A DNA stretch of 64,000 nucleotides from Promethearchaeati archaeon. Lineage in GTDB: Archaea; Asgardarchaeota; Heimdallarchaeia; Heimdallarchaeales; Heimdallarchaeaceae. The position numbers and the translations under genes were made by a program. The number at the start of each line of letters is the position of its first letter. The stretch's first letter is position 1. Below, piece by piece: positions 1-64,000 of the stretch. Location: contig JABLTJ010000008.1 in NCBI GenBank assembly GCA_013166775.1, positions 52,564 through 116,563 on the forward strand, written 5' to 3'. Below the pieces are notes generated by a model. It had not been told where the DNA came from and did no database searches. It saw only the letters and a program-made list of their open reading frames with translations.

Positions 1-43
1 AAAAACTTAATTTATTTTTATCTCAACCACTGCTAGTGGTTTT

Positions 44-961
44 ATGAGTAACAATCCAGAAGAACCTGAAGAAGAGCTTCAAGAAGAACCTGAAGAAGAG
101 CTTCAAGAAGAACCTGAAGAAGAGCTTCAAGAAGAACCTGAAGAAGAATCTCAAGAAGAGCCTCAAGAAGAGCTTCAAGAAGAGCCTCAAGAAGAATCTC
201 AAGAAGAGCCTCAAGAAGAATCTCAAGAAGAATCTCAAGAAGAATCTCAAGAAGAATCTCAAGAAGAATCTCAAGAAGAATCTCAAGAAGAATCTGAGGT
301 AGAAACAAAGAAAGAAAAGAAAAAATATGTTCACAACTGCACAAAGTGTGGTTCTTGTTGTGAAAAATGGCAAGAAATTCCCATCTACATAGAAGATATG
401 CAAAGATGGCTTATCGATGGTAGCATTCAATATATATTACCATTTCTTCAAGTTAGAATTTCTCCTCCAGCTTATGTCCGTCTAGTTCTGCAAAAACCTT
501 CAGTTGAAGGAGAAGATCCAAATCCCTCCGGATGCCCTCTCTATGACTTTGAGAACAAGATATGTAACTTGTACTCTTCTATGCCTTTACACTGTGCCTC
601 ATATCCCCTAGCTTTTAATGGAGAAAATTTCTATCTTGTTGATTCGGAATCTCCTGGGTTGGGAAACGAAACAATGACAGCTGAATCTCTAGAATCAGCT
701 AGAAATGTAGCTAAAGAACACTTTTCAGCTCTCTCATCATCGAGTGCTCTCTTACCTGTGCTTTACAATATTATCTTGATGAACATAATGCAACAGAGTC
801 AAGAAGCTATGAAAGCTCTATCAGATGAAGATAAAGAACAGTTAGAAAAACTTCTTTCGAAATCAAATGAGGATACTGAAGAAATTACTGAAGAAATTAC
901 TGAAGAAATTACTGAAGAAATTACTGAAGACGATGCTGCTCCAAGTTCAGATGAAGAATAG
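44..961 (+). CDS. YkgJ-like CxxCxxCC zinc/iron-chelating domain protein with N-terminal E/P/Q/S repeats and C-terminal EEIT repeats
   Basis: ORF; motif CTKCGSCCEKW, then CPLYDFENKICNLYSSMPLHCASYPL typical of YkgJ/UPF0153 proteins; low-complexity tails. Confidence 0.8.
   Translation: MSNNPEEPEEELQEEPEEELQEEPEEELQEEPEEESQEEPQEELQEEPQEESQEEPQEESQEESQEESQEESQEESQEESQEESEVETKKEKKKYVHNCTKCGSCCEKWQEIPIYIEDMQRWLIDGSIQYILPFLQVRISPPAYVRLVLQKPSVEGEDPNPSGCPLYDFENKICNLYSSMPLHCASYPLAFNGENFYLVDSESPGLGNETMTAESLESARNVAKEHFSALSSSSALLPVLYNIILMNIMQQSQEAMKALSDEDKEQLEKLLSKSNEDTEEITEEITEEITEEITEDDAAPSSDEE
56..297 (+). repeat. In-frame tandem repeats encoding EEPEEELQ (24 bp) then EESQ (12 bp) units
   Basis: Direct reading: gaagaacctgaagaagagcttcaa units followed by gaagaatctcaa units. 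Confidence 0.95.
875..930 (+). repeat. In-frame 12-bp tandem repeat encoding EEIT
   Basis: actgaagaaatt repeated about 4 times. Confidence 0.95.
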
Positions 962-968
962 TCTAATT

Positions 969-1649
969 TTATTCCTCATCATCTTGACAGTACATCGCGC
1001 CTGATTCCATTAGATGACCATCTTTAGCTTTAGTATCTAAGTATTTTTTATTGTATACATTCGGTGTGATTGCAACAGGGATTCTATCTGTAACATTAAC
1101 TCCACTTTCACAAAGTCCTGCAACTTTAGTTGGGTTGTTGGTTATCAATTTTAGAGATTTAACTTTCAAAGATTTTAGAATATCTACTGCAACCAAATAA
1201 GACCTCTCATCAGCTTTGAAGCCCAGCAATTCATTTGCTTCATTTGTATCATACCCCATCTCTTGCAGAGAATAAGCTTTTAGCTTGTTAAACAACCCTA
1301 TTCCTCTACCTTCTTGTCTTAGATAAATTAAAATTCCATCATCTTCTTTTGATAGAATATTTAATGCATATTCCAATTGTTCTCTGCAGTCACATCTCAA
1401 AGATGTAAAAACATCACCTGTTAGGCACTCAGAATGAATTCTAACTGGTATGTTTTCTTTATTAAATGGGCTCCCTCGATAAATAACGGTATGTTCTTTC
1501 ATATCCCTTAGGCTAAGAACACCAATAATTTTAAATTCACCAAATCGTGTTGGTAATTCGGCAAGGGATCCAAAATGTATTAATTCTGTATCCTCTAAAC
1601 CCAATTCGATGATTTTAGTCCGTACCTTTTTCTCAACGTCTTCTGTCAA
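969..1649 (-). CDS. ribA: GTP cyclohydrolase II
   Basis: SECLTGDVFTSLRCDCREQLEYAL, LIYLRQEGRGIGL, LITNNPTKVAGL. Confidence 0.93.
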   Translation of the reverse strand: MTEDVEKKVRTKIIELGLEDTELIHFGSLAELPTRFGEFKIIGVLSLRDMKEHTVIYRGSPFNKENIPVRIHSECLTGDVFTSLRCDCREQLEYALNILSKEDDGILIYLRQEGRGIGLFNKLKAYSLQEMGYDTNEANELLGFKADERSYLVAVDILKSLKVKSLKLITNNPTKVAGLCESGVNVTDRIPVAITPNVYNKKYLDTKAKDGHLMESGAMYCQDDEE

Positions 1650-1705
1650 AGCAGTTCCTCTCTCAACTGAATAATGTTTTTAGCTTTTTTAATCTTAAGT
1701 TCTAA

Positions 1706-2008
1706 CTAATAAGTTATTTTGAAGTTGGGTAGATCTTCCTTTGAATCTTCCCACTTTACATCTGTATTGTAAACTTTAGCAGAAGGAGGTCCTACTCTTG
1801 CAAAAGAAATCAGTTTAGTCAAATCCTCTTCCTCACCTTCCGCAACAATTTCTACTGAACCATCTCTCACATTTCTGACTGTCCCTTTTAAACCAAGTTT
1901 TTGAGCGAAATCACGAGTATTAGCTCTGAAAAAAACACCTTGAACCATTCCATATACTTGAATTGTCACTCGTTTTTTATTATTTGTCATTTCCATCACT
2001 TCTTCCAA
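1706..2008 (-). CDS. acyP: Acylphosphatase (true start probably an internal Met because of overlap with the sirtuin gene)
   Basis: VYGMVQGVFFRANTRDFAQKLGLKGTVRNVRDGSVEIVAEG. Confidence 0.93.
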   Translation of the reverse strand: MEEVMEMTNNKKRVTIQVYGMVQGVFFRANTRDFAQKLGLKGTVRNVRDGSVEIVAEGEEEDLTKLISFARVGPPSAKVYNTDVKWEDSKEDLPNFKITY

Positions 2009-2777
2009 CTTTCTGAATAATCTTATCTACAAATTCTGGTAAAGTTTTTTCACACGGACCATAAATAGAATAATCACTTAAATCAGATATAGGTGTTTTT
2101 TCTATATTGAATTCTATAATAACGGATTCGTTACGTTTTGCTAGATAAGGTAAAGAAGCAACGGGATGCACTATTCCTGAAGTTCCGATAATTAACAAGA
2201 TTTGTGCTTGCAAAGTCCAATCGAGAGCTATGCTCCAATTATTGCTTTCTAAAGTCTCCCCAAACCAAACAACATCAGGTCTAAGCAAATTTTCCTTGCA
2301 TTCAGAACATAAAGGTGGTTCCATATCTTTTTGAGCTAATTCTAGCTTATCCCATCTTTCAATGTGTGAACAAGAGGTGCATCTGGCATATCTTATTCTC
2401 CCGTGAATTTCTACATAGTTTTTAATACCTGCAATTTCATGTAGACCGTCAACATTCTGAGTGATGACTCCAGTAGCAAGATTAGCTTTCTCTAGTTTTT
2501 TTAGAGCAATATGGGCAGGATTTGGTTTAGCATTCAGTAAAATTCTCATTCTAGCTCTATACCATTCCCAGACTAGTTTAGGATCTCTAGCAAAAGCATA
2601 GGGTGTTGCTAAATCTTCTGCTCTATATTGATTCCATAATCCATCTTCACCACGAAAGGTTGGCATACCAGAAGCTTTGGAAATACCAGCTCCTATTACT
2701 GAAACTATACTATGATCTACTAATTCGAGTTTTTCAACAACGGAATCAATATTCATATCCTCAATAATATCTCCCAT
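1980..2777 (-). CDS. Sir2-family NAD-dependent protein deacylase (class III-like)
   Basis: GAGISKASGMPTFRG, ITQNVDGLHE, two CxxC pairs (CTSC/CSEC), RPDVVWFGE; WYRARM carries a YxxR motif. Confidence 0.93.
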   Translation of the reverse strand: MGDIIEDMNIDSVVEKLELVDHSIVSVIGAGISKASGMPTFRGEDGLWNQYRAEDLATPYAFARDPKLVWEWYRARMRILLNAKPNPAHIALKKLEKANLATGVITQNVDGLHEIAGIKNYVEIHGRIRYARCTSCSHIERWDKLELAQKDMEPPLCSECKENLLRPDVVWFGETLESNNWSIALDWTLQAQILLIIGTSGIVHPVASLPYLAKRNESVIIEFNIEKTPISDLSDYSIYGPCEKTLPEFVDKIIQKVGRSDGNDK

Positions 2778-2834
2778 AAATAAAAATGTATAGTGAAAAG
2801 ATAAAATGAGATTACTATCGTATCTTTGATGATT

Positions 2835-3938
2835 TTAGATATTAAATTTACGTTTCTTTCCTGTAATCTCTTGATATAGTTTGTCGATACTATTAGCATA
2901 CTCAGGATACCTAGTATATGCAATTTGGAATGCCATATCTAATTCGGATTCTTCTAGATTAGCAAATTGCTGTTTTGGATTTGTTGTTAAAGCATAATAC
3001 TGTGAGATTATACTTGTGCCTGAATATCTGATGATTTTTACAACTTCTTCCTCTAATTTTCTGACTACTGCATCTATTATATCTTTGTGAGCATATCCTC
3101 CGCCTTCTGCGTCAGCTTGTATTCTTTGTATAATCTTCTTAGAGAAATCACTCTCTTCTCCTCCTTTTGCTGAACCAACCGTCAAATCACAAATAACATT
3201 TGCAGGATAATTTGATAGAAGTTCCGGAGTTGCGAATAAAACATCGAACTGATCAGGTGAAACATATTCAGGTGGGAATAGTGATACTAGTAATTCTCTT
3301 CTAGGTTGAAATGATTGGAGAGAAGATAGAAATGGTTTAACCATCTCTTTTGAGCACATTACTATTACTGGTTTTCCATTTAGTAATGCATGAACTACTC
3401 TATCCTGTCCTTTGATGATTAGTCTCATAAAGAAATAAGGGGACGCGGCAGATCTTACTATTTCTATTGTCTGAACACCAGCTGCAAGATCCTGTTTACT
3501 TTCTAATATAGAATTGAGATTTGTTGCCCAATTGAATACTCTAGTCTTTAGTGATTCATCCATTTGATAGCCTGGCTCATACAAAAGAAGACCTGATATT
3601 TGTTTTGCTGTGTTTGAACTGTGATAATTGAAAACTGGCACTTTTGTGTATAATTGTGATTGTAATTCTTCTGGGATAATAAAGGTAAGACAAGCCATTG
3701 TTATGGGAGATCTCTTGCTTTTGCAAGGAACACCAAAGAAGAAAGAGTAAGAAACTCCACCTATGTCATGAAGTGGCATAACTGCACTCGCTTCTCTTAA
3801 AATATCAGTAGCTGCAGCTCCCATAAGCATACGAATAGATATCTTCTGAGATTCTTCTTCAGATAGATTATCAAAGTATATTGCTTTTGTTCCAACTGTA
3901 TCATCAAATACGCTAAAACAAACTTTGTTTACCATCAA
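2835..3938 (-). CDS. Longin-like N-terminal domain protein with possible DENN/folliculin-like C-terminal half; function unknown
   Basis: N-terminus FSVFDDTVGTKAIYFDNLSEEESQKISIRML resembles longin-type folds; ALLNGKPVIVMCSKEMVKPFLSSLQSF...VICDLTVGS resembles cDENN pattern. Confidence 0.45.
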   Translation of the reverse strand: MMVNKVCFSVFDDTVGTKAIYFDNLSEEESQKISIRMLMGAAATDILREASAVMPLHDIGGVSYSFFFGVPCKSKRSPITMACLTFIIPEELQSQLYTKVPVFNYHSSNTAKQISGLLLYEPGYQMDESLKTRVFNWATNLNSILESKQDLAAGVQTIEIVRSAASPYFFMRLIIKGQDRVVHALLNGKPVIVMCSKEMVKPFLSSLQSFQPRRELLVSLFPPEYVSPDQFDVLFATPELLSNYPANVICDLTVGSAKGGEESDFSKKIIQRIQADAEGGGYAHKDIIDAVVRKLEEEVVKIIRYSGTSIISQYYALTTNPKQQFANLEESELDMAFQIAYTRYPEYANSIDKLYQEITGKKRKFNI

Positions 3939-4098
3939 TCTTTATTGGCGTTAAGTTTCTATTAAATGTATTGTTGAGGGAAATCAAGAATTGAGTAGTT
4001 GGCGTTTAAGAACCTTAAAATCTTGAATGTAGAACAAGAAGAAACATATTGTTTTTAAAGGCTATTTACATAGATAAAATACCTATCCGGTGATATGA

Positions 4099-4428
4099 GT
4101 GGTAGAAAATGGAGAAATTCAAAAAGAACTAACTGAACGGTTAGGTAGAACAAAACGACTAATTCTCATAGAGCTTTCGAAGGGAGCTGCCGGATATAAG
4201 AAACTTTCAAAGAAGCTGAAAATCGGTTTAGACACAATACGTTCTCATGTTAAAACAGGTAAGCATTCAAAATCACTAACGCAACTCGGTCTGATAAAAC
4301 AAGAGGAAAGGGGATGGTCTGTAACTGATTTAGGTTTTGATGTATTGGAATTATTGAAGAGAGATCCAGAATTTGCTCCCTTCTTTGTCGTTGACCCAAC
4401 TTTAAAAGAAAAAGAACTTGATTCCTAA
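4099..4428 (+). CDS. Winged-helix transcriptional regulator (ArsR-like)
   Basis: LGRTKRLILIELSKGAAGYKKLSKKLKIGLDTIRSHVKTGKHSKSLTQLGLIKQEERGWSVTDLG. Confidence 0.75.
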   Translation: MVENGEIQKELTERLGRTKRLILIELSKGAAGYKKLSKKLKIGLDTIRSHVKTGKHSKSLTQLGLIKQEERGWSVTDLGFDVLELLKRDPEFAPFFVVDPTLKEKELDS

Positions 4429-4434
4429 GAATCG

Positions 4435-4460
4435 ATTTTTCTTCTTTTTTTTCTCTTTTT
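4435..4460 (+). terminator. T-rich tract, likely transcription terminator after the wHTH gene
   Basis: atttttcttcttttttttctcttttt directly after the stop codon, between convergent genes. Confidence 0.45.
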
Positions 4461-4474
4461 AAAGAAAGGGAACC

Positions 4475-6124
4475 TCAATAACACTCTAAAGCTTTTTCCA
4501 AAAACTTGATTGTCTTTTCTTTACTAAGTGCATCTATCAAGGTTCCTGCTCTTGGACCAAATTTCTTGCTAAGAACGGATACATATAATGCTCTAAAGAA
4601 GTTTGCAGTTTTGATTTCTTTTTCTTTAGCTATCTTATACAAGTATTGAGTAATATCATCACCATGAAGATTATCTGGAAGTTCTTTGATAGCAGCAAGT
4701 AGGTTTTCATAAATTCCTTGTTCTAACTGATTAACCATATCACAATCTGTCTTTTCTGAGATGCTGAATTTAAAATTGTCATTTGCATAGTTATCTAGCC
4801 AATATTTTGTTCGAGTAAAATTTTGTTCAAATGTTACTTCAAGTTGTTTGGAGTCTTCTATTGAGGATCGTTCAACCATTTTCTGAAATGTTTTGTCTCT
4901 GTCGAACATGAAGACTTGCATCAGTGTAGCTAGATGTCCTATTTCTATAGGTAGTTGATTTGAAACAGAGTCTTTATCGATTAGTGCAAGTTCAAAAGCT
5001 TTCCAAGTTTTTTCCTTTGACTTCTGATGATCTACGCCTTCACCATAGATATACACTTCTCTTGCTTTAGAAAATTCTGAAGCAATTTTCGGGAGATCAT
5101 TTTTGACATCAAAATCAAAATCTGTTCTCAGATTATGCCTATAAATTAAATATAGGAAAATCTCTGGATCAAGCATCTTATGGAACTCAGAGACAGGTAC
5201 TCCGCTTCCTACACTTCCACTTGCTTTTTTTCCACCAACTGTAAGAAAACCATGTTGAATCAATAATGGGAGCTTTGTTTTTCCAAAGATTTTTTCATGA
5301 AATGCAAGGGATGTATCAATTGATCCTCCTGCGGCACCGTGGTCTTTACCTGAAGATTCAACTGAAACACCAAAGAAATCTTGTCTAGCTGCCCAGTCCA
5401 ATCTCCATTTGAGCTTCCAAGTAGTGTCACCTAACATTATCTTTCCTTGAAAACCACACCCATTTTTCTCCTTTTGACAGAGAATTTCCATTCTGATTTT
5501 ACTGTTTTCTATTTCTGCACTCAATGTTTTTGGAGCATCTATATTCTTACATTTTGGACATTGAATCATGAAGAAATCTTCCATTCTAGATCCTGTGATT
5601 CGCTCTGTTATCTCATAAACTTCCTCCTTTTTTTCTATGAAGAGTTTTGCATATTTGTCATAATCTCCCTTTTTGTAGTATTCTGATATAATTGTTGGTT
5701 CAGGATTGACATCGAAATTATGCATGATATTAAGAGCATCGTCGATAAAGTGCCCCGCGTAAGAATCATGGCATCCTAGCGGATCTGGTACTTCATTAAT
5801 AGGATATCCTAAATATGGTTCTAATTCTTTTTCGAATTTCTTAAAGAATGAAGGGATTCTATCAAATGGATCTTGATCATCAATATTAATTATAAATCTG
5901 GGATTTGTGCCTAGATTATCTAATTCTCTTGCAATGGCTCTGCATGTTACACCCTCTCTGAAATTTCCAAGATGATAATATCCACTAGGAGACCACCCTG
6001 TACAAACAGTTTGTTTTTGACCAAAAAGCTCTATTGCTTTTTCACTAATTACTGTTGCCCAGTGTTTAAAGGTCATATCTTCTGCTTCTTCTTGCTCTGA
6101 CATAATTGAAAGACATTTGATCAA
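4475..6124 (-). CDS. lysS: Lysyl-tRNA synthetase, class I
   Basis: CTGWSPSGYYHLGNFREG, KKASGSVG (KMSKS-like), zinc CxxC sites. Confidence 0.92.
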   Translation of the reverse strand: MIKCLSIMSEQEEAEDMTFKHWATVISEKAIELFGQKQTVCTGWSPSGYYHLGNFREGVTCRAIARELDNLGTNPRFIINIDDQDPFDRIPSFFKKFEKELEPYLGYPINEVPDPLGCHDSYAGHFIDDALNIMHNFDVNPEPTIISEYYKKGDYDKYAKLFIEKKEEVYEITERITGSRMEDFFMIQCPKCKNIDAPKTLSAEIENSKIRMEILCQKEKNGCGFQGKIMLGDTTWKLKWRLDWAARQDFFGVSVESSGKDHGAAGGSIDTSLAFHEKIFGKTKLPLLIQHGFLTVGGKKASGSVGSGVPVSEFHKMLDPEIFLYLIYRHNLRTDFDFDVKNDLPKIASEFSKAREVYIYGEGVDHQKSKEKTWKAFELALIDKDSVSNQLPIEIGHLATLMQVFMFDRDKTFQKMVERSSIEDSKQLEVTFEQNFTRTKYWLDNYANDNFKFSISEKTDCDMVNQLEQGIYENLLAAIKELPDNLHGDDITQYLYKIAKEKEIKTANFFRALYVSVLSKKFGPRAGTLIDALSKEKTIKFLEKALECY

Positions 6125-6165
6125 AGTAACTTAAAAATTGTGGTTTCCGAGCTAAAAATATGGAA

Positions 6166-7566
6166 TCAAATTTTCCGATATAGTTTTTCCATCTCATCTC
6201 GCCATTCAAGAAAATTATTAGGAGATTTTGGATAATTTTTACAGAGTATATTAGTTTTTTTGCTAATATCAATAGCTTTTTTCATTAGTAGTAATAAGTT
6301 GTATCTTGGAAAACATCGCAAAGCTATTCCTAGATATGAGAAAATGGAGCGTTTTTTCAGTATACCTTCTGAGGTTAGATCTTCTTGCTTTACAACTTTT
6401 CTTTTGAGTAAAAATTCCAATTTCTTAGGACCTAGTTTATTAAGGGCTATTGTTAATATTCTCCTTCTAACATGTTTTGAGCCAAAATCTGAGAAAATGA
6501 GTTCATTATATTTCCAGAGATCCTTTGTTTCAAATCTTTTATTTACTATTGCTTCTTTTGCAATTTCACCCGCAAAACAACCTGCAATCAGAGCAGGACC
6601 ATGTCCTTCTGCTGTTAAAGGATCTGGGTGATATGCAGCATCACCTGCAATAATTAGACCAGGAGCGACTGAATTCCATAGAGGAGGTCTAATTGGTACA
6701 CATCCACCTCTACCATCTATTGTATCATACGTACCTTTTGGATAATATTTCTCCATAGCTTTGAAATATACTGATTTTACTCCTTTATCTAAGTTCTTTT
6801 CTTCTTTGATAAAACCCGTTCCACAATTTACTTTTCTATCACCATCGGCAAAAAACCAAATGTAACCTGGTTCTGGTATATCCTCTTCATATTGAAGAAC
6901 AATCTTTCCTTTCAAATCATGTTCCTTGTCCAGCTTAATGATCTCTCTGTAACAAGATGCATAATCAGCTTTTGTTAATTCTTTATCTAATAAAGGCTCA
7001 AAATCCTTCGGAAGATTAGTTCTAATTGCTGCAAGAACACCACTGCAATCAATAACCATTGAAGAAAGTAATTCTTTTTCCTCATTTTTACTGCTTCTTA
7101 CAATGACTCCACTAACTTTGTTTTTTTGGATTATTGGTTTGAGTGCTTTGGTTTCAGAAAACAACTTAACTCCACTCTGGAGTGCATCTTTCAATAACCT
7201 CTGTCCATATAAATGACGATTAATCATATATCCTACAGCAGGAAGAGTTATGTGATCAATTGGAAGCAATGTCCTTAGAGCTAGAACTTCTATATTTGCA
7301 TTAATTTCATTTTCTAGTGGAGGTTCAACATTTACTTTTTCAGAGAATCGATGTGAGGTTTTTTTTGATATTGCTTCACCACAGACTTTTTCACCAATAT
7401 CTTCCCTTTTCTTTTTGTCAATCAGAAGTACATTCAAACCTTCTCTCCTGCAACTAAGAGCTGAGCTAACACCTGCAGGTCCCGCACCTATAACAATCAC
7501 ATCGAAAGTCTCTGTCATCAAGTTATTAGGATATAACTCCAATATAAATTTAATGAGATACAACAA
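6166..7566 (-). CDS. FAD-dependent oxidoreductase, geranylgeranyl reductase family
   Basis: DVIVIGAGPAGVSSALSCRREGLNVLLIDKK; GLIIAGDAAYHPDPLTAEGHGPALIAG; YIWFFADGDRKVNCGTG. Confidence 0.85.
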   Translation of the reverse strand: MLYLIKFILELYPNNLMTETFDVIVIGAGPAGVSSALSCRREGLNVLLIDKKKREDIGEKVCGEAISKKTSHRFSEKVNVEPPLENEINANIEVLALRTLLPIDHITLPAVGYMINRHLYGQRLLKDALQSGVKLFSETKALKPIIQKNKVSGVIVRSSKNEEKELLSSMVIDCSGVLAAIRTNLPKDFEPLLDKELTKADYASCYREIIKLDKEHDLKGKIVLQYEEDIPEPGYIWFFADGDRKVNCGTGFIKEEKNLDKGVKSVYFKAMEKYYPKGTYDTIDGRGGCVPIRPPLWNSVAPGLIIAGDAAYHPDPLTAEGHGPALIAGCFAGEIAKEAIVNKRFETKDLWKYNELIFSDFGSKHVRRRILTIALNKLGPKKLEFLLKRKVVKQEDLTSEGILKKRSIFSYLGIALRCFPRYNLLLLMKKAIDISKKTNILCKNYPKSPNNFLEWRDEMEKLYRKI

Positions 7567-7578
7567 TGAGAAATCTCA

Positions 7579-9156
7579 TCAGAATAGGAGATCAAAGTTG
7601 TATGCTAATAATTCTCTTTCAACATTAGTCTCTTTTTCAAGAATTTCTACTTCAGTCTTTTCTCCTAATTGCACAGAAAATATCTCAAACAATGGTTGAG
7701 TATCTCCAGACACTGTTAATATCACAGTAATATCTTGATTTCTTTCTGGAGGATTTGTAACCCATGTTAGAGATTTTTGATTCTCATCTCTTATCTCTTC
7801 CATAATTTGAGCTTCAGCTGGTTCGGTGTTTACTAATACATGATTTGCTGGGATTCTATCTGAAAAGGAAACCATATCCTCTAGATGTTCCAGAGCTCTG
7901 ATAACATAAACAATCTTATATCCAGATCCTCTCGTTGAAGGTTGAAGAATTTTCAAGCATTTCATAATATCTCTATTTTCTTTATCTTTTACTAGTTTTT
8001 TACCTCGATATAGATATGGGAAGTAATCCAAGTGATAAGATTTCTCGATTAATTCTTTTGGTTTTACAGAAGTATGTTTCCACCTTACAGTAATTCCTTT
8101 CATTTTTGCTCTCTCAATGATGCCTTGCGGAGCAATTGCTTCAGGGATAGTACGTAGAATATTGAATTCAGGTGGAATAGTATCCGCAATATATAGCTCT
8201 TTAATTTGATCTTCATGAGAATTTACATATTTGGTGTATGCTCTATATTCCAAATCTGATGGATTAATATTTTCGAAAGTTTTTAGTACAGTAATGTCAT
8301 TCTCTGTAAATTCTAATATTATTCTGTTTATTCTTCGCTTAACATAATAAGTAATATTAACTCTCTCTTTGGGACCTAGTTCAGAAAGTTTCCATCTCAT
8401 GAGTAAAGAGTCTTCACCCTTAGATTGCTCTTTCTTAGCTTCTTTGTTATCACACTCTACCATTAACACATTGTAGCTGTATGGTATTTGATCAACAACA
8501 TCAATATCTTTTATGGGTTCATCATATCTGTTTATAATAGTTGAAATTATTGAGTAGCTTCCAATAGTATCTCCAACATTGATGTTTTTCTCTATCTCCA
8601 CGCTCTTCTTCTCATCCCCCAGATTGAATTGATGAACTCCTTTAATTCTATTTGGAACTACTACTTGATGTCCATCCAAAACCCTTTGAACTAGTTCATT
8701 TATCACCAATTCGTCTTCAGGTAACTGCTGAAGCTTAATTAATCTGCCAATTATTACAGTATTTTCATCAATTCCCAGAAGATCAGATAGATGATCAGTT
8801 GGTATTTTCAAAGTTTCAAGTATTATTTCCTCTAATTGCTGTGTAATCATTTCTTCTGATCTAATTAATCGTAATAATAAAGAATAATCACTTCTGATTC
8901 CCATATTCTCAAAATACTCTTCAATCCATCTTGCAACTCTTGTTTCATGAGGAGCTAGAATTGTTGCCCAAAAATCATATACTGTTCTAACTAGTTCATG
9001 AAGATTGATGCATTCTTTTTCATTTATTAAATCCCTTGTATCATAAAATGATACCAAACCACTCATTGCTGTACTAAAAAGATTAGTATCTGGTTCTATT
9101 TCAATGAAATACCTTGATGATCCCCATACTGGTTTTCTTTCAGCCATTTTACTCAA
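7579..9156 (-). CDS. Conserved hypothetical protein with repeated beta-sandwich-like segments
   Basis: Long ORF; recurring '..DIDVVDQIPYSYNVL..', '..LYIADTIPPEFNIL..', '..VSFSDRIPANHVLV..' segments. Confidence 0.7.
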   Translation of the reverse strand: MSKMAERKPVWGSSRYFIEIEPDTNLFSTAMSGLVSFYDTRDLINEKECINLHELVRTVYDFWATILAPHETRVARWIEEYFENMGIRSDYSLLLRLIRSEEMITQQLEEIILETLKIPTDHLSDLLGIDENTVIIGRLIKLQQLPEDELVINELVQRVLDGHQVVVPNRIKGVHQFNLGDEKKSVEIEKNINVGDTIGSYSIISTIINRYDEPIKDIDVVDQIPYSYNVLMVECDNKEAKKEQSKGEDSLLMRWKLSELGPKERVNITYYVKRRINRIILEFTENDITVLKTFENINPSDLEYRAYTKYVNSHEDQIKELYIADTIPPEFNILRTIPEAIAPQGIIERAKMKGITVRWKHTSVKPKELIEKSYHLDYFPYLYRGKKLVKDKENRDIMKCLKILQPSTRGSGYKIVYVIRALEHLEDMVSFSDRIPANHVLVNTEPAEAQIMEEIRDENQKSLTWVTNPPERNQDITVILTVSGDTQPLFEIFSVQLGEKTEVEILEKETNVERELLAYNFDLLF

Positions 9157-9754
9157 TCCTCACTATCTCTTTAACGGAAATCACTTCGTATTCTTCGAGG
9201 GTCTCAGTAGTCATTCTAAGTTCTTCAGTATTCTCCAATTTATGATTGAAAATAGTTATTGAGTATGATCCTTCTGGTAAATCGTTAAGAATAAAATTCC
9301 TTACTTGAGTATTGTTTTCAAAGAGCACGTTTGGAGAAGTTACTGTAGTAGTGAAATCCCCGAAAATATCCTTTTTACCAATTTCAACTATCTCTTTGTC
9401 TGTTCTAGTTTCAGTTCTTCTTTCATAGATAGTTCTAACAGTATCTAGATGAAAGCTATGAAGATCCTTCTTGATGGATTTTTCATAAGTTTCTTTTGCC
9501 TTGCTTAAATCTACTAAAAGTAGATATCTGCTTATCAATTTGCTATAAGCATATGCAAGATAATCTTCTTCCTCGAATTTTTCCATTGTATCCTCAAAAA
9601 AGTGCCACAAAATAACTGATTCTAGCAATTGATCCTTTTTTTCAAGTTCAATAGTTCTGGTTTCAAGAAACTTCACGAAATCCTCAACGGATTGTTTAGC
9701 TAAGATATCTTTGGCTTCACGGATAGTAACTTGGACTGTATCCTCAGTGCTCAC
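9149..9754 (-). CDS. Hypothetical protein with helical-repeat-like N-terminus and beta-rich C-terminus
   Basis: ORF overlapping 7579..9156 by 8 nt, same strand, suggesting translational coupling. Confidence 0.65.
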   Translation of the reverse strand: MSTEDTVQVTIREAKDILAKQSVEDFVKFLETRTIELEKKDQLLESVILWHFFEDTMEKFEEEDYLAYAYSKLISRYLLLVDLSKAKETYEKSIKKDLHSFHLDTVRTIYERRTETRTDKEIVEIGKKDIFGDFTTTVTSPNVLFENNTQVRNFILNDLPEGSYSITIFNHKLENTEELRMTTETLEEYEVISVKEIVRIE

Positions 9755-9964
9755 TTTAAATCACATTCCACAACTTTACTTACAATTAATTATGTTTGAA
9801 ACTTATTATTATAATGTTTTGTTCGTTTTCGCATTTAATGTTTTTCTGTGTTTCAATAAGAAACTGAAGATGATTATAGTTGTTGGATTTTCATTCAAAT
9901 AAAGAGTTTTAAGAAAATGACAAAGGAGATAAAGTTAAAAAAACCCTAATTTTGATATGTTAAT

Positions 9965-10981
9965 ATGATTGAAAAAGATAGAGCAGAATTTTGTGCTTTC
10001 CATTATACAAATGAAACAGACGGGAAGTGCACCTTATGTGGTCTTACACTGTGTAATTTAGATCAGCAATATAATATTGCAGCTGAAAGAATCTGCCAGC
10101 TTTGTTATAATATTTCCAGAGCCAGAAAACTAATAAAATATTTCCAATTCGGTCTTTGGGGTATTGCAATAGCGATTTTTATTATAATTTGGCAAGTTAC
10201 TGATGAATTAAATCTCTTTGCTCTAATCCCACTACTTCTAGTACTAGTGTTCCCCTATCTTATGAGACCATTAATCATGAAACTTTACTTTAGAGAATTA
10301 TCGCCCAAAGAATCTGTGTTACCTATCATACGATATTTTGAAGCATCAGGGAATCAAGATCATTACAAGATATTCATGAAAATCCTGAGTAAGCTTCCAG
10401 AAGAAGAAAAGAGTGAAATTAAAACCAAGTTATTTGATTACTTAGTACCAGCTTTAGCATTCAATTATGCAAAGCTTCCAGAAGAATGGGATACTGAATT
10501 GGTTGAAAAACTAAAAATGTCAAAGGATGAATTTGTGGGGATTCTTCTTAGTGAATACAGAAAAACTCTGATACAAACTGCTGTTCATAATCCACAAGAA
10601 AATTTTTCAAAATTCCTCATCTATCTAAGTGAAAAGGCTCAAGATAAAGATTTACTCAAAGAATATATCAATGAAATAACATCTAAAGATGTAATCTCTT
10701 CAACAGATGAAGAGCTAAATACTATTTACAACAAACTTCTTGAGGAATTATACCTGTATGAAGAAAAATTCAATGAAATCTGTGACGAACTCAAACTTAC
10801 AAAACAGAAAGATCTGATTGCTCAATTACTAGAACGTTATGAACCTCCTCCTGTTCCAAAGAATCAGATTGAAGCAGTTTTAACTATTGACCAGCTAAAG
10901 GAAAAGCGAAGAAAGGAAAACGAGCAACCACAAGTTGTTATCTCTAATCCAAACGATGAACAACAGATTGTGATAGAATAA
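9965..10981 (+). CDS. Membrane protein with N-terminal B-box/zinc-binding-like motif
   Basis: FCAFHYTNETDGKCTLCGLTLCNLDQQYNIAAERICQLC; two hydrophobic segments; charged helical C-terminus. Confidence 0.7.
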   Translation: MIEKDRAEFCAFHYTNETDGKCTLCGLTLCNLDQQYNIAAERICQLCYNISRARKLIKYFQFGLWGIAIAIFIIIWQVTDELNLFALIPLLLVLVFPYLMRPLIMKLYFRELSPKESVLPIIRYFEASGNQDHYKIFMKILSKLPEEEKSEIKTKLFDYLVPALAFNYAKLPEEWDTELVEKLKMSKDEFVGILLSEYRKTLIQTAVHNPQENFSKFLIYLSEKAQDKDLLKEYINEITSKDVISSTDEELNTIYNKLLEELYLYEEKFNEICDELKLTKQKDLIAQLLERYEPPPVPKNQIEAVLTIDQLKEKRRKENEQPQVVISNPNDEQQIVIE

Positions 10982-11055
10982 GAATAATATTCTTCCCCTA
11001 TTTTTAATTTTTGTCAGCAATAAGAACTAATAAAACACACATTTGTTTTATAAGC

Positions 11056-11134
11056 TGAGAATAGTGGACATGAAGAATAATAACAACCACTGAGTTTGTG
11101 ATTTACCTAGCTCACTCTGATTACACTATTCTCA
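11056..11134. other. Intergenic perfect 11-bp inverted repeat (tgagaatagtg ... cactattctca) enclosing an internal gtga/tcac hairpin
   Basis: Arms at 11056-11066 and 11124-11134 are exact reverse complements; region is noncoding. Confidence 0.6.
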
Positions 11135-11201
11135 TTTTCATCGAAACTCTTAATAGCAATTTTTTTTCTCAATTAGATGAAAGGTTCAGTGGTCGCTTTT
11201 A

Positions 11202-12839
11202 ATGGATGAAAAGAACTCCCAAAAACAGCATAAGTCTAGATTTTGGAGAATAACAGGCACATCACTTTATTTCTTCACACTAGTTGTCTTAGTTGTTGGT
11301 TTAATTTACCTCATATGGTCTTCGAGATTAATCATAATGGAGAGAAGACTTTTTCCAAATGATTTTTCAATTGGTGCAGTCATACTGAACTTCTTATCAC
11401 TACTTGTTGAGGTTATAGGAATTCTCTACACTGTTATGCTCTTCAAACATATAGGAACAACAAGTTACCACTCTCCCATTGATGTTAACCAAAAGAGTAT
11501 TACTATCGAAGAATATCCTCAAGTAAGTGTATTAATTCCTATTCATGAAGCCATCCCTAGTATTTTGGAATTAACTCTAAAATCAGTAATAAATTCCAAT
11601 TATCCAAGAGAAAAAATAGAGATTATATTAGGCGATGATACGAACGAAAATTATGACAAACTTCCTCAAATCAGAGAATTAGCATCAAGATATGATTCTT
11701 CTTACATACATGATATCTCCAACTTGAATTTTAAGGCGGGAATGCTAAACATTATGTTAAAAGAGATTAAATCAGAATTCATAGTTTTCCTTGATTATGA
11801 TCATAAAATGTCCAAGAACTTTCTAAAACAATCTATTAGTATTTTAGTTGAAGATGATAAATTAGCATTTGCTCAATCTAAAGTGAATTTTTACAATATT
11901 CAATCAAAACTCCAAATATGGGAATCAGTAATGTATGCGCAGTTTTTCGAAATTTTCCAGCGTTCAAAGAATCAAAGACAAACAGTACTCTTTAATGGTT
12001 CAACTGCCTGTTTTCGTAAAAAAATCTTGGACGAAATTGGAGGAGTACCTATCAACACGTTTACTGAAGACATAGATCTTTCGATACAAATATTGTCTAA
12101 AGGCTATTCATCTAGATTAATAGATGATTATGGAAGTTTAGGATTAATTCCCGCTAACTTTTCTTTATTGCTATCCCAAATATTACGCTGGGCAAAAGGT
12201 AGTATGCATACGCTGAAGAAAAGATGGAGAAAAATACTTTTTTCCAAATTATCATTTTATGATAAAGTGGATCTTTTCTTTAGTACCTCTCTCTTCTTCA
12301 TAGCGTCCTCTATGTATTTGACGATTTTATTCTACGTAATTATGTTTTTCACAGGGAACAAAGCGGTAAGATTACCTATACAGGATTTTCTCCCTTTAAT
12401 CATAATGCCTATATCCTTCGTTATTGCCTATCAGATTTCTGGTTTAATTGCAATAATTTTTGCAAGAAAAAATGGCTTAACCCACATGAAAATTTATGAT
12501 TTAGTATTATTCTCAATTATTGCTTTAGCCCTAAATCCATTTACAGTATATGCCGTTTTAAAGACTGTTTTTAGAGTTAGACCACCAGAAAAAGGAAGAG
12601 ATACTTGGAATGAAAAAATTCCAATTATTCCATTTTCATTACTCTTTACATTATTGGGAGTTGGAATACTGATTATTGCATTCTTTGATTTCTTTGGAGG
12701 AACTAAAACACTATGGTTAGTCCTGTTTTTACTAGGGTCATCGTTAATAGCAACTTTTCCTGTCTCCCTTTATTACCACCTTACAACTCGCCATAACAAA
12801 CCTTATTTTTACCAACATTTATCACAAGATATTGAGTAG
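11202..12839 (+). CDS. Membrane glycosyltransferase family 2 (cellulose-synthase-like)
   Basis: VSVLIPIHEAIPSILELTLKSV, FLDYDHKM, TEDIDLSIQ, QILRW (QxxRW); multiple TM segments. Confidence 0.9.
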   Translation: MDEKNSQKQHKSRFWRITGTSLYFFTLVVLVVGLIYLIWSSRLIIMERRLFPNDFSIGAVILNFLSLLVEVIGILYTVMLFKHIGTTSYHSPIDVNQKSITIEEYPQVSVLIPIHEAIPSILELTLKSVINSNYPREKIEIILGDDTNENYDKLPQIRELASRYDSSYIHDISNLNFKAGMLNIMLKEIKSEFIVFLDYDHKMSKNFLKQSISILVEDDKLAFAQSKVNFYNIQSKLQIWESVMYAQFFEIFQRSKNQRQTVLFNGSTACFRKKILDEIGGVPINTFTEDIDLSIQILSKGYSSRLIDDYGSLGLIPANFSLLLSQILRWAKGSMHTLKKRWRKILFSKLSFYDKVDLFFSTSLFFIASSMYLTILFYVIMFFTGNKAVRLPIQDFLPLIIMPISFVIAYQISGLIAIIFARKNGLTHMKIYDLVLFSIIALALNPFTVYAVLKTVFRVRPPEKGRDTWNEKIPIIPFSLLFTLLGVGILIIAFFDFFGGTKTLWLVLFLLGSSLIATFPVSLYYHLTTRHNKPYFYQHLSQDIE

Positions 12840-12845
12840 ATCTGT

Positions 12846-14495
12846 ATGAAATGGAAAAAAGTACTTTGGTATAGTTTAACCATTTTGTTACTTGGTTTTC
12901 TAACATACTACATTATTTTCAGTACTGTTCACATAATTAGAGAATTTTCCAGAACAGATGCTATCTGGAAACAGGTTATTACTCTTATTTGTAATTTTAT
13001 CATTCTCTTAGCAGAACTTTTTTCCGCCTTTTATTCAGTCTTTATTTATTATTTTATTGGTTCTTCTTCCAATTATAAAATAATAAAAGATGAAAAGAAT
13101 TCTTTTCTTACTCAAGACCCTCTTCCAAAAGTTGTTGTTGCAATCCCATTGTATAAAGAACCTTTAGCAGTTGTATCAGAAACTATCAAGGGAGCATTAC
13201 AGATTGATTACCCAAAGGATAGGTTTGAGGTAATAATTTTGGATGATAGTCCTCCTGACCATTCAACAGATATTGAATTCTTCTGCAAAGAAAATGGTGT
13301 GGGTTTTGTACAAAGAAAATCAAGAAAAGGTTTCAAAGCAGGTGCAATCAACAATCTTCTGAAACAGATTGAATGCGACTTTTTCAGTGTTCTTGATTCT
13401 GATCACATTCCTACTCCTAATTTCATAAAAACATGCTTATCTGGCTTTGTTTCTGATGATATAGTGCTAGTACAGGGAAAACCAATGTTTGTCAACCAAG
13501 ATGATTATTTGATGAGAAGCAGTGCATATATTCATACTCAATTCTTCCATATCTACCAAAAAAGTAGGGGAACTAGAGGTGGGGTGATTTTTGCAGGAAC
13601 AACTGGTATGTTTCGTGCTGATTTATTAAAGCAATTTGGAGGTTTTCTTGAAGACACTTTGGCTGAAGACACAGATACATCTTTTGCTCTAATGTCAGAA
13701 GGATACAAGACAAACTACATTCATGAAATTTGTTCTAAGGGTTTAGTACCTTGGAATCCGATCAGTATGATTAATCAAGTTTGGAGGTGGACTAACGGAA
13801 TTACCTCGATTTTTCGAAAGAGACTCCTTAGAATTCTTAGAGGAAAAAATTCATTCATTAATAAATTAGACATTATGAGCACAATTTCCACCCCCATAAT
13901 AGGTGTATCAATATGGTTTGTTAACCTATTGCTCTATATAATGTATAAGACAGGAATAGAATTTCTTAGACCCGATTTAGCTCAAACTATACCTCTCTTA
14001 TTGCTTGCTCCTATTCTAATTTCATTTGCAAGTTTGATTATGGCATTAGTGTCCTGGCGAAGAGAAGAAAAAGAAGATCGGATGATACGACTTCGAGGTT
14101 TCTTTGGAATGATATGGACAATATTAGCATTTTATTTACTAATGCTTACAGCTCAATCATTCCTTGTTTGGGCAGTTTTGAGTGCTTTATTTGGAGTTAA
14201 GAAGGATTTTGATAGAACAGTGAAAGAAAAGACCATTACCATGGGGAAGATGAGTCAGAAACTTAAATATACTATTTGGTCTTTAGGATTGTTAGGATTG
14301 TCAATATTATACTACATTGCAAGCTGGGAAACATTCAAAGCTGGAAATGCTCTCTTTGGATGGTTTATTATAGCTGCAATTTCAATAACTATACCAATAA
14401 TTATAACCATTACACAGTTTAGAAAATTAGAAATAATGAAAATATTTGCAGCGACAAAAACTGCTGCTGATGTTGAAAAAGAATACGGGGAATAG
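12846..14495 (+). CDS. Membrane glycosyltransferase family 2 (cellulose-synthase-like), paralogue
   Basis: VVVAIPLYKEPLAVVSETIKGAL, VLDSDHIP, AEDTDTSFALM, QVWRW; multiple TM segments. Confidence 0.9.
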   Translation: MKWKKVLWYSLTILLLGFLTYYIIFSTVHIIREFSRTDAIWKQVITLICNFIILLAELFSAFYSVFIYYFIGSSSNYKIIKDEKNSFLTQDPLPKVVVAIPLYKEPLAVVSETIKGALQIDYPKDRFEVIILDDSPPDHSTDIEFFCKENGVGFVQRKSRKGFKAGAINNLLKQIECDFFSVLDSDHIPTPNFIKTCLSGFVSDDIVLVQGKPMFVNQDDYLMRSSAYIHTQFFHIYQKSRGTRGGVIFAGTTGMFRADLLKQFGGFLEDTLAEDTDTSFALMSEGYKTNYIHEICSKGLVPWNPISMINQVWRWTNGITSIFRKRLLRILRGKNSFINKLDIMSTISTPIIGVSIWFVNLLLYIMYKTGIEFLRPDLAQTIPLLLLAPILISFASLIMALVSWRREEKEDRMIRLRGFFGMIWTILAFYLLMLTAQSFLVWAVLSALFGVKKDFDRTVKEKTITMGKMSQKLKYTIWSLGLLGLSILYYIASWETFKAGNALFGWFIIAAISITIPIIITITQFRKLEIMKIFAATKTAADVEKEYGE

Positions 14496-14498
14496 AAA

Positions 14499-17273
14499 AT
14501 GGAAATAATTGATACAAGAATCATTCTTCCGATAATTTCAATTCTAGCTGTTGGTTTCTTGGAGGTCGATATAATCAAAAAATGGTTATTGAAAATCAAA
14601 ACCTCGAATACATTCCTCGAATATCTTCTCGAATCATTAGTTATGGGAACGCTTTCATTAGTCATTCCAATGCTAGCTCTTGGGATTTTAGCTGATCGCA
14701 TTAATAGTAGTAAGTTACTAGAACGATTTGTTTACGTCTATTTTGCAATAGGATTATCCTATATGGTTTTCAAAATATATATTTGGATAAGGAGAAAATT
14801 ACCAAAATTTGTTCTAAGTGAAAAAGAGAAAATCCCAAGAACAGTTGAAACTTTATTGATAATCATAGCATTATTAATGTTATTCTTCTATACTTTGCAA
14901 GGGTTAGTTTATCCTTTACGAGGTTGGGATTTTTTGCATTTCTACCTACCAAATTCATTTAGACTATATTTAACTGGACAATTAGGAGAGATTAATGAAT
15001 TAAACTTCTATCCCCAGTTTAAGCCACCCCTAAATGTTTTATTATATGCATACGTTTTCTTTGTTACTCAATCAGAAATGTTACATTTGATTCCAATTAT
15101 GTATCTTGCAGGTACAGTTTACCTTTGTTATAAGATTGCAAGATTTGAAGGAATATCAAAACGTAACTCACTTATCGCTTCTATTGCATTCTTGGCGACA
15201 CCATTTGTTTTTTTCCTAGTGTATGAATTTCAGTACTATCAAGAAACGTATGTGATGTTTTTTACGACTGCTGCTTTTTACTTCTTCAGAAGGTTTTTCA
15301 AAGAAAGCAAAACGAAGAATAAATTCTACTTTGCAATTTTAGTCTCACTATCTCTTTCTGGATGCATTCTTAGTAAAGTTAGTGGTTTCATTATTCCTAT
15401 TGTTTTATTTGTAGCAATGCCATCTGACAAAATAGGAAAAGTATTTCGAATTCTAATTGTTGCTGGCATCTCTTTTCAGTTAGTACGCAAATCTATTTTC
15501 GAGATATATCTAGGCACTAGCATACTAATTTCGTTGCTTGCCATTTATTGTATATTTTTAGTAATTAAAAGTAAAACTTTATCTTTCTCTTACAAACGAT
15601 GGAGTTTTATTCTAGGCATATATCTCCTCCCTCTTACCATTGGAATCTTATGGGGGGTATACATACTCACAATTCCAGGAGTTCAAGATTACTTATTTGA
15701 TCTCTATGTAAATCTACAATACAATCAAGTAAGATTTCAATGGCCTGGTATTGCTATACCTGAAGCTTCAACTTATCTAGAAAATGCCCATACTGCAACA
15801 TTCGTTTCATCATCATTTTCTATACTGTTTGCGTCAATGTTTGCGGGGACATGGGCTTTATTTAAGATTGTAGGTTTCATTAAATCTCATGGAAAATACA
15901 ATGAACTTCTTTTATGGTTAGTTTTCTTCTTTGTTATTTGGCAAGGTTTTTTCGCTAAAGGTTCAATAAGATATATGTCTCCAATAATTGTTCCCTTATC
16001 CATAGTTTTTGTTATAGGATTAACTTCAGTTGTTGAATTCTTTAATAAAAGGGATGGTAAAGACAGAGATGGCTTTTTAGCTATTATTTTTATTATCGCA
16101 AGTGCTTATCTTTCTCTTTATCCGATAATGCCTTTTGAAATAGTAAAAGAGAATTTTCATCTTCGATGGTATTATGCTCATTATAAGATAGGTTCACTTA
16201 TCGGATATGTTCTACTATTTAGTTTGTTTACTATCTTTCTGATATGGCAAGAAAAAAGGTTGAAAATAAGCTTTTCAATGATATATTCGAAGAAGTTTAA
16301 TTTTAGGAAAATACTTTCTGGTTTTCTTATATTCATACTCTTCTTTGTTCCTTTTGGTGCTCAGGCTGCTCTTCTTATTTATGTAAACTTTGATCTCAAT
16401 GCATTTCAGAGTGAGTATTGCCACTATACTAGAACAGAATACATGGAATTAATTGATGCCATTAATAGATTAGGATTTACTGATGATCAAGTAGTTTTTT
16501 CGCTCAATACACCAGGTTTAGAATATTATGCATCACAACCTGTGATTGATATGTTCATGCTGAGTATAATTAAAGAAGCCGGACTCGGTAATACGACGTT
16601 TCCATTGAGCATAAGAAATGTCACGAAAATGTTGGGATTCTTTGAAACTTATAACGTCGCAATATTTGTTACTCTAAATACGACACATGATTGGTATCCA
16701 GCTTTCCTAGTTCAATACTACTGGCAATATTTCATATACCGTTTCTTATACAACAATCTCTATTTCAATTTAAGATTCTCAAATTCGGAATTTATGATGT
16801 TTACTATAAACTCATATGATCCATATATTGGACCAGTTGATATTCAAATCGTAGGAGGAACTGATAAAGAAAGTCTCCTGGCTCCGAATCCTAACCCTGT
16901 TCATGTAAATGCTAATACTTCCACAATTGATGCTTTATTCGATTTAACTTCAGTACCAAGTACAAAACCTGTGAACGTTAGTATCGAAACTGGATACTCA
17001 ACTTCCTCTAATAGCACTCCTAGAACTCAAACCAGTTTTTACAGTAATGCAAAACCAACTGAAGAAGATTTTACTATAATTCATCTATTTAGTTTACCAG
17101 CAGAGACTGTTATGTTAATGTACATTGATATCTCTATAATCTATGAAGATTATGAAGGAGTTGTTGAAGAAGTGAATTATCTCCTAGCTCCAATGTTTGG
17201 GAGTTCGGTGAATATTACACGACAAGCTAATTCTTGGAATTATACCGGATATTATGGTTTCACCTTTCATTAA
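14499..17273 (+). CDS. Polytopic membrane protein, GT39/ArnT-like (GT-C type) glycosyltransferase candidate
   Basis: Many TM segments; LRGWDFLHFYLPNSFRLYLTGQLG and FAKGSIRYMSPIIVPLSIV patterns; 3-nt gap from upstream GT2. Confidence 0.65.
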   Translation: MEIIDTRIILPIISILAVGFLEVDIIKKWLLKIKTSNTFLEYLLESLVMGTLSLVIPMLALGILADRINSSKLLERFVYVYFAIGLSYMVFKIYIWIRRKLPKFVLSEKEKIPRTVETLLIIIALLMLFFYTLQGLVYPLRGWDFLHFYLPNSFRLYLTGQLGEINELNFYPQFKPPLNVLLYAYVFFVTQSEMLHLIPIMYLAGTVYLCYKIARFEGISKRNSLIASIAFLATPFVFFLVYEFQYYQETYVMFFTTAAFYFFRRFFKESKTKNKFYFAILVSLSLSGCILSKVSGFIIPIVLFVAMPSDKIGKVFRILIVAGISFQLVRKSIFEIYLGTSILISLLAIYCIFLVIKSKTLSFSYKRWSFILGIYLLPLTIGILWGVYILTIPGVQDYLFDLYVNLQYNQVRFQWPGIAIPEASTYLENAHTATFVSSSFSILFASMFAGTWALFKIVGFIKSHGKYNELLLWLVFFFVIWQGFFAKGSIRYMSPIIVPLSIVFVIGLTSVVEFFNKRDGKDRDGFLAIIFIIASAYLSLYPIMPFEIVKENFHLRWYYAHYKIGSLIGYVLLFSLFTIFLIWQEKRLKISFSMIYSKKFNFRKILSGFLIFILFFVPFGAQAALLIYVNFDLNAFQSEYCHYTRTEYMELIDAINRLGFTDDQVVFSLNTPGLEYYASQPVIDMFMLSIIKEAGLGNTTFPLSIRNVTKMLGFFETYNVAIFVTLNTTHDWYPAFLVQYYWQYFIYRFLYNNLYFNLRFSNSEFMMFTINSYDPYIGPVDIQIVGGTDKESLLAPNPNPVHVNANTSTIDALFDLTSVPSTKPVNVSIETGYSTSSNSTPRTQTSFYSNAKPTEEDFTIIHLFSLPAETVMLMYIDISIIYEDYEGVVEEVNYLLAPMFGSSVNITRQANSWNYTGYYGFTFH

Positions 17274-17282
17274 AAACGATAC

Positions 17283-20200
17283 TTATCTTCTTGTATAAGT
17301 AATCTTCTTGATTTTCTTTGTTTTTCTTGCAATTAGAATTGAGGATATTAGAGCAGTTAATAGAATCAAAGCCATGTTTAGCAAAAACAGACCACCACCA
17401 CCTGAAGGTGAAAAAGTGTGACCAAAGAACACAGTTTGATTTACGTTAGCTAAAAGTTTTATAACCGCTGTTCCAATTCCATAACCAATTAACGATGCTA
17501 TTAATGAAACAAAACCTATTCGAGAGAATATAGCCATTATAGTATTAAGATTTGTCCCCCCTATCATCCTTACAATAGTAGTCTCACGTCTACTCTCTTT
17601 AAACACATTTTGTAGAATTGAATACATATTTACTATAACTACCAGAAGGATCAGGATGACCTCTGCGTATGCTAGTGTGTAAGTAAATAATAATGATCCT
17701 TTAAGATAATAGTCCATATATTCCAATGACGCTGAAATAATAAAAGCAAAACCTGCAATCGGTTTAAATGGTATCTTTAACCATTGTTCCTCAGTAACTG
17801 TTGGAAGTATAATTGTAATTGTCTCCTTTCCTGGTTCAAATGATCTCCTTAATTCGAGAATCTCCCCTGATTTTAGGGTAACAGTAACATTAACTAAGCT
17901 ATAAGAAATCCAGAGTGACACACCTGAATAAAGACCAGTTGTAGTGTGAATCTCTCCATCTATTGTTGTATTGAAAATTAATGGAATGTTGTACACCAAA
18001 GATCCATTATCATATCTGAAATCAAAAAATACCTCTCTTTTCGGTGATATAATTTTTAAGTATACTTCTTGATTGTTGGAATAGATTTGAAATGGTATAG
18101 AATATATTTTGCTTTGTATTTTGTAATAGCAAATGTAATCACCATTAAAGAACTGAGTGAAATATTGACCATTACTGTCTGTTACCAGTGTTCTTATTCT
18201 ATTACCTGAAGTATCTCTGATTACTAAAGATACATGATTCATTGGATAATTTGCATAAATATCTTGAACATTTATTGTTGCATTTAACCTACCAACTGAA
18301 ATCTCTCTCGTTAATCCTTCAGAGGTTTTTAGTTCATACATATATTGTTTACTTTTGTAGTTGAAACTTACATTATATTTACCAGTGAAGATATCAAAAG
18401 AAATCACTCCTTCTTCGTTTGTAATCCCTTGCCAGACAGTATCATTATAATAACTCTTTATTGAAATAGTAAGATCTTGAAGTGGAACAAATAAATCCCC
18501 GATTATCTCTTGGAGAGTTAGGTTAACATTAGCATAAGTTAACCCAGTTATAAATGAGTAACTAACCATCCGCTGATTGTAGTAAGAATCTGTAAGGGTG
18601 AATTTTAAGGTATGCTTTCCGTCTACACTATACTCCAAATAATAGAGTCTATCATAGACATAAACAGTATCTTCATTATCTAATTGAAAAAGAATTTCTG
18701 TTGCATCACTATCAAGATCAAGAAGAACTATAGATTCACCTTCTCCTTTTTGAGGGGAATTTATTTTGATTTGTGGTAAAGTTGTATCAATTATCAACCA
18801 TTGTTCATGTATATTTTCAATCATTCCAATTTGATATGAAATTGCAAAGAAATTACCATCAGTTAGGTGTAAAGATGTTTCGCCGTCTATTGTTTCATTA
18901 TAATCATAATATGGGAAGTATATACTAATATCTCCTGAATAACTTGAATTAACCGTAGTTGAGTATAGATATGATGAATTGAAACCATCAATTATTGTAA
19001 AACTCCATTTCCTTGCTCTGCTTTCAAATATATTTACTGCATATTTGATAGTGAGATTGTAATCACCTGGAAATAGATAAATCCTCTTTGGTTGTTCCAA
19101 GAGCCCCTGCACAGTAATAGAACCTTCAATTAGATATTCGATAGTAAAAACTGGTGTATTTGAGAAAACCTCAATATCAATAAATCCCTGGCTTATTATT
19201 CCATCAAGTTCATACAATAGATAAAAATCAATTGGCGTGCTACCCGTGAAATTCTCTGTGGTGAATTCATAATAGTATTTTACAATATTCCCAGCAAGAT
19301 CACATGCTGTAATGTTTAAGCTATGAACACCATTTTCTACTGGTACTTTTATTTTATTTTTATAATCAAAAGAGTAAGGTAAACTGTCCCATGAATACTT
19401 TAACCAAGATAAAGTTTCATTACTATCATAGAATATATTTTCTCCTGCCTCTAAGATCGTTTGATTCACATATGAAAGTGTAATATTGGGTGCAGAATTA
19501 TCTATAGTCAAATCATATGATCTATTGTGCCATTGGGATAGAACGTAAACTGAAAGGTATAAGGTATGATTACCTTCGTTTAAACTAGCTGTTGGTATGG
19601 TAAAACCAGGAGGAATTGAGGTATCTAATTGAGTGTCCCAACGGTATTGTGCAATTGTCGCTGCAAATTCATACCAAACATGCAGTTCTTCTCCTCCCAT
19701 AATTTGATAATGAATTGGTAATCCAATAAGTCCAATCTTCTGCGGACTGTTTTCTATAATAAAGAAAAATATCCATTCTTTACTTTCAGTTCCAGTTGCT
19801 GCTTTTACTATCAATTTATGAATACCAATCTCTGATGGACTTTTGATTTCATAACCTGTAAGTATATTCCATGCTTCATTATTCCATTTGTAAATTGCAG
19901 TTTGACAAACACAAAGTGATGTATTTAGAAATAGTGTTGTTGAAGGTGGTAAATGAGTACCATTAACAGCATTTGAAAATATTAGATTTTCAGGAAGACT
20001 ATGAGATACTGAAAAGAATACTGTCGTTTCTCCATAATTCTTACTCCTATCTTCGCTTCCTGGATAATCTTTATTGAATACAATAACTGTGATGGAATGG
20101 ACTCCCTCATCAAAAGGGACTAAGATTCCTGGAGGAGCAATCTCTCCTTCTTCAGCTATATAATATTCTCTCAGATCTCCAAAGTTTCCATCTGCATAGT

Positions 20201-21596
20201 AGTAAATAGAATATCCTCTCGTTGCAGAGATAGAAACATTCACTTCATTACCTATGGAAATGCTGTAGTTTTTTGGATTTCTTACATTTATTGATGGATG
20301 ACGACTAATTAGTTCTACTTCTATATTATTTGTCTCACTCGTTGTAAACGCTATTGATTTCCCGTAGACCTCATATTCAAATTCAGCGAAATAACTTCCA
20401 TTACTTACAGAGATAAATGCTTCACCGTTCTCATCAGAATAAGTACGATATGTTTTCGCACCTGTTACTTTTTCATGTTTATCTTGACTAAAAACATCTA
20501 TTTCCACTCCTTCTATTGGCTCATCTTCATCAGTAATTACTCTAAAATTAAGGTTTCTTTGAATATATGGAACAAGAACTGTAATTATCCTGTCAATTCC
20601 TAAAATTAATTCCATAGGTTCAGAAAGTAATCCTTCCACATCCGCTTGTATTTCGTACTCACCAAATGGAAGAGTAACAGAAATCGAATTGGAATTGAAA
20701 ATGATTTCTTCTTTGATTACATTACCTTTTCCACTCCTGATGTATACGGTTGCATTTAAATTCACTATATTATTAGGTGTAGCAATATTCACAGTGAGTT
20801 GATATTCACTAGTTACAATTTCCCTGACTCTTTCTTTTGATACCTGATTTAGATCAATTTTAACACGTATGTGAGTTATATAGTTTGAAGATTCGAATGC
20901 AAAGAATTGTCCTATCCAGAGCGGGGCAATAATCTCATCATCTAGAAGTGTATTTGTTACAAAGATCGATTTGATTTTGAATTCCATCACTGCATTTGAT
21001 CTTGTGGAGTACACTACAAATAAATCACCTACTTCCAAATTATTCCTACTAGCGAATTTGGTCCCTATACTGATTTCATAGGTATCATTGCGGTCTAGAG
21101 GTGCTCCATCAATATAGTTAACATCCGTAAATTCCCAGAATTTGTTTATATCTACACCGCGAAAGTAAACTGCTTTATCTTTGTACACTGCAGCTGTCAT
21201 GACTTCTGGACTTACATCCATAACACCTGGAACTGTTCTAACTGTTTCAGCTAATTCTAAAGGCAATATACTTGTATAAGGAGTAGAAGCTAGAGGATTA
21301 GATATTACAAGAATGTTCTCACTTTCTCCAAGATAAGATGAAGTCGCATCTATTATACTATCCATGAGAATAGCTCCACCTGTTATTATAGTAGAGCTTA
21401 TGAGAAAACCTAGAAATGCAATGAAGATTCTTTTCTTTGGAAGAATGTTGTATAAGAAGATCTGGTGTAAGAACTGTTGAAAAGTGTCGATAAGATAGTG
21501 AAAAGCATGGAAAATTCCGCGGAAAACGGGACGAATAAGGGAGTAAAAAATATAGCGGAAAAAGACCTTGATAGGTATAAGTAAATCAGTCATCAT
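17283..21596 (-). CDS. FtsX-like permease with very large extracytoplasmic Ig/carboxypeptidase-regulatory-like region
   Basis: N-terminal TM, MacB-PCD-like region, repeated beta-sandwich segments, C-terminal 3 TM FtsX block (VIVNMYSILQNVFKESRRETTIVRMIGGTNLNTI). Confidence 0.8.
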   Translation of the reverse strand: MMTDLLIPIKVFFRYIFYSLIRPVFRGIFHAFHYLIDTFQQFLHQIFLYNILPKKRIFIAFLGFLISSTIITGGAILMDSIIDATSSYLGESENILVISNPLASTPYTSILPLELAETVRTVPGVMDVSPEVMTAAVYKDKAVYFRGVDINKFWEFTDVNYIDGAPLDRNDTYEISIGTKFASRNNLEVGDLFVVYSTRSNAVMEFKIKSIFVTNTLLDDEIIAPLWIGQFFAFESSNYITHIRVKIDLNQVSKERVREIVTSEYQLTVNIATPNNIVNLNATVYIRSGKGNVIKEEIIFNSNSISVTLPFGEYEIQADVEGLLSEPMELILGIDRIITVLVPYIQRNLNFRVITDEDEPIEGVEIDVFSQDKHEKVTGAKTYRTYSDENGEAFISVSNGSYFAEFEYEVYGKSIAFTTSETNNIEVELISRHPSINVRNPKNYSISIGNEVNVSISATRGYSIYYYADGNFGDLREYYIAEEGEIAPPGILVPFDEGVHSITVIVFNKDYPGSEDRSKNYGETTVFFSVSHSLPENLIFSNAVNGTHLPPSTTLFLNTSLCVCQTAIYKWNNEAWNILTGYEIKSPSEIGIHKLIVKAATGTESKEWIFFFIIENSPQKIGLIGLPIHYQIMGGEELHVWYEFAATIAQYRWDTQLDTSIPPGFTIPTASLNEGNHTLYLSVYVLSQWHNRSYDLTIDNSAPNITLSYVNQTILEAGENIFYDSNETLSWLKYSWDSLPYSFDYKNKIKVPVENGVHSLNITACDLAGNIVKYYYEFTTENFTGSTPIDFYLLYELDGIISQGFIDIEVFSNTPVFTIEYLIEGSITVQGLLEQPKRIYLFPGDYNLTIKYAVNIFESRARKWSFTIIDGFNSSYLYSTTVNSSYSGDISIYFPYYDYNETIDGETSLHLTDGNFFAISYQIGMIENIHEQWLIIDTTLPQIKINSPQKGEGESIVLLDLDSDATEILFQLDNEDTVYVYDRLYYLEYSVDGKHTLKFTLTDSYYNQRMVSYSFITGLTYANVNLTLQEIIGDLFVPLQDLTISIKSYYNDTVWQGITNEEGVISFDIFTGKYNVSFNYKSKQYMYELKTSEGLTREISVGRLNATINVQDIYANYPMNHVSLVIRDTSGNRIRTLVTDSNGQYFTQFFNGDYICYYKIQSKIYSIPFQIYSNNQEVYLKIISPKREVFFDFRYDNGSLVYNIPLIFNTTIDGEIHTTTGLYSGVSLWISYSLVNVTVTLKSGEILELRRSFEPGKETITIILPTVTEEQWLKIPFKPIAGFAFIISASLEYMDYYLKGSLLFTYTLAYAEVILILLVVIVNMYSILQNVFKESRRETTIVRMIGGTNLNTIMAIFSRIGFVSLIASLIGYGIGTAVIKLLANVNQTVFFGHTFSPSGGGGLFLLNMALILLTALISSILIARKTKKIKKITYTRR

Positions 21597-22768
21597 AGAT
21601 CCTCCCTTATAACCTTGATTTTTGCAGCTTCAATTGAAGGATAAATTCCTGATACTATGGATAAAGAAACCGAGAGAAGGAAAATTATTCCTATGAGACT
21701 CCCATTAATGTTTAACGCTATAAATGGCAGCCCAGTTATAGCTGATACAACAGCTACAATTCCGCTTACACTTAGGTAACCTACTATAATCGCAAGAATA
21801 CCTGCAATCACTCCAATAAATAAGGATTGTATCATAAAGAGGAGAATAATGTGAAATTTAGTTGAGCCTATAGACCTTAAGACAAATATCTCTTCTTCAC
21901 TTTCTTTAACCAAAGTATAAATGCTGTAAGTTATCGAAACCAGCATTAAAACAAAGAATAGTATCTCTAAGAGTGTAAGTGTTCTAATAACCTCATCTGT
22001 AGCGTAAATTATGAAATTTTGAGTTTGTTTTTCTTCAGTTAGCTCTAAATTTTTAAATTCAGCTTGAATTTCACTTATGATTGTTCCTACCTCTCTGGTA
22101 TCCATAATATATAATTCAATAAAAGATACAAAATTCAAGGCTGTATTAAACTCAAAATTGTCTATAGAAGCTAGTATTTCAATATCGAATTCTTGGCCTG
22201 ATTCAATAATATTCGTAATAGTGAAACTATCATTCACTACTGTATCAGCAATTTCGTTTAGCTGAATTACATCGCTTTTGACCTCTATTTCTGCTCCTAC
22301 TCCTGCTGATAGCATACTCTTTAATTGTTGTCCCATAATTATTTCATCTTTATCAGGTGTAATTAGGGTATACGAGTAACTATGTCTCTGATACAGTTCG
22401 AACGTTGTGAAATTCAATAGTCTTAAATGTGTATTAATTTTCTTTTCCGTTTCTCCTACGACTGAAACCTCAAAATACAATTGGGGAAGAATAATATCAA
22501 CATTTGGAGTTTTTTCTGAATATTCCTCTAAAAAGCTTAAAACTTCCAAATCGATTCTACTCTCTGAAAGACTTTGACCTCCTTCTGTTATCAGAAGAAA
22601 GTTGGATGGTTGAACAATAGAAGCCATACCACTTATATTGGCTGCATAACCCCCAACTAGAAGTACAGTAGCGATATATATCACTAATGCTAAGGTAAGT
22701 GTAATTATTGCTTGAAATGTCCTCTTCCTATTATGAAAAAAGAACCGTACAACAAATCTTAACATCAC
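21593..22768 (-). CDS. FtsX/MacB-like ABC transporter permease
   Basis: VKESEEEIFVLRSIGSTKFHIILLFMIQSLFIGVIAGILA; TM-large loop-3TM layout; 4-nt overlap with the downstream permease. Confidence 0.85.
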   Translation of the reverse strand: MMLRFVVRFFFHNRKRTFQAIITLTLALVIYIATVLLVGGYAANISGMASIVQPSNFLLITEGGQSLSESRIDLEVLSFLEEYSEKTPNVDIILPQLYFEVSVVGETEKKINTHLRLLNFTTFELYQRHSYSYTLITPDKDEIIMGQQLKSMLSAGVGAEIEVKSDVIQLNEIADTVVNDSFTITNIIESGQEFDIEILASIDNFEFNTALNFVSFIELYIMDTREVGTIISEIQAEFKNLELTEEKQTQNFIIYATDEVIRTLTLLEILFFVLMLVSITYSIYTLVKESEEEIFVLRSIGSTKFHIILLFMIQSLFIGVIAGILAIIVGYLSVSGIVAVVSAITGLPFIALNINGSLIGIIFLLSVSLSIVSGIYPSIEAAKIKVIREDL

Positions 22769-22858
22769 TAATCACATTGCTCTTCCTACTATCTAAAAAC
22801 TGTCGATATAAAAGTTTCTAAAAGAGAAAAAGATTGGTTATCCTCCCAGGTATAATGA

Positions 22859-24181
22859 TCACATCGGAGCTACTAATACAAAGTAAATTAATCTTTGAAT
22901 TATTAGTGTCAAATAGATTGCTACACCAACAGCAAAAAGTGATGGGACTCTTGTTTTTGATGGAGTTACTCTGTTTACTCCCAGACCTAAGTATAACAGA
23001 AAACCATAGAAGAATATATTCACAGGAATACCTGTAATCAGCTGATAGAGAGCAGTTATTTGTTCTGTTCTCCAAATCTCTCTATCTCTCGGATGAAATC
23101 CTACTGCTTCAAGATACTTAACTCCTGCAAAAATATAACATATTATTAGGATGAACATAGCAATGGATGCTATGTAAACAGCATTTCTGTATATTTTTCT
23201 CCACTTTCTTTCTCCCAATAAAAGTGAATAAATTAGTGGAAAAACAAACACCCAAGTAGCCCAAGTTAGTAGTCCAATTATCATCTGATCTAATATATCA
23301 CTAGAAAGGGGATCTGCGAAATTAAAAGGTTGGTCCAATTCTGGAAATAGCCCTCCTGGAAAGAGTGGAAACACTGTTAATTCAGTGAAATATCCTCCAG
23401 AAAATATCATAAAGCTTGTATAAATCAGAAACGAAACAAGAATTGTAAACAAGAAGTAATTTGGAAGCAATTCCGAATAGCTTGCTCTTGTTGGTCTAGC
23501 TATATAATCTCTTGAGAATCTAAAAATATCTTTAACATGTGTAAACTTGAACAACAAAAACACTGCTATAGCTGGAATCGCTACTACTGCTATCAGTAAT
23601 AAAAGGTATAACACAAAGCCGACTGGGTCACCAATTTTAATCAGCAAATTATCCCAAACAAAAGTCTTAATGCCGAATTCTGGCATTCCTAGGATTGGAG
23701 GAGAACCAAAAATTAATAATGTATACCAGCATAAAGCTAATGTTACAAAAACTGTTGAAAGATAATCCCAAATCCTAAATTTCCGTTTTTGTGTATCAAG
23801 ATACCAGAGTTTCTTGTAGATGATTTCAGTAGCATCAACTTCAAAATCTGTTAAAACTAGCCCATCGATTCGGAGCTCACCATACTTTTCAAAGAATCTT
23901 TTGGAAATCATACCAAGAAGTTCGTATGTATCCTTAACATCCATTCTCTTATCTACAGTGAGAACGAAGAGTAAATCACCTTCTTCCTCTTGGAAAATAA
24001 TTCTAGAGGTAATAAGCTCGAACTCGGAAATTTTTTCTCTTTGAGTTTCAGAAGCCATGGAGTAAATCGCACTCATCAACCCTCCAGTCAGTGCAACATC
24101 AACAGCTTCTTCAGTTTTTTCAAATTCTTGACTATAAAATATCTGACCATAAGTTGTAAGAATCAGAAGATTTTTTATCAC
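22859..24181 (-). CDS. Longin-like domain fused to polytopic (possibly Yip1-like) membrane domain
   Basis: N-terminus MIKNLLILTTYGQIFYSQEFEKTEEAVDVALTGGLMSAIYSMASET... followed by about 6 TM segments. Confidence 0.55.
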   Translation of the reverse strand: MIKNLLILTTYGQIFYSQEFEKTEEAVDVALTGGLMSAIYSMASETQREKISEFELITSRIIFQEEEGDLLFVLTVDKRMDVKDTYELLGMISKRFFEKYGELRIDGLVLTDFEVDATEIIYKKLWYLDTQKRKFRIWDYLSTVFVTLALCWYTLLIFGSPPILGMPEFGIKTFVWDNLLIKIGDPVGFVLYLLLLIAVVAIPAIAVFLLFKFTHVKDIFRFSRDYIARPTRASYSELLPNYFLFTILVSFLIYTSFMIFSGGYFTELTVFPLFPGGLFPELDQPFNFADPLSSDILDQMIIGLLTWATWVFVFPLIYSLLLGERKWRKIYRNAVYIASIAMFILIICYIFAGVKYLEAVGFHPRDREIWRTEQITALYQLITGIPVNIFFYGFLLYLGLGVNRVTPSKTRVPSLFAVGVAIYLTLIIQRLIYFVLVAPM

Positions 24182-24294
24182 AGTTTATTCCCCTTTCTTA
24201 TATCTCTCTATATGAAAACTCTAGGCTAAAAATCTTGTGGCGAAAAAAACAACATGTGTGAGTTGTTTATTAGAAGAGGAGAAAGTGGAGGAAA

Positions 24295-25548
24295 TTATGT
24301 TCCTTCAAAATATGCATCTTTATATTTTTCTTGTTCTGATGAAAGTTTATCTATTTTATACCCCATCAATTTTAGTTTCAAACCAGCAATCCTTTCATCT
24401 TGTTCTCTTGGAATATCATAAACGATATTTTCTAATTTTTTCCCCGATTCAGCAAGATAGATTAAGCTCAGTAACTGATTTGCGAAAGACATATCCATCA
24501 CCTCTGAAGGGTGTCCTTCAGCTGCAGATAAATTAACGAGTCTTCCTTTTGCAAGCAGATAGATTTTTCGACCGTCCTCCAGAGTATATTCTTCATTATT
24601 TTCTCTTAATTCTCTTTTTGATTTTGATAGATTTTCAAGTTCCCCAATATTAATTTCAACATCATAGTGACCTGTATTGCAAATTATAGCTCCATCCTTC
24701 ATCTTTTCAAAATGCTTACCTACAAGAATATCTTTCATACCAGTTGCTGTAATGAAAAGATCACCCTTGCTGGAAGCTTCATCCATTTTCATGACTCTAA
24801 ATCCATCCATAGCAGCTTTCAAAGCTTGAATTGGGTCTACTTCTGTTATGATTACATCAGCTCCCAAACCTGAAGCATTTTTAGCTAATCCCCTTCCACA
24901 ATGTCCATAGCCTGCAATTACAACTATTTTTCCTGCAATAATAATATTAGTTGATCTTAATACACCATCTAAAGTTGATTGACCTGTACCATAGTAATTG
25001 TCGAAATCACTTTTTGTCTCAGCATCGTTAACCGCAACAATTGGGTAAAGTAATTTTTTTGCTCTATCCATAGCTCTCAATCGATGGACGCCCGTTGTGG
25101 TTTCCTCTGTTCCCCCAATGATACCTTCTGCTAACTCTTGAAAATCTGAATGCACTCTAAAAATAAGATCTGCTCCATCATCTAACGTTAATGTGGGTTT
25201 GAATTCTAGAACTTTATCTATTGCCCAGTAAAAATCTTCAGTTGTCATTCCATACCAAGCAAAGATTGGAATATCCTCAGCTGCAAGAGCAGCTGCTATA
25301 TCATCTTTTGTTGATAAAGGATTGCAACCACTCCATGCTACTTCAGCTCCAGCTTTAGTCAATGTTTCTACAAGAACTGCGGTTTCTTTTGTAACATGAA
25401 GACAACCAGCAATCTTCATTCCTTTGAGCGGTTTTGTTTCGCTAAATTTCTTACGTAATTCCATTAAAACAGGCATTCTTGATTCTGCCCAATCAATTTT
25501 CTTTCTTCCTTGTTCAGCTAAATTTATGTCCTTTATCTTATAGACCAT
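24295..25548 (-). CDS. ahcY: Adenosylhomocysteinase
   Basis: VVIAGYGHCGRGLAKNASGLGADVIITEVDPIQALKAAMDGFRVM; AAEGHPSEVMDMSFANQLLS. Confidence 0.95.
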   Translation of the reverse strand: MVYKIKDINLAEQGRKKIDWAESRMPVLMELRKKFSETKPLKGMKIAGCLHVTKETAVLVETLTKAGAEVAWSGCNPLSTKDDIAAALAAEDIPIFAWYGMTTEDFYWAIDKVLEFKPTLTLDDGADLIFRVHSDFQELAEGIIGGTEETTTGVHRLRAMDRAKKLLYPIVAVNDAETKSDFDNYYGTGQSTLDGVLRSTNIIIAGKIVVIAGYGHCGRGLAKNASGLGADVIITEVDPIQALKAAMDGFRVMKMDEASSKGDLFITATGMKDILVGKHFEKMKDGAIICNTGHYDVEINIGELENLSKSKRELRENNEEYTLEDGRKIYLLAKGRLVNLSAAEGHPSEVMDMSFANQLLSLIYLAESGKKLENIVYDIPREQDERIAGLKLKLMGYKIDKLSSEQEKYKDAYFEGT

Positions 25549-25645
25549 GATTTAAACAAATATTAGTTTCTTAAAAATATGTCGAGAACAGTGATGTGTA
25601 CTAGTAAACATAACATTAATTTAATACTGTTTTCAGCTGAACGTA

Positions 25646-26356
25646 ATGATAGAGAAAACTTCACCACTTATTATAGCGCATAGAGGTTCATCAGAAGAAG
25701 CTTATGAGAATTCAATGGAAGCTTTCAATCTTGCAGTTTCACAGAAAGCTGATATGATAGAATTAGATTCTCATTTAACTAGTGATGGTATTTTCATAAT
25801 ACACCATGATAAAAATATTGTATTTGAAAATAAAAAATATCTAATAAAAGAAACTCCATTCAAAGTTATAGAAAAGATACAATTGCCAAATGGTGAGAGT
25901 ATTCCAATTTTGGAAGACGTTTTAAATGATTTATTACCAAACATTCAATTTAACATTGAGATCAAGTGCAAGATAAACAAGCAAGAACTAGATATTTTAC
26001 TCAAGAGAGTTGGACAAGATAATACCAGAATTGTCGTCAGTTCTTTTAGAAGAGATGTTATGCATGAATTGAAATCTTCAAACATGGAATACAGATTAGC
26101 TTTTCTTTATATGATTCCAAGTACTGTAAGTAGGAGAATGTCTGATAAAAGTTATATTCACTCCTTGAATGCTTATCACAAATTCCTTTCCTCCAGAATT
26201 ATTGAACTATATCACAAAAAGAACAAAGAAGTAAACGCTTGGACAGTCAATAGGGAAGATGACATTAAGAAGTTTGTAAGATTGGGAGTAAACGGTATAA
26301 TTACAGATCATCCACCTAGAGCTATGAAAATAATTAAATCAATTAATCAAGTCTAA
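25646..26356 (+). CDS. Glycerophosphodiester phosphodiesterase
   Basis: LIIAHRGSSEEAYENSMEAFNLAVSQKADMIELDSHLTSDGIFIIHHD; NAWTVN. Confidence 0.93.
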   Translation: MIEKTSPLIIAHRGSSEEAYENSMEAFNLAVSQKADMIELDSHLTSDGIFIIHHDKNIVFENKKYLIKETPFKVIEKIQLPNGESIPILEDVLNDLLPNIQFNIEIKCKINKQELDILLKRVGQDNTRIVVSSFRRDVMHELKSSNMEYRLAFLYMIPSTVSRRMSDKSYIHSLNAYHKFLSSRIIELYHKKNKEVNAWTVNREDDIKKFVRLGVNGIITDHPPRAMKIIKSINQV

Positions 26357-27069
26357 TCTTCAATTCTCTTGATTAAAGAGAACGTATATTCTTGCCAATC
26401 TGTGATAGAATTTATCCTTTCGAAAGTTTTTTTCATATCAACATCTTCTACATAAAATATCATACTAACGATTTCAGGAGTGAAGCCATTCTCTATGACA
26501 CCTCGGTAATCTTTAGGCTCTTCAATAATCTCTAGTTGATATGTGTCATTCTTTGAAACCATCAGCTCAATGAGCTCAGGTTTGATTCCCTTTTCAATTG
26601 TATTGTAAATTTGTATGAACTCTGTTTTCTTAGCTAGTTCTTTGCTGACCCTAAGCATTGAGGAGGAGTACCCCCCCTCATCAATGAAACTTGGGATTAA
26701 CCAAAACGATTGACTTGGAAGAGTTATTTCTATATTGGAAACCTTGTTCTTATCTTTGATACTCTCTATATCCTGTATCAGTTGATTAGCGGTAGTAATA
26801 TTTTGGTGAGTTTTCATAATTACTATCTCATCAACAATTAGAGAATCGATTGTTTTCTCTGATTCTTCATCTTGTTCTTTTTCTAGAAACCAGATAAGAT
26901 ATCCTATTTTTTCACTGTCTTGCTTAATCAAGTTAATTTTTGCTTTCTTTGTAAGAAAAGTAGAATCAATCAAATCTTGTGGTGAAATGTCCTTCCCATA
27001 AATCTCTTTGAGTACGTTCTTTAAATCAGTAGAAGCTTCTGGATTGGAAAGCTCTTCTAATGTCATCAA
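26353..27069 (-). CDS. Hypothetical protein (GNAT-like fold possible)
   Basis: ORF only; weak acetyltransferase-like layout. Confidence 0.55.
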   Translation of the reverse strand: MMTLEELSNPEASTDLKNVLKEIYGKDISPQDLIDSTFLTKKAKINLIKQDSEKIGYLIWFLEKEQDEESEKTIDSLIVDEIVIMKTHQNITTANQLIQDIESIKDKNKVSNIEITLPSQSFWLIPSFIDEGGYSSSMLRVSKELAKKTEFIQIYNTIEKGIKPELIELMVSKNDTYQLEIIEEPKDYRGVIENGFTPEIVSMIFYVEDVDMKKTFERINSITDWQEYTFSLIKRIED

Positions 27070-27181
27070 AAACTTGTAACGCTTTTAATAAATAAAGGTG
27101 ACCATTCAATCTAATTCAATTCTTTAAGTGAACTGAATTTTGAGATAATCAAAAGAAAGGAAAAAAAGGGTTTTACTCCGC

Positions 27182-27589
27182 TTATGATGGAGTAAATACT
27201 GCTGTACCTATTGCTGTACTTTCACCAGAAGAGAAGTTTATTGTTAATGTATATTCTATTCCAATTGTAAAAGATCCAGTAAAAACTATCTGTTTTGTAG
27301 CACCGTTTGATATCGAAAACGGTTCTGTTGAATCTAATACAAGATACGATACTATTGGAGATGCAGATACATCCGTATACAGTATATCGTTACCTTCAGC
27401 TTGGATTGTAATAGTGACTGTATAGTTTAAACCATCACCTGCTAAAACAACGTTGGATTCTTGAACAATTGCTTTTGGTGCTGGATTTAGCATAGGTATA
27501 ACAACTAAAAATACAATTGCTGCTGCAGCTGTTACCAGAGCAATAAGTAGAATTGTTGCGATTACTGGAGATACACCACGTTTTTTCAT
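27182..27589 (-). CDS. Archaeal type IV pilin/archaellin N-terminal domain protein
   Basis: MKKRGVSPVIATILLIALVTAAAAIVFLVVIPML matches archaeal class III signal peptide/pilin N-terminus. Confidence 0.85.
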   Translation of the reverse strand: MKKRGVSPVIATILLIALVTAAAAIVFLVVIPMLNPAPKAIVQESNVVLAGDGLNYTVTITIQAEGNDILYTDVSASPIVSYLVLDSTEPFSISNGATKQIVFTGSFTIGIEYTLTINFSSGESTAIGTAVFTPS

Positions 27590-27640
27590 AAATTTATACT
27601 CCTTTAGATTTTAAAGTAGTCAATTCTTTTTATGTTTCTT

Positions 27641-27658
27641 GTTACTTAAAAAAGTAAC
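27641..27658. promoter_or_regulatory. Perfect 7-bp-arm inverted repeat between divergent genes
   Basis: gttactt-aaaa-aagtaac between pilin (-) and zinc-ribbon gene (+). Confidence 0.35.
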
Positions 27659-27731
27659 GATAGTATTAAGCGAGCATTTGGACAAAGTCTCTAATTCACG
27701 GTCTTTTGCTAATTAACAATGGTTTATATTA

Positions 27732-28454
27732 GTGTATGTGTTAAGATTATTGAAGAAAATGGACACTACTGCTAATATAATTTTTAGATCAATTAGCGCG
27801 ATATATGAAAGCGCAATTAGTGGTAGTGCTCTTTATCCAACTTTATATTTTGAAGATAATGAGAGAGACAATACATACTATGGTTTTAGATTAAATGAGG
27901 TTATTCCTACTAGATTAATAATACGAACATATGAAGAAGGAAAAAGTTGTTTTGTTGATATGCTGTGGTTTGTGGATGATTCCAAGATCGAAGGTAAAGG
28001 TTGTGTAACATTTTACCCAAAAAGTAATGAGATCGCTGTGAAAGGAGATTCGAAGGATTTTATTTCTAAACTTCAATCTGATGCAACAATTGAAGCATGT
28101 TACAAAGATCTTATTGAACCATCTGGATTTCTGAATAAAGTAATTGTGGGTACTAAGAACTCTTGTCCTTCAAAACTCCAAAACGAAACTAAATTGAATC
28201 TTAGTAATTTACCAACAAATCTATTTGCTTTTTCCAGATCTACTTTGAATCTAAAGAAAATCAAAGATGAATCTTATCAAGATGTTGCTATTAATGGTTT
28301 TCTTGCTGTAATCGATTTATTACACAGATCATTGGAAATACTCAGCTCTCATGCTCAGACAAAACTAGATAGCAAAACATTCTGCATACGATGTGGTGAA
28401 AAACTCCCAACAGATTCATATTTCTGCCCAATTTGTGGAACAAAACAGGGATGA
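27732..28454 (+). CDS. Hypothetical protein with C-terminal zinc ribbon
   Basis: FCIRCGEKLPTDSYFCPICGTKQG. Confidence 0.7.
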   Translation: MYVLRLLKKMDTTANIIFRSISAIYESAISGSALYPTLYFEDNERDNTYYGFRLNEVIPTRLIIRTYEEGKSCFVDMLWFVDDSKIEGKGCVTFYPKSNEIAVKGDSKDFISKLQSDATIEACYKDLIEPSGFLNKVIVGTKNSCPSKLQNETKLNLSNLPTNLFAFSRSTLNLKKIKDESYQDVAINGFLAVIDLLHRSLEILSSHAQTKLDSKTFCIRCGEKLPTDSYFCPICGTKQG

Positions 28455-28471
28455 GTTTTCCGCAATATCTT

Positions 28472-28807
28472 TTAAGTGTGATATAATATCTCTGCTTTTT
28501 CAATTAGTTCTAAAGTATCAGTTTGATTAGCTAGATCCCTTGCATTAGGTGAAAAATTATTTGCTACTACAAAACCTCCACTAAGATTTGATCTTTGTAT
28601 TATACGTTCTATGTGAATTATTTTATCAGTACCCACAGACCTTTTCCAATCTAAAATCCACACCCCTACGAGAAGTTCTTTGATTATTATTATAAATTCG
28701 ATTGAATGTTTAGGAGGTCCCTGAATCAAGGATAAATTATGAGTAATATTTCCAAAATTCTTCAAGTATTCTAGAGCTAATTCGATTAGAGGTTTATCTC
28801 GGTCCAT
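28472..28807 (-). CDS. Small restriction-endonuclease-like (Mrr-type) domain protein
   Basis: VWILDWKRSVGTDKIIHIERIIQRSNLSGGFVVANNFSPNARDLANQTDTLELIEKAEIL resembles the second half of an Mrr-type nuclease fold. Confidence 0.5.
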   Translation of the reverse strand: MDRDKPLIELALEYLKNFGNITHNLSLIQGPPKHSIEFIIIIKELLVGVWILDWKRSVGTDKIIHIERIIQRSNLSGGFVVANNFSPNARDLANQTDTLELIEKAEILYHT

Positions 28808-28914
28808 AAGTCACACGCAGACAAAGTTAACAACTATTAAAATATTTGTATGAATTATTTCGAATTTTGTCGGGATTTTTATTGAATTTACATGACTTTT
28901 AGTTCTCTTAAATT

Positions 28915-29241
28915 CTATTCCTCAACTTCAATCTCTATACTTTTAGTATTGCAATGAACCGTCCACTTTCCACCTGATAAAAATGTAAGTAAAAATTCTT
29001 TCTTAAAATCCTTTATTACTTGAATAGCAATAGTATTTGGTTCCTTCTTTGCAAATAATCGAATTTTAACTATTTTTCTATCTTCATCAAAATCCAGAGT
29101 TTCAGGTAATAATTTCCATGAAGGATCACCTAGATATCCTTTAACAATTAGAGTTGTTTGAACTCCTCTTTTTATTTCTTCTTGAAAAATCAATTCTGTA
29201 ATACTAGCTGCTTTCTGAAATTTTTTCATCAAAAGAATCAA
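28915..29241 (-). CDS. Hypothetical protein
   Basis: ORF in coding context, no recognised motif. Confidence 0.5.
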   Translation of the reverse strand: MILLMKKFQKAASITELIFQEEIKRGVQTTLIVKGYLGDPSWKLLPETLDFDEDRKIVKIRLFAKKEPNTIAIQVIKDFKKEFLLTFLSGGKWTVHCNTKSIEIEVEE

Positions 29242-29339
29242 GAAAACTCTGAATATAAATTTAGTTATCGATTTTTGTAAAACAACACGCTATCTAATAA
29301 AAGGAAATGTTTTATAGTATCTGATATACAAAAAGAATA

Positions 29340-30524
29340 ATGTCTTCATCTTTGTCTAAATTTCTGAAGAAAATTGATATCAAAGAAACTGCAATTATGA
29401 TTGTTATTGCAATCGCTTTATTCTTTCTTGTTAAGATGATGTTTGGTGGTGTTTTAGGAGTATCATTGGTAGTCATAGAAAATGGACCATGTCCAAATTC
29501 TTCAATGTGTCCTACATATGATCAAGGAGATATGTTTCTCATATTCAAAAATAAACCAGAAAACATTCAACTTGGAGATGTAATTGTTTATGAATCTGCA
29601 ACAGTATATAGCAGAGGAACTTTAATCATTCACAGAGTTGTTAATATTACAGTTATAACTGATACTGAGGGTGATCACTATTATTTTCTAGTAAGTGGAG
29701 ATAATCCATCTTCAAATAACTATATAGATTATTATGACTCAACAACTCACTTTATACCCTATGAAGCTGTTTTAGGGAAAACAAAACTTATCATTCCCAA
29801 ACTTGGGTACGTAAAACTCTGGTTATCCATTCCAGATTTTATCTGGCTACGTTATGTTTTAATTGCAGTACTTCTAGGCCTAGCAGTATATTTGATATTC
29901 GCACCTGATGATAAAGATAAGAAGAAGAAAGATGAAGAACAAGAGAAAACAGATGCTGAAGTAACAAAAGAAGAATCCAAAGAAGAAGATTCAAAATTTA
30001 GTTTTAAAGACATACTTAATACTTTCTGGATTAAAACAAAGAAATTTTTTGTCGAACTTGTTACTGTTCGCAAGAAAAGAATTAAGTTAATTATTACTGC
30101 TTCAGTAATCATCTTCCTAATAATTTTCATACCGGTGCTTGACACTTTGATTAAATCACCTGGTGTCGAAACAGGAATCGATAATGTTGTTCTCTTATCA
30201 GCTACAAGCTTTATTGGAGAAGATATTGTATTTCTCCCATTCAACATCTATTTCAAACACGATGGTTCATGGAACACAGTTCTAAAGAGTTTTGAAGTGA
30301 TTGGAATACAAAATGGTTCTATTTTGGCAACAATGAAATGGGGATCGTACACTCAAATTGAAGGTGATAATATCATAGGAGGCTCTTTAATTTTCGATTC
30401 AAATCAGTTTAATGCCAATGAATCACTTACAATTAGCATTTCTTATATTATACATTACAGATTTGGTTCAGATGTACCTCAAGTATTTGAGGATATTTTT
30501 GACCCGCCCTATTTGCAAATTTAA
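29340..30524 (+). CDS. Signal peptidase I (S26B, archaeal/ER type) with C-terminal extra TM and extracytoplasmic domain
   Basis: NSSMCPTYDQGDMFLI (Ser), GDVIVYE, IIHRVVNI (His), FLVSGDNPSSNNYID. Confidence 0.85.
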   Translation: MSSSLSKFLKKIDIKETAIMIVIAIALFFLVKMMFGGVLGVSLVVIENGPCPNSSMCPTYDQGDMFLIFKNKPENIQLGDVIVYESATVYSRGTLIIHRVVNITVITDTEGDHYYFLVSGDNPSSNNYIDYYDSTTHFIPYEAVLGKTKLIIPKLGYVKLWLSIPDFIWLRYVLIAVLLGLAVYLIFAPDDKDKKKKDEEQEKTDAEVTKEESKEEDSKFSFKDILNTFWIKTKKFFVELVTVRKKRIKLIITASVIIFLIIFIPVLDTLIKSPGVETGIDNVVLLSATSFIGEDIVFLPFNIYFKHDGSWNTVLKSFEVIGIQNGSILATMKWGSYTQIEGDNIIGGSLIFDSNQFNANESLTISISYIIHYRFGSDVPQVFEDIFDPPYLQI

Positions 30525-30561
30525 AAAGAAAGCTCCCTCTACTCTATATTACTATAAAACA

Positions 30562-31428
30562 TCATATATTCTCTTTTATCTTTAATGGAATTTCATTAGG
30601 GGTTTTTACAGTGGTTATACCTGCTTCACTAAGTATTCTCATCTTTTCTTGAGCTGTGCCTGATTTACCATGAACAATAGCGCCAGCGTGACCCATTTGT
30701 TTTCCAGGAGGTGCTGTCTGACCGGCAATAAATCCATAAACTGGTTTAGAAATTTCAGTTTTAACTAAATCTGCTGCTTCTTGTTCTCCTGTTCCACCAA
30801 TCTCCCCAACTAGAACGATGTGCTCTGTCTGTGGATCTTCTTCAAACCATTTCAAGCATTCATTAAATCCTATCCCTTTTATTGGATCACCACCTAATCC
30901 TACACAGGTTGATTGACCAAAATCATTGATTGTTAGATTCTGAATAATTTCATAGGTTAATGTTCCACTTCTACTTACTATTCCAACATTACCTTGTTTG
31001 CATATTTCTCCTGGAATTATACCTATCTTACTCTCTCCTGGAGTGATTATACCAGGGCAATTGGGACCAATCATTATTACATTTTCTTCCTGTACTCTTT
31101 GTTTGATTTTAGCGGTATCCTTGATTGGCACTCCTTCAGTAATAACGGTAAGCAATTCAATCCCTGCATCAATTGCTTCTAAAGCAGCAGAATAGGTGAA
31201 TCTTGCAGGAATGAAAATAACAGAAGCTGTTGCTTGTGTCTCTTTGACTGCTTCTTTCATGCTATCATAAACAGGAACTCCCAAATGCTCTTGTCCCCCT
31301 TTTCCTGGAGTTACTCCTGCTACAACTTTTGTTCCATATTCTATCATAGACCGTGCATGAAAAGTTCCTTGTTTTCCTGTGATGCCTTGAACAATAACTC
31401 TTGTGTTTTTATCTAATATAATTGCCAT
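30562..31428 (-). CDS. sucD: Succinate-CoA ligase subunit alpha
   Basis: VIVQGITGKQGTFHARSMIEYGTKVVAGVTPGKGG; IGPNCPGIITPGESKIGIIPG; GHAGAIV. Confidence 0.95.
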   Translation of the reverse strand: MAIILDKNTRVIVQGITGKQGTFHARSMIEYGTKVVAGVTPGKGGQEHLGVPVYDSMKEAVKETQATASVIFIPARFTYSAALEAIDAGIELLTVITEGVPIKDTAKIKQRVQEENVIMIGPNCPGIITPGESKIGIIPGEICKQGNVGIVSRSGTLTYEIIQNLTINDFGQSTCVGLGGDPIKGIGFNECLKWFEEDPQTEHIVLVGEIGGTGEQEAADLVKTEISKPVYGFIAGQTAPPGKQMGHAGAIVHGKSGTAQEKMRILSEAGITTVKTPNEIPLKIKENI

Positions 31429-31429
31429 T

Positions 31430-32572
31430 TTAGTTTCCTCCTTTTACAAGTTCAACAATTCTTTTTGCTGCAGGTTCCATTTTTCCATAAGCGTTAATAC
31501 CATTTTCTTCCAGTATCTGAATGCCCAGATCATCATTAGTACCAACAAGTCGTATCACCATTGGAACTTTAATTTCATATTTTTTTGATGCATTGATAAT
31601 CCCATTTGCAACGTCATCACATCGAGTTATTCCCGCAAAGAAGTTTACAAAAATTCCTTTGATATTCTGCCTTGAAAGAATTTCCAGAGATTTCTCAATT
31701 TTAGTTTCATCAGCACCACCACCAACATCTAGAAAATTAGAAGGTGAGCTTCCATAAAATTCCAGCAAGTCACAAGTTGCCATTGCAAGTCCAGCACCAC
31801 CAGATATTATTCCAATCTCTCCGTCAAGTTGTACATAACTTATACCTGATTGATCAGCTTCAAATTCTAAATCGGTATGTCTGTCTCTTTGAGATTTAAG
31901 ATTTGCAATATCAAGTTGTCGATAATCAGCGTTTCCATCGATAACAACTTTTGAATCAGCAGCAATTATCTGCTTATCAGGAGTTAAAATCAAGGGATTA
32001 ATTTCTATAAGTGTAAGGTCTCTTTTTTGTGCCATTTTAAACATGTTAGTCATAATATTGGTGAACGAGGTTAGAGTTCGAGCTTCAAATCCAAGTTTTT
32101 TTCCAAGGTCTATGAACATGTAAGGCTGTGGTTCACTAAAAACAGAAAAATAATCTTTGTAAATTTCATCAGGATATTTTTCTGCTACCTCTTCAATGTC
32201 AACTCCACCTCGTGAACTAGCTAAAACCAGATATTTGCTAGATGCATTATCAAGCATTATAGACAAATAATACTCGTTTTCAATTTCCATTGGTTCTTCA
32301 AGCATGACTAAATCGACAGGTTTTCCTCTATGATCTCTACCAAGTATACTTTGAATATAGTCTTCTGCTTCAGATGTTTTAACTTTTTTTATCAACCCAG
32401 CTTTTCCTCTTCCTCCTGAAAGAGCTTGAGCTTTAGCCATCATGATGTCATTACCTAATTCTTCAGCAAAAGTCTTGATACTGGAAACTCCATCGTAAGC
32501 TTTGAATTTCGGAACAGGAATTCTGTTCTCTTTGAATAATTGTTTTCCCTCAATTTCATAAAGCATTGGCAT
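31430..32572 (-). CDS. sucC: Succinate-CoA ligase subunit beta
   Basis: LYEIEGKQLFKENRIPVPK; AKAQALSGGRGKAG; INPLILTPDKQIIAADSKVVID; FLDVGGGA. Confidence 0.95.
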   Translation of the reverse strand: MPMLYEIEGKQLFKENRIPVPKFKAYDGVSSIKTFAEELGNDIMMAKAQALSGGRGKAGLIKKVKTSEAEDYIQSILGRDHRGKPVDLVMLEEPMEIENEYYLSIMLDNASSKYLVLASSRGGVDIEEVAEKYPDEIYKDYFSVFSEPQPYMFIDLGKKLGFEARTLTSFTNIMTNMFKMAQKRDLTLIEINPLILTPDKQIIAADSKVVIDGNADYRQLDIANLKSQRDRHTDLEFEADQSGISYVQLDGEIGIISGGAGLAMATCDLLEFYGSSPSNFLDVGGGADETKIEKSLEILSRQNIKGIFVNFFAGITRCDDVANGIINASKKYEIKVPMVIRLVGTNDDLGIQILEENGINAYGKMEPAAKRIVELVKGGN

Positions 32573-32587
32573 ATTGTAACCAACTGG

Positions 32588-32650
32588 CTTTGAAGTCTTT
32601 TTAAGGTCTTTGAAGTAAGCTCATAATATGTTCAAGGAAAATATGTTCAA
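32588..32650. repeat. Two short direct repeat pairs upstream of sucC
   Basis: ctttgaagt at 32588-32596 and 32608-32616; aatatgttcaa at 32625-32635 and 32640-32650. Confidence 0.7.
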
Positions 32651-32691
32651 TACTCTCTATATCGATTGTAAAATAGAAAGAGATTGTTAAG

Positions 32692-33003
32692 TTATTTTAC
32701 GAATTCAACTCTTTTAGTTCGTGGATATGATAATACCCATTTCTTACTACATTCTGGGCAAGTAAGTCTTAAATCCACCTTTTTAGAGGTTTTAGAAGCC
32801 ATCTTTGTTTGAGTGACTGGTCTCTTACTAAATCTGCCTTTATTACCATACCCTCGTCTCTTACGCTTCTCTCTTCTAGACATTGCGGAAAATCCTCCTT
32901 TTCTTCTAGCACTTTTTTCTTGCTTTACTTTCATACTTTGGTGTTTTCCACAATTTGGGCAGTATTTATTCATTATTTCTGGTATTTTAACCATTTTCGT
33001 CAC
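32692..33003 (-). CDS. rpl44e: Ribosomal protein L44e (eL42)
   Basis: MVKIPEIMNKYCPNCGKHQSMKVKQEKSARRKGGFSAMSRREKRKRRGYGNKGRFSKRPVTQTK. Confidence 0.95.
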   Translation of the reverse strand: MTKMVKIPEIMNKYCPNCGKHQSMKVKQEKSARRKGGFSAMSRREKRKRRGYGNKGRFSKRPVTQTKMASKTSKKVDLRLTCPECSKKWVLSYPRTKRVEFVK

Positions 33004-33066
33004 TCACCATAGTGCTTGGACTAGTATTTTTATTTGTTTCCTTTTGTGAGTATGATGAAGGAAATA

Positions 33067-33384
33067 TCAAACTTCTCTAAGAGCTTGAATATCTCTTAGT
33101 TTTTGCAAAGGTATAACCTGAAAGGTTCTGTTAGGCATTTCTCGTCTTATACTCAACGGAAGAATTTTAGCTCTTAATTCCATCTCTGCAATTACAAGAG
33201 GTGATTTTGCTTCAAGATTTTCCATTTGTAGAAGAACGGGAGCTCCCATACTTAGTTGGAGTGCACGAGCACCGACAATTCTTGCTCTTTCAAAGCGAGT
33301 AATACGATCAGGACCAACCTTCACTGATTTCGATACAATTTCTAACTCCTTCTCTGTTGCGTCCTCATCTGTAATAAGTGCCAT
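33067..33384 (-). CDS. rpoK: DNA-directed RNA polymerase subunit K (Rpb6/omega homologue)
   Basis: [34 protein letters not shown]. Confidence 0.9.
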
Positions 33385-33727
33385 AATCGTTCACCAAAAC
33401 CTATCAACTGAGATTACAAATTCAGACGCTTGTCTCATCTTAAAAATATTTAGTTAGATGGGAAATTAGAGGGATACTTAATAAAAACTTTATTGTAATG
33501 CTTTGCTGATAAAAATATGTGCAATTGGAAATATTTTAATACCGACACAAAAGCAGAAAACTGATGGAATTTGAAGTGATTGGGCTCTAGAACTGTGAAA
33601 GTTCATTTGCATATCTGGAAAAACTTTAATAAGAAATTAACACCGAATTAAACAGACAGAGCGAGAAGAAAAACAACACTTATAAAACCACTACGAAAAG
33701 TAAAATAATAAAACGGAATGTCAGTAC

Positions 33728-34294
33728 ATGAGCATGTTTGGTTCGTTTTCCTCATGGTTGAGAGCAAAACTAAAGAAAGAGCAAAAGGCTAAAATATTGA
33801 TATTAGGGCTGGATGCAGCAGGTAAAACAACCTTAACTCGATTTATGAGATTTGGTAGATTTGCAGAAAACCTCACACCGACCATCGGGCAAAACATTGA
33901 GTCGTTTGAATTTGAAGGATGGACTATAACAGCTATAGATGTTGCAGGACAATCACATTTTCGTTTCCTATGGGAAGCACATTATCCAGGATGTAGTGCT
34001 GTTATTTTTGTTATTGATGCAGCTGATATTGAGCGTCTTCCTGAAGCAAGAGACGTACTCAAGACTCATGTTTTTAACAACCCTTACATGGAAAATGTGC
34101 CTACATTAATCATGGCAAACAAGCAAGATCTCCCTGGAGCAGTAGAGGCCCCATTATTAATACAAATGTTAGGGTTGCATCTTGATTTGAAAGATAGAAC
34201 ATTCGCTGTTTTTGATACTAGTATTCTACATGGGAAGGGAATTAAAGAAGCATTTACTTGGCTTGTAAATGAACTAGATACACATCTAGAATAA
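33728..34294 (+). CDS. Arf/Sar-family small GTPase
   Basis: ILILGLDAAGKTTL, TPTIGQNIESFEF, IDVAGQSHFR, NKQDLPGA. Confidence 0.93.
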   Translation: MSMFGSFSSWLRAKLKKEQKAKILILGLDAAGKTTLTRFMRFGRFAENLTPTIGQNIESFEFEGWTITAIDVAGQSHFRFLWEAHYPGCSAVIFVIDAADIERLPEARDVLKTHVFNNPYMENVPTLIMANKQDLPGAVEAPLLIQMLGLHLDLKDRTFAVFDTSILHGKGIKEAFTWLVNELDTHLE

Positions 34295-34315
34295 TTCTTT
34301 CAAAATAATTCTGAT

Positions 34316-35602
34316 TTACTTTGTTTTCTGTTTAAATTTAAATTTAGCAAGAAAACCACCAATATTGCCAGTTTCAATAGGATCCAAAAAAATTGATGAA
34401 TTTCTTAAATCCAACGAGATTCCTTTTGTATCTATAACTGGAACTTCCCTAGATTTGAATATTTTCTTTGATTGAAGGATTCTTATTTCCTCTGGAAAGC
34501 TCTGACTCTCATAATATGCTTTCTCCAATATTTTCTTGAATATTCCTTCATTCTCTAAATAATCCATAGAATGAGTAGTATAAGTTACTGATGCATTCTC
34601 ATGCAGGCATCTATAAAGGTAGGTAATTATGTTCGCCTGTGCTTTCGTCATCTCTCTCAATCTTCCTGCACTAAGATTTGAAGAAAAAACAGGTTTAACA
34701 GCAGTTCTTGAATTCTGTAATCCAAGATATACAGAGCTATATTTCATTTCATGAATCTCTCTCAAAAAGGAAAGAAAGGGAACATGTAATAATCTAATTG
34801 CTCTTGTTTTGATTCTTTCAATTTGCCTTGATATAGCTTTAACTTGTAACTCATTTTGAGCTATAACCGTTATAGGTGTTTTATGATTTGTTAGCTCTGC
34901 AATATAACATGCAACTTCACCTCTATCGCTTGAAGCTACAAGGATATTATCTAATTTATCTAAATATAATGATTTTACTCCAAGTGCTTGAACTGGGGTT
35001 AATATATTAAAGAAACCTCTTCTGTAAAAACTAAGTTCTGTTAAGGGAGGTGCATATCCATGAGAATCTGTTACTTTTACAACAGTCATTTGGTGAAGTG
35101 AATGAATCTCCTTACTGTTTACCTCTGCTGTTCCTGCTGCAATTATGCTCCCTGTGTGGTCTAGTATCTTTACTTTGTCACCAGAGACAAACTTGTCATT
35201 CTTTACTATTGAAGCTGTATGGACATCTTTTCCTAAAGAAATATTCGAAGAAGATTCGATATCAACTATAACAGAAGGAATTTCAGAATCCTTAATTGAG
35301 AAATCTCTCTTCTCTACTTTGACCTCGAGAAAATCATCAAACAAGTGATGTTTTTGTACATTATACTCCATATCCTCGAAAATTATACGAAGAGAATCAA
35401 AATCAATTCTACTTGTATTCACTTGAACCCAAATAGTGTCATATGGGTTTCTTAGATTCTCTATAATCTGCAGAGTTTTGTCCAATCCAAATGATGTAAT
35501 CCAATGATTCAGCAAGCTATCTGCATAATCATATTTTTTTACAAGTTCTCTAGATAATTCTATTGAATCATCTGGTTCTTCTGGAGATGACATATAATGC
35601 AA
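34316..35602 (-). CDS. RsmB/NSUN-like protein with internal PUA-like domain, apparently catalytically degenerate
   Basis: IWVQVNTSRIDFDSL; PUA-like GDKVKILDHTGSIIAAGTAEVNSKEI; LREMTKAQANIITYLYRCLHENASVTYTTHSMDYLENEG aligns by eye with the NSUN C-terminus but lacks PCS and TCS cysteines. Confidence 0.65.
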   Translation of the reverse strand: MHYMSSPEEPDDSIELSRELVKKYDYADSLLNHWITSFGLDKTLQIIENLRNPYDTIWVQVNTSRIDFDSLRIIFEDMEYNVQKHHLFDDFLEVKVEKRDFSIKDSEIPSVIVDIESSSNISLGKDVHTASIVKNDKFVSGDKVKILDHTGSIIAAGTAEVNSKEIHSLHQMTVVKVTDSHGYAPPLTELSFYRRGFFNILTPVQALGVKSLYLDKLDNILVASSDRGEVACYIAELTNHKTPITVIAQNELQVKAISRQIERIKTRAIRLLHVPFLSFLREIHEMKYSSVYLGLQNSRTAVKPVFSSNLSAGRLREMTKAQANIITYLYRCLHENASVTYTTHSMDYLENEGIFKKILEKAYYESQSFPEEIRILQSKKIFKSREVPVIDTKGISLDLRNSSIFLDPIETGNIGGFLAKFKFKQKTK

Positions 35603-35711
35603 TATGCTTTCAGTTTTCTAGCTTTAAGAATATTTTTGAAACAGTGTAAGTTAAAGCCTCATCAAAAAATTGAAAAACAAGCTCAATTCTGAACCCTATA
35701 GAGGATAATTA

Positions 35712-36209
35712 ATGGAACAGAAATCCTTTATTAGACAAGCGGATTTAGGAGACATAAATGCAATAATAAAGATAAATAGGCAATGTCTCCCCGAGAACTA
35801 TTCCTTTGATTTCTTCTATAGAATTATAACTGATTTTGGTTTTGCATGTGTGGTTGCAGAACAAGATGGTAAAGTAATTGGTTATCTCCTCTCCAGATTA
35901 GAACGTCCTTTTTCTTCCTTTCTTGGCATGAATCCAGCAAAAGGCCATGTAATCTCAATCGCAGTATTACCTAAATATCGACGGCAAGGATTGGGTTTTG
36001 AGATTATGAAATATGGTATGAAGAAATTAATTGAACAGAAGGTTTCATCAGTTTATCTTGAAGTAAGAGTTTCCAATATTGCTGCAGTTGAAATGTACAA
36101 AAAATTAGGTTTTTACATAAAAAGGGAACATAAGGAATATTATAGAGATGGAGAGTCTGCGCTCGTAATGGAATGGGGTAAAAGAAAAGAAAATGAAGAC
36201 AATTTATAA
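35712..36209 (+). CDS. GNAT-family N-acetyltransferase (RimI-like)
   Basis: GHVISIAVLPKYRRQGLGFEIMKYGMKKL; VYLEVRVSNIAAVEMYKKLGFYIKR. Confidence 0.93.
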   Translation: MEQKSFIRQADLGDINAIIKINRQCLPENYSFDFFYRIITDFGFACVVAEQDGKVIGYLLSRLERPFSSFLGMNPAKGHVISIAVLPKYRRQGLGFEIMKYGMKKLIEQKVSSVYLEVRVSNIAAVEMYKKLGFYIKREHKEYYRDGESALVMEWGKRKENEDNL

Positions 36210-36244
36210 TAATAATTCATCTCAATGACACTCAAATATATATA

Positions 36245-39200
36245 GTGAAAAACTTACCTAAAAGTAACATAATGACTCTGCATTATCTTGACCAGCCTTC
36301 TACAACAGGAGATATATTCTCCTTTCTTGCTGAGGAAATAAAAGATTGGTTTACATCTAGCTTTCCTAGTGGATTTACTCTACCTCAGTTGTATGCTATT
36401 CCATCCATACACAATAGAAGAAATACTCTGGTTTTTAGTTCGACAGGATCAGGTAAAACTTTTGCAGCATTCTTAGCTGCGATAAACGAACTATTTGTGG
36501 AATCTAAGAAAGGTACTTTGAAAGATCAAATTTATGTTCTTTATATCTCTCCCCTCAAAGCATTGGGTAATGACATAAGAAAAAATTTAGAAGAACCCTT
36601 ACAAGGAATTCAAGATTTAGCTGCAGCAAATAATATAGTTATCCCCAAGATAAGAGCAGAGGTGAGGACAGGAGATACAACTCAAGCTGAAAGAACTCGA
36701 ATGCTGAAAACACCCCCACATATATTGATTACAACACCTGAGAGCTTAGGTTTAATTCTCACATCACCAAAATTTTCTCAACATCTAAAGAGTGTAAGGT
36801 GGATAGTACTAGATGAAATTCATGAAGTAAGCTCCAACAAAAGAGGAGTATTCTTGTCTCTTTGTTTGGAATACCTTCAAGCAGAAATTACTAATCAAAA
36901 AGTTACAAAAATAGGATTGTCAGCAACTCAAGCACCAATTGAAGAGATTGCTAGATTTTTAGTGGGTTTAGATGATGATGGAAAAGAGAATGAGTGTTAC
37001 ATAGCTAATTTACCTCCACAAAGAAAGCTGGATTTGGAGGTTAAAAGTCCAGTTAAAGATCTTCTGCACACACCTTATGTTATGGCCCAAGAAGGAATTT
37101 ACACTATACTTTCAGACCTAATTCTTGATCACGAAACTTCTATTATTTTTACTAATACAAGAAAAGGAGCTGAAAGTGTTGCTTTTAAACTAAAAGAGTT
37201 TCTTGGTGATGAATACTCATCTTTAATAGCTGTTCATCATTCGAGTTTATCTAGAGAGATAAGACTTGATGTTGAAGATAGATTAAAAAACAATGAATTA
37301 TTGGCAGCTGTAACCTCAACATCTCTAGAATTGGGTATAGACATAGGAAGTGTAGAGCTAGTAGCACAGATAGGCTCTCCAAGAACTGTAGCAAAGTATA
37401 TGCAGAGAGTTGGACGAAGTGGGCACTCTCTTGATAGATTTGCAAAAGGAAGGTTAATTGTTACAGACAGGGATGATGCAATAGAATGTGCTGTAATAAA
37501 TAAAAGCACTTATAGTCGTGACATAGATAAAGTTCAAATCCCGAGAAACTGTTTGGATGTCCTTGCACAATTTGTTGTTGCTATGTCAATAAACAAAAGG
37601 TGGCAAGTGGATGAAGCTTATCGATTAATAAAGAGATCTTATAATTTTCAATCACTTAAATTTACAGATTTTATTAATGTCCTTGAATATCTGGGAGGTC
37701 ACAATCTTGAAATGGAGGAAAGGAAGGTATACAGAAAGATATGGTATGATCACCAGGAAAAGGCATTTGGAAAGAAAAGAAATACACGCATGATATTTTA
37801 TACAAATGTAGGAACAATCCCAGATAGTTCAGATTTCAGAGTTGAATTGGAAACATATCGAACAAGACTAGGAATGCTTTCTGAGAAATTTGTAGAAAGG
37901 TTAACTCCAGGAGATATATTTGTTCTTGGAAGTCATACATACCAGTTCAGAAGAACTGTTGGATCTAGAGTTGTGGTCTCAGAAGCGTTTGGAAGAAGAC
38001 CAACTATACCAAACTGGATAGGAGAAGACCTACCTAGATCATTTGAGTTATCACAACAGATTGGTAGATTCATTGAAGTAGTTGCTCAAAAAATCCAAAA
38101 AGAAGATGATGTTGAAGTCAAAGATTGGGTAATAAGGTCTTTTCAAGTTGATGAAATAGTAGCTCAGACAATAGTCGACTATGTCAGAGAACAATTACTC
38201 TTCTTGAATACTGTTCCAAGTGATAAAAGATTGTTAATTGAATCTTTCATCGATCCACAAGGAAGATTGAATCTTATCTTTCATTGTTATTATGGAAGAA
38301 GAGTAAACGATGCGTTATCTAGATCTTTCGCATATGCAATAGGAAAAAAGATTGACGCGGATGTAGGTTCCGCAGTAAACGACAATGGTTTTCTATTAAT
38401 GCTCCCCTTGAATAAAATGATTGATACAGCAATCATTCCAGATTTGGTATCTTCAGAAAATCTTGAAACAATACTCAAACAAGCTATAATTAACACCGAA
38501 CTCTTTCAAACAAGATTCAGACATGTTGCAAATAGAGCATTAATGATTCTTAGAAGGAATGTAGATCGAAATGTTCCTGTTTCCAGACAATCTATGTACG
38601 CAAAAAGAATCTTCACAGTAATTAAAGATCAAGAAAATTTCTGTATAATTAAAGAGACATATAGAGAAATATTAAGAGACTATATGGATCTAGAAAATTC
38701 AATAAATGTTCTCAACAAATTAGAGAAAGGGCTTTTCAAATATGAAATCACACCTCTTTCTGACATTTCTAGCCCCTTCTCTCATGGTATAGTGTTGTTG
38801 GGAGTAGCAGATATCGTGCAAATTTCAGATCGTAGTGCTTTACTTAGAGAATTACATCAACAAGTTCTTGCTAAAGTATTTGGAAAAGAAGGAACTAAAG
38901 AAATTCTCTTCAGCAAAGAATTAGTTACTAGAATCTTTGATAATAGAAGCTACAAAAATGACGAATTACCCATTTCTACACTAAAACAATTAAGAAGTGC
39001 AATTAAAGCACTAGCTCCAATCAGAACAATTGAAAGTGTTGATCCCAGTATCTATCATTCATCTATTTCAGATTCCAAACAGATAAAAAAATGGGTTCTT
39101 TCTCTCCATAATAGTAAGGAGCTTTTAGAGATTCACATTGCTAAAGGAGAAAGAAGAACCATACTCGTTAATGATTTTCAGATTTTCTGGAATGTGTATG

Positions 39201-41995
39201 GTAAATCTATTGAGCTAACAGATATAGATAAGAAAATCCTGAAACTACTGAAGACCAAACATCCACTAGATTCTGAGGATATTGTAGAAGAAATAGATGA
39301 ATCCAAGGATGTTTTAGAAAAGAGATTAAATGTTCTAGAAAGCGCAATGCTTGTTGTAAGAACTGATTTCGAACTCTTTGGAGGAAGAGAAAAATGGAAG
39401 TATTGTTTAATCGATGAGATTATCCCAGAGGATTTGAGAAAACAAGCAAAACGATTAGATCCGGAGGAATGCTTGAAGAAACTCCTGTTAAGATATCTTA
39501 AGGTTCATGGCCCATCCACAGCAAAAGAAATAGTAGAATATCTAAGAGTAGAGGAAGAGAAAATAGTAAGAGCTTTAACTGAGTTAGAACAGAAGAGTGA
39601 AATACTCAAAGGTCAGATAATTGAAGCTTCAGTTGAACCTCAATATATAAGATTAGCAGACAGGGAGCTGTTAAGAAACTTAAGCAATAGAAAACCTGAT
39701 TCTCTGATATTGACTCCAGAAGAATTAAACTTCATTCATTACTATTTTACTGTTGAGACATATCTTGTTCAAGAAACTAAAGGACAAGAAAGTATTATTG
39801 AAATCTTGGATACTCTGGGATCAATTGAGGAATTGAGTTCATTAGCAGTGAGAATTCAAGATTATGATATCGGTTGGGTAAGAGATTATATTGAGAAGAA
39901 TGAGATTATAAGGGGAAGATTCAGTCACGGAAGAATCGCTTATGTTACAACATCAATGTTTCCCTATTACTACACTGCATATCGAGAACACTTTAAACTA
40001 ACTCAAGTTGAGGATAAAATACTTTCAGCAATAAGGAAATATGGACCTCTGACGAAAAGAGAAATTATTGAATTCACAGAATTGGATGATGATGTTGCAC
40101 AAGAAAGTATCATGATACTTGACAAAACTCTTCAACTGGTGAGGAAATCACTTACAACAGACTCATTCCTACCTAAACAATTTATACCCAATGTCTATGA
40201 TATCTCTTCAAGATATCTACCTTCAGGAAATCTTCCAAGTTATGAAGAAAGCCAAAAATATATCCTACTCAAATTTATTGAGTCGTTGGGGCCAGTTTCT
40301 CTTATAGAACTTACTCACATTCTAGGATTTAGATACAGCGATATCGAGAAAATAATTAAGGACCTTCTTCAGAAGAAGAAGATTATTGAAAAGAAATTAA
40401 CTGAAAGAGAAACAAATTACTATATGACAAAGAACCGATTCGACGATATTTCCAAAATTAAAGAATCTCTGATTTATACTGCATTAAGAGAAGATGAAAA
40501 AATATTAATTCTACCAAGAAACGATCCCTTCACGAAGTTAGGACTTAGGCTTCATTTAAGAGATGTGTATGGAGAGGGACTTATAGATCCGCTGTTGTTA
40601 GATGGAGGAGTTGTAGGATCAATAGAATATAAGCTCTATAAAGGTCAATATCTACAAATCTATGATTTAAAGATAAATGATGAAATTTTTTTCAATCCAA
40701 TAATTTTGCAGAAGATTGCTGCAGAACTGGTCAAATATACAAGAAGAATTCATAGGGTTTTAAGTTTACAAATAGAGGATATTAATGGAAAGTCTGTTTT
40801 ATCAAAATCAAACAAGTTTGTTACATCAACTCTAGTTAAGACAGGATTTAAGCTAATAAAAGACACTCTAGTTGGAGGGGATACGATTACTAGAGTTTTC
40901 AATAAGAAAACAGTTGATAATTATATCCTAGATAATCTGTGGTTAAAGAGACAAGTTCCAGCTTTGAATGCTGACTCATTGCTATCTTTGATAAACAAAT
41001 TTGGCTTCATCAGATTCAATGAGATTATAGCAAGATTCCCAGAAAGCATGACAACAGTGATTGTTTTTCTCATAAATCAACTACTTGAAGATAAAAGTAT
41101 CATCTGTCAAAATAATACACTTTACTCTCTTTCTTTTGCTCGTTATAGAAAATGTGGTCTGATCAAAAGAATGAAATTAAAATCAGAGTTTGATAAACTC
41201 TATAATCACATTCAAAAGGGACCCGTTAGTCTTTCCGAGCTAAATAGTAGATGGAAGGATTCTGATATAAGTATCAAATCTACTATATCAGCTCTTGAAG
41301 CTAATATGCTTATTGGAGTAAAATCAATAGATAATCAGTTCAAACCTTTGGAATATTGGGACATTAAGAACTTCATATCTAAAATTGATGCTGATCTAGC
41401 AGATATTAAGAAAAGATACATCAAACATTTAATGAACTGCTTTGGACTAGCATCAGAACAACAGATATCGGAAAGAGGTTCAATCCCTGGTGTTCTTACT
41501 AAGGTTAGAGTCAAAGAAATCTTGTCTTTACTTATTGATGATGAAGAGGTTTTAGGTGGTCGGTTCGTAGAGAATGATCTTAATTTCTATTATATTACAA
41601 AAGAAAATTATGATGAACTTGAAATGAGGGAAAAGAGAGAACAAGACGTCGAGTACACAACAAAAGAAGAGATGCAGAGATATTATCTTATTCACCCAAA
41701 TGACATAGCAAGTATTGTGTTTAATGGTAATTTACCTGAAAGATTCGATGTCTCATCTGACACTTATTTAATAGTCCTGAATATGAAGCTCGCAGCTCAA
41801 TGTAAACTAGAATCTTCTGATGAAAAGCAGACTAAGATAAAGAATCTAAACATAGCTCCGTGGCTTCAATCCGAAAGTTCCTTCAACTACATAATAAACG
41901 CTCTAGAGGATATTTCGTTGTTCCATGTGGGTGAAACTGAATCAATAATCATTGAGAGAATCAATGGACTTTCTACAAATAGGTTGGTGATCTAA
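36245..41995 (+). CDS. lhr: Lhr-family DEAD/DEAH helicase with extended winged-helix-repeat C-terminus
   Basis: STGSGKTFAAF, LDEIHE, GLSATQAP, ITSTSLELGIDIG-like TSTSLELGIDIGSVELV, QRVGRSGH; 1916 aa. Confidence 0.93.
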   Translation: MKNLPKSNIMTLHYLDQPSTTGDIFSFLAEEIKDWFTSSFPSGFTLPQLYAIPSIHNRRNTLVFSSTGSGKTFAAFLAAINELFVESKKGTLKDQIYVLYISPLKALGNDIRKNLEEPLQGIQDLAAANNIVIPKIRAEVRTGDTTQAERTRMLKTPPHILITTPESLGLILTSPKFSQHLKSVRWIVLDEIHEVSSNKRGVFLSLCLEYLQAEITNQKVTKIGLSATQAPIEEIARFLVGLDDDGKENECYIANLPPQRKLDLEVKSPVKDLLHTPYVMAQEGIYTILSDLILDHETSIIFTNTRKGAESVAFKLKEFLGDEYSSLIAVHHSSLSREIRLDVEDRLKNNELLAAVTSTSLELGIDIGSVELVAQIGSPRTVAKYMQRVGRSGHSLDRFAKGRLIVTDRDDAIECAVINKSTYSRDIDKVQIPRNCLDVLAQFVVAMSINKRWQVDEAYRLIKRSYNFQSLKFTDFINVLEYLGGHNLEMEERKVYRKIWYDHQEKAFGKKRNTRMIFYTNVGTIPDSSDFRVELETYRTRLGMLSEKFVERLTPGDIFVLGSHTYQFRRTVGSRVVVSEAFGRRPTIPNWIGEDLPRSFELSQQIGRFIEVVAQKIQKEDDVEVKDWVIRSFQVDEIVAQTIVDYVREQLLFLNTVPSDKRLLIESFIDPQGRLNLIFHCYYGRRVNDALSRSFAYAIGKKIDADVGSAVNDNGFLLMLPLNKMIDTAIIPDLVSSENLETILKQAIINTELFQTRFRHVANRALMILRRNVDRNVPVSRQSMYAKRIFTVIKDQENFCIIKETYREILRDYMDLENSINVLNKLEKGLFKYEITPLSDISSPFSHGIVLLGVADIVQISDRSALLRELHQQVLAKVFGKEGTKEILFSKELVTRIFDNRSYKNDELPISTLKQLRSAIKALAPIRTIESVDPSIYHSSISDSKQIKKWVLSLHNSKELLEIHIAKGERRTILVNDFQIFWNVYGKSIELTDIDKKILKLLKTKHPLDSEDIVEEIDESKDVLEKRLNVLESAMLVVRTDFELFGGREKWKYCLIDEIIPEDLRKQAKRLDPEECLKKLLLRYLKVHGPSTAKEIVEYLRVEEEKIVRALTELEQKSEILKGQIIEASVEPQYIRLADRELLRNLSNRKPDSLILTPEELNFIHYYFTVETYLVQETKGQESIIEILDTLGSIEELSSLAVRIQDYDIGWVRDYIEKNEIIRGRFSHGRIAYVTTSMFPYYYTAYREHFKLTQVEDKILSAIRKYGPLTKREIIEFTELDDDVAQESIMILDKTLQLVRKSLTTDSFLPKQFIPNVYDISSRYLPSGNLPSYEESQKYILLKFIESLGPVSLIELTHILGFRYSDIEKIIKDLLQKKKIIEKKLTERETNYYMTKNRFDDISKIKESLIYTALREDEKILILPRNDPFTKLGLRLHLRDVYGEGLIDPLLLDGGVVGSIEYKLYKGQYLQIYDLKINDEIFFNPIILQKIAAELVKYTRRIHRVLSLQIEDINGKSVLSKSNKFVTSTLVKTGFKLIKDTLVGGDTITRVFNKKTVDNYILDNLWLKRQVPALNADSLLSLINKFGFIRFNEIIARFPESMTTVIVFLINQLLEDKSIICQNNTLYSLSFARYRKCGLIKRMKLKSEFDKLYNHIQKGPVSLSELNSRWKDSDISIKSTISALEANMLIGVKSIDNQFKPLEYWDIKNFISKIDADLADIKKRYIKHLMNCFGLASEQQISERGSIPGVLTKVRVKEILSLLIDDEEVLGGRFVENDLNFYYITKENYDELEMREKREQDVEYTTKEEMQRYYLIHPNDIASIVFNGNLPERFDVSSDTYLIVLNMKLAAQCKLESSDEKQTKIKNLNIAPWLQSESSFNYIINALEDISLFHVGETESIIIERINGLSTNRLVI

Positions 41996-42001
41996 ATTTC
42001 A

Positions 42002-44347
42002 GTGGATCATAAATTAACAATGACCCTTGAAATGCTAGCTATTTACCTTGCTGAGAAACAAGGGTTAACAACTGAATATAAAGGCATTAACTATGGACAT
42101 TCCGTTTCAATAGTTAAGAACACTGTATTGTTTCAAGATCCTGAATCACTCTTTGCTAGGATGAGAACCTTCTCCCCTACACTGATTCATTCTTTGATTA
42201 GAAACAAACATCTGATCCAAGCTCCTTTCAAAGAGAATAAATTAGCATATATTGGAAAAGAATTCTTACCTATTTTTTATTATTCGAATGTTAAGGATGA
42301 GATAGAGTATAAACGCTCTGAAACGCGTTCTGTTCTGGAATTCCTGAATGAAAAAGGTTCATCTACACGACAAAAAATAATGGAACAGTTTAAGCTGACA
42401 AAAGAACAAGTAATGGAAGTCTTAACAGAACTTCGAAACAATTTCCAAATCTTCATGTTCTATGACGGAACTAGATGGACTATTTATAGTTCTGATATCT
42501 TGTTAGATTCAAATCCAATAAGCAAAGCTTCTGCCGTTACTGAACTAGTTTATCAAACAATCAAAAGTTATGGACCAATCACTGTTCCACAAATTATGCA
42601 TATGTTGGAAATGTCAGGGGGACGTATTAGTACCAGCATTATAGAGTTGTACGAGAATAAGAAAATAATAAGAGGTTATTTTGTGGAAAACTCTAGTTAT
42701 GAAGCTTTTATTGCAGCAGATGAACTACAATATATGACCGAATATATAGAAAAATACACTCCTGAAGAGAAAAAGGAATTAATGATTATACCTTCATCTG
42801 ATTTTGTAGCGAGATACTGGTCATCAGCTGATTTTACAGTTTTGGAGGAAACTGAAAAGGAATTGGTTCTAATTTCAGGAAAACCCGTATGCACATTTGA
42901 CTACAAAGTCATTGGAGATAACTTGCATGTAATTAACCTTCGTAAAACATCTGAATATAGCAATTATGAGGATGAGATTAGGATTAAGATTCAAGAATTT
43001 GCTGAAAATAAAGGAAAGATGCTAGTTTTTCCTAAACTTGAATCAGAAGAAATTGAAACACAATCCAAAGAATTCGCAAGAGTATTGTCTCAAAGAGGAT
43101 ATTCTGCTCGAACTTCTGGTCTTGTCTATCATCTCTCAAAATTTGCTAAAAAAGAAGTTAGCAAGCGTTTAGTTACTTATGATGATGTTTTTCCCCTTCT
43201 CTTACACTTCCAGTTCATGAGTACTCAAAAACAATCATCATCAAAAAATGGATTAAGAAACAGCATCACTTCATTAGCTATCCCCTTATCTCTTCCTTCG
43301 ATTAAGCTTAGAGTAAGTTTAGGAAAAGAGCATCTAACGAATGAAATGGTCATTGAAAAACAACTTGCATTAGGGAAATTTGGTGGTTTTACAAGAGGAT
43401 ATGTATCTTCTGAATACTATCTTGTCTACTCCAAATTAAGTCCAACAAGACATCTGGGTGTTTTAGAAGAGAAAGCTGTTGGAATAATAAAAAGAAAGGG
43501 GAAGATAAATTTCAAACAGCTTAAAGAAGAGATGAGTCTTTCAGAGAGAGTCCTATTAGCAACTCTCCAACGATTAGAAATAGCTCATGAAATAATACAA
43601 ACTAAATCAGTTTCGAATCAAATCATTTGGTTACCTGTTTCTGATTTTCTAAAAAATATAAATGCAAAAAATGTAGAAACTCAGAGAGAAGCATGGATAG
43701 AGGTTGTACATCGGATGTTATCTTCCAATCTTCCTCTTACTATATCACAAATAGCTAATATCACTGGTCTATCAAACACCCAAGTTGAGGTATACCTCAA
43801 AGAACTAATAGCTTCTAGAGGGGTGAGATCAGGAAAGTACATTGAGGATGTCAATGAAATTCAGTTCACAGTTAAAGAAGTAGAAGAACTGATTGCAGGT
43901 TATATCTTACAAAAAGAAGAATCAAGTTCTAAAATTAAAGAAGCTTCTTCTTCAATTTATCTTCCAAGGAATGATCCAATAATAACTCTTTATCGAACAT
44001 ACTTATTAAAACGCTTTAAACTGCGCTCTCTTTTCTTAAGGAGTTTACCTACTGACTTTGCAGAGCTTATTCTAATTAATGGTTTACCTGCAGCAGCTTT
44101 ACATTTCAAAAAACAAGAGAATATTGAATTTGTTAATAACATAGAAATTTTACCTGAATATGCAGATTCACATTCCATCATGCTTCTCTTTAGTGCTATT
44201 CAAAATTATCTTAATAAAACAAAAGAAGAAGGAAAGAGACAATTGAGGATCAAACAGATTAACGGAATTCCATTATATTCCGAAGCTGGCAGGAAGTTTT
44301 TAACGCTAATGAAGGATATGCAAGTAGATTTTCTCATTCAACCATAA
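42002..44347 (+). CDS. Tandem winged-helix protein homologous to the Lhr C-terminal region, no helicase domain
   Basis: Repeats [winged helix]-[G(R/Y)(F/Y)]-[LPRNDP] shared with 36245..41995. Confidence 0.7.
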   Translation: MDHKLTMTLEMLAIYLAEKQGLTTEYKGINYGHSVSIVKNTVLFQDPESLFARMRTFSPTLIHSLIRNKHLIQAPFKENKLAYIGKEFLPIFYYSNVKDEIEYKRSETRSVLEFLNEKGSSTRQKIMEQFKLTKEQVMEVLTELRNNFQIFMFYDGTRWTIYSSDILLDSNPISKASAVTELVYQTIKSYGPITVPQIMHMLEMSGGRISTSIIELYENKKIIRGYFVENSSYEAFIAADELQYMTEYIEKYTPEEKKELMIIPSSDFVARYWSSADFTVLEETEKELVLISGKPVCTFDYKVIGDNLHVINLRKTSEYSNYEDEIRIKIQEFAENKGKMLVFPKLESEEIETQSKEFARVLSQRGYSARTSGLVYHLSKFAKKEVSKRLVTYDDVFPLLLHFQFMSTQKQSSSKNGLRNSITSLAIPLSLPSIKLRVSLGKEHLTNEMVIEKQLALGKFGGFTRGYVSSEYYLVYSKLSPTRHLGVLEEKAVGIIKRKGKINFKQLKEEMSLSERVLLATLQRLEIAHEIIQTKSVSNQIIWLPVSDFLKNINAKNVETQREAWIEVVHRMLSSNLPLTISQIANITGLSNTQVEVYLKELIASRGVRSGKYIEDVNEIQFTVKEVEELIAGYILQKEESSSKIKEASSSIYLPRNDPIITLYRTYLLKRFKLRSLFLRSLPTDFAELILINGLPAAALHFKKQENIEFVNNIEILPEYADSHSIMLLFSAIQNYLNKTKEEGKRQLRIKQINGIPLYSEAGRKFLTLMKDMQVDFLIQP

Positions 44348-44391
44348 CTTTTCTGAGGGATATCTTTTTTATTTCTAACTCCAAAGTTATT

Positions 44392-45246
44392 TTGATGATA
44401 AGATCTGCTCAATATGCTGGTTCTTTCTACGCTAATAGACCTGATGATCTTCTAGCTTCACTAAAACATTGCTTTAAGGGTCCTTTTGGACCACAAAAAC
44501 TACCTGAGGATGTGGAAAAGATTGAAAAACTAGCTCCTTTCCTTTTAGTTCCTCACGCAGGCTATATTTATAGTGGTCCTGTAGCAGCTTGGAGTTATCT
44601 AGAATTAAGCAAATTCACTCATCCTGATACAGTTATAATTCTTGGTCCAAATCATACTGGATTTGGAGCTGAAATAGGAGTACCTAAAGAAGTAAGTGTT
44701 TGGAGTACTCCTTTCGGTGATGTTGAAATCGACCATACTATAATAGATAAAATGGTAAATATAAGTAAGCATATCTCAAAAAACGATCTCTCACATGCTA
44801 GAGAACATTCAATAGAAGTTCAACTGCCTTTTCTTCAATTTGTATTATCTGAACCTTTCAAGTTAGTTCCTATATCTTTATTAAATCAAGGATTGGACAC
44901 AGCGATACTCTTAGGAGAAATATTAAGCGATATCTGCTTGAACGAAAATGTTGTAGTTATTGCAAGTAGCGATTTTTCACATTATGAATCCCATGAAATA
45001 GCTAAAAGTAAAGATTCAAAAGTCCTCAAAGCAATAGAAAAACTTGACATAAAAGAAATGTATGATACAAAGTACAGTCAAAATGTTTCAATGTGTGGCC
45101 ATGGTCCTATAGGTGCTACAATAGAAGCTGCAAAAAAAACCAATAGAACAAAAAGCAAAATACTAAGTTATGCGACATCAGGGGATGTTTCAGGAATGAA
45201 AAATCAAGTGGTCGGGTATAGTGCTGCAGCTTTTTACAAAGAATAA
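44392..45246 (+). CDS. MEMO1 family protein (AmmeMemoRadiSam system protein B)
   Basis: IRSAQYAGSFYANRPDDLLASL; LVPHAGYIYSGPVAAWSYLEL; ILGPNHTG; SSDFSHYE; CGHGPIGATIEAAK. Confidence 0.95.
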   Translation: MMIRSAQYAGSFYANRPDDLLASLKHCFKGPFGPQKLPEDVEKIEKLAPFLLVPHAGYIYSGPVAAWSYLELSKFTHPDTVIILGPNHTGFGAEIGVPKEVSVWSTPFGDVEIDHTIIDKMVNISKHISKNDLSHAREHSIEVQLPFLQFVLSEPFKLVPISLLNQGLDTAILLGEILSDICLNENVVVIASSDFSHYESHEIAKSKDSKVLKAIEKLDIKEMYDTKYSQNVSMCGHGPIGATIEAAKKTNRTKSKILSYATSGDVSGMKNQVVGYSAAAFYKE

Positions 45247-45302
45247 TGAGAAAAGTGTCATTAAAGAAAAACATATCAGTAAAGTGAATATGACGTTACT
45301 GA

Positions 45303-45839
45303 GTGAGTAAAGTGCCAATGAAAATACATTCTACAAGCAAGATTGTTCTCATAGGTGATGCAAGGGTAGGAAAAACCTCGCTAGTAAGAAGGTTTGTTGC
45401 AAACATGTTTGAACCATCATACCAAATAACACTAGGAACAACAATAATGAAAAAGGACGTTGAATACTTAAATTATATCGTAACACTAGCAATTTGGGAC
45501 GTAGGCGGCCAGGAAGTTTTCAGACAAATTCGTAGTAAGTATTTTTTTGGTAGTAGTGGTGCTTTAGCTGTTTGTGATGTTTCCAATTCTAGATCTTACG
45601 ATAATCTTCCCTCTTGGATTGATTCTTTTAGGAATGTCGTTGGTGATAAACCTATTGTCTTTTTAGCTAATAAATGTGATCTGAAAGATTCACAAATTAC
45701 CGAAAAAGATGTTCAAGCTCTTATTGATAAATATGAAAATTCTGAATTTCTGTTTACTTCTGCAAAAGATGGGACCAATACAGAGAAGGCCTTCATTAAT
45801 TTAGTAAGATTGATGGTAGCTGAAGAAGATGTAATCTGA
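45303..45839 (+). CDS. Ras/Rab-like small GTPase
   Basis: KIVLIGDARVGKTSLVRRF, TLGTTI, LAIWDVGGQEVFRQIR, ANKCDL, TSAKDG. Confidence 0.93.
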   Translation: MSKVPMKIHSTSKIVLIGDARVGKTSLVRRFVANMFEPSYQITLGTTIMKKDVEYLNYIVTLAIWDVGGQEVFRQIRSKYFFGSSGALAVCDVSNSRSYDNLPSWIDSFRNVVGDKPIVFLANKCDLKDSQITEKDVQALIDKYENSEFLFTSAKDGTNTEKAFINLVRLMVAEEDVI

Positions 45840-45843
45840 ATTT

Positions 45844-46317
45844 TTAGCTTTCAACATTTTGTCGCAGAAGATAAAGAGCAATAGTTATTTCTCCCAAACA
45901 ACCAATTTCGTTCACTTTATCAAAATAAATCGGTTTTCCTAAATCTAGCTCTTGTTTTGTTAAACCTGGATCCGCACCACCGAATACCAAAAGAACTGTT
46001 TTTCCTGATAAGTATGATTCTGCAATTGAAACTGGATCGAAAGTTTCTTTTGAAAAAGGTCTTTTGATGAATAAATATATCTCGTTTGGAGAACATAAAT
46101 CAATTGAATCTTTTATTTCTTGTAGATAAAGAACATTGGCTTGATTTGAATGAGCCATTTTCTGAGCAATGGGGATACCTGTTGTAGCTGCTGTTCCTAC
46201 AGCCTTTGAAAAAACAATATCTCTAGCGCCTAATCCTAAAGCAATTTTAGTGAATTCTTTACATAAATTAATGCTACTGAAATTATGAAGTTGAACGATA
46301 AGCTTTCCTTCAGTCAT
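45844..46317 (-). CDS. SPOUT/SpoU-like fold conserved archaeal protein (often annotated RecB-like); function uncertain
   Basis: VLLVFGGADPGLTKQELDLGKPIYFDKVNEIGCLGEITIALYLL resembles SpoU trefoil-knot C-terminus. Confidence 0.5.
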   Translation of the reverse strand: MTEGKLIVQLHNFSSINLCKEFTKIALGLGARDIVFSKAVGTAATTGIPIAQKMAHSNQANVLYLQEIKDSIDLCSPNEIYLFIKRPFSKETFDPVSIAESYLSGKTVLLVFGGADPGLTKQELDLGKPIYFDKVNEIGCLGEITIALYLLRQNVES

Positions 46318-46415
46318 AGGAAAGAAAGAATCTTACATAATAAAAAAGTAACCATCTTGATTATAGTAGAAAAGAAAATTCTTAAAAAGTAATAAATAGG
46401 ACAAAGATTAACTGA

Positions 46416-46506
46416 GCTCCGATAGTATAACGGTTAGTATTGGGGATTGTGGATCTTAATGAGCAAAATTCCCTAGGTGACGGTTCGATTCCGTCTCGGG
46501 GCACCA
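46416..46506 (+). tRNA. tRNA-His(GTG) with 16-nt intron at 37/38 (46453-46468), encoded CCA
   Basis: Acceptor gctccga/tcggggc, T-arm gacgg-ttcgatt-ccgtc, anticodon stem gggga/tccct, anticodon gtg 46449-46451; BHB: ttgt/gcaa 4-bp helix flanked by 3-nt bulges gga and aat; discriminator A 46503. Confidence 0.88.
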
Positions 46507-46549
46507 AATTTCTCTTTTTTATATTTTTAGGAAAATTTAAAGGAAAGTA

Positions 46550-47053
46550 GTGTTCTCTTTAGATAATCAAGGTGATATGATGCCATGGGTAGATGAAGTG
46601 ATAATGGGAGGAACTTTTGATCATCTTCACCAAGGACATAAGGCACTTTTAGAAGCAGCAATAAGCATGGGTGAATTCATTAGAGTGGGAATAACTTCAG
46701 ATGAATTCGCTAAAAGTCTTAGACGAACTGATTCCCATATACATCTTATGCAACCATTAGCAATTCGAAAAGAAGAACTAGAAAAGTATCTTCTATCTAG
46801 AGGTTGTGAGAAATTTGAGATTATAGTGATAAATGATAGATATGGTTTTGCTCTTAACTCACCTGATGCCGAGGGAATTGTTGTAACTGAAGAAACATAC
46901 CCTACTGCTGTGGACATTAATAAGCTTAGAATAATGAATACTATGGATCAATTACTGATTCTAGTGATTCCTTTTGTTTTTGACGAAAAGGGGATAATTA
47001 TAAGTTCTAGAAGAATCCGACAACAACTAGCTGAAATGACTGAAAAAGAATAA
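46550..47053 (+). CDS. coaD: Phosphopantetheine adenylyltransferase (archaeal/eukaryotic type); start possibly 46577
   Basis: VIMGGTFDHLHQGHKALLEAA; VGITSDEFAKS; ISSRRIRQQL. Confidence 0.9.
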   Translation: MFSLDNQGDMMPWVDEVIMGGTFDHLHQGHKALLEAAISMGEFIRVGITSDEFAKSLRRTDSHIHLMQPLAIRKEELEKYLLSRGCEKFEIIVINDRYGFALNSPDAEGIVVTEETYPTAVDINKLRIMNTMDQLLILVIPFVFDEKGIIISSRRIRQQLAEMTEKE

Positions 47054-47076
47054 ATGTGAAACATTATAGAAGGAAG

Positions 47077-47607
47077 TTAACTTCTTGTCTCTATTCCTCT
47101 AAGGATTTCTTCACCCATTGTTATGAAAGCATCAGGAACATTAGTACCTGTTTTTGCAGAAGTTTCTATAAAGCCAATACATCCCGACTCTTGAGCAAAT
47201 TTCTTTCCTTCTTCTGTAGAAACATCTCTAAGATCATCCAGATCATTTTTGTTACCTACTAACATTAACATGATTCTTGGACTTTCAGTTTTAGCTTCTT
47301 TTATCCATGTTTGTAGATTTTCAAATGATTGTCGTCTGGTTATATCATATGTAACTAAAGCTCCTAAACTCCCTTTGAAAAATATCTGACGCATAGAAGC
47401 AAAACGATCTTGCCCTGCTATATCCCAAAGCTGTAAACAAATCCTTGTATCTTTTATTGTTTCAAATCTAGAATATGGTTCCATTCCAATAGTCATAAGA
47501 TAGCCAGCTTGGAATTTGTTATGAATGAACCTTTGAACTAAGCTTGTTTTTCCTACAGCCCCATCGCCTAATAATAGTATTTTAAAGGTGTATTTGTAGC
47601 TAGTCAT
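47077..47607 (-). CDS. Rab-like small GTPase
   Basis: FKILLLGDGAVGKTSLVQRF, LQLWDIAGQDRFASMR, VGNKNDLDD, ETSAKTG. Confidence 0.95.
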   Translation of the reverse strand: MTSYKYTFKILLLGDGAVGKTSLVQRFIHNKFQAGYLMTIGMEPYSRFETIKDTRICLQLWDIAGQDRFASMRQIFFKGSLGALVTYDITRRQSFENLQTWIKEAKTESPRIMLMLVGNKNDLDDLRDVSTEEGKKFAQESGCIGFIETSAKTGTNVPDAFITMGEEILRGIETRS

Positions 47608-47751
47608 TTTATAACAACTTCTTATCGTTCTTGTTTATAATCATTTTGTTAGAGTGTAATGAAATTGTAATATTTATTTTGTTTATTTGTTTGTGACATG
47701 TCGCTTTAAAGAAAGTTTAAAATCATTATTTTTTTCATACATTTAGTTGAT

Positions 47752-49704
47752 ATGTTAGAACCCAATAATCTCGATTTCATAAAACTAGGTTTTCATGCAG
47801 GTCTAGAGGTTCACCATCAGATTAAATCTGATCGCAAGCTCTTCTGCAATTGCCCTCCTATTTTAGAAGAGGATCCAGAAGCAATGGATTATAGTTTTTT
47901 CCGATATTTTCGACCCGTACTAGGAGAAATGGGTGATTTTGATCCTGGAATGTTGGTTGAATTTGAAAAAAATTACAAAGTCATCTATTTTGCTTGTGAG
48001 AGAAACACGTGTACGTATGAGATGGATGAAACACCACCCTTTAGTCCTGATATTGAAGCTATTAGAAAGGGTTTTCTTCTCTCTGCATATTTCAACTGCT
48101 CTGCCTATGCAGAAGAAATAGTTGTTAATCGCAAACAATATCTTGATGGTTCCATCACCACTGGTTTTCAGCGTACTTTTATTTGTGGAAGAGATGGATG
48201 GGTTCCTGTCAATGGAAAAAAAGTCAGAGTAACCAATGTATATATCGAAGAAGACGCAGCAAGGAGAGTTAATTGGATTGATACTTCAAGCAGGATAGTT
48301 TATTTTAATTTAGATAGATTGGGGGTACCTCTTACTGAAGTAATAACTGAATATACTGACGTTGAAACACCTGAAGAGCTAATTGAAACAGCTAAACAAA
48401 TAGGGCGTGTTCTAAGATTAAGTAGAGTTGGACGAAGAGGACTTGGCTCTGCTAGACAGGATGTAAATATTACAATTGAGGGTGGAGATCGGGTAGAAGT
48501 AAAAGGTGTTCAAGACCTTCATCTGTTCGATATCCTATGCAGACACGAGGTTGTCAGACAACATGCTCTTATTGGAATCATGGAAGAAATGAAAAAGAGA
48601 GGCATCAAAAAGGAGGATTTTGAACATACTTACATTGATATAAGTCATGTTTTAAATTTGGAAGAAGGATCAAAGGCTTTCGCTTCTGTTTTTCCTAAAA
48701 TGAAAGGGATTTTTGGTATTGAAGTACAACCAAACAAAGATTTCGGTTTGGAAATCTTTGAAAAGAGCATGTTAATAACTGGTATACCACGCGAGTATCA
48801 TTTTCATAGTGATCAACTTGAAGAAAATGCTGTAAGAAATAGGTCTGATTATCCTTGTAAAATTAACATTTCTCAGGAGAACTACCAGGAGATCTGTTCG
48901 ATTTTGAATCCTGAATCATCAGATGCAATCATTTTAGTTGTTGGTTCTGAAAGAAAAGCAATGCATTGTTTGAAGAAAATCGTTGAGCGTGTCAAGATTG
49001 CTATCGATGGTGTCCCTCAGGAAACAAGAAGACTAGTCCAAAATGGGAATACAGAATTTCTCAGAGTAATTCATGGGAAAGACCGTATTTATCCAGATAC
49101 AGACACTCCTCCAATAGTTATTTCCTTGGATAAAATACAAGAAATGACAAAGGATTTAAGAAAACGACCTTGGGAAGTGTTTGAAGATTTGAATGATAAA
49201 TATGGTTTCTTACAAGAAAAAATTGATCTTTTAATTAGAGATGAAAAAGTTGAGAAATTCTATGATTATACTGAAACAAAAAGGATTAATGCAAATCTAG
49301 CTTACAAGCTCCTAATAGATCTTCCACGTGAGAAAAGAAGAAGCGGTGTGATTCTTTCAAACAAAATAATTGATACTATAGCGGAATGGTTAGCGAAGAG
49401 GAATATAATAGCAGAACAAATCGGTATTTTGTTAAAGATTCTTTTAGAAAATCCTAATTTAACTTCAACAGAGATTAAAGCAAAATTAGGCACAAGACAG
49501 ATACCAATAAACGAATTGGAGGAGATGATACTTTCAAAATTGAAAGAATTTAATTTTGTTCCTTCAAAACAAGATGAAATCTATGATGACATACTTGTAT
49601 CAAAAGTAGTAGGTGTAATTATCAAAAATATTGGTTATGCTTACTCTGGCGAGTATCTAGTTGAAGCTGTGAAACATGTGATTTCTAAACAGGAGGATGA
49701 ATAA
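47752..49704 (+). CDS. gatE: Glu-tRNA(Gln) amidotransferase subunit E
   Basis: KLGFHAGLEVHHQIKSDRKLFCNCPP; PLTEVITEYTDVETPEE; ITIEGGDRVEVKGVQDL; GatB/Yqey-like tail. Confidence 0.95.
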   Translation: MLEPNNLDFIKLGFHAGLEVHHQIKSDRKLFCNCPPILEEDPEAMDYSFFRYFRPVLGEMGDFDPGMLVEFEKNYKVIYFACERNTCTYEMDETPPFSPDIEAIRKGFLLSAYFNCSAYAEEIVVNRKQYLDGSITTGFQRTFICGRDGWVPVNGKKVRVTNVYIEEDAARRVNWIDTSSRIVYFNLDRLGVPLTEVITEYTDVETPEELIETAKQIGRVLRLSRVGRRGLGSARQDVNITIEGGDRVEVKGVQDLHLFDILCRHEVVRQHALIGIMEEMKKRGIKKEDFEHTYIDISHVLNLEEGSKAFASVFPKMKGIFGIEVQPNKDFGLEIFEKSMLITGIPREYHFHSDQLEENAVRNRSDYPCKINISQENYQEICSILNPESSDAIILVVGSERKAMHCLKKIVERVKIAIDGVPQETRRLVQNGNTEFLRVIHGKDRIYPDTDTPPIVISLDKIQEMTKDLRKRPWEVFEDLNDKYGFLQEKIDLLIRDEKVEKFYDYTETKRINANLAYKLLIDLPREKRRSGVILSNKIIDTIAEWLAKRNIIAEQIGILLKILLENPNLTSTEIKAKLGTRQIPINELEEMILSKLKEFNFVPSKQDEIYDDILVSKVVGVIIKNIGYAYSGEYLVEAVKHVISKQEDE

Positions 49705-51097
49705 ATTGAGTGGTTCAGAAAATGAATTTGATCCTGAAGGATATAGAGGTCCATTAAGAGATCGATTATTAAAAGGTAAAATCAGAACCTGGAGTAAAGT
49801 CAGTGTTAAGAAAGGAGATGCAACTTATGAGGGTTTGTTACTTCCTAGAAGTCAACATACTGATGATAATTATATAACTCTAAAAGTTGATACAGGTTAT
49901 AATTTAGGGATTCTAATTGATGAAGAAACAATTATTACAGAAATTGGCTACCAAAAAGGTATATATCAGCTTCCTCATGTCGATGTTCAGTTTAAAGAAG
50001 AATTACCTAATGTAACTTTATTGGGAACAGGAGGAACCGTTGCTTCTAGGTTGGATTACAGGACTGGAGCAGTTCTTCCTGCATTTACGCCAGAAGAATT
50101 ATTTTCAGCTGTTCCAGAACTAACCTCTACAGTTAATTTAACCCCAAAGACATTATATCAGATTTTGAGTGAGAATTTCCAACCAGAGTACTGGGTGAAA
50201 ACAGCAGAAGCAATTGGAAGAGAAATAGAACAAGGAGCAAATGGAATAATCATAGGTCATGGTACAGACACTATGTGTGTGACAGGATGTGCGTTATCCT
50301 ATTTTCTTAGGAATCTTCCTGTTCCAGTTGTGTTAGTAGGTAGTCAAAGAAGCTCAGATCGTCCTTCATCAGATGGTCCACGGAATATTCTATTTGCGGC
50401 TAATTTAGCTGGGCATCAAGATTTTGCTGAAGTTGCAATTTGTATGCATGGGAGTTCAAGTGATAGTTATAATTTAATACATAGAGCAACCCGGTGTCGC
50501 AAAATGCATTCTGCCAGACGAGATACTTTTCGTACATTATCCGATATTCCACTTGGTAAAATTGATGAATCAGGTGTAACGTGGTTTAAAGATGATATTT
50601 CACCAAGAAAACCTATTGATGATTTCTATGTGGATACAAAAATCGATACTAGAGTGGGAATGCTGTATTTCTATCCTGGTATGAATCCTGATATGCTTAA
50701 TTCTATGGTCGATTTAGGATACCATGGAGTAGTAATAATAGGTACAGGATTAGCTCATGTAGGAACTGATGTATATCCTGCTTTGGAAAGATGTCAAGAA
50801 GAAGAAATACCTGTAGTTATGGTAGTCGAACCACTCTATGGTTTTGCTCAACTACGTGTATATGAAACAGGACGTGATATGTTAGCAAGAGGAGTAATAG
50901 AAGGTGAAAATATGCTACCATCAGCTGCTTATACAAAATTAATCTGGACACTTGGGCATACAAGGGATTTAGAAGAGGTTAAGAAAATTATGCTAACTCC
51001 AATAGCTGGTGAAATTACAAATAGAGAAAGCCCAAGAGGATTTATGATACTCCAAGGTATAGAAAAAGGAATAGAAAATATTCTAAAACATCTTTAA
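49697..51097 (+). CDS. gatD: Glu-tRNA(Gln) amidotransferase subunit D
   Basis: VTLLGTGGTVASRLDYRTGAV; IIIGHGTDTMCVTGCALSYFL; VLVGSQRSSDRPSSDGPRNI; overlaps gatE by 8 nt. Confidence 0.95.
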   Translation: MNKLSGSENEFDPEGYRGPLRDRLLKGKIRTWSKVSVKKGDATYEGLLLPRSQHTDDNYITLKVDTGYNLGILIDEETIITEIGYQKGIYQLPHVDVQFKEELPNVTLLGTGGTVASRLDYRTGAVLPAFTPEELFSAVPELTSTVNLTPKTLYQILSENFQPEYWVKTAEAIGREIEQGANGIIIGHGTDTMCVTGCALSYFLRNLPVPVVLVGSQRSSDRPSSDGPRNILFAANLAGHQDFAEVAICMHGSSSDSYNLIHRATRCRKMHSARRDTFRTLSDIPLGKIDESGVTWFKDDISPRKPIDDFYVDTKIDTRVGMLYFYPGMNPDMLNSMVDLGYHGVVIIGTGLAHVGTDVYPALERCQEEEIPVVMVVEPLYGFAQLRVYETGRDMLARGVIEGENMLPSAAYTKLIWTLGHTRDLEEVKKIMLTPIAGEITNRESPRGFMILQGIEKGIENILKHL

Positions 51098-51142
51098 TTT
51101 GTCAACTAAAACTTTATAGTAAGTGAGAAATTTCATAGATTA

Positions 51143-52498
51143 ATGTATATTAGTCACTATGATGTTCGATTATTTTACAAATGCCCAACACTGCTCTACC
51201 TTAATCTGCATGGACCTCAAGATGCAAAACAGATTCACCCAATAATACAAAGAAGAAAACGTTATACAAGAAACTCCTTTTTGGATTCAATTAATGTGGA
51301 ACAAGAAACTCAAAAAACTATATCTCAAATGGAAAAAGCAAAGAAATCAATCAATCAATGTTTGATAAGTACCAATAATCTTGTTGCAAAAGTTGATCGT
51401 CTTAATAAAGTAGACAATAATAGTAATTTAGGTTCATATTCCTACAGAGCTTCTTTTGCGAGAAATACTCTCACTCCTAAGAAACCTCTCTTAATGGAAG
51501 GAGTATTTGTTTCTTACATCCTTCAAAAAATATTGAACACTGAAATCAAAGAATTTTATGTCCAAAAACAAAATGATATCCAATCAATCAATATAGCAGA
51601 ATACTTTGCCGATTTTGAAAACGATCTAGTTTTAATCGATGAAATTATTCGAGGGGAGAAGGAAATATCACCTAATTACGTTCGTACTTGTAGAGTATGC
51701 GAATGGAGATTCTATTGTAAAAAAACCGCTGCTGAAAGTTCAGATCTAACTCTAATAAGCGGAATTGGTGGAAGAATCAAGAAGAAGCTGATTACACTTG
51801 GGATAGAAGATGTTCCAAGCTTAGCACAAGTTGATTTGAACAGCTTACCTAAGGATCTTACAAATAATGCAGATTTTGATTTTTTTGTCAAACAAGCAAA
51901 ATCATTAACTACGAAAGAAGCAATTGTAAGAGAAAGCATAAAATTCCCTAAAAATCGGATCGAGCTATTTGTAGATTTAGAAGGTTCTTCTCATCACAAT
52001 TTCGTTTGGATTATAGGTTGTTTAATGAGAAAAGAGGGAGAAGTAGATTATATTTCATTTCTAGCTAACACACCAAAAGAAGAAAAAGAAATGGTTGTTT
52101 CATTTTCAGATTTTATTTCAGATCTTGGGGATGATTTTACTCTTTATCATTGGTCATCTGCAGAACCACAGTATTTCAAGAATCTATTCACCAAATATTC
52201 CCTCCCATTCAAGATGCTAAATAAACTACATCATAACTCATTTGATCTTTTTCCAATTTTTAAAAGAAAGATTATCCTCCCATTGTTTACTTACACGTTA
52301 AAGGATGTAGCGAATTTTCTTGGTTTCCAATGGCACGATCCACTTGCCGATGGAGCAACAAGTATAGTACTCTTTGATAAATGGTACTTAGAGAAAGATA
52401 AGAAATCTCTTCAGAAAGCTATTTCTTATAATTCAGATGACTGTAAAGCCTTGCTTATCATAAAGGATTATCTATCTAAAAAACTATCAGCTGATTAG
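51143..52498 (+). CDS. TM0106-like RecB-family nuclease with RNase-H-like C-terminal domain
   Basis: CRVCEWRFYCKK; LTLISGIGGRIKKKLITLGIEDVPSLAQVD; ELFVDLEGSSHHNFVWIIGCL; YNSDDCKALLIIKDYL. Confidence 0.8.
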   Translation: MYISHYDVRLFYKCPTLLYLNLHGPQDAKQIHPIIQRRKRYTRNSFLDSINVEQETQKTISQMEKAKKSINQCLISTNNLVAKVDRLNKVDNNSNLGSYSYRASFARNTLTPKKPLLMEGVFVSYILQKILNTEIKEFYVQKQNDIQSINIAEYFADFENDLVLIDEIIRGEKEISPNYVRTCRVCEWRFYCKKTAAESSDLTLISGIGGRIKKKLITLGIEDVPSLAQVDLNSLPKDLTNNADFDFFVKQAKSLTTKEAIVRESIKFPKNRIELFVDLEGSSHHNFVWIIGCLMRKEGEVDYISFLANTPKEEKEMVVSFSDFISDLGDDFTLYHWSSAEPQYFKNLFTKYSLPFKMLNKLHHNSFDLFPIFKRKIILPLFTYTLKDVANFLGFQWHDPLADGATSIVLFDKWYLEKDKKSLQKAISYNSDDCKALLIIKDYLSKKLSAD

Positions 52499-52532
52499 TA
52501 TAACTTATGCTCAATGCAAAAAGATTATTAGT

Positions 52533-53534
52533 ATGAAATTTTTGTTTCTTTCGGTTAATATGTCTGACGATATATTCTATGGAGATTTAGGAATTATTGG
52601 AGGAGGAGTAGGGGGACTTGGTTGTGCAATCATAGCAGCTTACAAAGGACTCAAAGTAACTGTGTTCGAAGGAGGTCGTTTGGGTGGAATAGTAACAACT
52701 TTGTATGCAAGAAAGATTGTTGAAAACTATCCTGGAGCCCCCAGTATCTTAGGTAAAAGATTAATTGATGAATTTGTTATTCAAGCTCGAGAAGTTCAAG
52801 CTGAAATCAAAGATGAACGAGTTGTTAATGTTGAAAAACAAGATGATATCTTAACAATCATCACTAATGAAGGTAGATATAGTTTTAGAAGTATTGTAAT
52901 TGCAACAGGATCTCGACCCGCTGAATTGGGTATTCCTGGTGAAAGAAAATTCAGAATGAAAGATAAAGGAGTGTATAATTTCGTCACTGATCCTGACAGA
53001 TTCAAAGGAAGCGAGGTTGTTATTGTGGGTGGAGGAGATACAGCTATTGATGCAGTACATGCAATAAGCAATATTGCTAAGAAAATCTATTTAGTTCACA
53101 GAAGAGATAGTTTTCGAGCAGCTGAAACTAAGGTAAGTCAGATAGTAGATGATAATTTGGCTGAAATCTGTTACAATAATGTTGTTGCAGAGCTAAAAGG
53201 AGACAAAATGCTCGAGGAAGTTGTTCTGGAGAATGTTGATACTAAAATGAGAAGAGAAATATCAGCTGATAAATGTATCTTAGCTGTAGGTATGAGTACA
53301 AATCTAGATATCTTTGAAGATTTAGGTTTAGAAACTGATGGTAAATATATACGTGTGGATAAAGAAATGAGAACCAATATTCAAGGTGTATTTGCTATCG
53401 GTGATATAGCTACCCAATATCAGTTAATTGTTATAGCAGTTGCCCAAGGGGCTAAAGCAGCCCATAATGCATTTGGCATGATACGTAAACCATATTGGTA
53501 CAAAGACGAAGTATGGCCTACAGAAGATTGCTAA
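52533..53534 (+). CDS. Thioredoxin-reductase-fold FAD/NAD(P) oxidoreductase lacking the redox CxxC (possible type 2 ferredoxin-NADP reductase)
   Basis: LGIIGGGVGGLGCAIIAAYKGLKVTVFEG; VVIVGGGDTAIDAVHAI; GVFAIGDIA; no CxxC in GVYNFVTDPDRFKGS. Confidence 0.82.
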   Translation: MKFLFLSVNMSDDIFYGDLGIIGGGVGGLGCAIIAAYKGLKVTVFEGGRLGGIVTTLYARKIVENYPGAPSILGKRLIDEFVIQAREVQAEIKDERVVNVEKQDDILTIITNEGRYSFRSIVIATGSRPAELGIPGERKFRMKDKGVYNFVTDPDRFKGSEVVIVGGGDTAIDAVHAISNIAKKIYLVHRRDSFRAAETKVSQIVDDNLAEICYNNVVAELKGDKMLEEVVLENVDTKMRREISADKCILAVGMSTNLDIFEDLGLETDGKYIRVDKEMRTNIQGVFAIGDIATQYQLIVIAVAQGAKAAHNAFGMIRKPYWYKDEVWPTEDC

Positions 53535-53571
53535 TTTTACTTCTTTTCTTTTCCTTTTTCTAATTCTAATA

Positions 53572-54282
53572 TCATAATTCAAATAGAAGGAATGCTACAA
53601 ATGCTACCGATATCACAAGCGTCGTGTTATCAATAAATTTGTAATTAAATGCTTCTATTACCATTGCAACGAAACCAATAACCAATGCTTTCCACCAGAA
53701 TCCTGGTAATGGAAGCATATTATTAAAACCAAATGTAATGATGACCCCAATGAAGGTACCAAAAAAGACAAAGAATGATCCTTCAACACTTCTTTCTACA
53801 AAAATCTTGTATTTTATTCTCCCGTAAGGTCTTCCTATCATCTCTCCCAAACCATCCCCTAAAGCAACAGCTAGAACAGCAATAGTGTAGATATATACCA
53901 TGTCCCTATAAGCAAAGGCAAAGAATACTACAAACAAAGCAAAAGCAGATGAGAAAGTATTTAATATCAAATTGTATTTTTTTTCACCTTCCCTCGTACA
54001 ATCATCAAGGATTCTTTGAATGAAACTGAGTTTTGGTATTGCAGAAACTAATAGAAGAAGACTCGAAATTATTACAATTGTCACAATAACATCAAATATG
54101 TTCTCAGAGAAATAGGGGAAAAAAGCTAGAAATAAATGCAGTATCATATGCCCTAATTTTCGAACCCTCCATTTAGGCAATTTTAGTGCTTTAAAAAGGA
54201 AAACTAGATTCAAAATGATAAATGATAGAACTACTGAGACTACTACAAATACCCAATTAACTTGAGTAGTATCGAATATCAT
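53572..54282 (-). CDS. Dolichol/phytol kinase-like CTP-dependent membrane enzyme
   Basis: LAVALGDGLGEMIGRPYGRIKYKIFVERSVEGSFFVFFGTF; multi-TM. Confidence 0.7.
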   Translation of the reverse strand: MIFDTTQVNWVFVVVSVVLSFIILNLVFLFKALKLPKWRVRKLGHMILHLFLAFFPYFSENIFDVIVTIVIISSLLLLVSAIPKLSFIQRILDDCTREGEKKYNLILNTFSSAFALFVVFFAFAYRDMVYIYTIAVLAVALGDGLGEMIGRPYGRIKYKIFVERSVEGSFFVFFGTFIGVIITFGFNNMLPLPGFWWKALVIGFVAMVIEAFNYKFIDNTTLVISVAFVAFLLFEL

Positions 54283-54297
54283 TAAACCATTCCCTTA

Positions 54298-54918
54298 TTA
54301 ATTCGCTGGTTTACAAAGTAATTCTTTAATTTTCATGTCGAAGAAATTTTGAGTGTGAGCTGGTTTGATTACCCATGCAGTATCAGCCCCTCTTCCTGTT
54401 CCACTTACTGCAATCACATCATCCATTGTGATTACTCCTGCATCGGCAGCCATTGCAACTATCTCCGCACATACTTTTGTTCCTTGACCAAAAACTCTGA
54501 ATGTTTCAGCTATTAATTCTGCTATCATCCATGTTCCATGTTTTTTTCGTATTGCTCGATCAATACCAGCAAGTGCATGAGTCGCAGTTACAACTATAAC
54601 ATTATTCTCCTGAAGTTTTTCTATTGTTTCGAGTGGTATTTCCATCTCCCCAGGAGCCTGAAATCCTGCTTGATGTGTAACTGCTACTAGTTTTACATTA
54701 GAAAAATAGTTCATAGCCTTTAATGCTGAAGCTCCTGATGTTGTAGCGATTATTATCTGATTTATACCTCCTTTCTCCACCCTCTCCTTAACAATTTTTA
54801 ATACTTCATCAGTATAATTTCCTGGTTTATCAAAATAAACAACCATATCTATGAATAGTATGCCTTCCTTATATTTTTTTACTAACGTATAGACAATGTT
54901 GGAGCACATATTAAACAA
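54298..54918 (-). CDS. Stand-alone pyruvate kinase alpha/beta (PK_C)-like domain protein
   Basis: QIIIATTSGASALKAMNYFSNVKLVAVTHQAGF; GTGRGADTAWVIKPAHTQNFFDMKIKELLC. Confidence 0.8.
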   Translation of the reverse strand: MFNMCSNIVYTLVKKYKEGILFIDMVVYFDKPGNYTDEVLKIVKERVEKGGINQIIIATTSGASALKAMNYFSNVKLVAVTHQAGFQAPGEMEIPLETIEKLQENNVIVVTATHALAGIDRAIRKKHGTWMIAELIAETFRVFGQGTKVCAEIVAMAADAGVITMDDVIAVSGTGRGADTAWVIKPAHTQNFFDMKIKELLCKPAN

Positions 54919-55045
54919 GAACTCCTTCCTTGTTTCATTATTCGAAACTATTATTTTGTAATGATGAAAAGTATTTCTCCAAAATACATCTTTTCCTTGC
55001 TTTCTTGAAAAACTTTATAGATAACAGTGAGTTAAGGTTTTTCAA

Positions 55046-55459
55046 ATGAGCGTTAGATTCGAGCTTGATCAAGGCAAAGTTAACGCAGTGAAAATAAGTA
55101 TTCGAAAAAGAATTCTGAACAAAAAACAAACAGAAATTATCGATACTTTTACAGATTGTATTATTAATGCTATGCCTAGTATAGTTAGAGACACATTAAG
55201 ATCTATTCTCATCTGTGCAACCAGAGATTGGGAAATGAATAGAGCACTCCCTCTTAATGACTTTAATTTCATGCATGTTAATGATAGAATTAAAGAATTT
55301 GACAGCATATATGGTTTCTTTATTGCGAGGATTCAAGATATTTTAATTGAGGAATTGGATGAGGAAACAATAGATTTTTTACGAAAAGCATCTCTTACAA
55401 ACTATAGCGATTTTCTAGGATCAGAAGGTTATGCAGTAGATTACTATAGCTTTAATTAA
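55046..55459 (+). CDS. Hypothetical protein
   Basis: ORF with no recognised motif; sits in intergenic coding gap. Confidence 0.6.
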   Translation: MSVRFELDQGKVNAVKISIRKRILNKKQTEIIDTFTDCIINAMPSIVRDTLRSILICATRDWEMNRALPLNDFNFMHVNDRIKEFDSIYGFFIARIQDILIEELDEETIDFLRKASLTNYSDFLGSEGYAVDYYSFN

Positions 55460-55539
55460 ATTTAATATCTATCACTCCTATTTTAGGTAAAAAATAAATA
55501 ATAGTAATAATCCCCCCTTGATAAACCTAAGGTGTTATC

Positions 55540-58161
55540 ATGAGAAAGAAACTATTCAATTTATTTGTAATTATTGCTTTATCTTTAATTCTCTTAAATA
55601 CATTCAGTAGTCGAACTAATGCTCAAGATTCTATTAATGTTCTTTTAGTTGGAACTGAGATAGAAGATGCTTTCTTTGCAAGGATACAACTAGATCCAAT
55701 TTTTGTGGTTTCTAGTCAAGAAAACATAGGTTCTGATTTATCAGGAATTGATTGTTTAATAATTCTCGATTATGCTCCTACTTGGTCTGAAGTATCTATA
55801 TTGGATACTTATGCTGGTGGATTAATCATTTTTGTTGGTGAAAACCTAGTAAATAATGCCAGTCTACTAGTTCAACTAGGTTTCAGTTCTACATCAGCTG
55901 GAATCCTTTATGATGATTATGCCTTACCCATCCCTACAGAAGCTGGAGAGGATCACTTATTCATCAACAATATTCAATGGAACTCTGTTCCCACATTATC
56001 AAATTACACAAGCCTAGATTTAACAGGAGAAATTTTAGTTGAAACAAGTTCTGATAGTGAAAATCCTGGTATTCCTCTAATAGTTGGCTCTTCTGATGAT
56101 GAACAAATAGTGTTTAATTTCTACCCTCAAATGACTTCTAATCATGAGATAATAGAATGGCCTTATTTCAATTATCTATTGTATTTAACCATGACTTCTA
56201 CCTCTGAAAATCCAAACCTTTCCTATGGAAAATGGGAGTATTCACCAGTTCCACATACACTAGAGACCACTATTTTAGGAGTATCAGTAATATTTACAAT
56301 TATAGCAACAGGTATTGCATTCTTTTATGCGAGAAAGTACTCAAAGAATACTCCTATTGAAAAGAAAGATCTAGATGAGATGAGTAAAGAAACAGAAACT
56401 AATGATAAATGGGAAGAGGTAGGAATGCATCGTCAATTAGGAGGATTTCTAGTTCAACTATTTATTGGCCTTCTCATTATATTACCAAATGTTGTTATGA
56501 GCGCTTTGGTTTTCCCATTAATTATTTTACCAAGTCCTCAAGCCGCAGGATTTTACGATTTTACAATTAGATTCTTTGAAGCTCTTTGGTTATTCTTTGA
56601 TATGGGAACTTCAATTGTGCTTGTCAAATTCTTTAGTGAACATAGAGTGAAGAGACCTCAACAAGCGATTAAGTATGTTCAGTTATTTGTTTGGTTCCAG
56701 ATGTTATCTGGTATTGCACAATTATTTCTATTTTCATTTTTAGGTTCAATGATATTCCCCCATACCTTTTTAGCACATATGACTTGGATTTTTGTAACTC
56801 ATGCATTTTTCCAGTGGCCAGCATTTTTCCTAGTTTTCATGTACCTTTTCCAAGCAATGAATCGAATAGATTATTATCAAGTACTCAACATACTACTTTA
56901 CGGGATTCTAAATATTTCACTGCAATATGTAGTGATAGTTCTTTTCAGATTTACTTTAGGTAAAAATCCGATTTTTGGGGATGGATTAGCTGGTGCAATG
57001 GGATATAGTATTGGATTTTATGTGATTCAAGTGACGTCTTTCTTGATTGGCTTATGGATGTTCAAAAGATTAGGATTTTCCTTGAAATCTATATTTAGAA
57101 TAGACTTTTCATGGGCTGAAATAAAAGAATCATTTAAATTCGGAATTAAATGGATGATGGGTGCAATTCTCCCCCCTCTCGGTTGGTTTATTCAGTTATA
57201 CTTATTGTCAGCTTTCCTACCTAACTATACTCAACAACAAGGATATTTCTCAATTGCTTGGAATTTTGCTATGATTGTGATGCTTGTTGGATTGTTTACT
57301 AATGGAATATTGCCAGCGGTGTCTGAATCCTTCCATGCAAAGAAGAAAACATTGACTCGGTACTATACTGTGAGTTCTCTAAAATGGAGTGCTTACTTTG
57401 ATTGGTATCTTGTTGCATCTTTATTAGCAGTGGGATGGCGATTTATCATAGGTGGTGCGGGAGCTGAATGGGCTGATGCTTCAGTCTTAATTGCTTGGTT
57501 CTTATTCTTTCATTCCATCGGCTACTTCTCATGGCTTGGAGATTGGATGTTTGCAGGCTCTGATAGACCTGGATGGGCGGCAACTAGCTGGGTTATAGAA
57601 CAAGTTTTACGAGCTTCAATCCTAGCGATATGTATTCCAAGATACGCTTTCTTTACTACGAACTTTGGTTCCCCGTTAGTAGCAGTTATGTTCGCATATT
57701 TTCCAGCTCTAATTGTTAAGATTATCTTCATGTGGTGGCAAATAAGACGTAATGAATACTTCAAATTCAAATGGAAGGATTTGTTATGGCAAGGTGTTGC
57801 AGCTCCACTTATTTCGGCAGCGATTCTATTCGGAATCTTCGAAGGATTATTTAGATTGGTATGGCAAGGAGAGATTATAACTTCAGTTGTAATCCTTCTA
57901 ATTGGAACTTTGTTGGGACTGTATCTTTTCGCATTTCTAGCCAGCTGGTTTGGAGCTTTTGATGATAACACTCTTGAAGAATTAAAAAGAGCAACAGGAA
58001 TGGTTAAAGGTTTTGGATTCATGGCTAAACCTCTGTATAAAATTACAGAATGGGCAGCAAAAATTTCCCCATTGCACAATAAATTTCCAATCTCAATATA
58101 TGAAGAAGCTGCTAAAGAAGCTACTGAATTAACACAAGAAAAAACCCAACTTGTAATTTAA
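55540..58161 (+). CDS. Secreted GATase1-like domain fused to MATE/polysaccharide-flippase-like membrane domain
   Basis: N-terminal signal peptide-like segment; INVLLVGTEIEDAFFARI...IDCLIILDY...GGLIIFVGE; then about 12 TM segments with MATE/Wzx-like character. Confidence 0.65.
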   Translation: MRKKLFNLFVIIALSLILLNTFSSRTNAQDSINVLLVGTEIEDAFFARIQLDPIFVVSSQENIGSDLSGIDCLIILDYAPTWSEVSILDTYAGGLIIFVGENLVNNASLLVQLGFSSTSAGILYDDYALPIPTEAGEDHLFINNIQWNSVPTLSNYTSLDLTGEILVETSSDSENPGIPLIVGSSDDEQIVFNFYPQMTSNHEIIEWPYFNYLLYLTMTSTSENPNLSYGKWEYSPVPHTLETTILGVSVIFTIIATGIAFFYARKYSKNTPIEKKDLDEMSKETETNDKWEEVGMHRQLGGFLVQLFIGLLIILPNVVMSALVFPLIILPSPQAAGFYDFTIRFFEALWLFFDMGTSIVLVKFFSEHRVKRPQQAIKYVQLFVWFQMLSGIAQLFLFSFLGSMIFPHTFLAHMTWIFVTHAFFQWPAFFLVFMYLFQAMNRIDYYQVLNILLYGILNISLQYVVIVLFRFTLGKNPIFGDGLAGAMGYSIGFYVIQVTSFLIGLWMFKRLGFSLKSIFRIDFSWAEIKESFKFGIKWMMGAILPPLGWFIQLYLLSAFLPNYTQQQGYFSIAWNFAMIVMLVGLFTNGILPAVSESFHAKKKTLTRYYTVSSLKWSAYFDWYLVASLLAVGWRFIIGGAGAEWADASVLIAWFLFFHSIGYFSWLGDWMFAGSDRPGWAATSWVIEQVLRASILAICIPRYAFFTTNFGSPLVAVMFAYFPALIVKIIFMWWQIRRNEYFKFKWKDLLWQGVAAPLISAAILFGIFEGLFRLVWQGEIITSVVILLIGTLLGLYLFAFLASWFGAFDDNTLEELKRATGMVKGFGFMAKPLYKITEWAAKISPLHNKFPISIYEEAAKEATELTQEKTQLVI

Positions 58162-58194
58162 TCCTTCTTTTTTCTTATTTTTTTGTTTTTTTTG
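58162..58194 (+). terminator. T-rich tract following flippase-like gene
   Basis: tccttcttttttcttatttttttgttttttttg immediately after stop codon. Confidence 0.45.
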
Positions 58195-58636
58195 CAGATT
58201 GAATAGTTCTCTTTATCCACTCATCACTATTGGAATCATTCTCTAACTCTTCACAGTATTCCCAGTAATCTCCAGCAATCAAACCCATCAGAGATATTTT
58301 TTTGAACTTCCTAGGTTTGTTTGGTGTTGCAGTGAATAAGAATAATAGTCTTGCAGCTTTGGTTTTTAGTTTATTAACATCTAAAGAATAATCTAGCGGA
58401 ATTTCATCATCTTGAAGAGTAATGGCAACTTCTAATGATTCTGTGTTGATAGCTGCAAATTTAGTTAGAGCTAATAAACTGTAGTTTCTAATCCAGTCCA
58501 TTCTAGAAGAAGTTTGTGCATGGTTATATAGAGAGGTTAAGCATCCTTCCCTAATCAAATTCTGGAGTGCTTCTCTCCTAGCATCATCTCCAATCGAGGG
58601 AGATTCAATCAAACGATCATATTTCCTACAATCCAT
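58175..58636 (-). CDS. Hypothetical protein (HEAT-like helical repeat possible)
   Basis: ORF; SIGDDARREALQNLIREGCLTSLYNHAQTSSRMDWIRNYSLLALTKFA. Confidence 0.6.
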   Translation of the reverse strand: MDCRKYDRLIESPSIGDDARREALQNLIREGCLTSLYNHAQTSSRMDWIRNYSLLALTKFAAINTESLEVAITLQDDEIPLDYSLDVNKLKTKAARLLFLFTATPNKPRKFKKISLMGLIAGDYWEYCEELENDSNSDEWIKRTIQSAKKTKK

Positions 58637-58680
58637 TATATTATATTGTATTTACACCAAAATAAATGTTAACTATATGA

Positions 58681-59238
58681 ATGAGAAAATTTAAAACAAT
58701 CTCTATCCTCAAAAATTCAATGGATTCAGTAACTCATGGAAGTGTCTCTGTTTTAATAGGATTAATTTTCATTCAATTCTACGAAGATATTCCTTTATGG
58801 TTACTGATAATAGTAATGTTCGTTTTTGGGGTCTTGGTGGATTATGACCATGTTTTCTATTACAAAAGAAAATTTCCAGAAATAAAGCTGTGGAATATCC
58901 CTCAATTAATTAAAATCTACTTCAAAACATTAGATGATAGAGATGATTTTATTTATCATACTTGGATGCAAGAACCTGCAGGAATCGTTGTTGTAGGAGG
59001 AATAAGTTATTTATTATTTGGTGTAACAAAATTCTATCCTCCTGTAGCAATACTTGCAGTAAGTTGTTATGCTGGTCATTATTTGATTGATTTATTATCA
59101 GGGAAAATGAAACCCCTAGCACCATTCAATAGCAAAATTACTATTGACTTGAAATTTTTACCTCCTAATGCTTTTACAGCTGCAACTATCTCACTAGCAG
59201 CTTTTCTGATTGGTTTGATTATTTTTCTATATGTTTGA
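58681..59238 (+). CDS. Membrane protein, LexA-binding/YdjM-like inner-membrane hydrolase family candidate
   Basis: DSVTHGSVSVLIGLIFIQF; VFGVLVDYDHVFYYKRKFPEIK; AGHYLIDLLSGKMKPLAPF. Confidence 0.55.
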   Translation: MRKFKTISILKNSMDSVTHGSVSVLIGLIFIQFYEDIPLWLLIIVMFVFGVLVDYDHVFYYKRKFPEIKLWNIPQLIKIYFKTLDDRDDFIYHTWMQEPAGIVVVGGISYLLFGVTKFYPPVAILAVSCYAGHYLIDLLSGKMKPLAPFNSKITIDLKFLPPNAFTAATISLAAFLIGLIIFLYV

Positions 59239-59299
59239 TTTTTATCAAAAAACTCCTTTTTCTCGATAGATTTTTGAATTTCAACGTAAATGTACATTA

Positions 59300-61696
59300 A
59301 TGTCTCATGAATATGTGGATAAAATTCCATTTTGGGTAGTGAAATTAGCTGTAAACAAGCTAGCACGAAAGAAAATGATGCGATACAATACTGTTGTTTT
59401 GCCAGAAGATCAAACAAAATGGGTAAAACTTGGACCCATTAAAACTCAGAAAACAAGAAAAACTGATATCGATTTCATTCTAGAAAATGGTATTTTAAAA
59501 ATCGCATCACTTGAAAACGGTATCCTTCGTATCCAATGTACGAGAGATCTTCAAGAAATTCCTGAGACTACTGCTGTAATTCTGAAAAGCAAAGCACCTC
59601 CTCCTCTCATTGTTGAGAAGGAAGAAGGAAAAATTAAGCTTCAACAAGAATCTGGACCGACTGCATTTGTGGTTATAGAAGTAGATAAAGAAAATGGTAC
59701 CATTCTTTTCAAAGATGGCTTTGGCTTTGGTATTTTTACTGAGGAATTACCAAGCTTTCATGAAGAAGGGTGGTATAAAGTAGAGAAGAAACCAGAAGTT
59801 GCTTGCGAAAATCATTATGGATTTGGGGAAAAAGGTGGCCCCTTAGATAAAAAGGGTGAAACAATCTCATTTTGGAATACAGATTCTTTTTCTTATAGTA
59901 CAAAGGACTCAAAATTATATCAAACTCAACCTATCCAAATAATTGTTCGATCCAATGGATTCTGTTATGCAATAGTGTATGATAATCCATACAAGAGTCA
60001 AATCATAATTGGAGAAGATGGAGATTGTTCATCAGAATATTATGTTGCAGGAGGGGGGATTAACTATTACTTGATCGTAGGACCAACAGTAAGGAAAGTG
60101 TTTACCAAATTATCAAATCTGTTAGGGAATGCACCATTACCACCAATATCGGCATTAGGTCATCATCAAAGTAGGTGGTCATACTATCCAGAATCAGTTG
60201 TTAGAGAACTTGCGGAAGAATTCAGAACTAGAAAGATTCCATGTGATTATATTCATCTAGATATTGACTATTTAGATGAATATCGTATCTTTACTTGGAA
60301 TAAGGAATATTTTCCAAATCCAGGTAAATTATCACAAGATTTACTAGAACAAGGATTTCGGTTAATGTCTATAACAGATCCTGGTGTAAAAGTTGATTCT
60401 AAATATAAATTATGTAAAGAAGGATTGAAAGATGGTCATTTCTGTTTGAACCCAGATGGTTCCGTTTATGTTGGACCGGTTTGGCCTGGTGATTGTCATT
60501 TTCCTGATTTCTCACAAACTAGAACTAGAGAATGGTTTGGAAGCCAATATAAGGTTTTGACTGACTCGGGAATAAGTGGTTTTTGGATTGATATGAATGA
60601 ACCTTCAGTCTTTGATGAGAAAGGAACAATAGGCGATGATATTGTTCACCCATCGGATGGCGCAAATAAACTCCATAAAGAGATTCATAACCAATATGGA
60701 CACTTGATGGCACAAGCATCATATGAGGGATTGCAAAAGCTATTACCAGATTCTCGAATCTATATCAATTCTCGTTCAGCATATCTTGGAACTCACCGTT
60801 ATGCTGGGACATGGACAGGTGATAACTTATCTGAATGGTCTCATCTTCAAATTTCAATACCAATGCTACTCAACATGGCAACTTCTGGACAAGTTATGGT
60901 AGGACCGGATATTGGTGGTTTTGGTGGTAAGCCATCATCAGAGCTGTTAATCCGATGGTATCAAGCTGGATGCTTTTATCCTTATTTTAGAAATCATACC
61001 ATAAGCGAAAAAAAATCTCAAGAACCATGGGCGTTTGGTAAGAAAACTGAAGCTATAATTCGAAAAGTAATCCAGTTTCGCTATTCCCTAATGGTCCATA
61101 TCTATAATGTAATTCGTCAAGCCTGCCTAACTGGTATTCCAGCTTTTCGTGCTTTATGGATAGATTATCCTAAAGATCCTATGGCACATCTACCAGAGTG
61201 GGCTGAATCTCAGTATCTTTTTGGGGATAATCTACTTGTTGTTCCAATTTTAAAGAGAGGAAAACGTAAAAGAGATATCTATCTTCCTTCAGGGAAATGG
61301 TACAGTTTTTGTGGTGAATTAATCCTAGATGGAGGTAAAATCCACGAAATTTCTGTTCCTCTAGATATTACACCTATTTTTGTTAAAGAAGGTTCCATAA
61401 TTCCCTATATTAATGAAGAAATACAACATACAGGAGAAATTAAAGATTCAAAAATATCTCTTAGAATTTACCCAAAAGATTCTGAAGCTAAAGGGGAAAT
61501 TTACTTAGATGACGGAGAAACTCTCAATTATGAAAAAGGAGAATTTGAATTAATCAAAATTGAGGTAGAGAAGAAAGCTAGGGATACTTGGTATGTGAAT
61601 ATTTCTAGAGAAGGTAAGAAGAAAAAATACATAGAAATTGGAGAGATTACTATACTTGGAGAGGAAAAATCAAACTATTTAGTATTTGAGAAGTGA
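59300..61696 (+). CDS. Alpha-glucosidase, glycoside hydrolase family 31
   Basis: GFWIDMNEPSVFD; YAGTWTGDNLSEWSHLQISIPMLLNMATSGQVMVGPDIGGFGG; YPYFRNH. Confidence 0.95.
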   Translation: MSHEYVDKIPFWVVKLAVNKLARKKMMRYNTVVLPEDQTKWVKLGPIKTQKTRKTDIDFILENGILKIASLENGILRIQCTRDLQEIPETTAVILKSKAPPPLIVEKEEGKIKLQQESGPTAFVVIEVDKENGTILFKDGFGFGIFTEELPSFHEEGWYKVEKKPEVACENHYGFGEKGGPLDKKGETISFWNTDSFSYSTKDSKLYQTQPIQIIVRSNGFCYAIVYDNPYKSQIIIGEDGDCSSEYYVAGGGINYYLIVGPTVRKVFTKLSNLLGNAPLPPISALGHHQSRWSYYPESVVRELAEEFRTRKIPCDYIHLDIDYLDEYRIFTWNKEYFPNPGKLSQDLLEQGFRLMSITDPGVKVDSKYKLCKEGLKDGHFCLNPDGSVYVGPVWPGDCHFPDFSQTRTREWFGSQYKVLTDSGISGFWIDMNEPSVFDEKGTIGDDIVHPSDGANKLHKEIHNQYGHLMAQASYEGLQKLLPDSRIYINSRSAYLGTHRYAGTWTGDNLSEWSHLQISIPMLLNMATSGQVMVGPDIGGFGGKPSSELLIRWYQAGCFYPYFRNHTISEKKSQEPWAFGKKTEAIIRKVIQFRYSLMVHIYNVIRQACLTGIPAFRALWIDYPKDPMAHLPEWAESQYLFGDNLLVVPILKRGKRKRDIYLPSGKWYSFCGELILDGGKIHEISVPLDITPIFVKEGSIIPYINEEIQHTGEIKDSKISLRIYPKDSEAKGEIYLDDGETLNYEKGEFELIKIEVEKKARDTWYVNISREGKKKKYIEIGEITILGEEKSNYLVFEK

Positions 61697-61705
61697 TATA
61701 ATTTT

Positions 61706-62410
61706 CTAATCAAGATAAAAGCAAGCTTTTCTCCAAAGTACTTTTTTGAAAACCTCTGCATATTCTACTCCCAAGAACATACCATTAACTGACATTTCTG
61801 AAACAACATATTTTCTAACTGGCCATTGACCATATGCCTCTTCATAAACATCAAAGCATTGCATTATTTTATCAAATTGCTTCGATACATCAATATAGAT
61901 GCTAGCATCAGATGTGCCTGATCCTTCAATTGGAGTGTATAGACTAACTGGTTCTCTGTGTGGAGGATATTCATCATCATTATTCTTGTATCTAGCATAA
62001 GATAGAGCATCCAAAGTAATAGTATGTGTATACCTGTGATCAGGATGTCCTAATCCTAAAGTCTTATACTCACCCCATGTTATTACGATATCTGGCTTTA
62101 ATTTTTTGAAGATGGTTGCAAGCTTTTTTGCGTTTTCAATAGATGGAGTAACACCTGAATCTGGTATGTCCATTAGAATATATTTACCATCAATGATTTT
62201 CTCAATTTTGCTTACATGTCCTTCTCTTGTCTTAGCAATTTCTTCTGGTGTTCCTTTTAAAGAAGAAGCATTTTCACCATGAGTGAGCATTACTACATAA
62301 ACATTATCTCCCCTCTCACTATGATTGGTAAGAGTACCTAGAATCCCCGCTTCATCATCTGGATGTGCAAATACTGCTACAACATTTAAAGGTCTTTCTT
62401 CGATTTTCAT
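61706..62410 (-). CDS. PIG-L/LmbE family deacetylase
   Basis: NVVAVFAHPDDEAGILGTLTNHSERGDNVYVVMLTHGE; GHPDHRYTHTI. Confidence 0.93.
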   Translation of the reverse strand: MKIEERPLNVVAVFAHPDDEAGILGTLTNHSERGDNVYVVMLTHGENASSLKGTPEEIAKTREGHVSKIEKIIDGKYILMDIPDSGVTPSIENAKKLATIFKKLKPDIVITWGEYKTLGLGHPDHRYTHTITLDALSYARYKNNDDEYPPHREPVSLYTPIEGSGTSDASIYIDVSKQFDKIMQCFDVYEEAYGQWPVRKYVVSEMSVNGMFLGVEYAEVFKKVLWRKACFYLD

Positions 62411-62476
62411 TGAATAACAAGCACTCTTAAGTTTAAAAAAGCAATCTTGTTACAAAAATAAGAGAAAGAGAGAAAT

Positions 62477-63991
62477 CTAGAATCCGTAGATCTCTGAATA
62501 TTTTTTATTTAGAAATTCAATTAGATATTTCGGATTAGGATATTCTCCTGTTACTTCTTTTACAAGTTCTGGTGGATCAAATAGATTTCCTTTCTCTTGG
62601 ACGTTCTTCTTCATCCAATCTGTCAAGATTTTGACATTACCCTTTTCAAGCTGAATGTTCCAATCGGGAATGTCTTTTACTAATTTTGCAAATAACTGTG
62701 CTGCATAAAGATTACCTAGTGAATAAGTAGGGAAATAACCAAAAGAACCACCGCTCCAATGAATATCCTGTAAAACTCCATCACTATCAGTTTCCACAGG
62801 TATTCCAAGTGTCTCTATCATTTTATCTTTCCATAAATGGGGTAAATCTGATATTTTGATTTTTCCTTCAAACAAATCTCTTTCTAATTCGAAACGCAGT
62901 ATTATATGAAGATTATATGTAACTTCATCTGCCTCCACTCGAATCAGTGAAGGTTCTACTCTGTTAATTGCAAGCAAGAAATCATCAAATTCCACATCTC
63001 CAAAAAGACTCCCAGTTAGCTCCTTAAACTTAGAGAGATAATAGAACCAGAATGATTTACTTCTACCTATAGTATTCTCATAGAATCTTGATTGTGATTC
63101 ATGCAGTCCCATTGAGCAATAATTGCCTACTGGTTGATAGCGTAATTCCTTAGGTAAATTCTGTTCATAACAACCATGTCCTCCTTCATGCATCAATGCA
63201 AATAGAGAACTGGTAAAATTATCTTCGATATATCTAGTTGTTATCCGAACATCATCATAAGCTCCTGTTGTAAATGGATGAGCAGCTGTATCTAGACGAC
63301 CTCTATCTAAATCAAAATTAATTCGAGACATAAGATCTCCCGATATTTTTTCTTGTATGTCTATTGAAACTTTTCTTAATATCAAGGTCTTATCCGGTTG
63401 TTTTGTTGCAGTTTTACATTTTTCTATTAAACCTATTGTTGCTTCTTTTAAGGGATCAAATATCTTATTGTAACTTTCAATAGACATTCCTGGTTCAAAA
63501 TCATCAAGTAAGACTTCATATGATGGTAAATCTGGATTAAGGTATTTTGTGTATTCTTTGGTTAACTCGAAAACTTTTTCCAAAAATGGTTGAAAAAGAG
63601 CAAAATCATTCTTTCTTCTAGCTTCTTTCCATTTTTCAACTGCACTCACTCTAGCTTTTGTATATTCTACTACAAAATCCGCGGGTAATTTTGTTTGTTT
63701 ATCATAATCTCTTTGGATAAGATGGATGTTTCTTTTCTCCAAAAGGGATAGTTTTTCATAATTGGTGTCGTTTTTGATTTCTTGTAGTAACTTGCCAATT
63801 TCTGTATCTGTCATTTTTCCGTGAATCAGTCTAGCCAGAAAAGCTTGTTGATTTCCTCTTTGTTCTATTCCCCCTTTTGGCATCATTACTTCTGTATCCC
63901 AGCCAGTAAGCATTGAAATTTGACTAATGACACTGATCTCTCTAAATCTTCTTAGAAGTTCATCGTATTTCTCTTTCATATTTTTTCCCAT
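62477..63991 (-). CDS. Metallocarboxypeptidase, peptidase family M32
   Basis: HPFTTGAYDDVRITTRYIEDNFTSSLFALMHEGGHGCYEQNLP (HExxH); GLHESQSRFYENTIGRS; IRVEADEVTYNLHIILRFELER. Confidence 0.95.
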   Translation of the reverse strand: MGKNMKEKYDELLRRFREISVISQISMLTGWDTEVMMPKGGIEQRGNQQAFLARLIHGKMTDTEIGKLLQEIKNDTNYEKLSLLEKRNIHLIQRDYDKQTKLPADFVVEYTKARVSAVEKWKEARRKNDFALFQPFLEKVFELTKEYTKYLNPDLPSYEVLLDDFEPGMSIESYNKIFDPLKEATIGLIEKCKTATKQPDKTLILRKVSIDIQEKISGDLMSRINFDLDRGRLDTAAHPFTTGAYDDVRITTRYIEDNFTSSLFALMHEGGHGCYEQNLPKELRYQPVGNYCSMGLHESQSRFYENTIGRSKSFWFYYLSKFKELTGSLFGDVEFDDFLLAINRVEPSLIRVEADEVTYNLHIILRFELERDLFEGKIKISDLPHLWKDKMIETLGIPVETDSDGVLQDIHWSGGSFGYFPTYSLGNLYAAQLFAKLVKDIPDWNIQLEKGNVKILTDWMKKNVQEKGNLFDPPELVKEVTGEYPNPKYLIEFLNKKYSEIYGF

Positions 63992-64000
63992 CTAAATGAT

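Follow-up and report, generated by a model that had tools for sequence, protein, structure and literature searches.

How histidine tRNA is recognized in an archaeon whose tRNA-His gene encodes neither G-1 nor C73 is the question raised by a 64,000-nucleotide stretch of Asgard DNA, the whole of which is referred to here as the window. According to reviews, all Bacteria and Archaea share C73, and most archaea carry G-1 in the gene itself (PMC6471195, PMC9976931). The literature treats G-1 as an almost universal identity element for histidine, with one alphaproteobacterial group as the exception to C73 (PMC6471195, PMC3937112) and with Acanthamoeba and Trypanosoma brucei named as further exceptions (PMC4284800). 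The genome comparisons presented here make it likely that the sole tRNA-His found in the source genome is functional and forms part of a histidine identity system that does without G-1 and has a co-evolved histidyl-tRNA synthetase (HisRS); this system would have arisen at least twice in Asgard archaea. Whole Asgard families, one of them cultivated, depart from the near-universal G-1/C73 rule, and such repeated archaeal loss offers natural replicates for the HisRS residues that free the enzyme from G-1. In addition, the departure bears on how eukaryotes acquired A73 and Thg1, given the kinship of these archaea with the ancestor of eukaryotes. We found no earlier report of a G-1-less Asgard tRNA-His in the searchable literature, and none joining Asgard, Thg1 and tRNA in the searched library; subscription papers lay outside the search, leaving priority uncertain.

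The tRNA-His gene of the window

A tRNA-His(GTG) gene with a probable intron and an encoded CCA occupies positions 46416..46506 of the + strand, on which all features described below lie. ARAGORN and an Rfam search (RF00005, 50.6 bits, E 7e-8) agree in assigning 46416-46503 to the tRNA. The preliminary description of this locus had claimed A73, A at position -1 and an encoded CCA, all of which were confirmed by direct reading and by these two programs. Position -1 (46415) is A by direct reading, and hence no G-1 is encoded. The 5' part reads GCTCCGA-TA-GTAT-AACGGTTA-GTAT-T-GGGGA-TTGTGG and forms the 5' exon, G1 to G37 (46416..46452; direct reading and alignment with intron-less congeners), with the anticodon GTG at 46449..46451 (direct reading and ARAGORN). 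The inserted ATCTTAATGAGCAAAA follows. This extra anticodon-loop sequence, which the preliminary description passes over, is a probable 16-nt archaeal intron at 37/38 (46453..46468), its splice site being placed by comparison to within one nucleotide; we read it in this way because relatives of the same genus have either 12-16 extra bases at the same place or, as in the intron-less G025, none. The remainder, T-TCCCT-AGGT-GACGG-TTCGATT-CCGTC-TCGGGGC-A-CCA, comprises the 3' exon (46469..46503), whose last base is the discriminator A73 (46503; direct reading, Rfam and covariation), and the CCA (46504..46506; direct reading and ARAGORN), which is encoded in 45 of the 47 tRNAs of this genome. The acceptor stem, GCTCCGA / TCGGGGC by direct reading, contains a single G-U, at 3-70. 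Neighboring genes encode a DUF2122 protein, a cytidylyltransferase-like protein and Ras-like GTPases.

The window lies on contig C76 of a Heimdallarchaeia-like Asgard MAG (G000) of 3.85 Mb in 115 contigs, estimated to be 88.7% complete. Rfam returned 48 tRNA matches over the cut-off in this genome; typing with ARAGORN left 47 distinct tRNAs, a single one being tRNA-His. A second tRNA-His, including the canonical G-1:C73 form that the preliminary description had named as one objection to its claim, was sought with both tools and not found in this 88.7% complete assembly. One further tRNA of the genome was typed differently by program and by eye: the gene at C35:47453-47542 (L029 1498-1590) is tRNA-SeC(TCA) according to ARAGORN and reads as tRNA-Arg(TCT) interrupted by an intron at 37/38.

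The A73 assignment is not an alignment error, because the paired positions covary and the structure collapses when the register is moved by one column. In an alignment of 14 diverse Asgard tRNA-His genes, 294 of 294 pair cells are standard, both sides have changed in 15 of the 21 pairs, covariation is found in five of the seven acceptor pairs, and a one-column shift reduces pairing to only 49-58%. A corrected fold yielding C73, the other objection raised at the outset, is thus ruled out. Identity as tRNA-Gln or another tRNA with a misread anticodon was likewise rejected; tRNA-His identity stands since the intron-less congeners carry an ordinary TTGTGGC loop. The eukaryotic character initially attributed to the tRNA, on the other hand, is a surface likeness: G-1:C73 genes of family f19 (L097) share the CGTATAGTGGTTAGTAT D-arm, which, being common to C73 Asgards, is no proof of eukaryotic kinship.

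Distribution of A73 and G-1 among Asgard genomes

A set of 231 Asgard genomes, in whole or in subsets, was searched with two covariance models (R1 and R2) and with patterns, and the matches were read singly; the models were built because a fixed GGTT D-loop pattern missed most Asgard tRNA-His genes. An A73 tRNA-His with a readable -1 position was found in 44 genomes of eight families (f1, 22; f3, 2; f4, 5; f7, 7; f11, 1; f16, 1, namely G084; f18, 5; f20, 1), and a C73 tRNA-His with a readable -1 in 23 genes of seven families (f5, 2; f6, 2; f10, 1; f16, 1, namely G083; f17, 1; f19, 7; f28, 9), these counts being by-eye readings of tool output in which same-family genomes are not independent. 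Family f1, that of the window, is taken as Heimdallarchaeaceae, since G009 bears two published primer sites of Ca. Heimdallarchaeum endolithica PR6 (PMC8813620) where they should lie, at the ends of its single 3,326,783-bp contig. Encoded G-1 goes with C73: the -1 base is T, A or C in 43 of the 44 A73 genes, and G-1 is encoded in 23 of the 23 C73 genes. It is this contrast across genomes that gives weight to the missing G-1, since G at -1 is rare in the source genome (T22 A16 C7 G2 across its 47 tRNAs) and its absence from one gene alone therefore means little. A73 without G-1 is neither a folding error nor a one-off in Asgard archaea. The canonical archaeal G-1:C73, of which the window gene encodes neither base, characterizes f5, f6, f10, f17, f19 and f28. 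Among the genomes with an A73 gene lacking G-1 are G009, identified as Ca. Heimdallarchaeum endolithica, and G090, identified as the cultivated Ca. Lokiarchaeum ossiferum, in cultures of which a direct test is feasible.

Family f16 is split between two genera, one with G-1:C73 (G083, L271) and the other with A73 and no G-1 (G084, L270). As their HisRSs also fall in different clades, this contrast suggests that HisRS was replaced together with the tRNA change. For f11, A73 without G-1 was expected before its tRNA-His had been read, because the HisRS of the f11 genome G067 belongs to clade I (see below) and is of the DET type; the tRNA-His of G071 (L283 1501-1595) indeed has A73, T at -1 and the loop CTGTGGA. 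ARAGORN types this gene as tRNA-Gln, owing to a D-loop insertion (an apparent intron), and several f11 tRNAs have similar D-loop or other non-canonical insertions.

The sole A73 gene read with G at -1, opposite A73, is that of G024 (L096, 1501-1586), which may reflect chance or a local re-gain. Bacterial-looking tRNA-His genes with G-1:C73 were seen in two Asgard MAGs, G040 (L071) and G095 (L075), and are likely contamination. The tRNA-His was not recovered from f2 (G006), G033, G010 and G018.

Thg1 and histidyl-tRNA synthetase

Two ways of coping with the missing G-1 had been put forward, a Thg1-type enzyme and a HisRS that ignores G-1. The first lost ground in a search with the Pfam model PF04446 (E<=0.01), which gave a match in the Methanosarcina control: no match was found in 65 genomes of the window's class (families f1-f7, closed genomes among them and the source genome included) or in any A73 genome. 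Strong matches are nevertheless present in ten other Asgard genomes of families f9, f10, f19, f21, f23, f26 and f27 (loci L148-L157, in G002, G158, G005, G004, G003, G105, G182, G166, G180 and G172, respectively). These Thg1-like proteins fit the tRNA-repair or templated class, because the bearing genomes whose tRNA-His was read have C73 (G004 and G158 and, via a 3' pattern, G002, G172 and G182). As no G-1-adding enzyme was found, HisRS probably reads tRNA-His differently.

The HisRS of the source genome (L063:3624-5141:-, 506 aa) is complete, with PF13393 and an anticodon-binding domain. Its closest solved structure is the Thermoplasma enzyme 1wu7 (E 5e-72), followed by the trypanosomatid enzymes 3hri (E 9e-54) and 3hrk (E 3e-52); the human (2e-34) and E. 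coli enzymes lie behind these, at about 1e-34 to 1e-32, and a profile search also ranks the Thermoplasma and trypanosomatid HisRSs on top. This order, too, speaks against more than a surface likeness to eukaryotes, the human cytosolic enzyme being more distant among solved structures than those of Thermoplasma and trypanosomatids. A shared or transferred origin of the trypanosomatid HisRS and Asgard clade I is possible on the basis of these similarities.

In a tree of 49 Asgard HisRSs, the enzymes of A73 genomes sit in two well separated places. Clade I comprises f1, f3, f4, f7 and f11, has the motif 2 RDETxQ[RK]GR, and has as its sister f17/f19, with the motif YERPQRGR and G-1:C73 tRNA. Clade II comprises f18, f20 and G084, with G033; in most of its enzymes A, T or K stands in place of Gln118, and the neighbors of the clade include the C73 genome G083. 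A third A73 case in the tree, G095, is probably contamination, because the assembly also carries a bacterial-type tRNA-His. The tree requires three changes of tRNA state. A test of all A73 HisRSs as one clade rejected the single clade with a likelihood gap so large as to be suspect, and the supported branches of the tree are better evidence. From this topology, Asgard archaea apparently acquired the G-1-less A73 state on two or more occasions, in two HisRS clades.

In E. coli HisRS, R123 and Q118 recognize G-1 and C73, and in the Thermus complex the G-1 phosphate is contacted by R7 and R122 (PMC10100707). The Thermus R7 site is R or K in 14 of 14 aligned C73 HisRSs. It is non-basic in A73 lineages outside f1 and G095, being S, A, Q, P, N, H or T in f3, f4, f7, f18, f20 and G084 and G in f11; in trypanosomatid HisRS it is Q. 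It is K or R in f1, and K in the enzyme of the source genome. The R123 site is basic throughout the alignment and is also K in the source genome's enzyme, whose motif 2, DETPQRGRVKE, retains Q118 and bears as its sole marks R116>T and Y122>V, the changes seen in clade I. Q118 was rejected as a lone predictor of N73: it is kept across clade I and in G084, which have A73, and is absent from the f5 and f6 HisRSs (K, G or A; L273, L274 and L275) despite G-1:C73. The f5 and f6 enzymes are in this respect an exception to the reported link between this Gln and C73. Only three contrasts in the covariation are independent. Two point the same way and the third shows no difference, so that a sign test cannot reach significance. 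The proposal of a HisRS that ignores G-1 is therefore sustained in part: covariation argues for it well in several families, and falls short of proof, being weaker for the window itself because f1 retains the basic phosphate-contacting R7 site and the motif common to clade I is the chief indication.

Proposed histidylation without G-1, its alternatives and known counterparts

In the system that we favor, RNase P would cut pre-tRNA-His at +1, leaving no G-1, and the tRNA, once spliced at 37/38, would serve with A73 and without G-1. The co-evolved HisRS would not need the G-1:C73 pair and would probably recognize the GUG anticodon together with A73 and further features of the acceptor stem. The gene sequence, its conservation, the negative Thg1 search and the differences in the G-1/N73 contact region of HisRS are observations; the mature 5' end at +1, the specificity of HisRS and the tRNA bases that would replace G-1 we infer.

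It is unlikely that, instead, RNase P leaves the encoded -1 base (A, U or C) in place and HisRS reads any extra 5' nucleotide or phosphate. The HisRS of A. pernix accepts A-1 and C-1 (PMC9976931), that of N. equitans takes A-1 at about 2-fold loss (PMC10100707), T at -1 in many g1 genes could pair with A73, and the f1 HisRSs retain K at the phosphate site. However, the -1 base is unconserved (A, T, C and once G), much like the genome background given above, A-1 and C-1 could not pair with A73, and the phosphate-contact residue has been lost in f3, f4, f7, f11, f18, f20 and G084.

Addition of G-1 after transcription by a non-PF04446 enzyme or a highly diverged Thg1, which would produce the eukaryotic G-1:A73 arrangement, appears distinctly improbable. 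A73 without encoded G-1 is the usual state of eukaryotic genes, to whose products Thg1 adds G-1 opposite A73 (PMC6471195), and the D-arm is similar (as it is in C73 Asgards). Against this, PF04446 drew no match in the class at a threshold at which it works in other Asgards and Methanosarcina, archaeal Thg1-like proteins add templated bases and are poor on A73 tRNAs (PMC6471195), HisRS contact residues are altered in several families, and the source genome's HisRS is without an AMT-type motif 2. The best reading is that the G-1-less Asgard state is not eukaryote-type Thg1 biology. We give only a slim chance to the related idea that the eukaryotic A73 gene without G-1 is a relic of a stage without G-1 in the Asgard lineage that founded eukaryotes, with Thg1 recruited later and restoring G-1.

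That a canonical second tRNA-His went unassembled or was missed, the window copy being unused, is hardly credible: the MAG is incomplete and ARAGORN can miss tRNAs with unusual introns, but no canonical copy occurs in this genome or the congeners read, none turned up in the single-contig genomes G009 and G090, which have the A73 gene, and the window gene is structurally conserved by the 14-gene covariation.

The favored G-1-independent system most likely shares its working principle with alphaproteobacteria and T. brucei, with archaea as new hosts and on at least two HisRS backgrounds. Alphaproteobacteria (the RRCH clade, Caulobacter) likewise have A73, no encoded G-1, no Thg1 and a changed motif 2 (PMC3937112, PMC9976931, PMC4284800). 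Their HisRS, attributed to the transfer of a eukaryotic-type gene, has Gly for the motif 2 Gln, whereas clade I keeps this Gln and has R116>T; clade II, with Q118>A/T/K, is nearer. The Asgard case further differs in the domain of life and in its separate HisRS clades. In T. brucei and Acanthamoeba, tRNA-His without G-1 is charged by HisRS, and T. brucei is without Thg1/TLP (PMC4284800), for which the PF04446 search of the Asgard A73 genomes also gave no match. The trypanosomatid enzyme, one of the nearest solved structures to clade I, similarly has no R7 equivalent; unlike the Asgard DETPQRGRVKE, motif 2 in T. brucei and Acanthamoeba is EAITRGRRRE, and the host is eukaryotic. The HisRS of N. 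equitans is still strongly G-1-dependent, with an about 88-fold loss without G-1 (PMC10100707), in contrast to what is proposed here. It nevertheless keeps the motif 2 Gln while its charging is almost as good with A73 as with C73 (PMC10100707), and clade I may do likewise.
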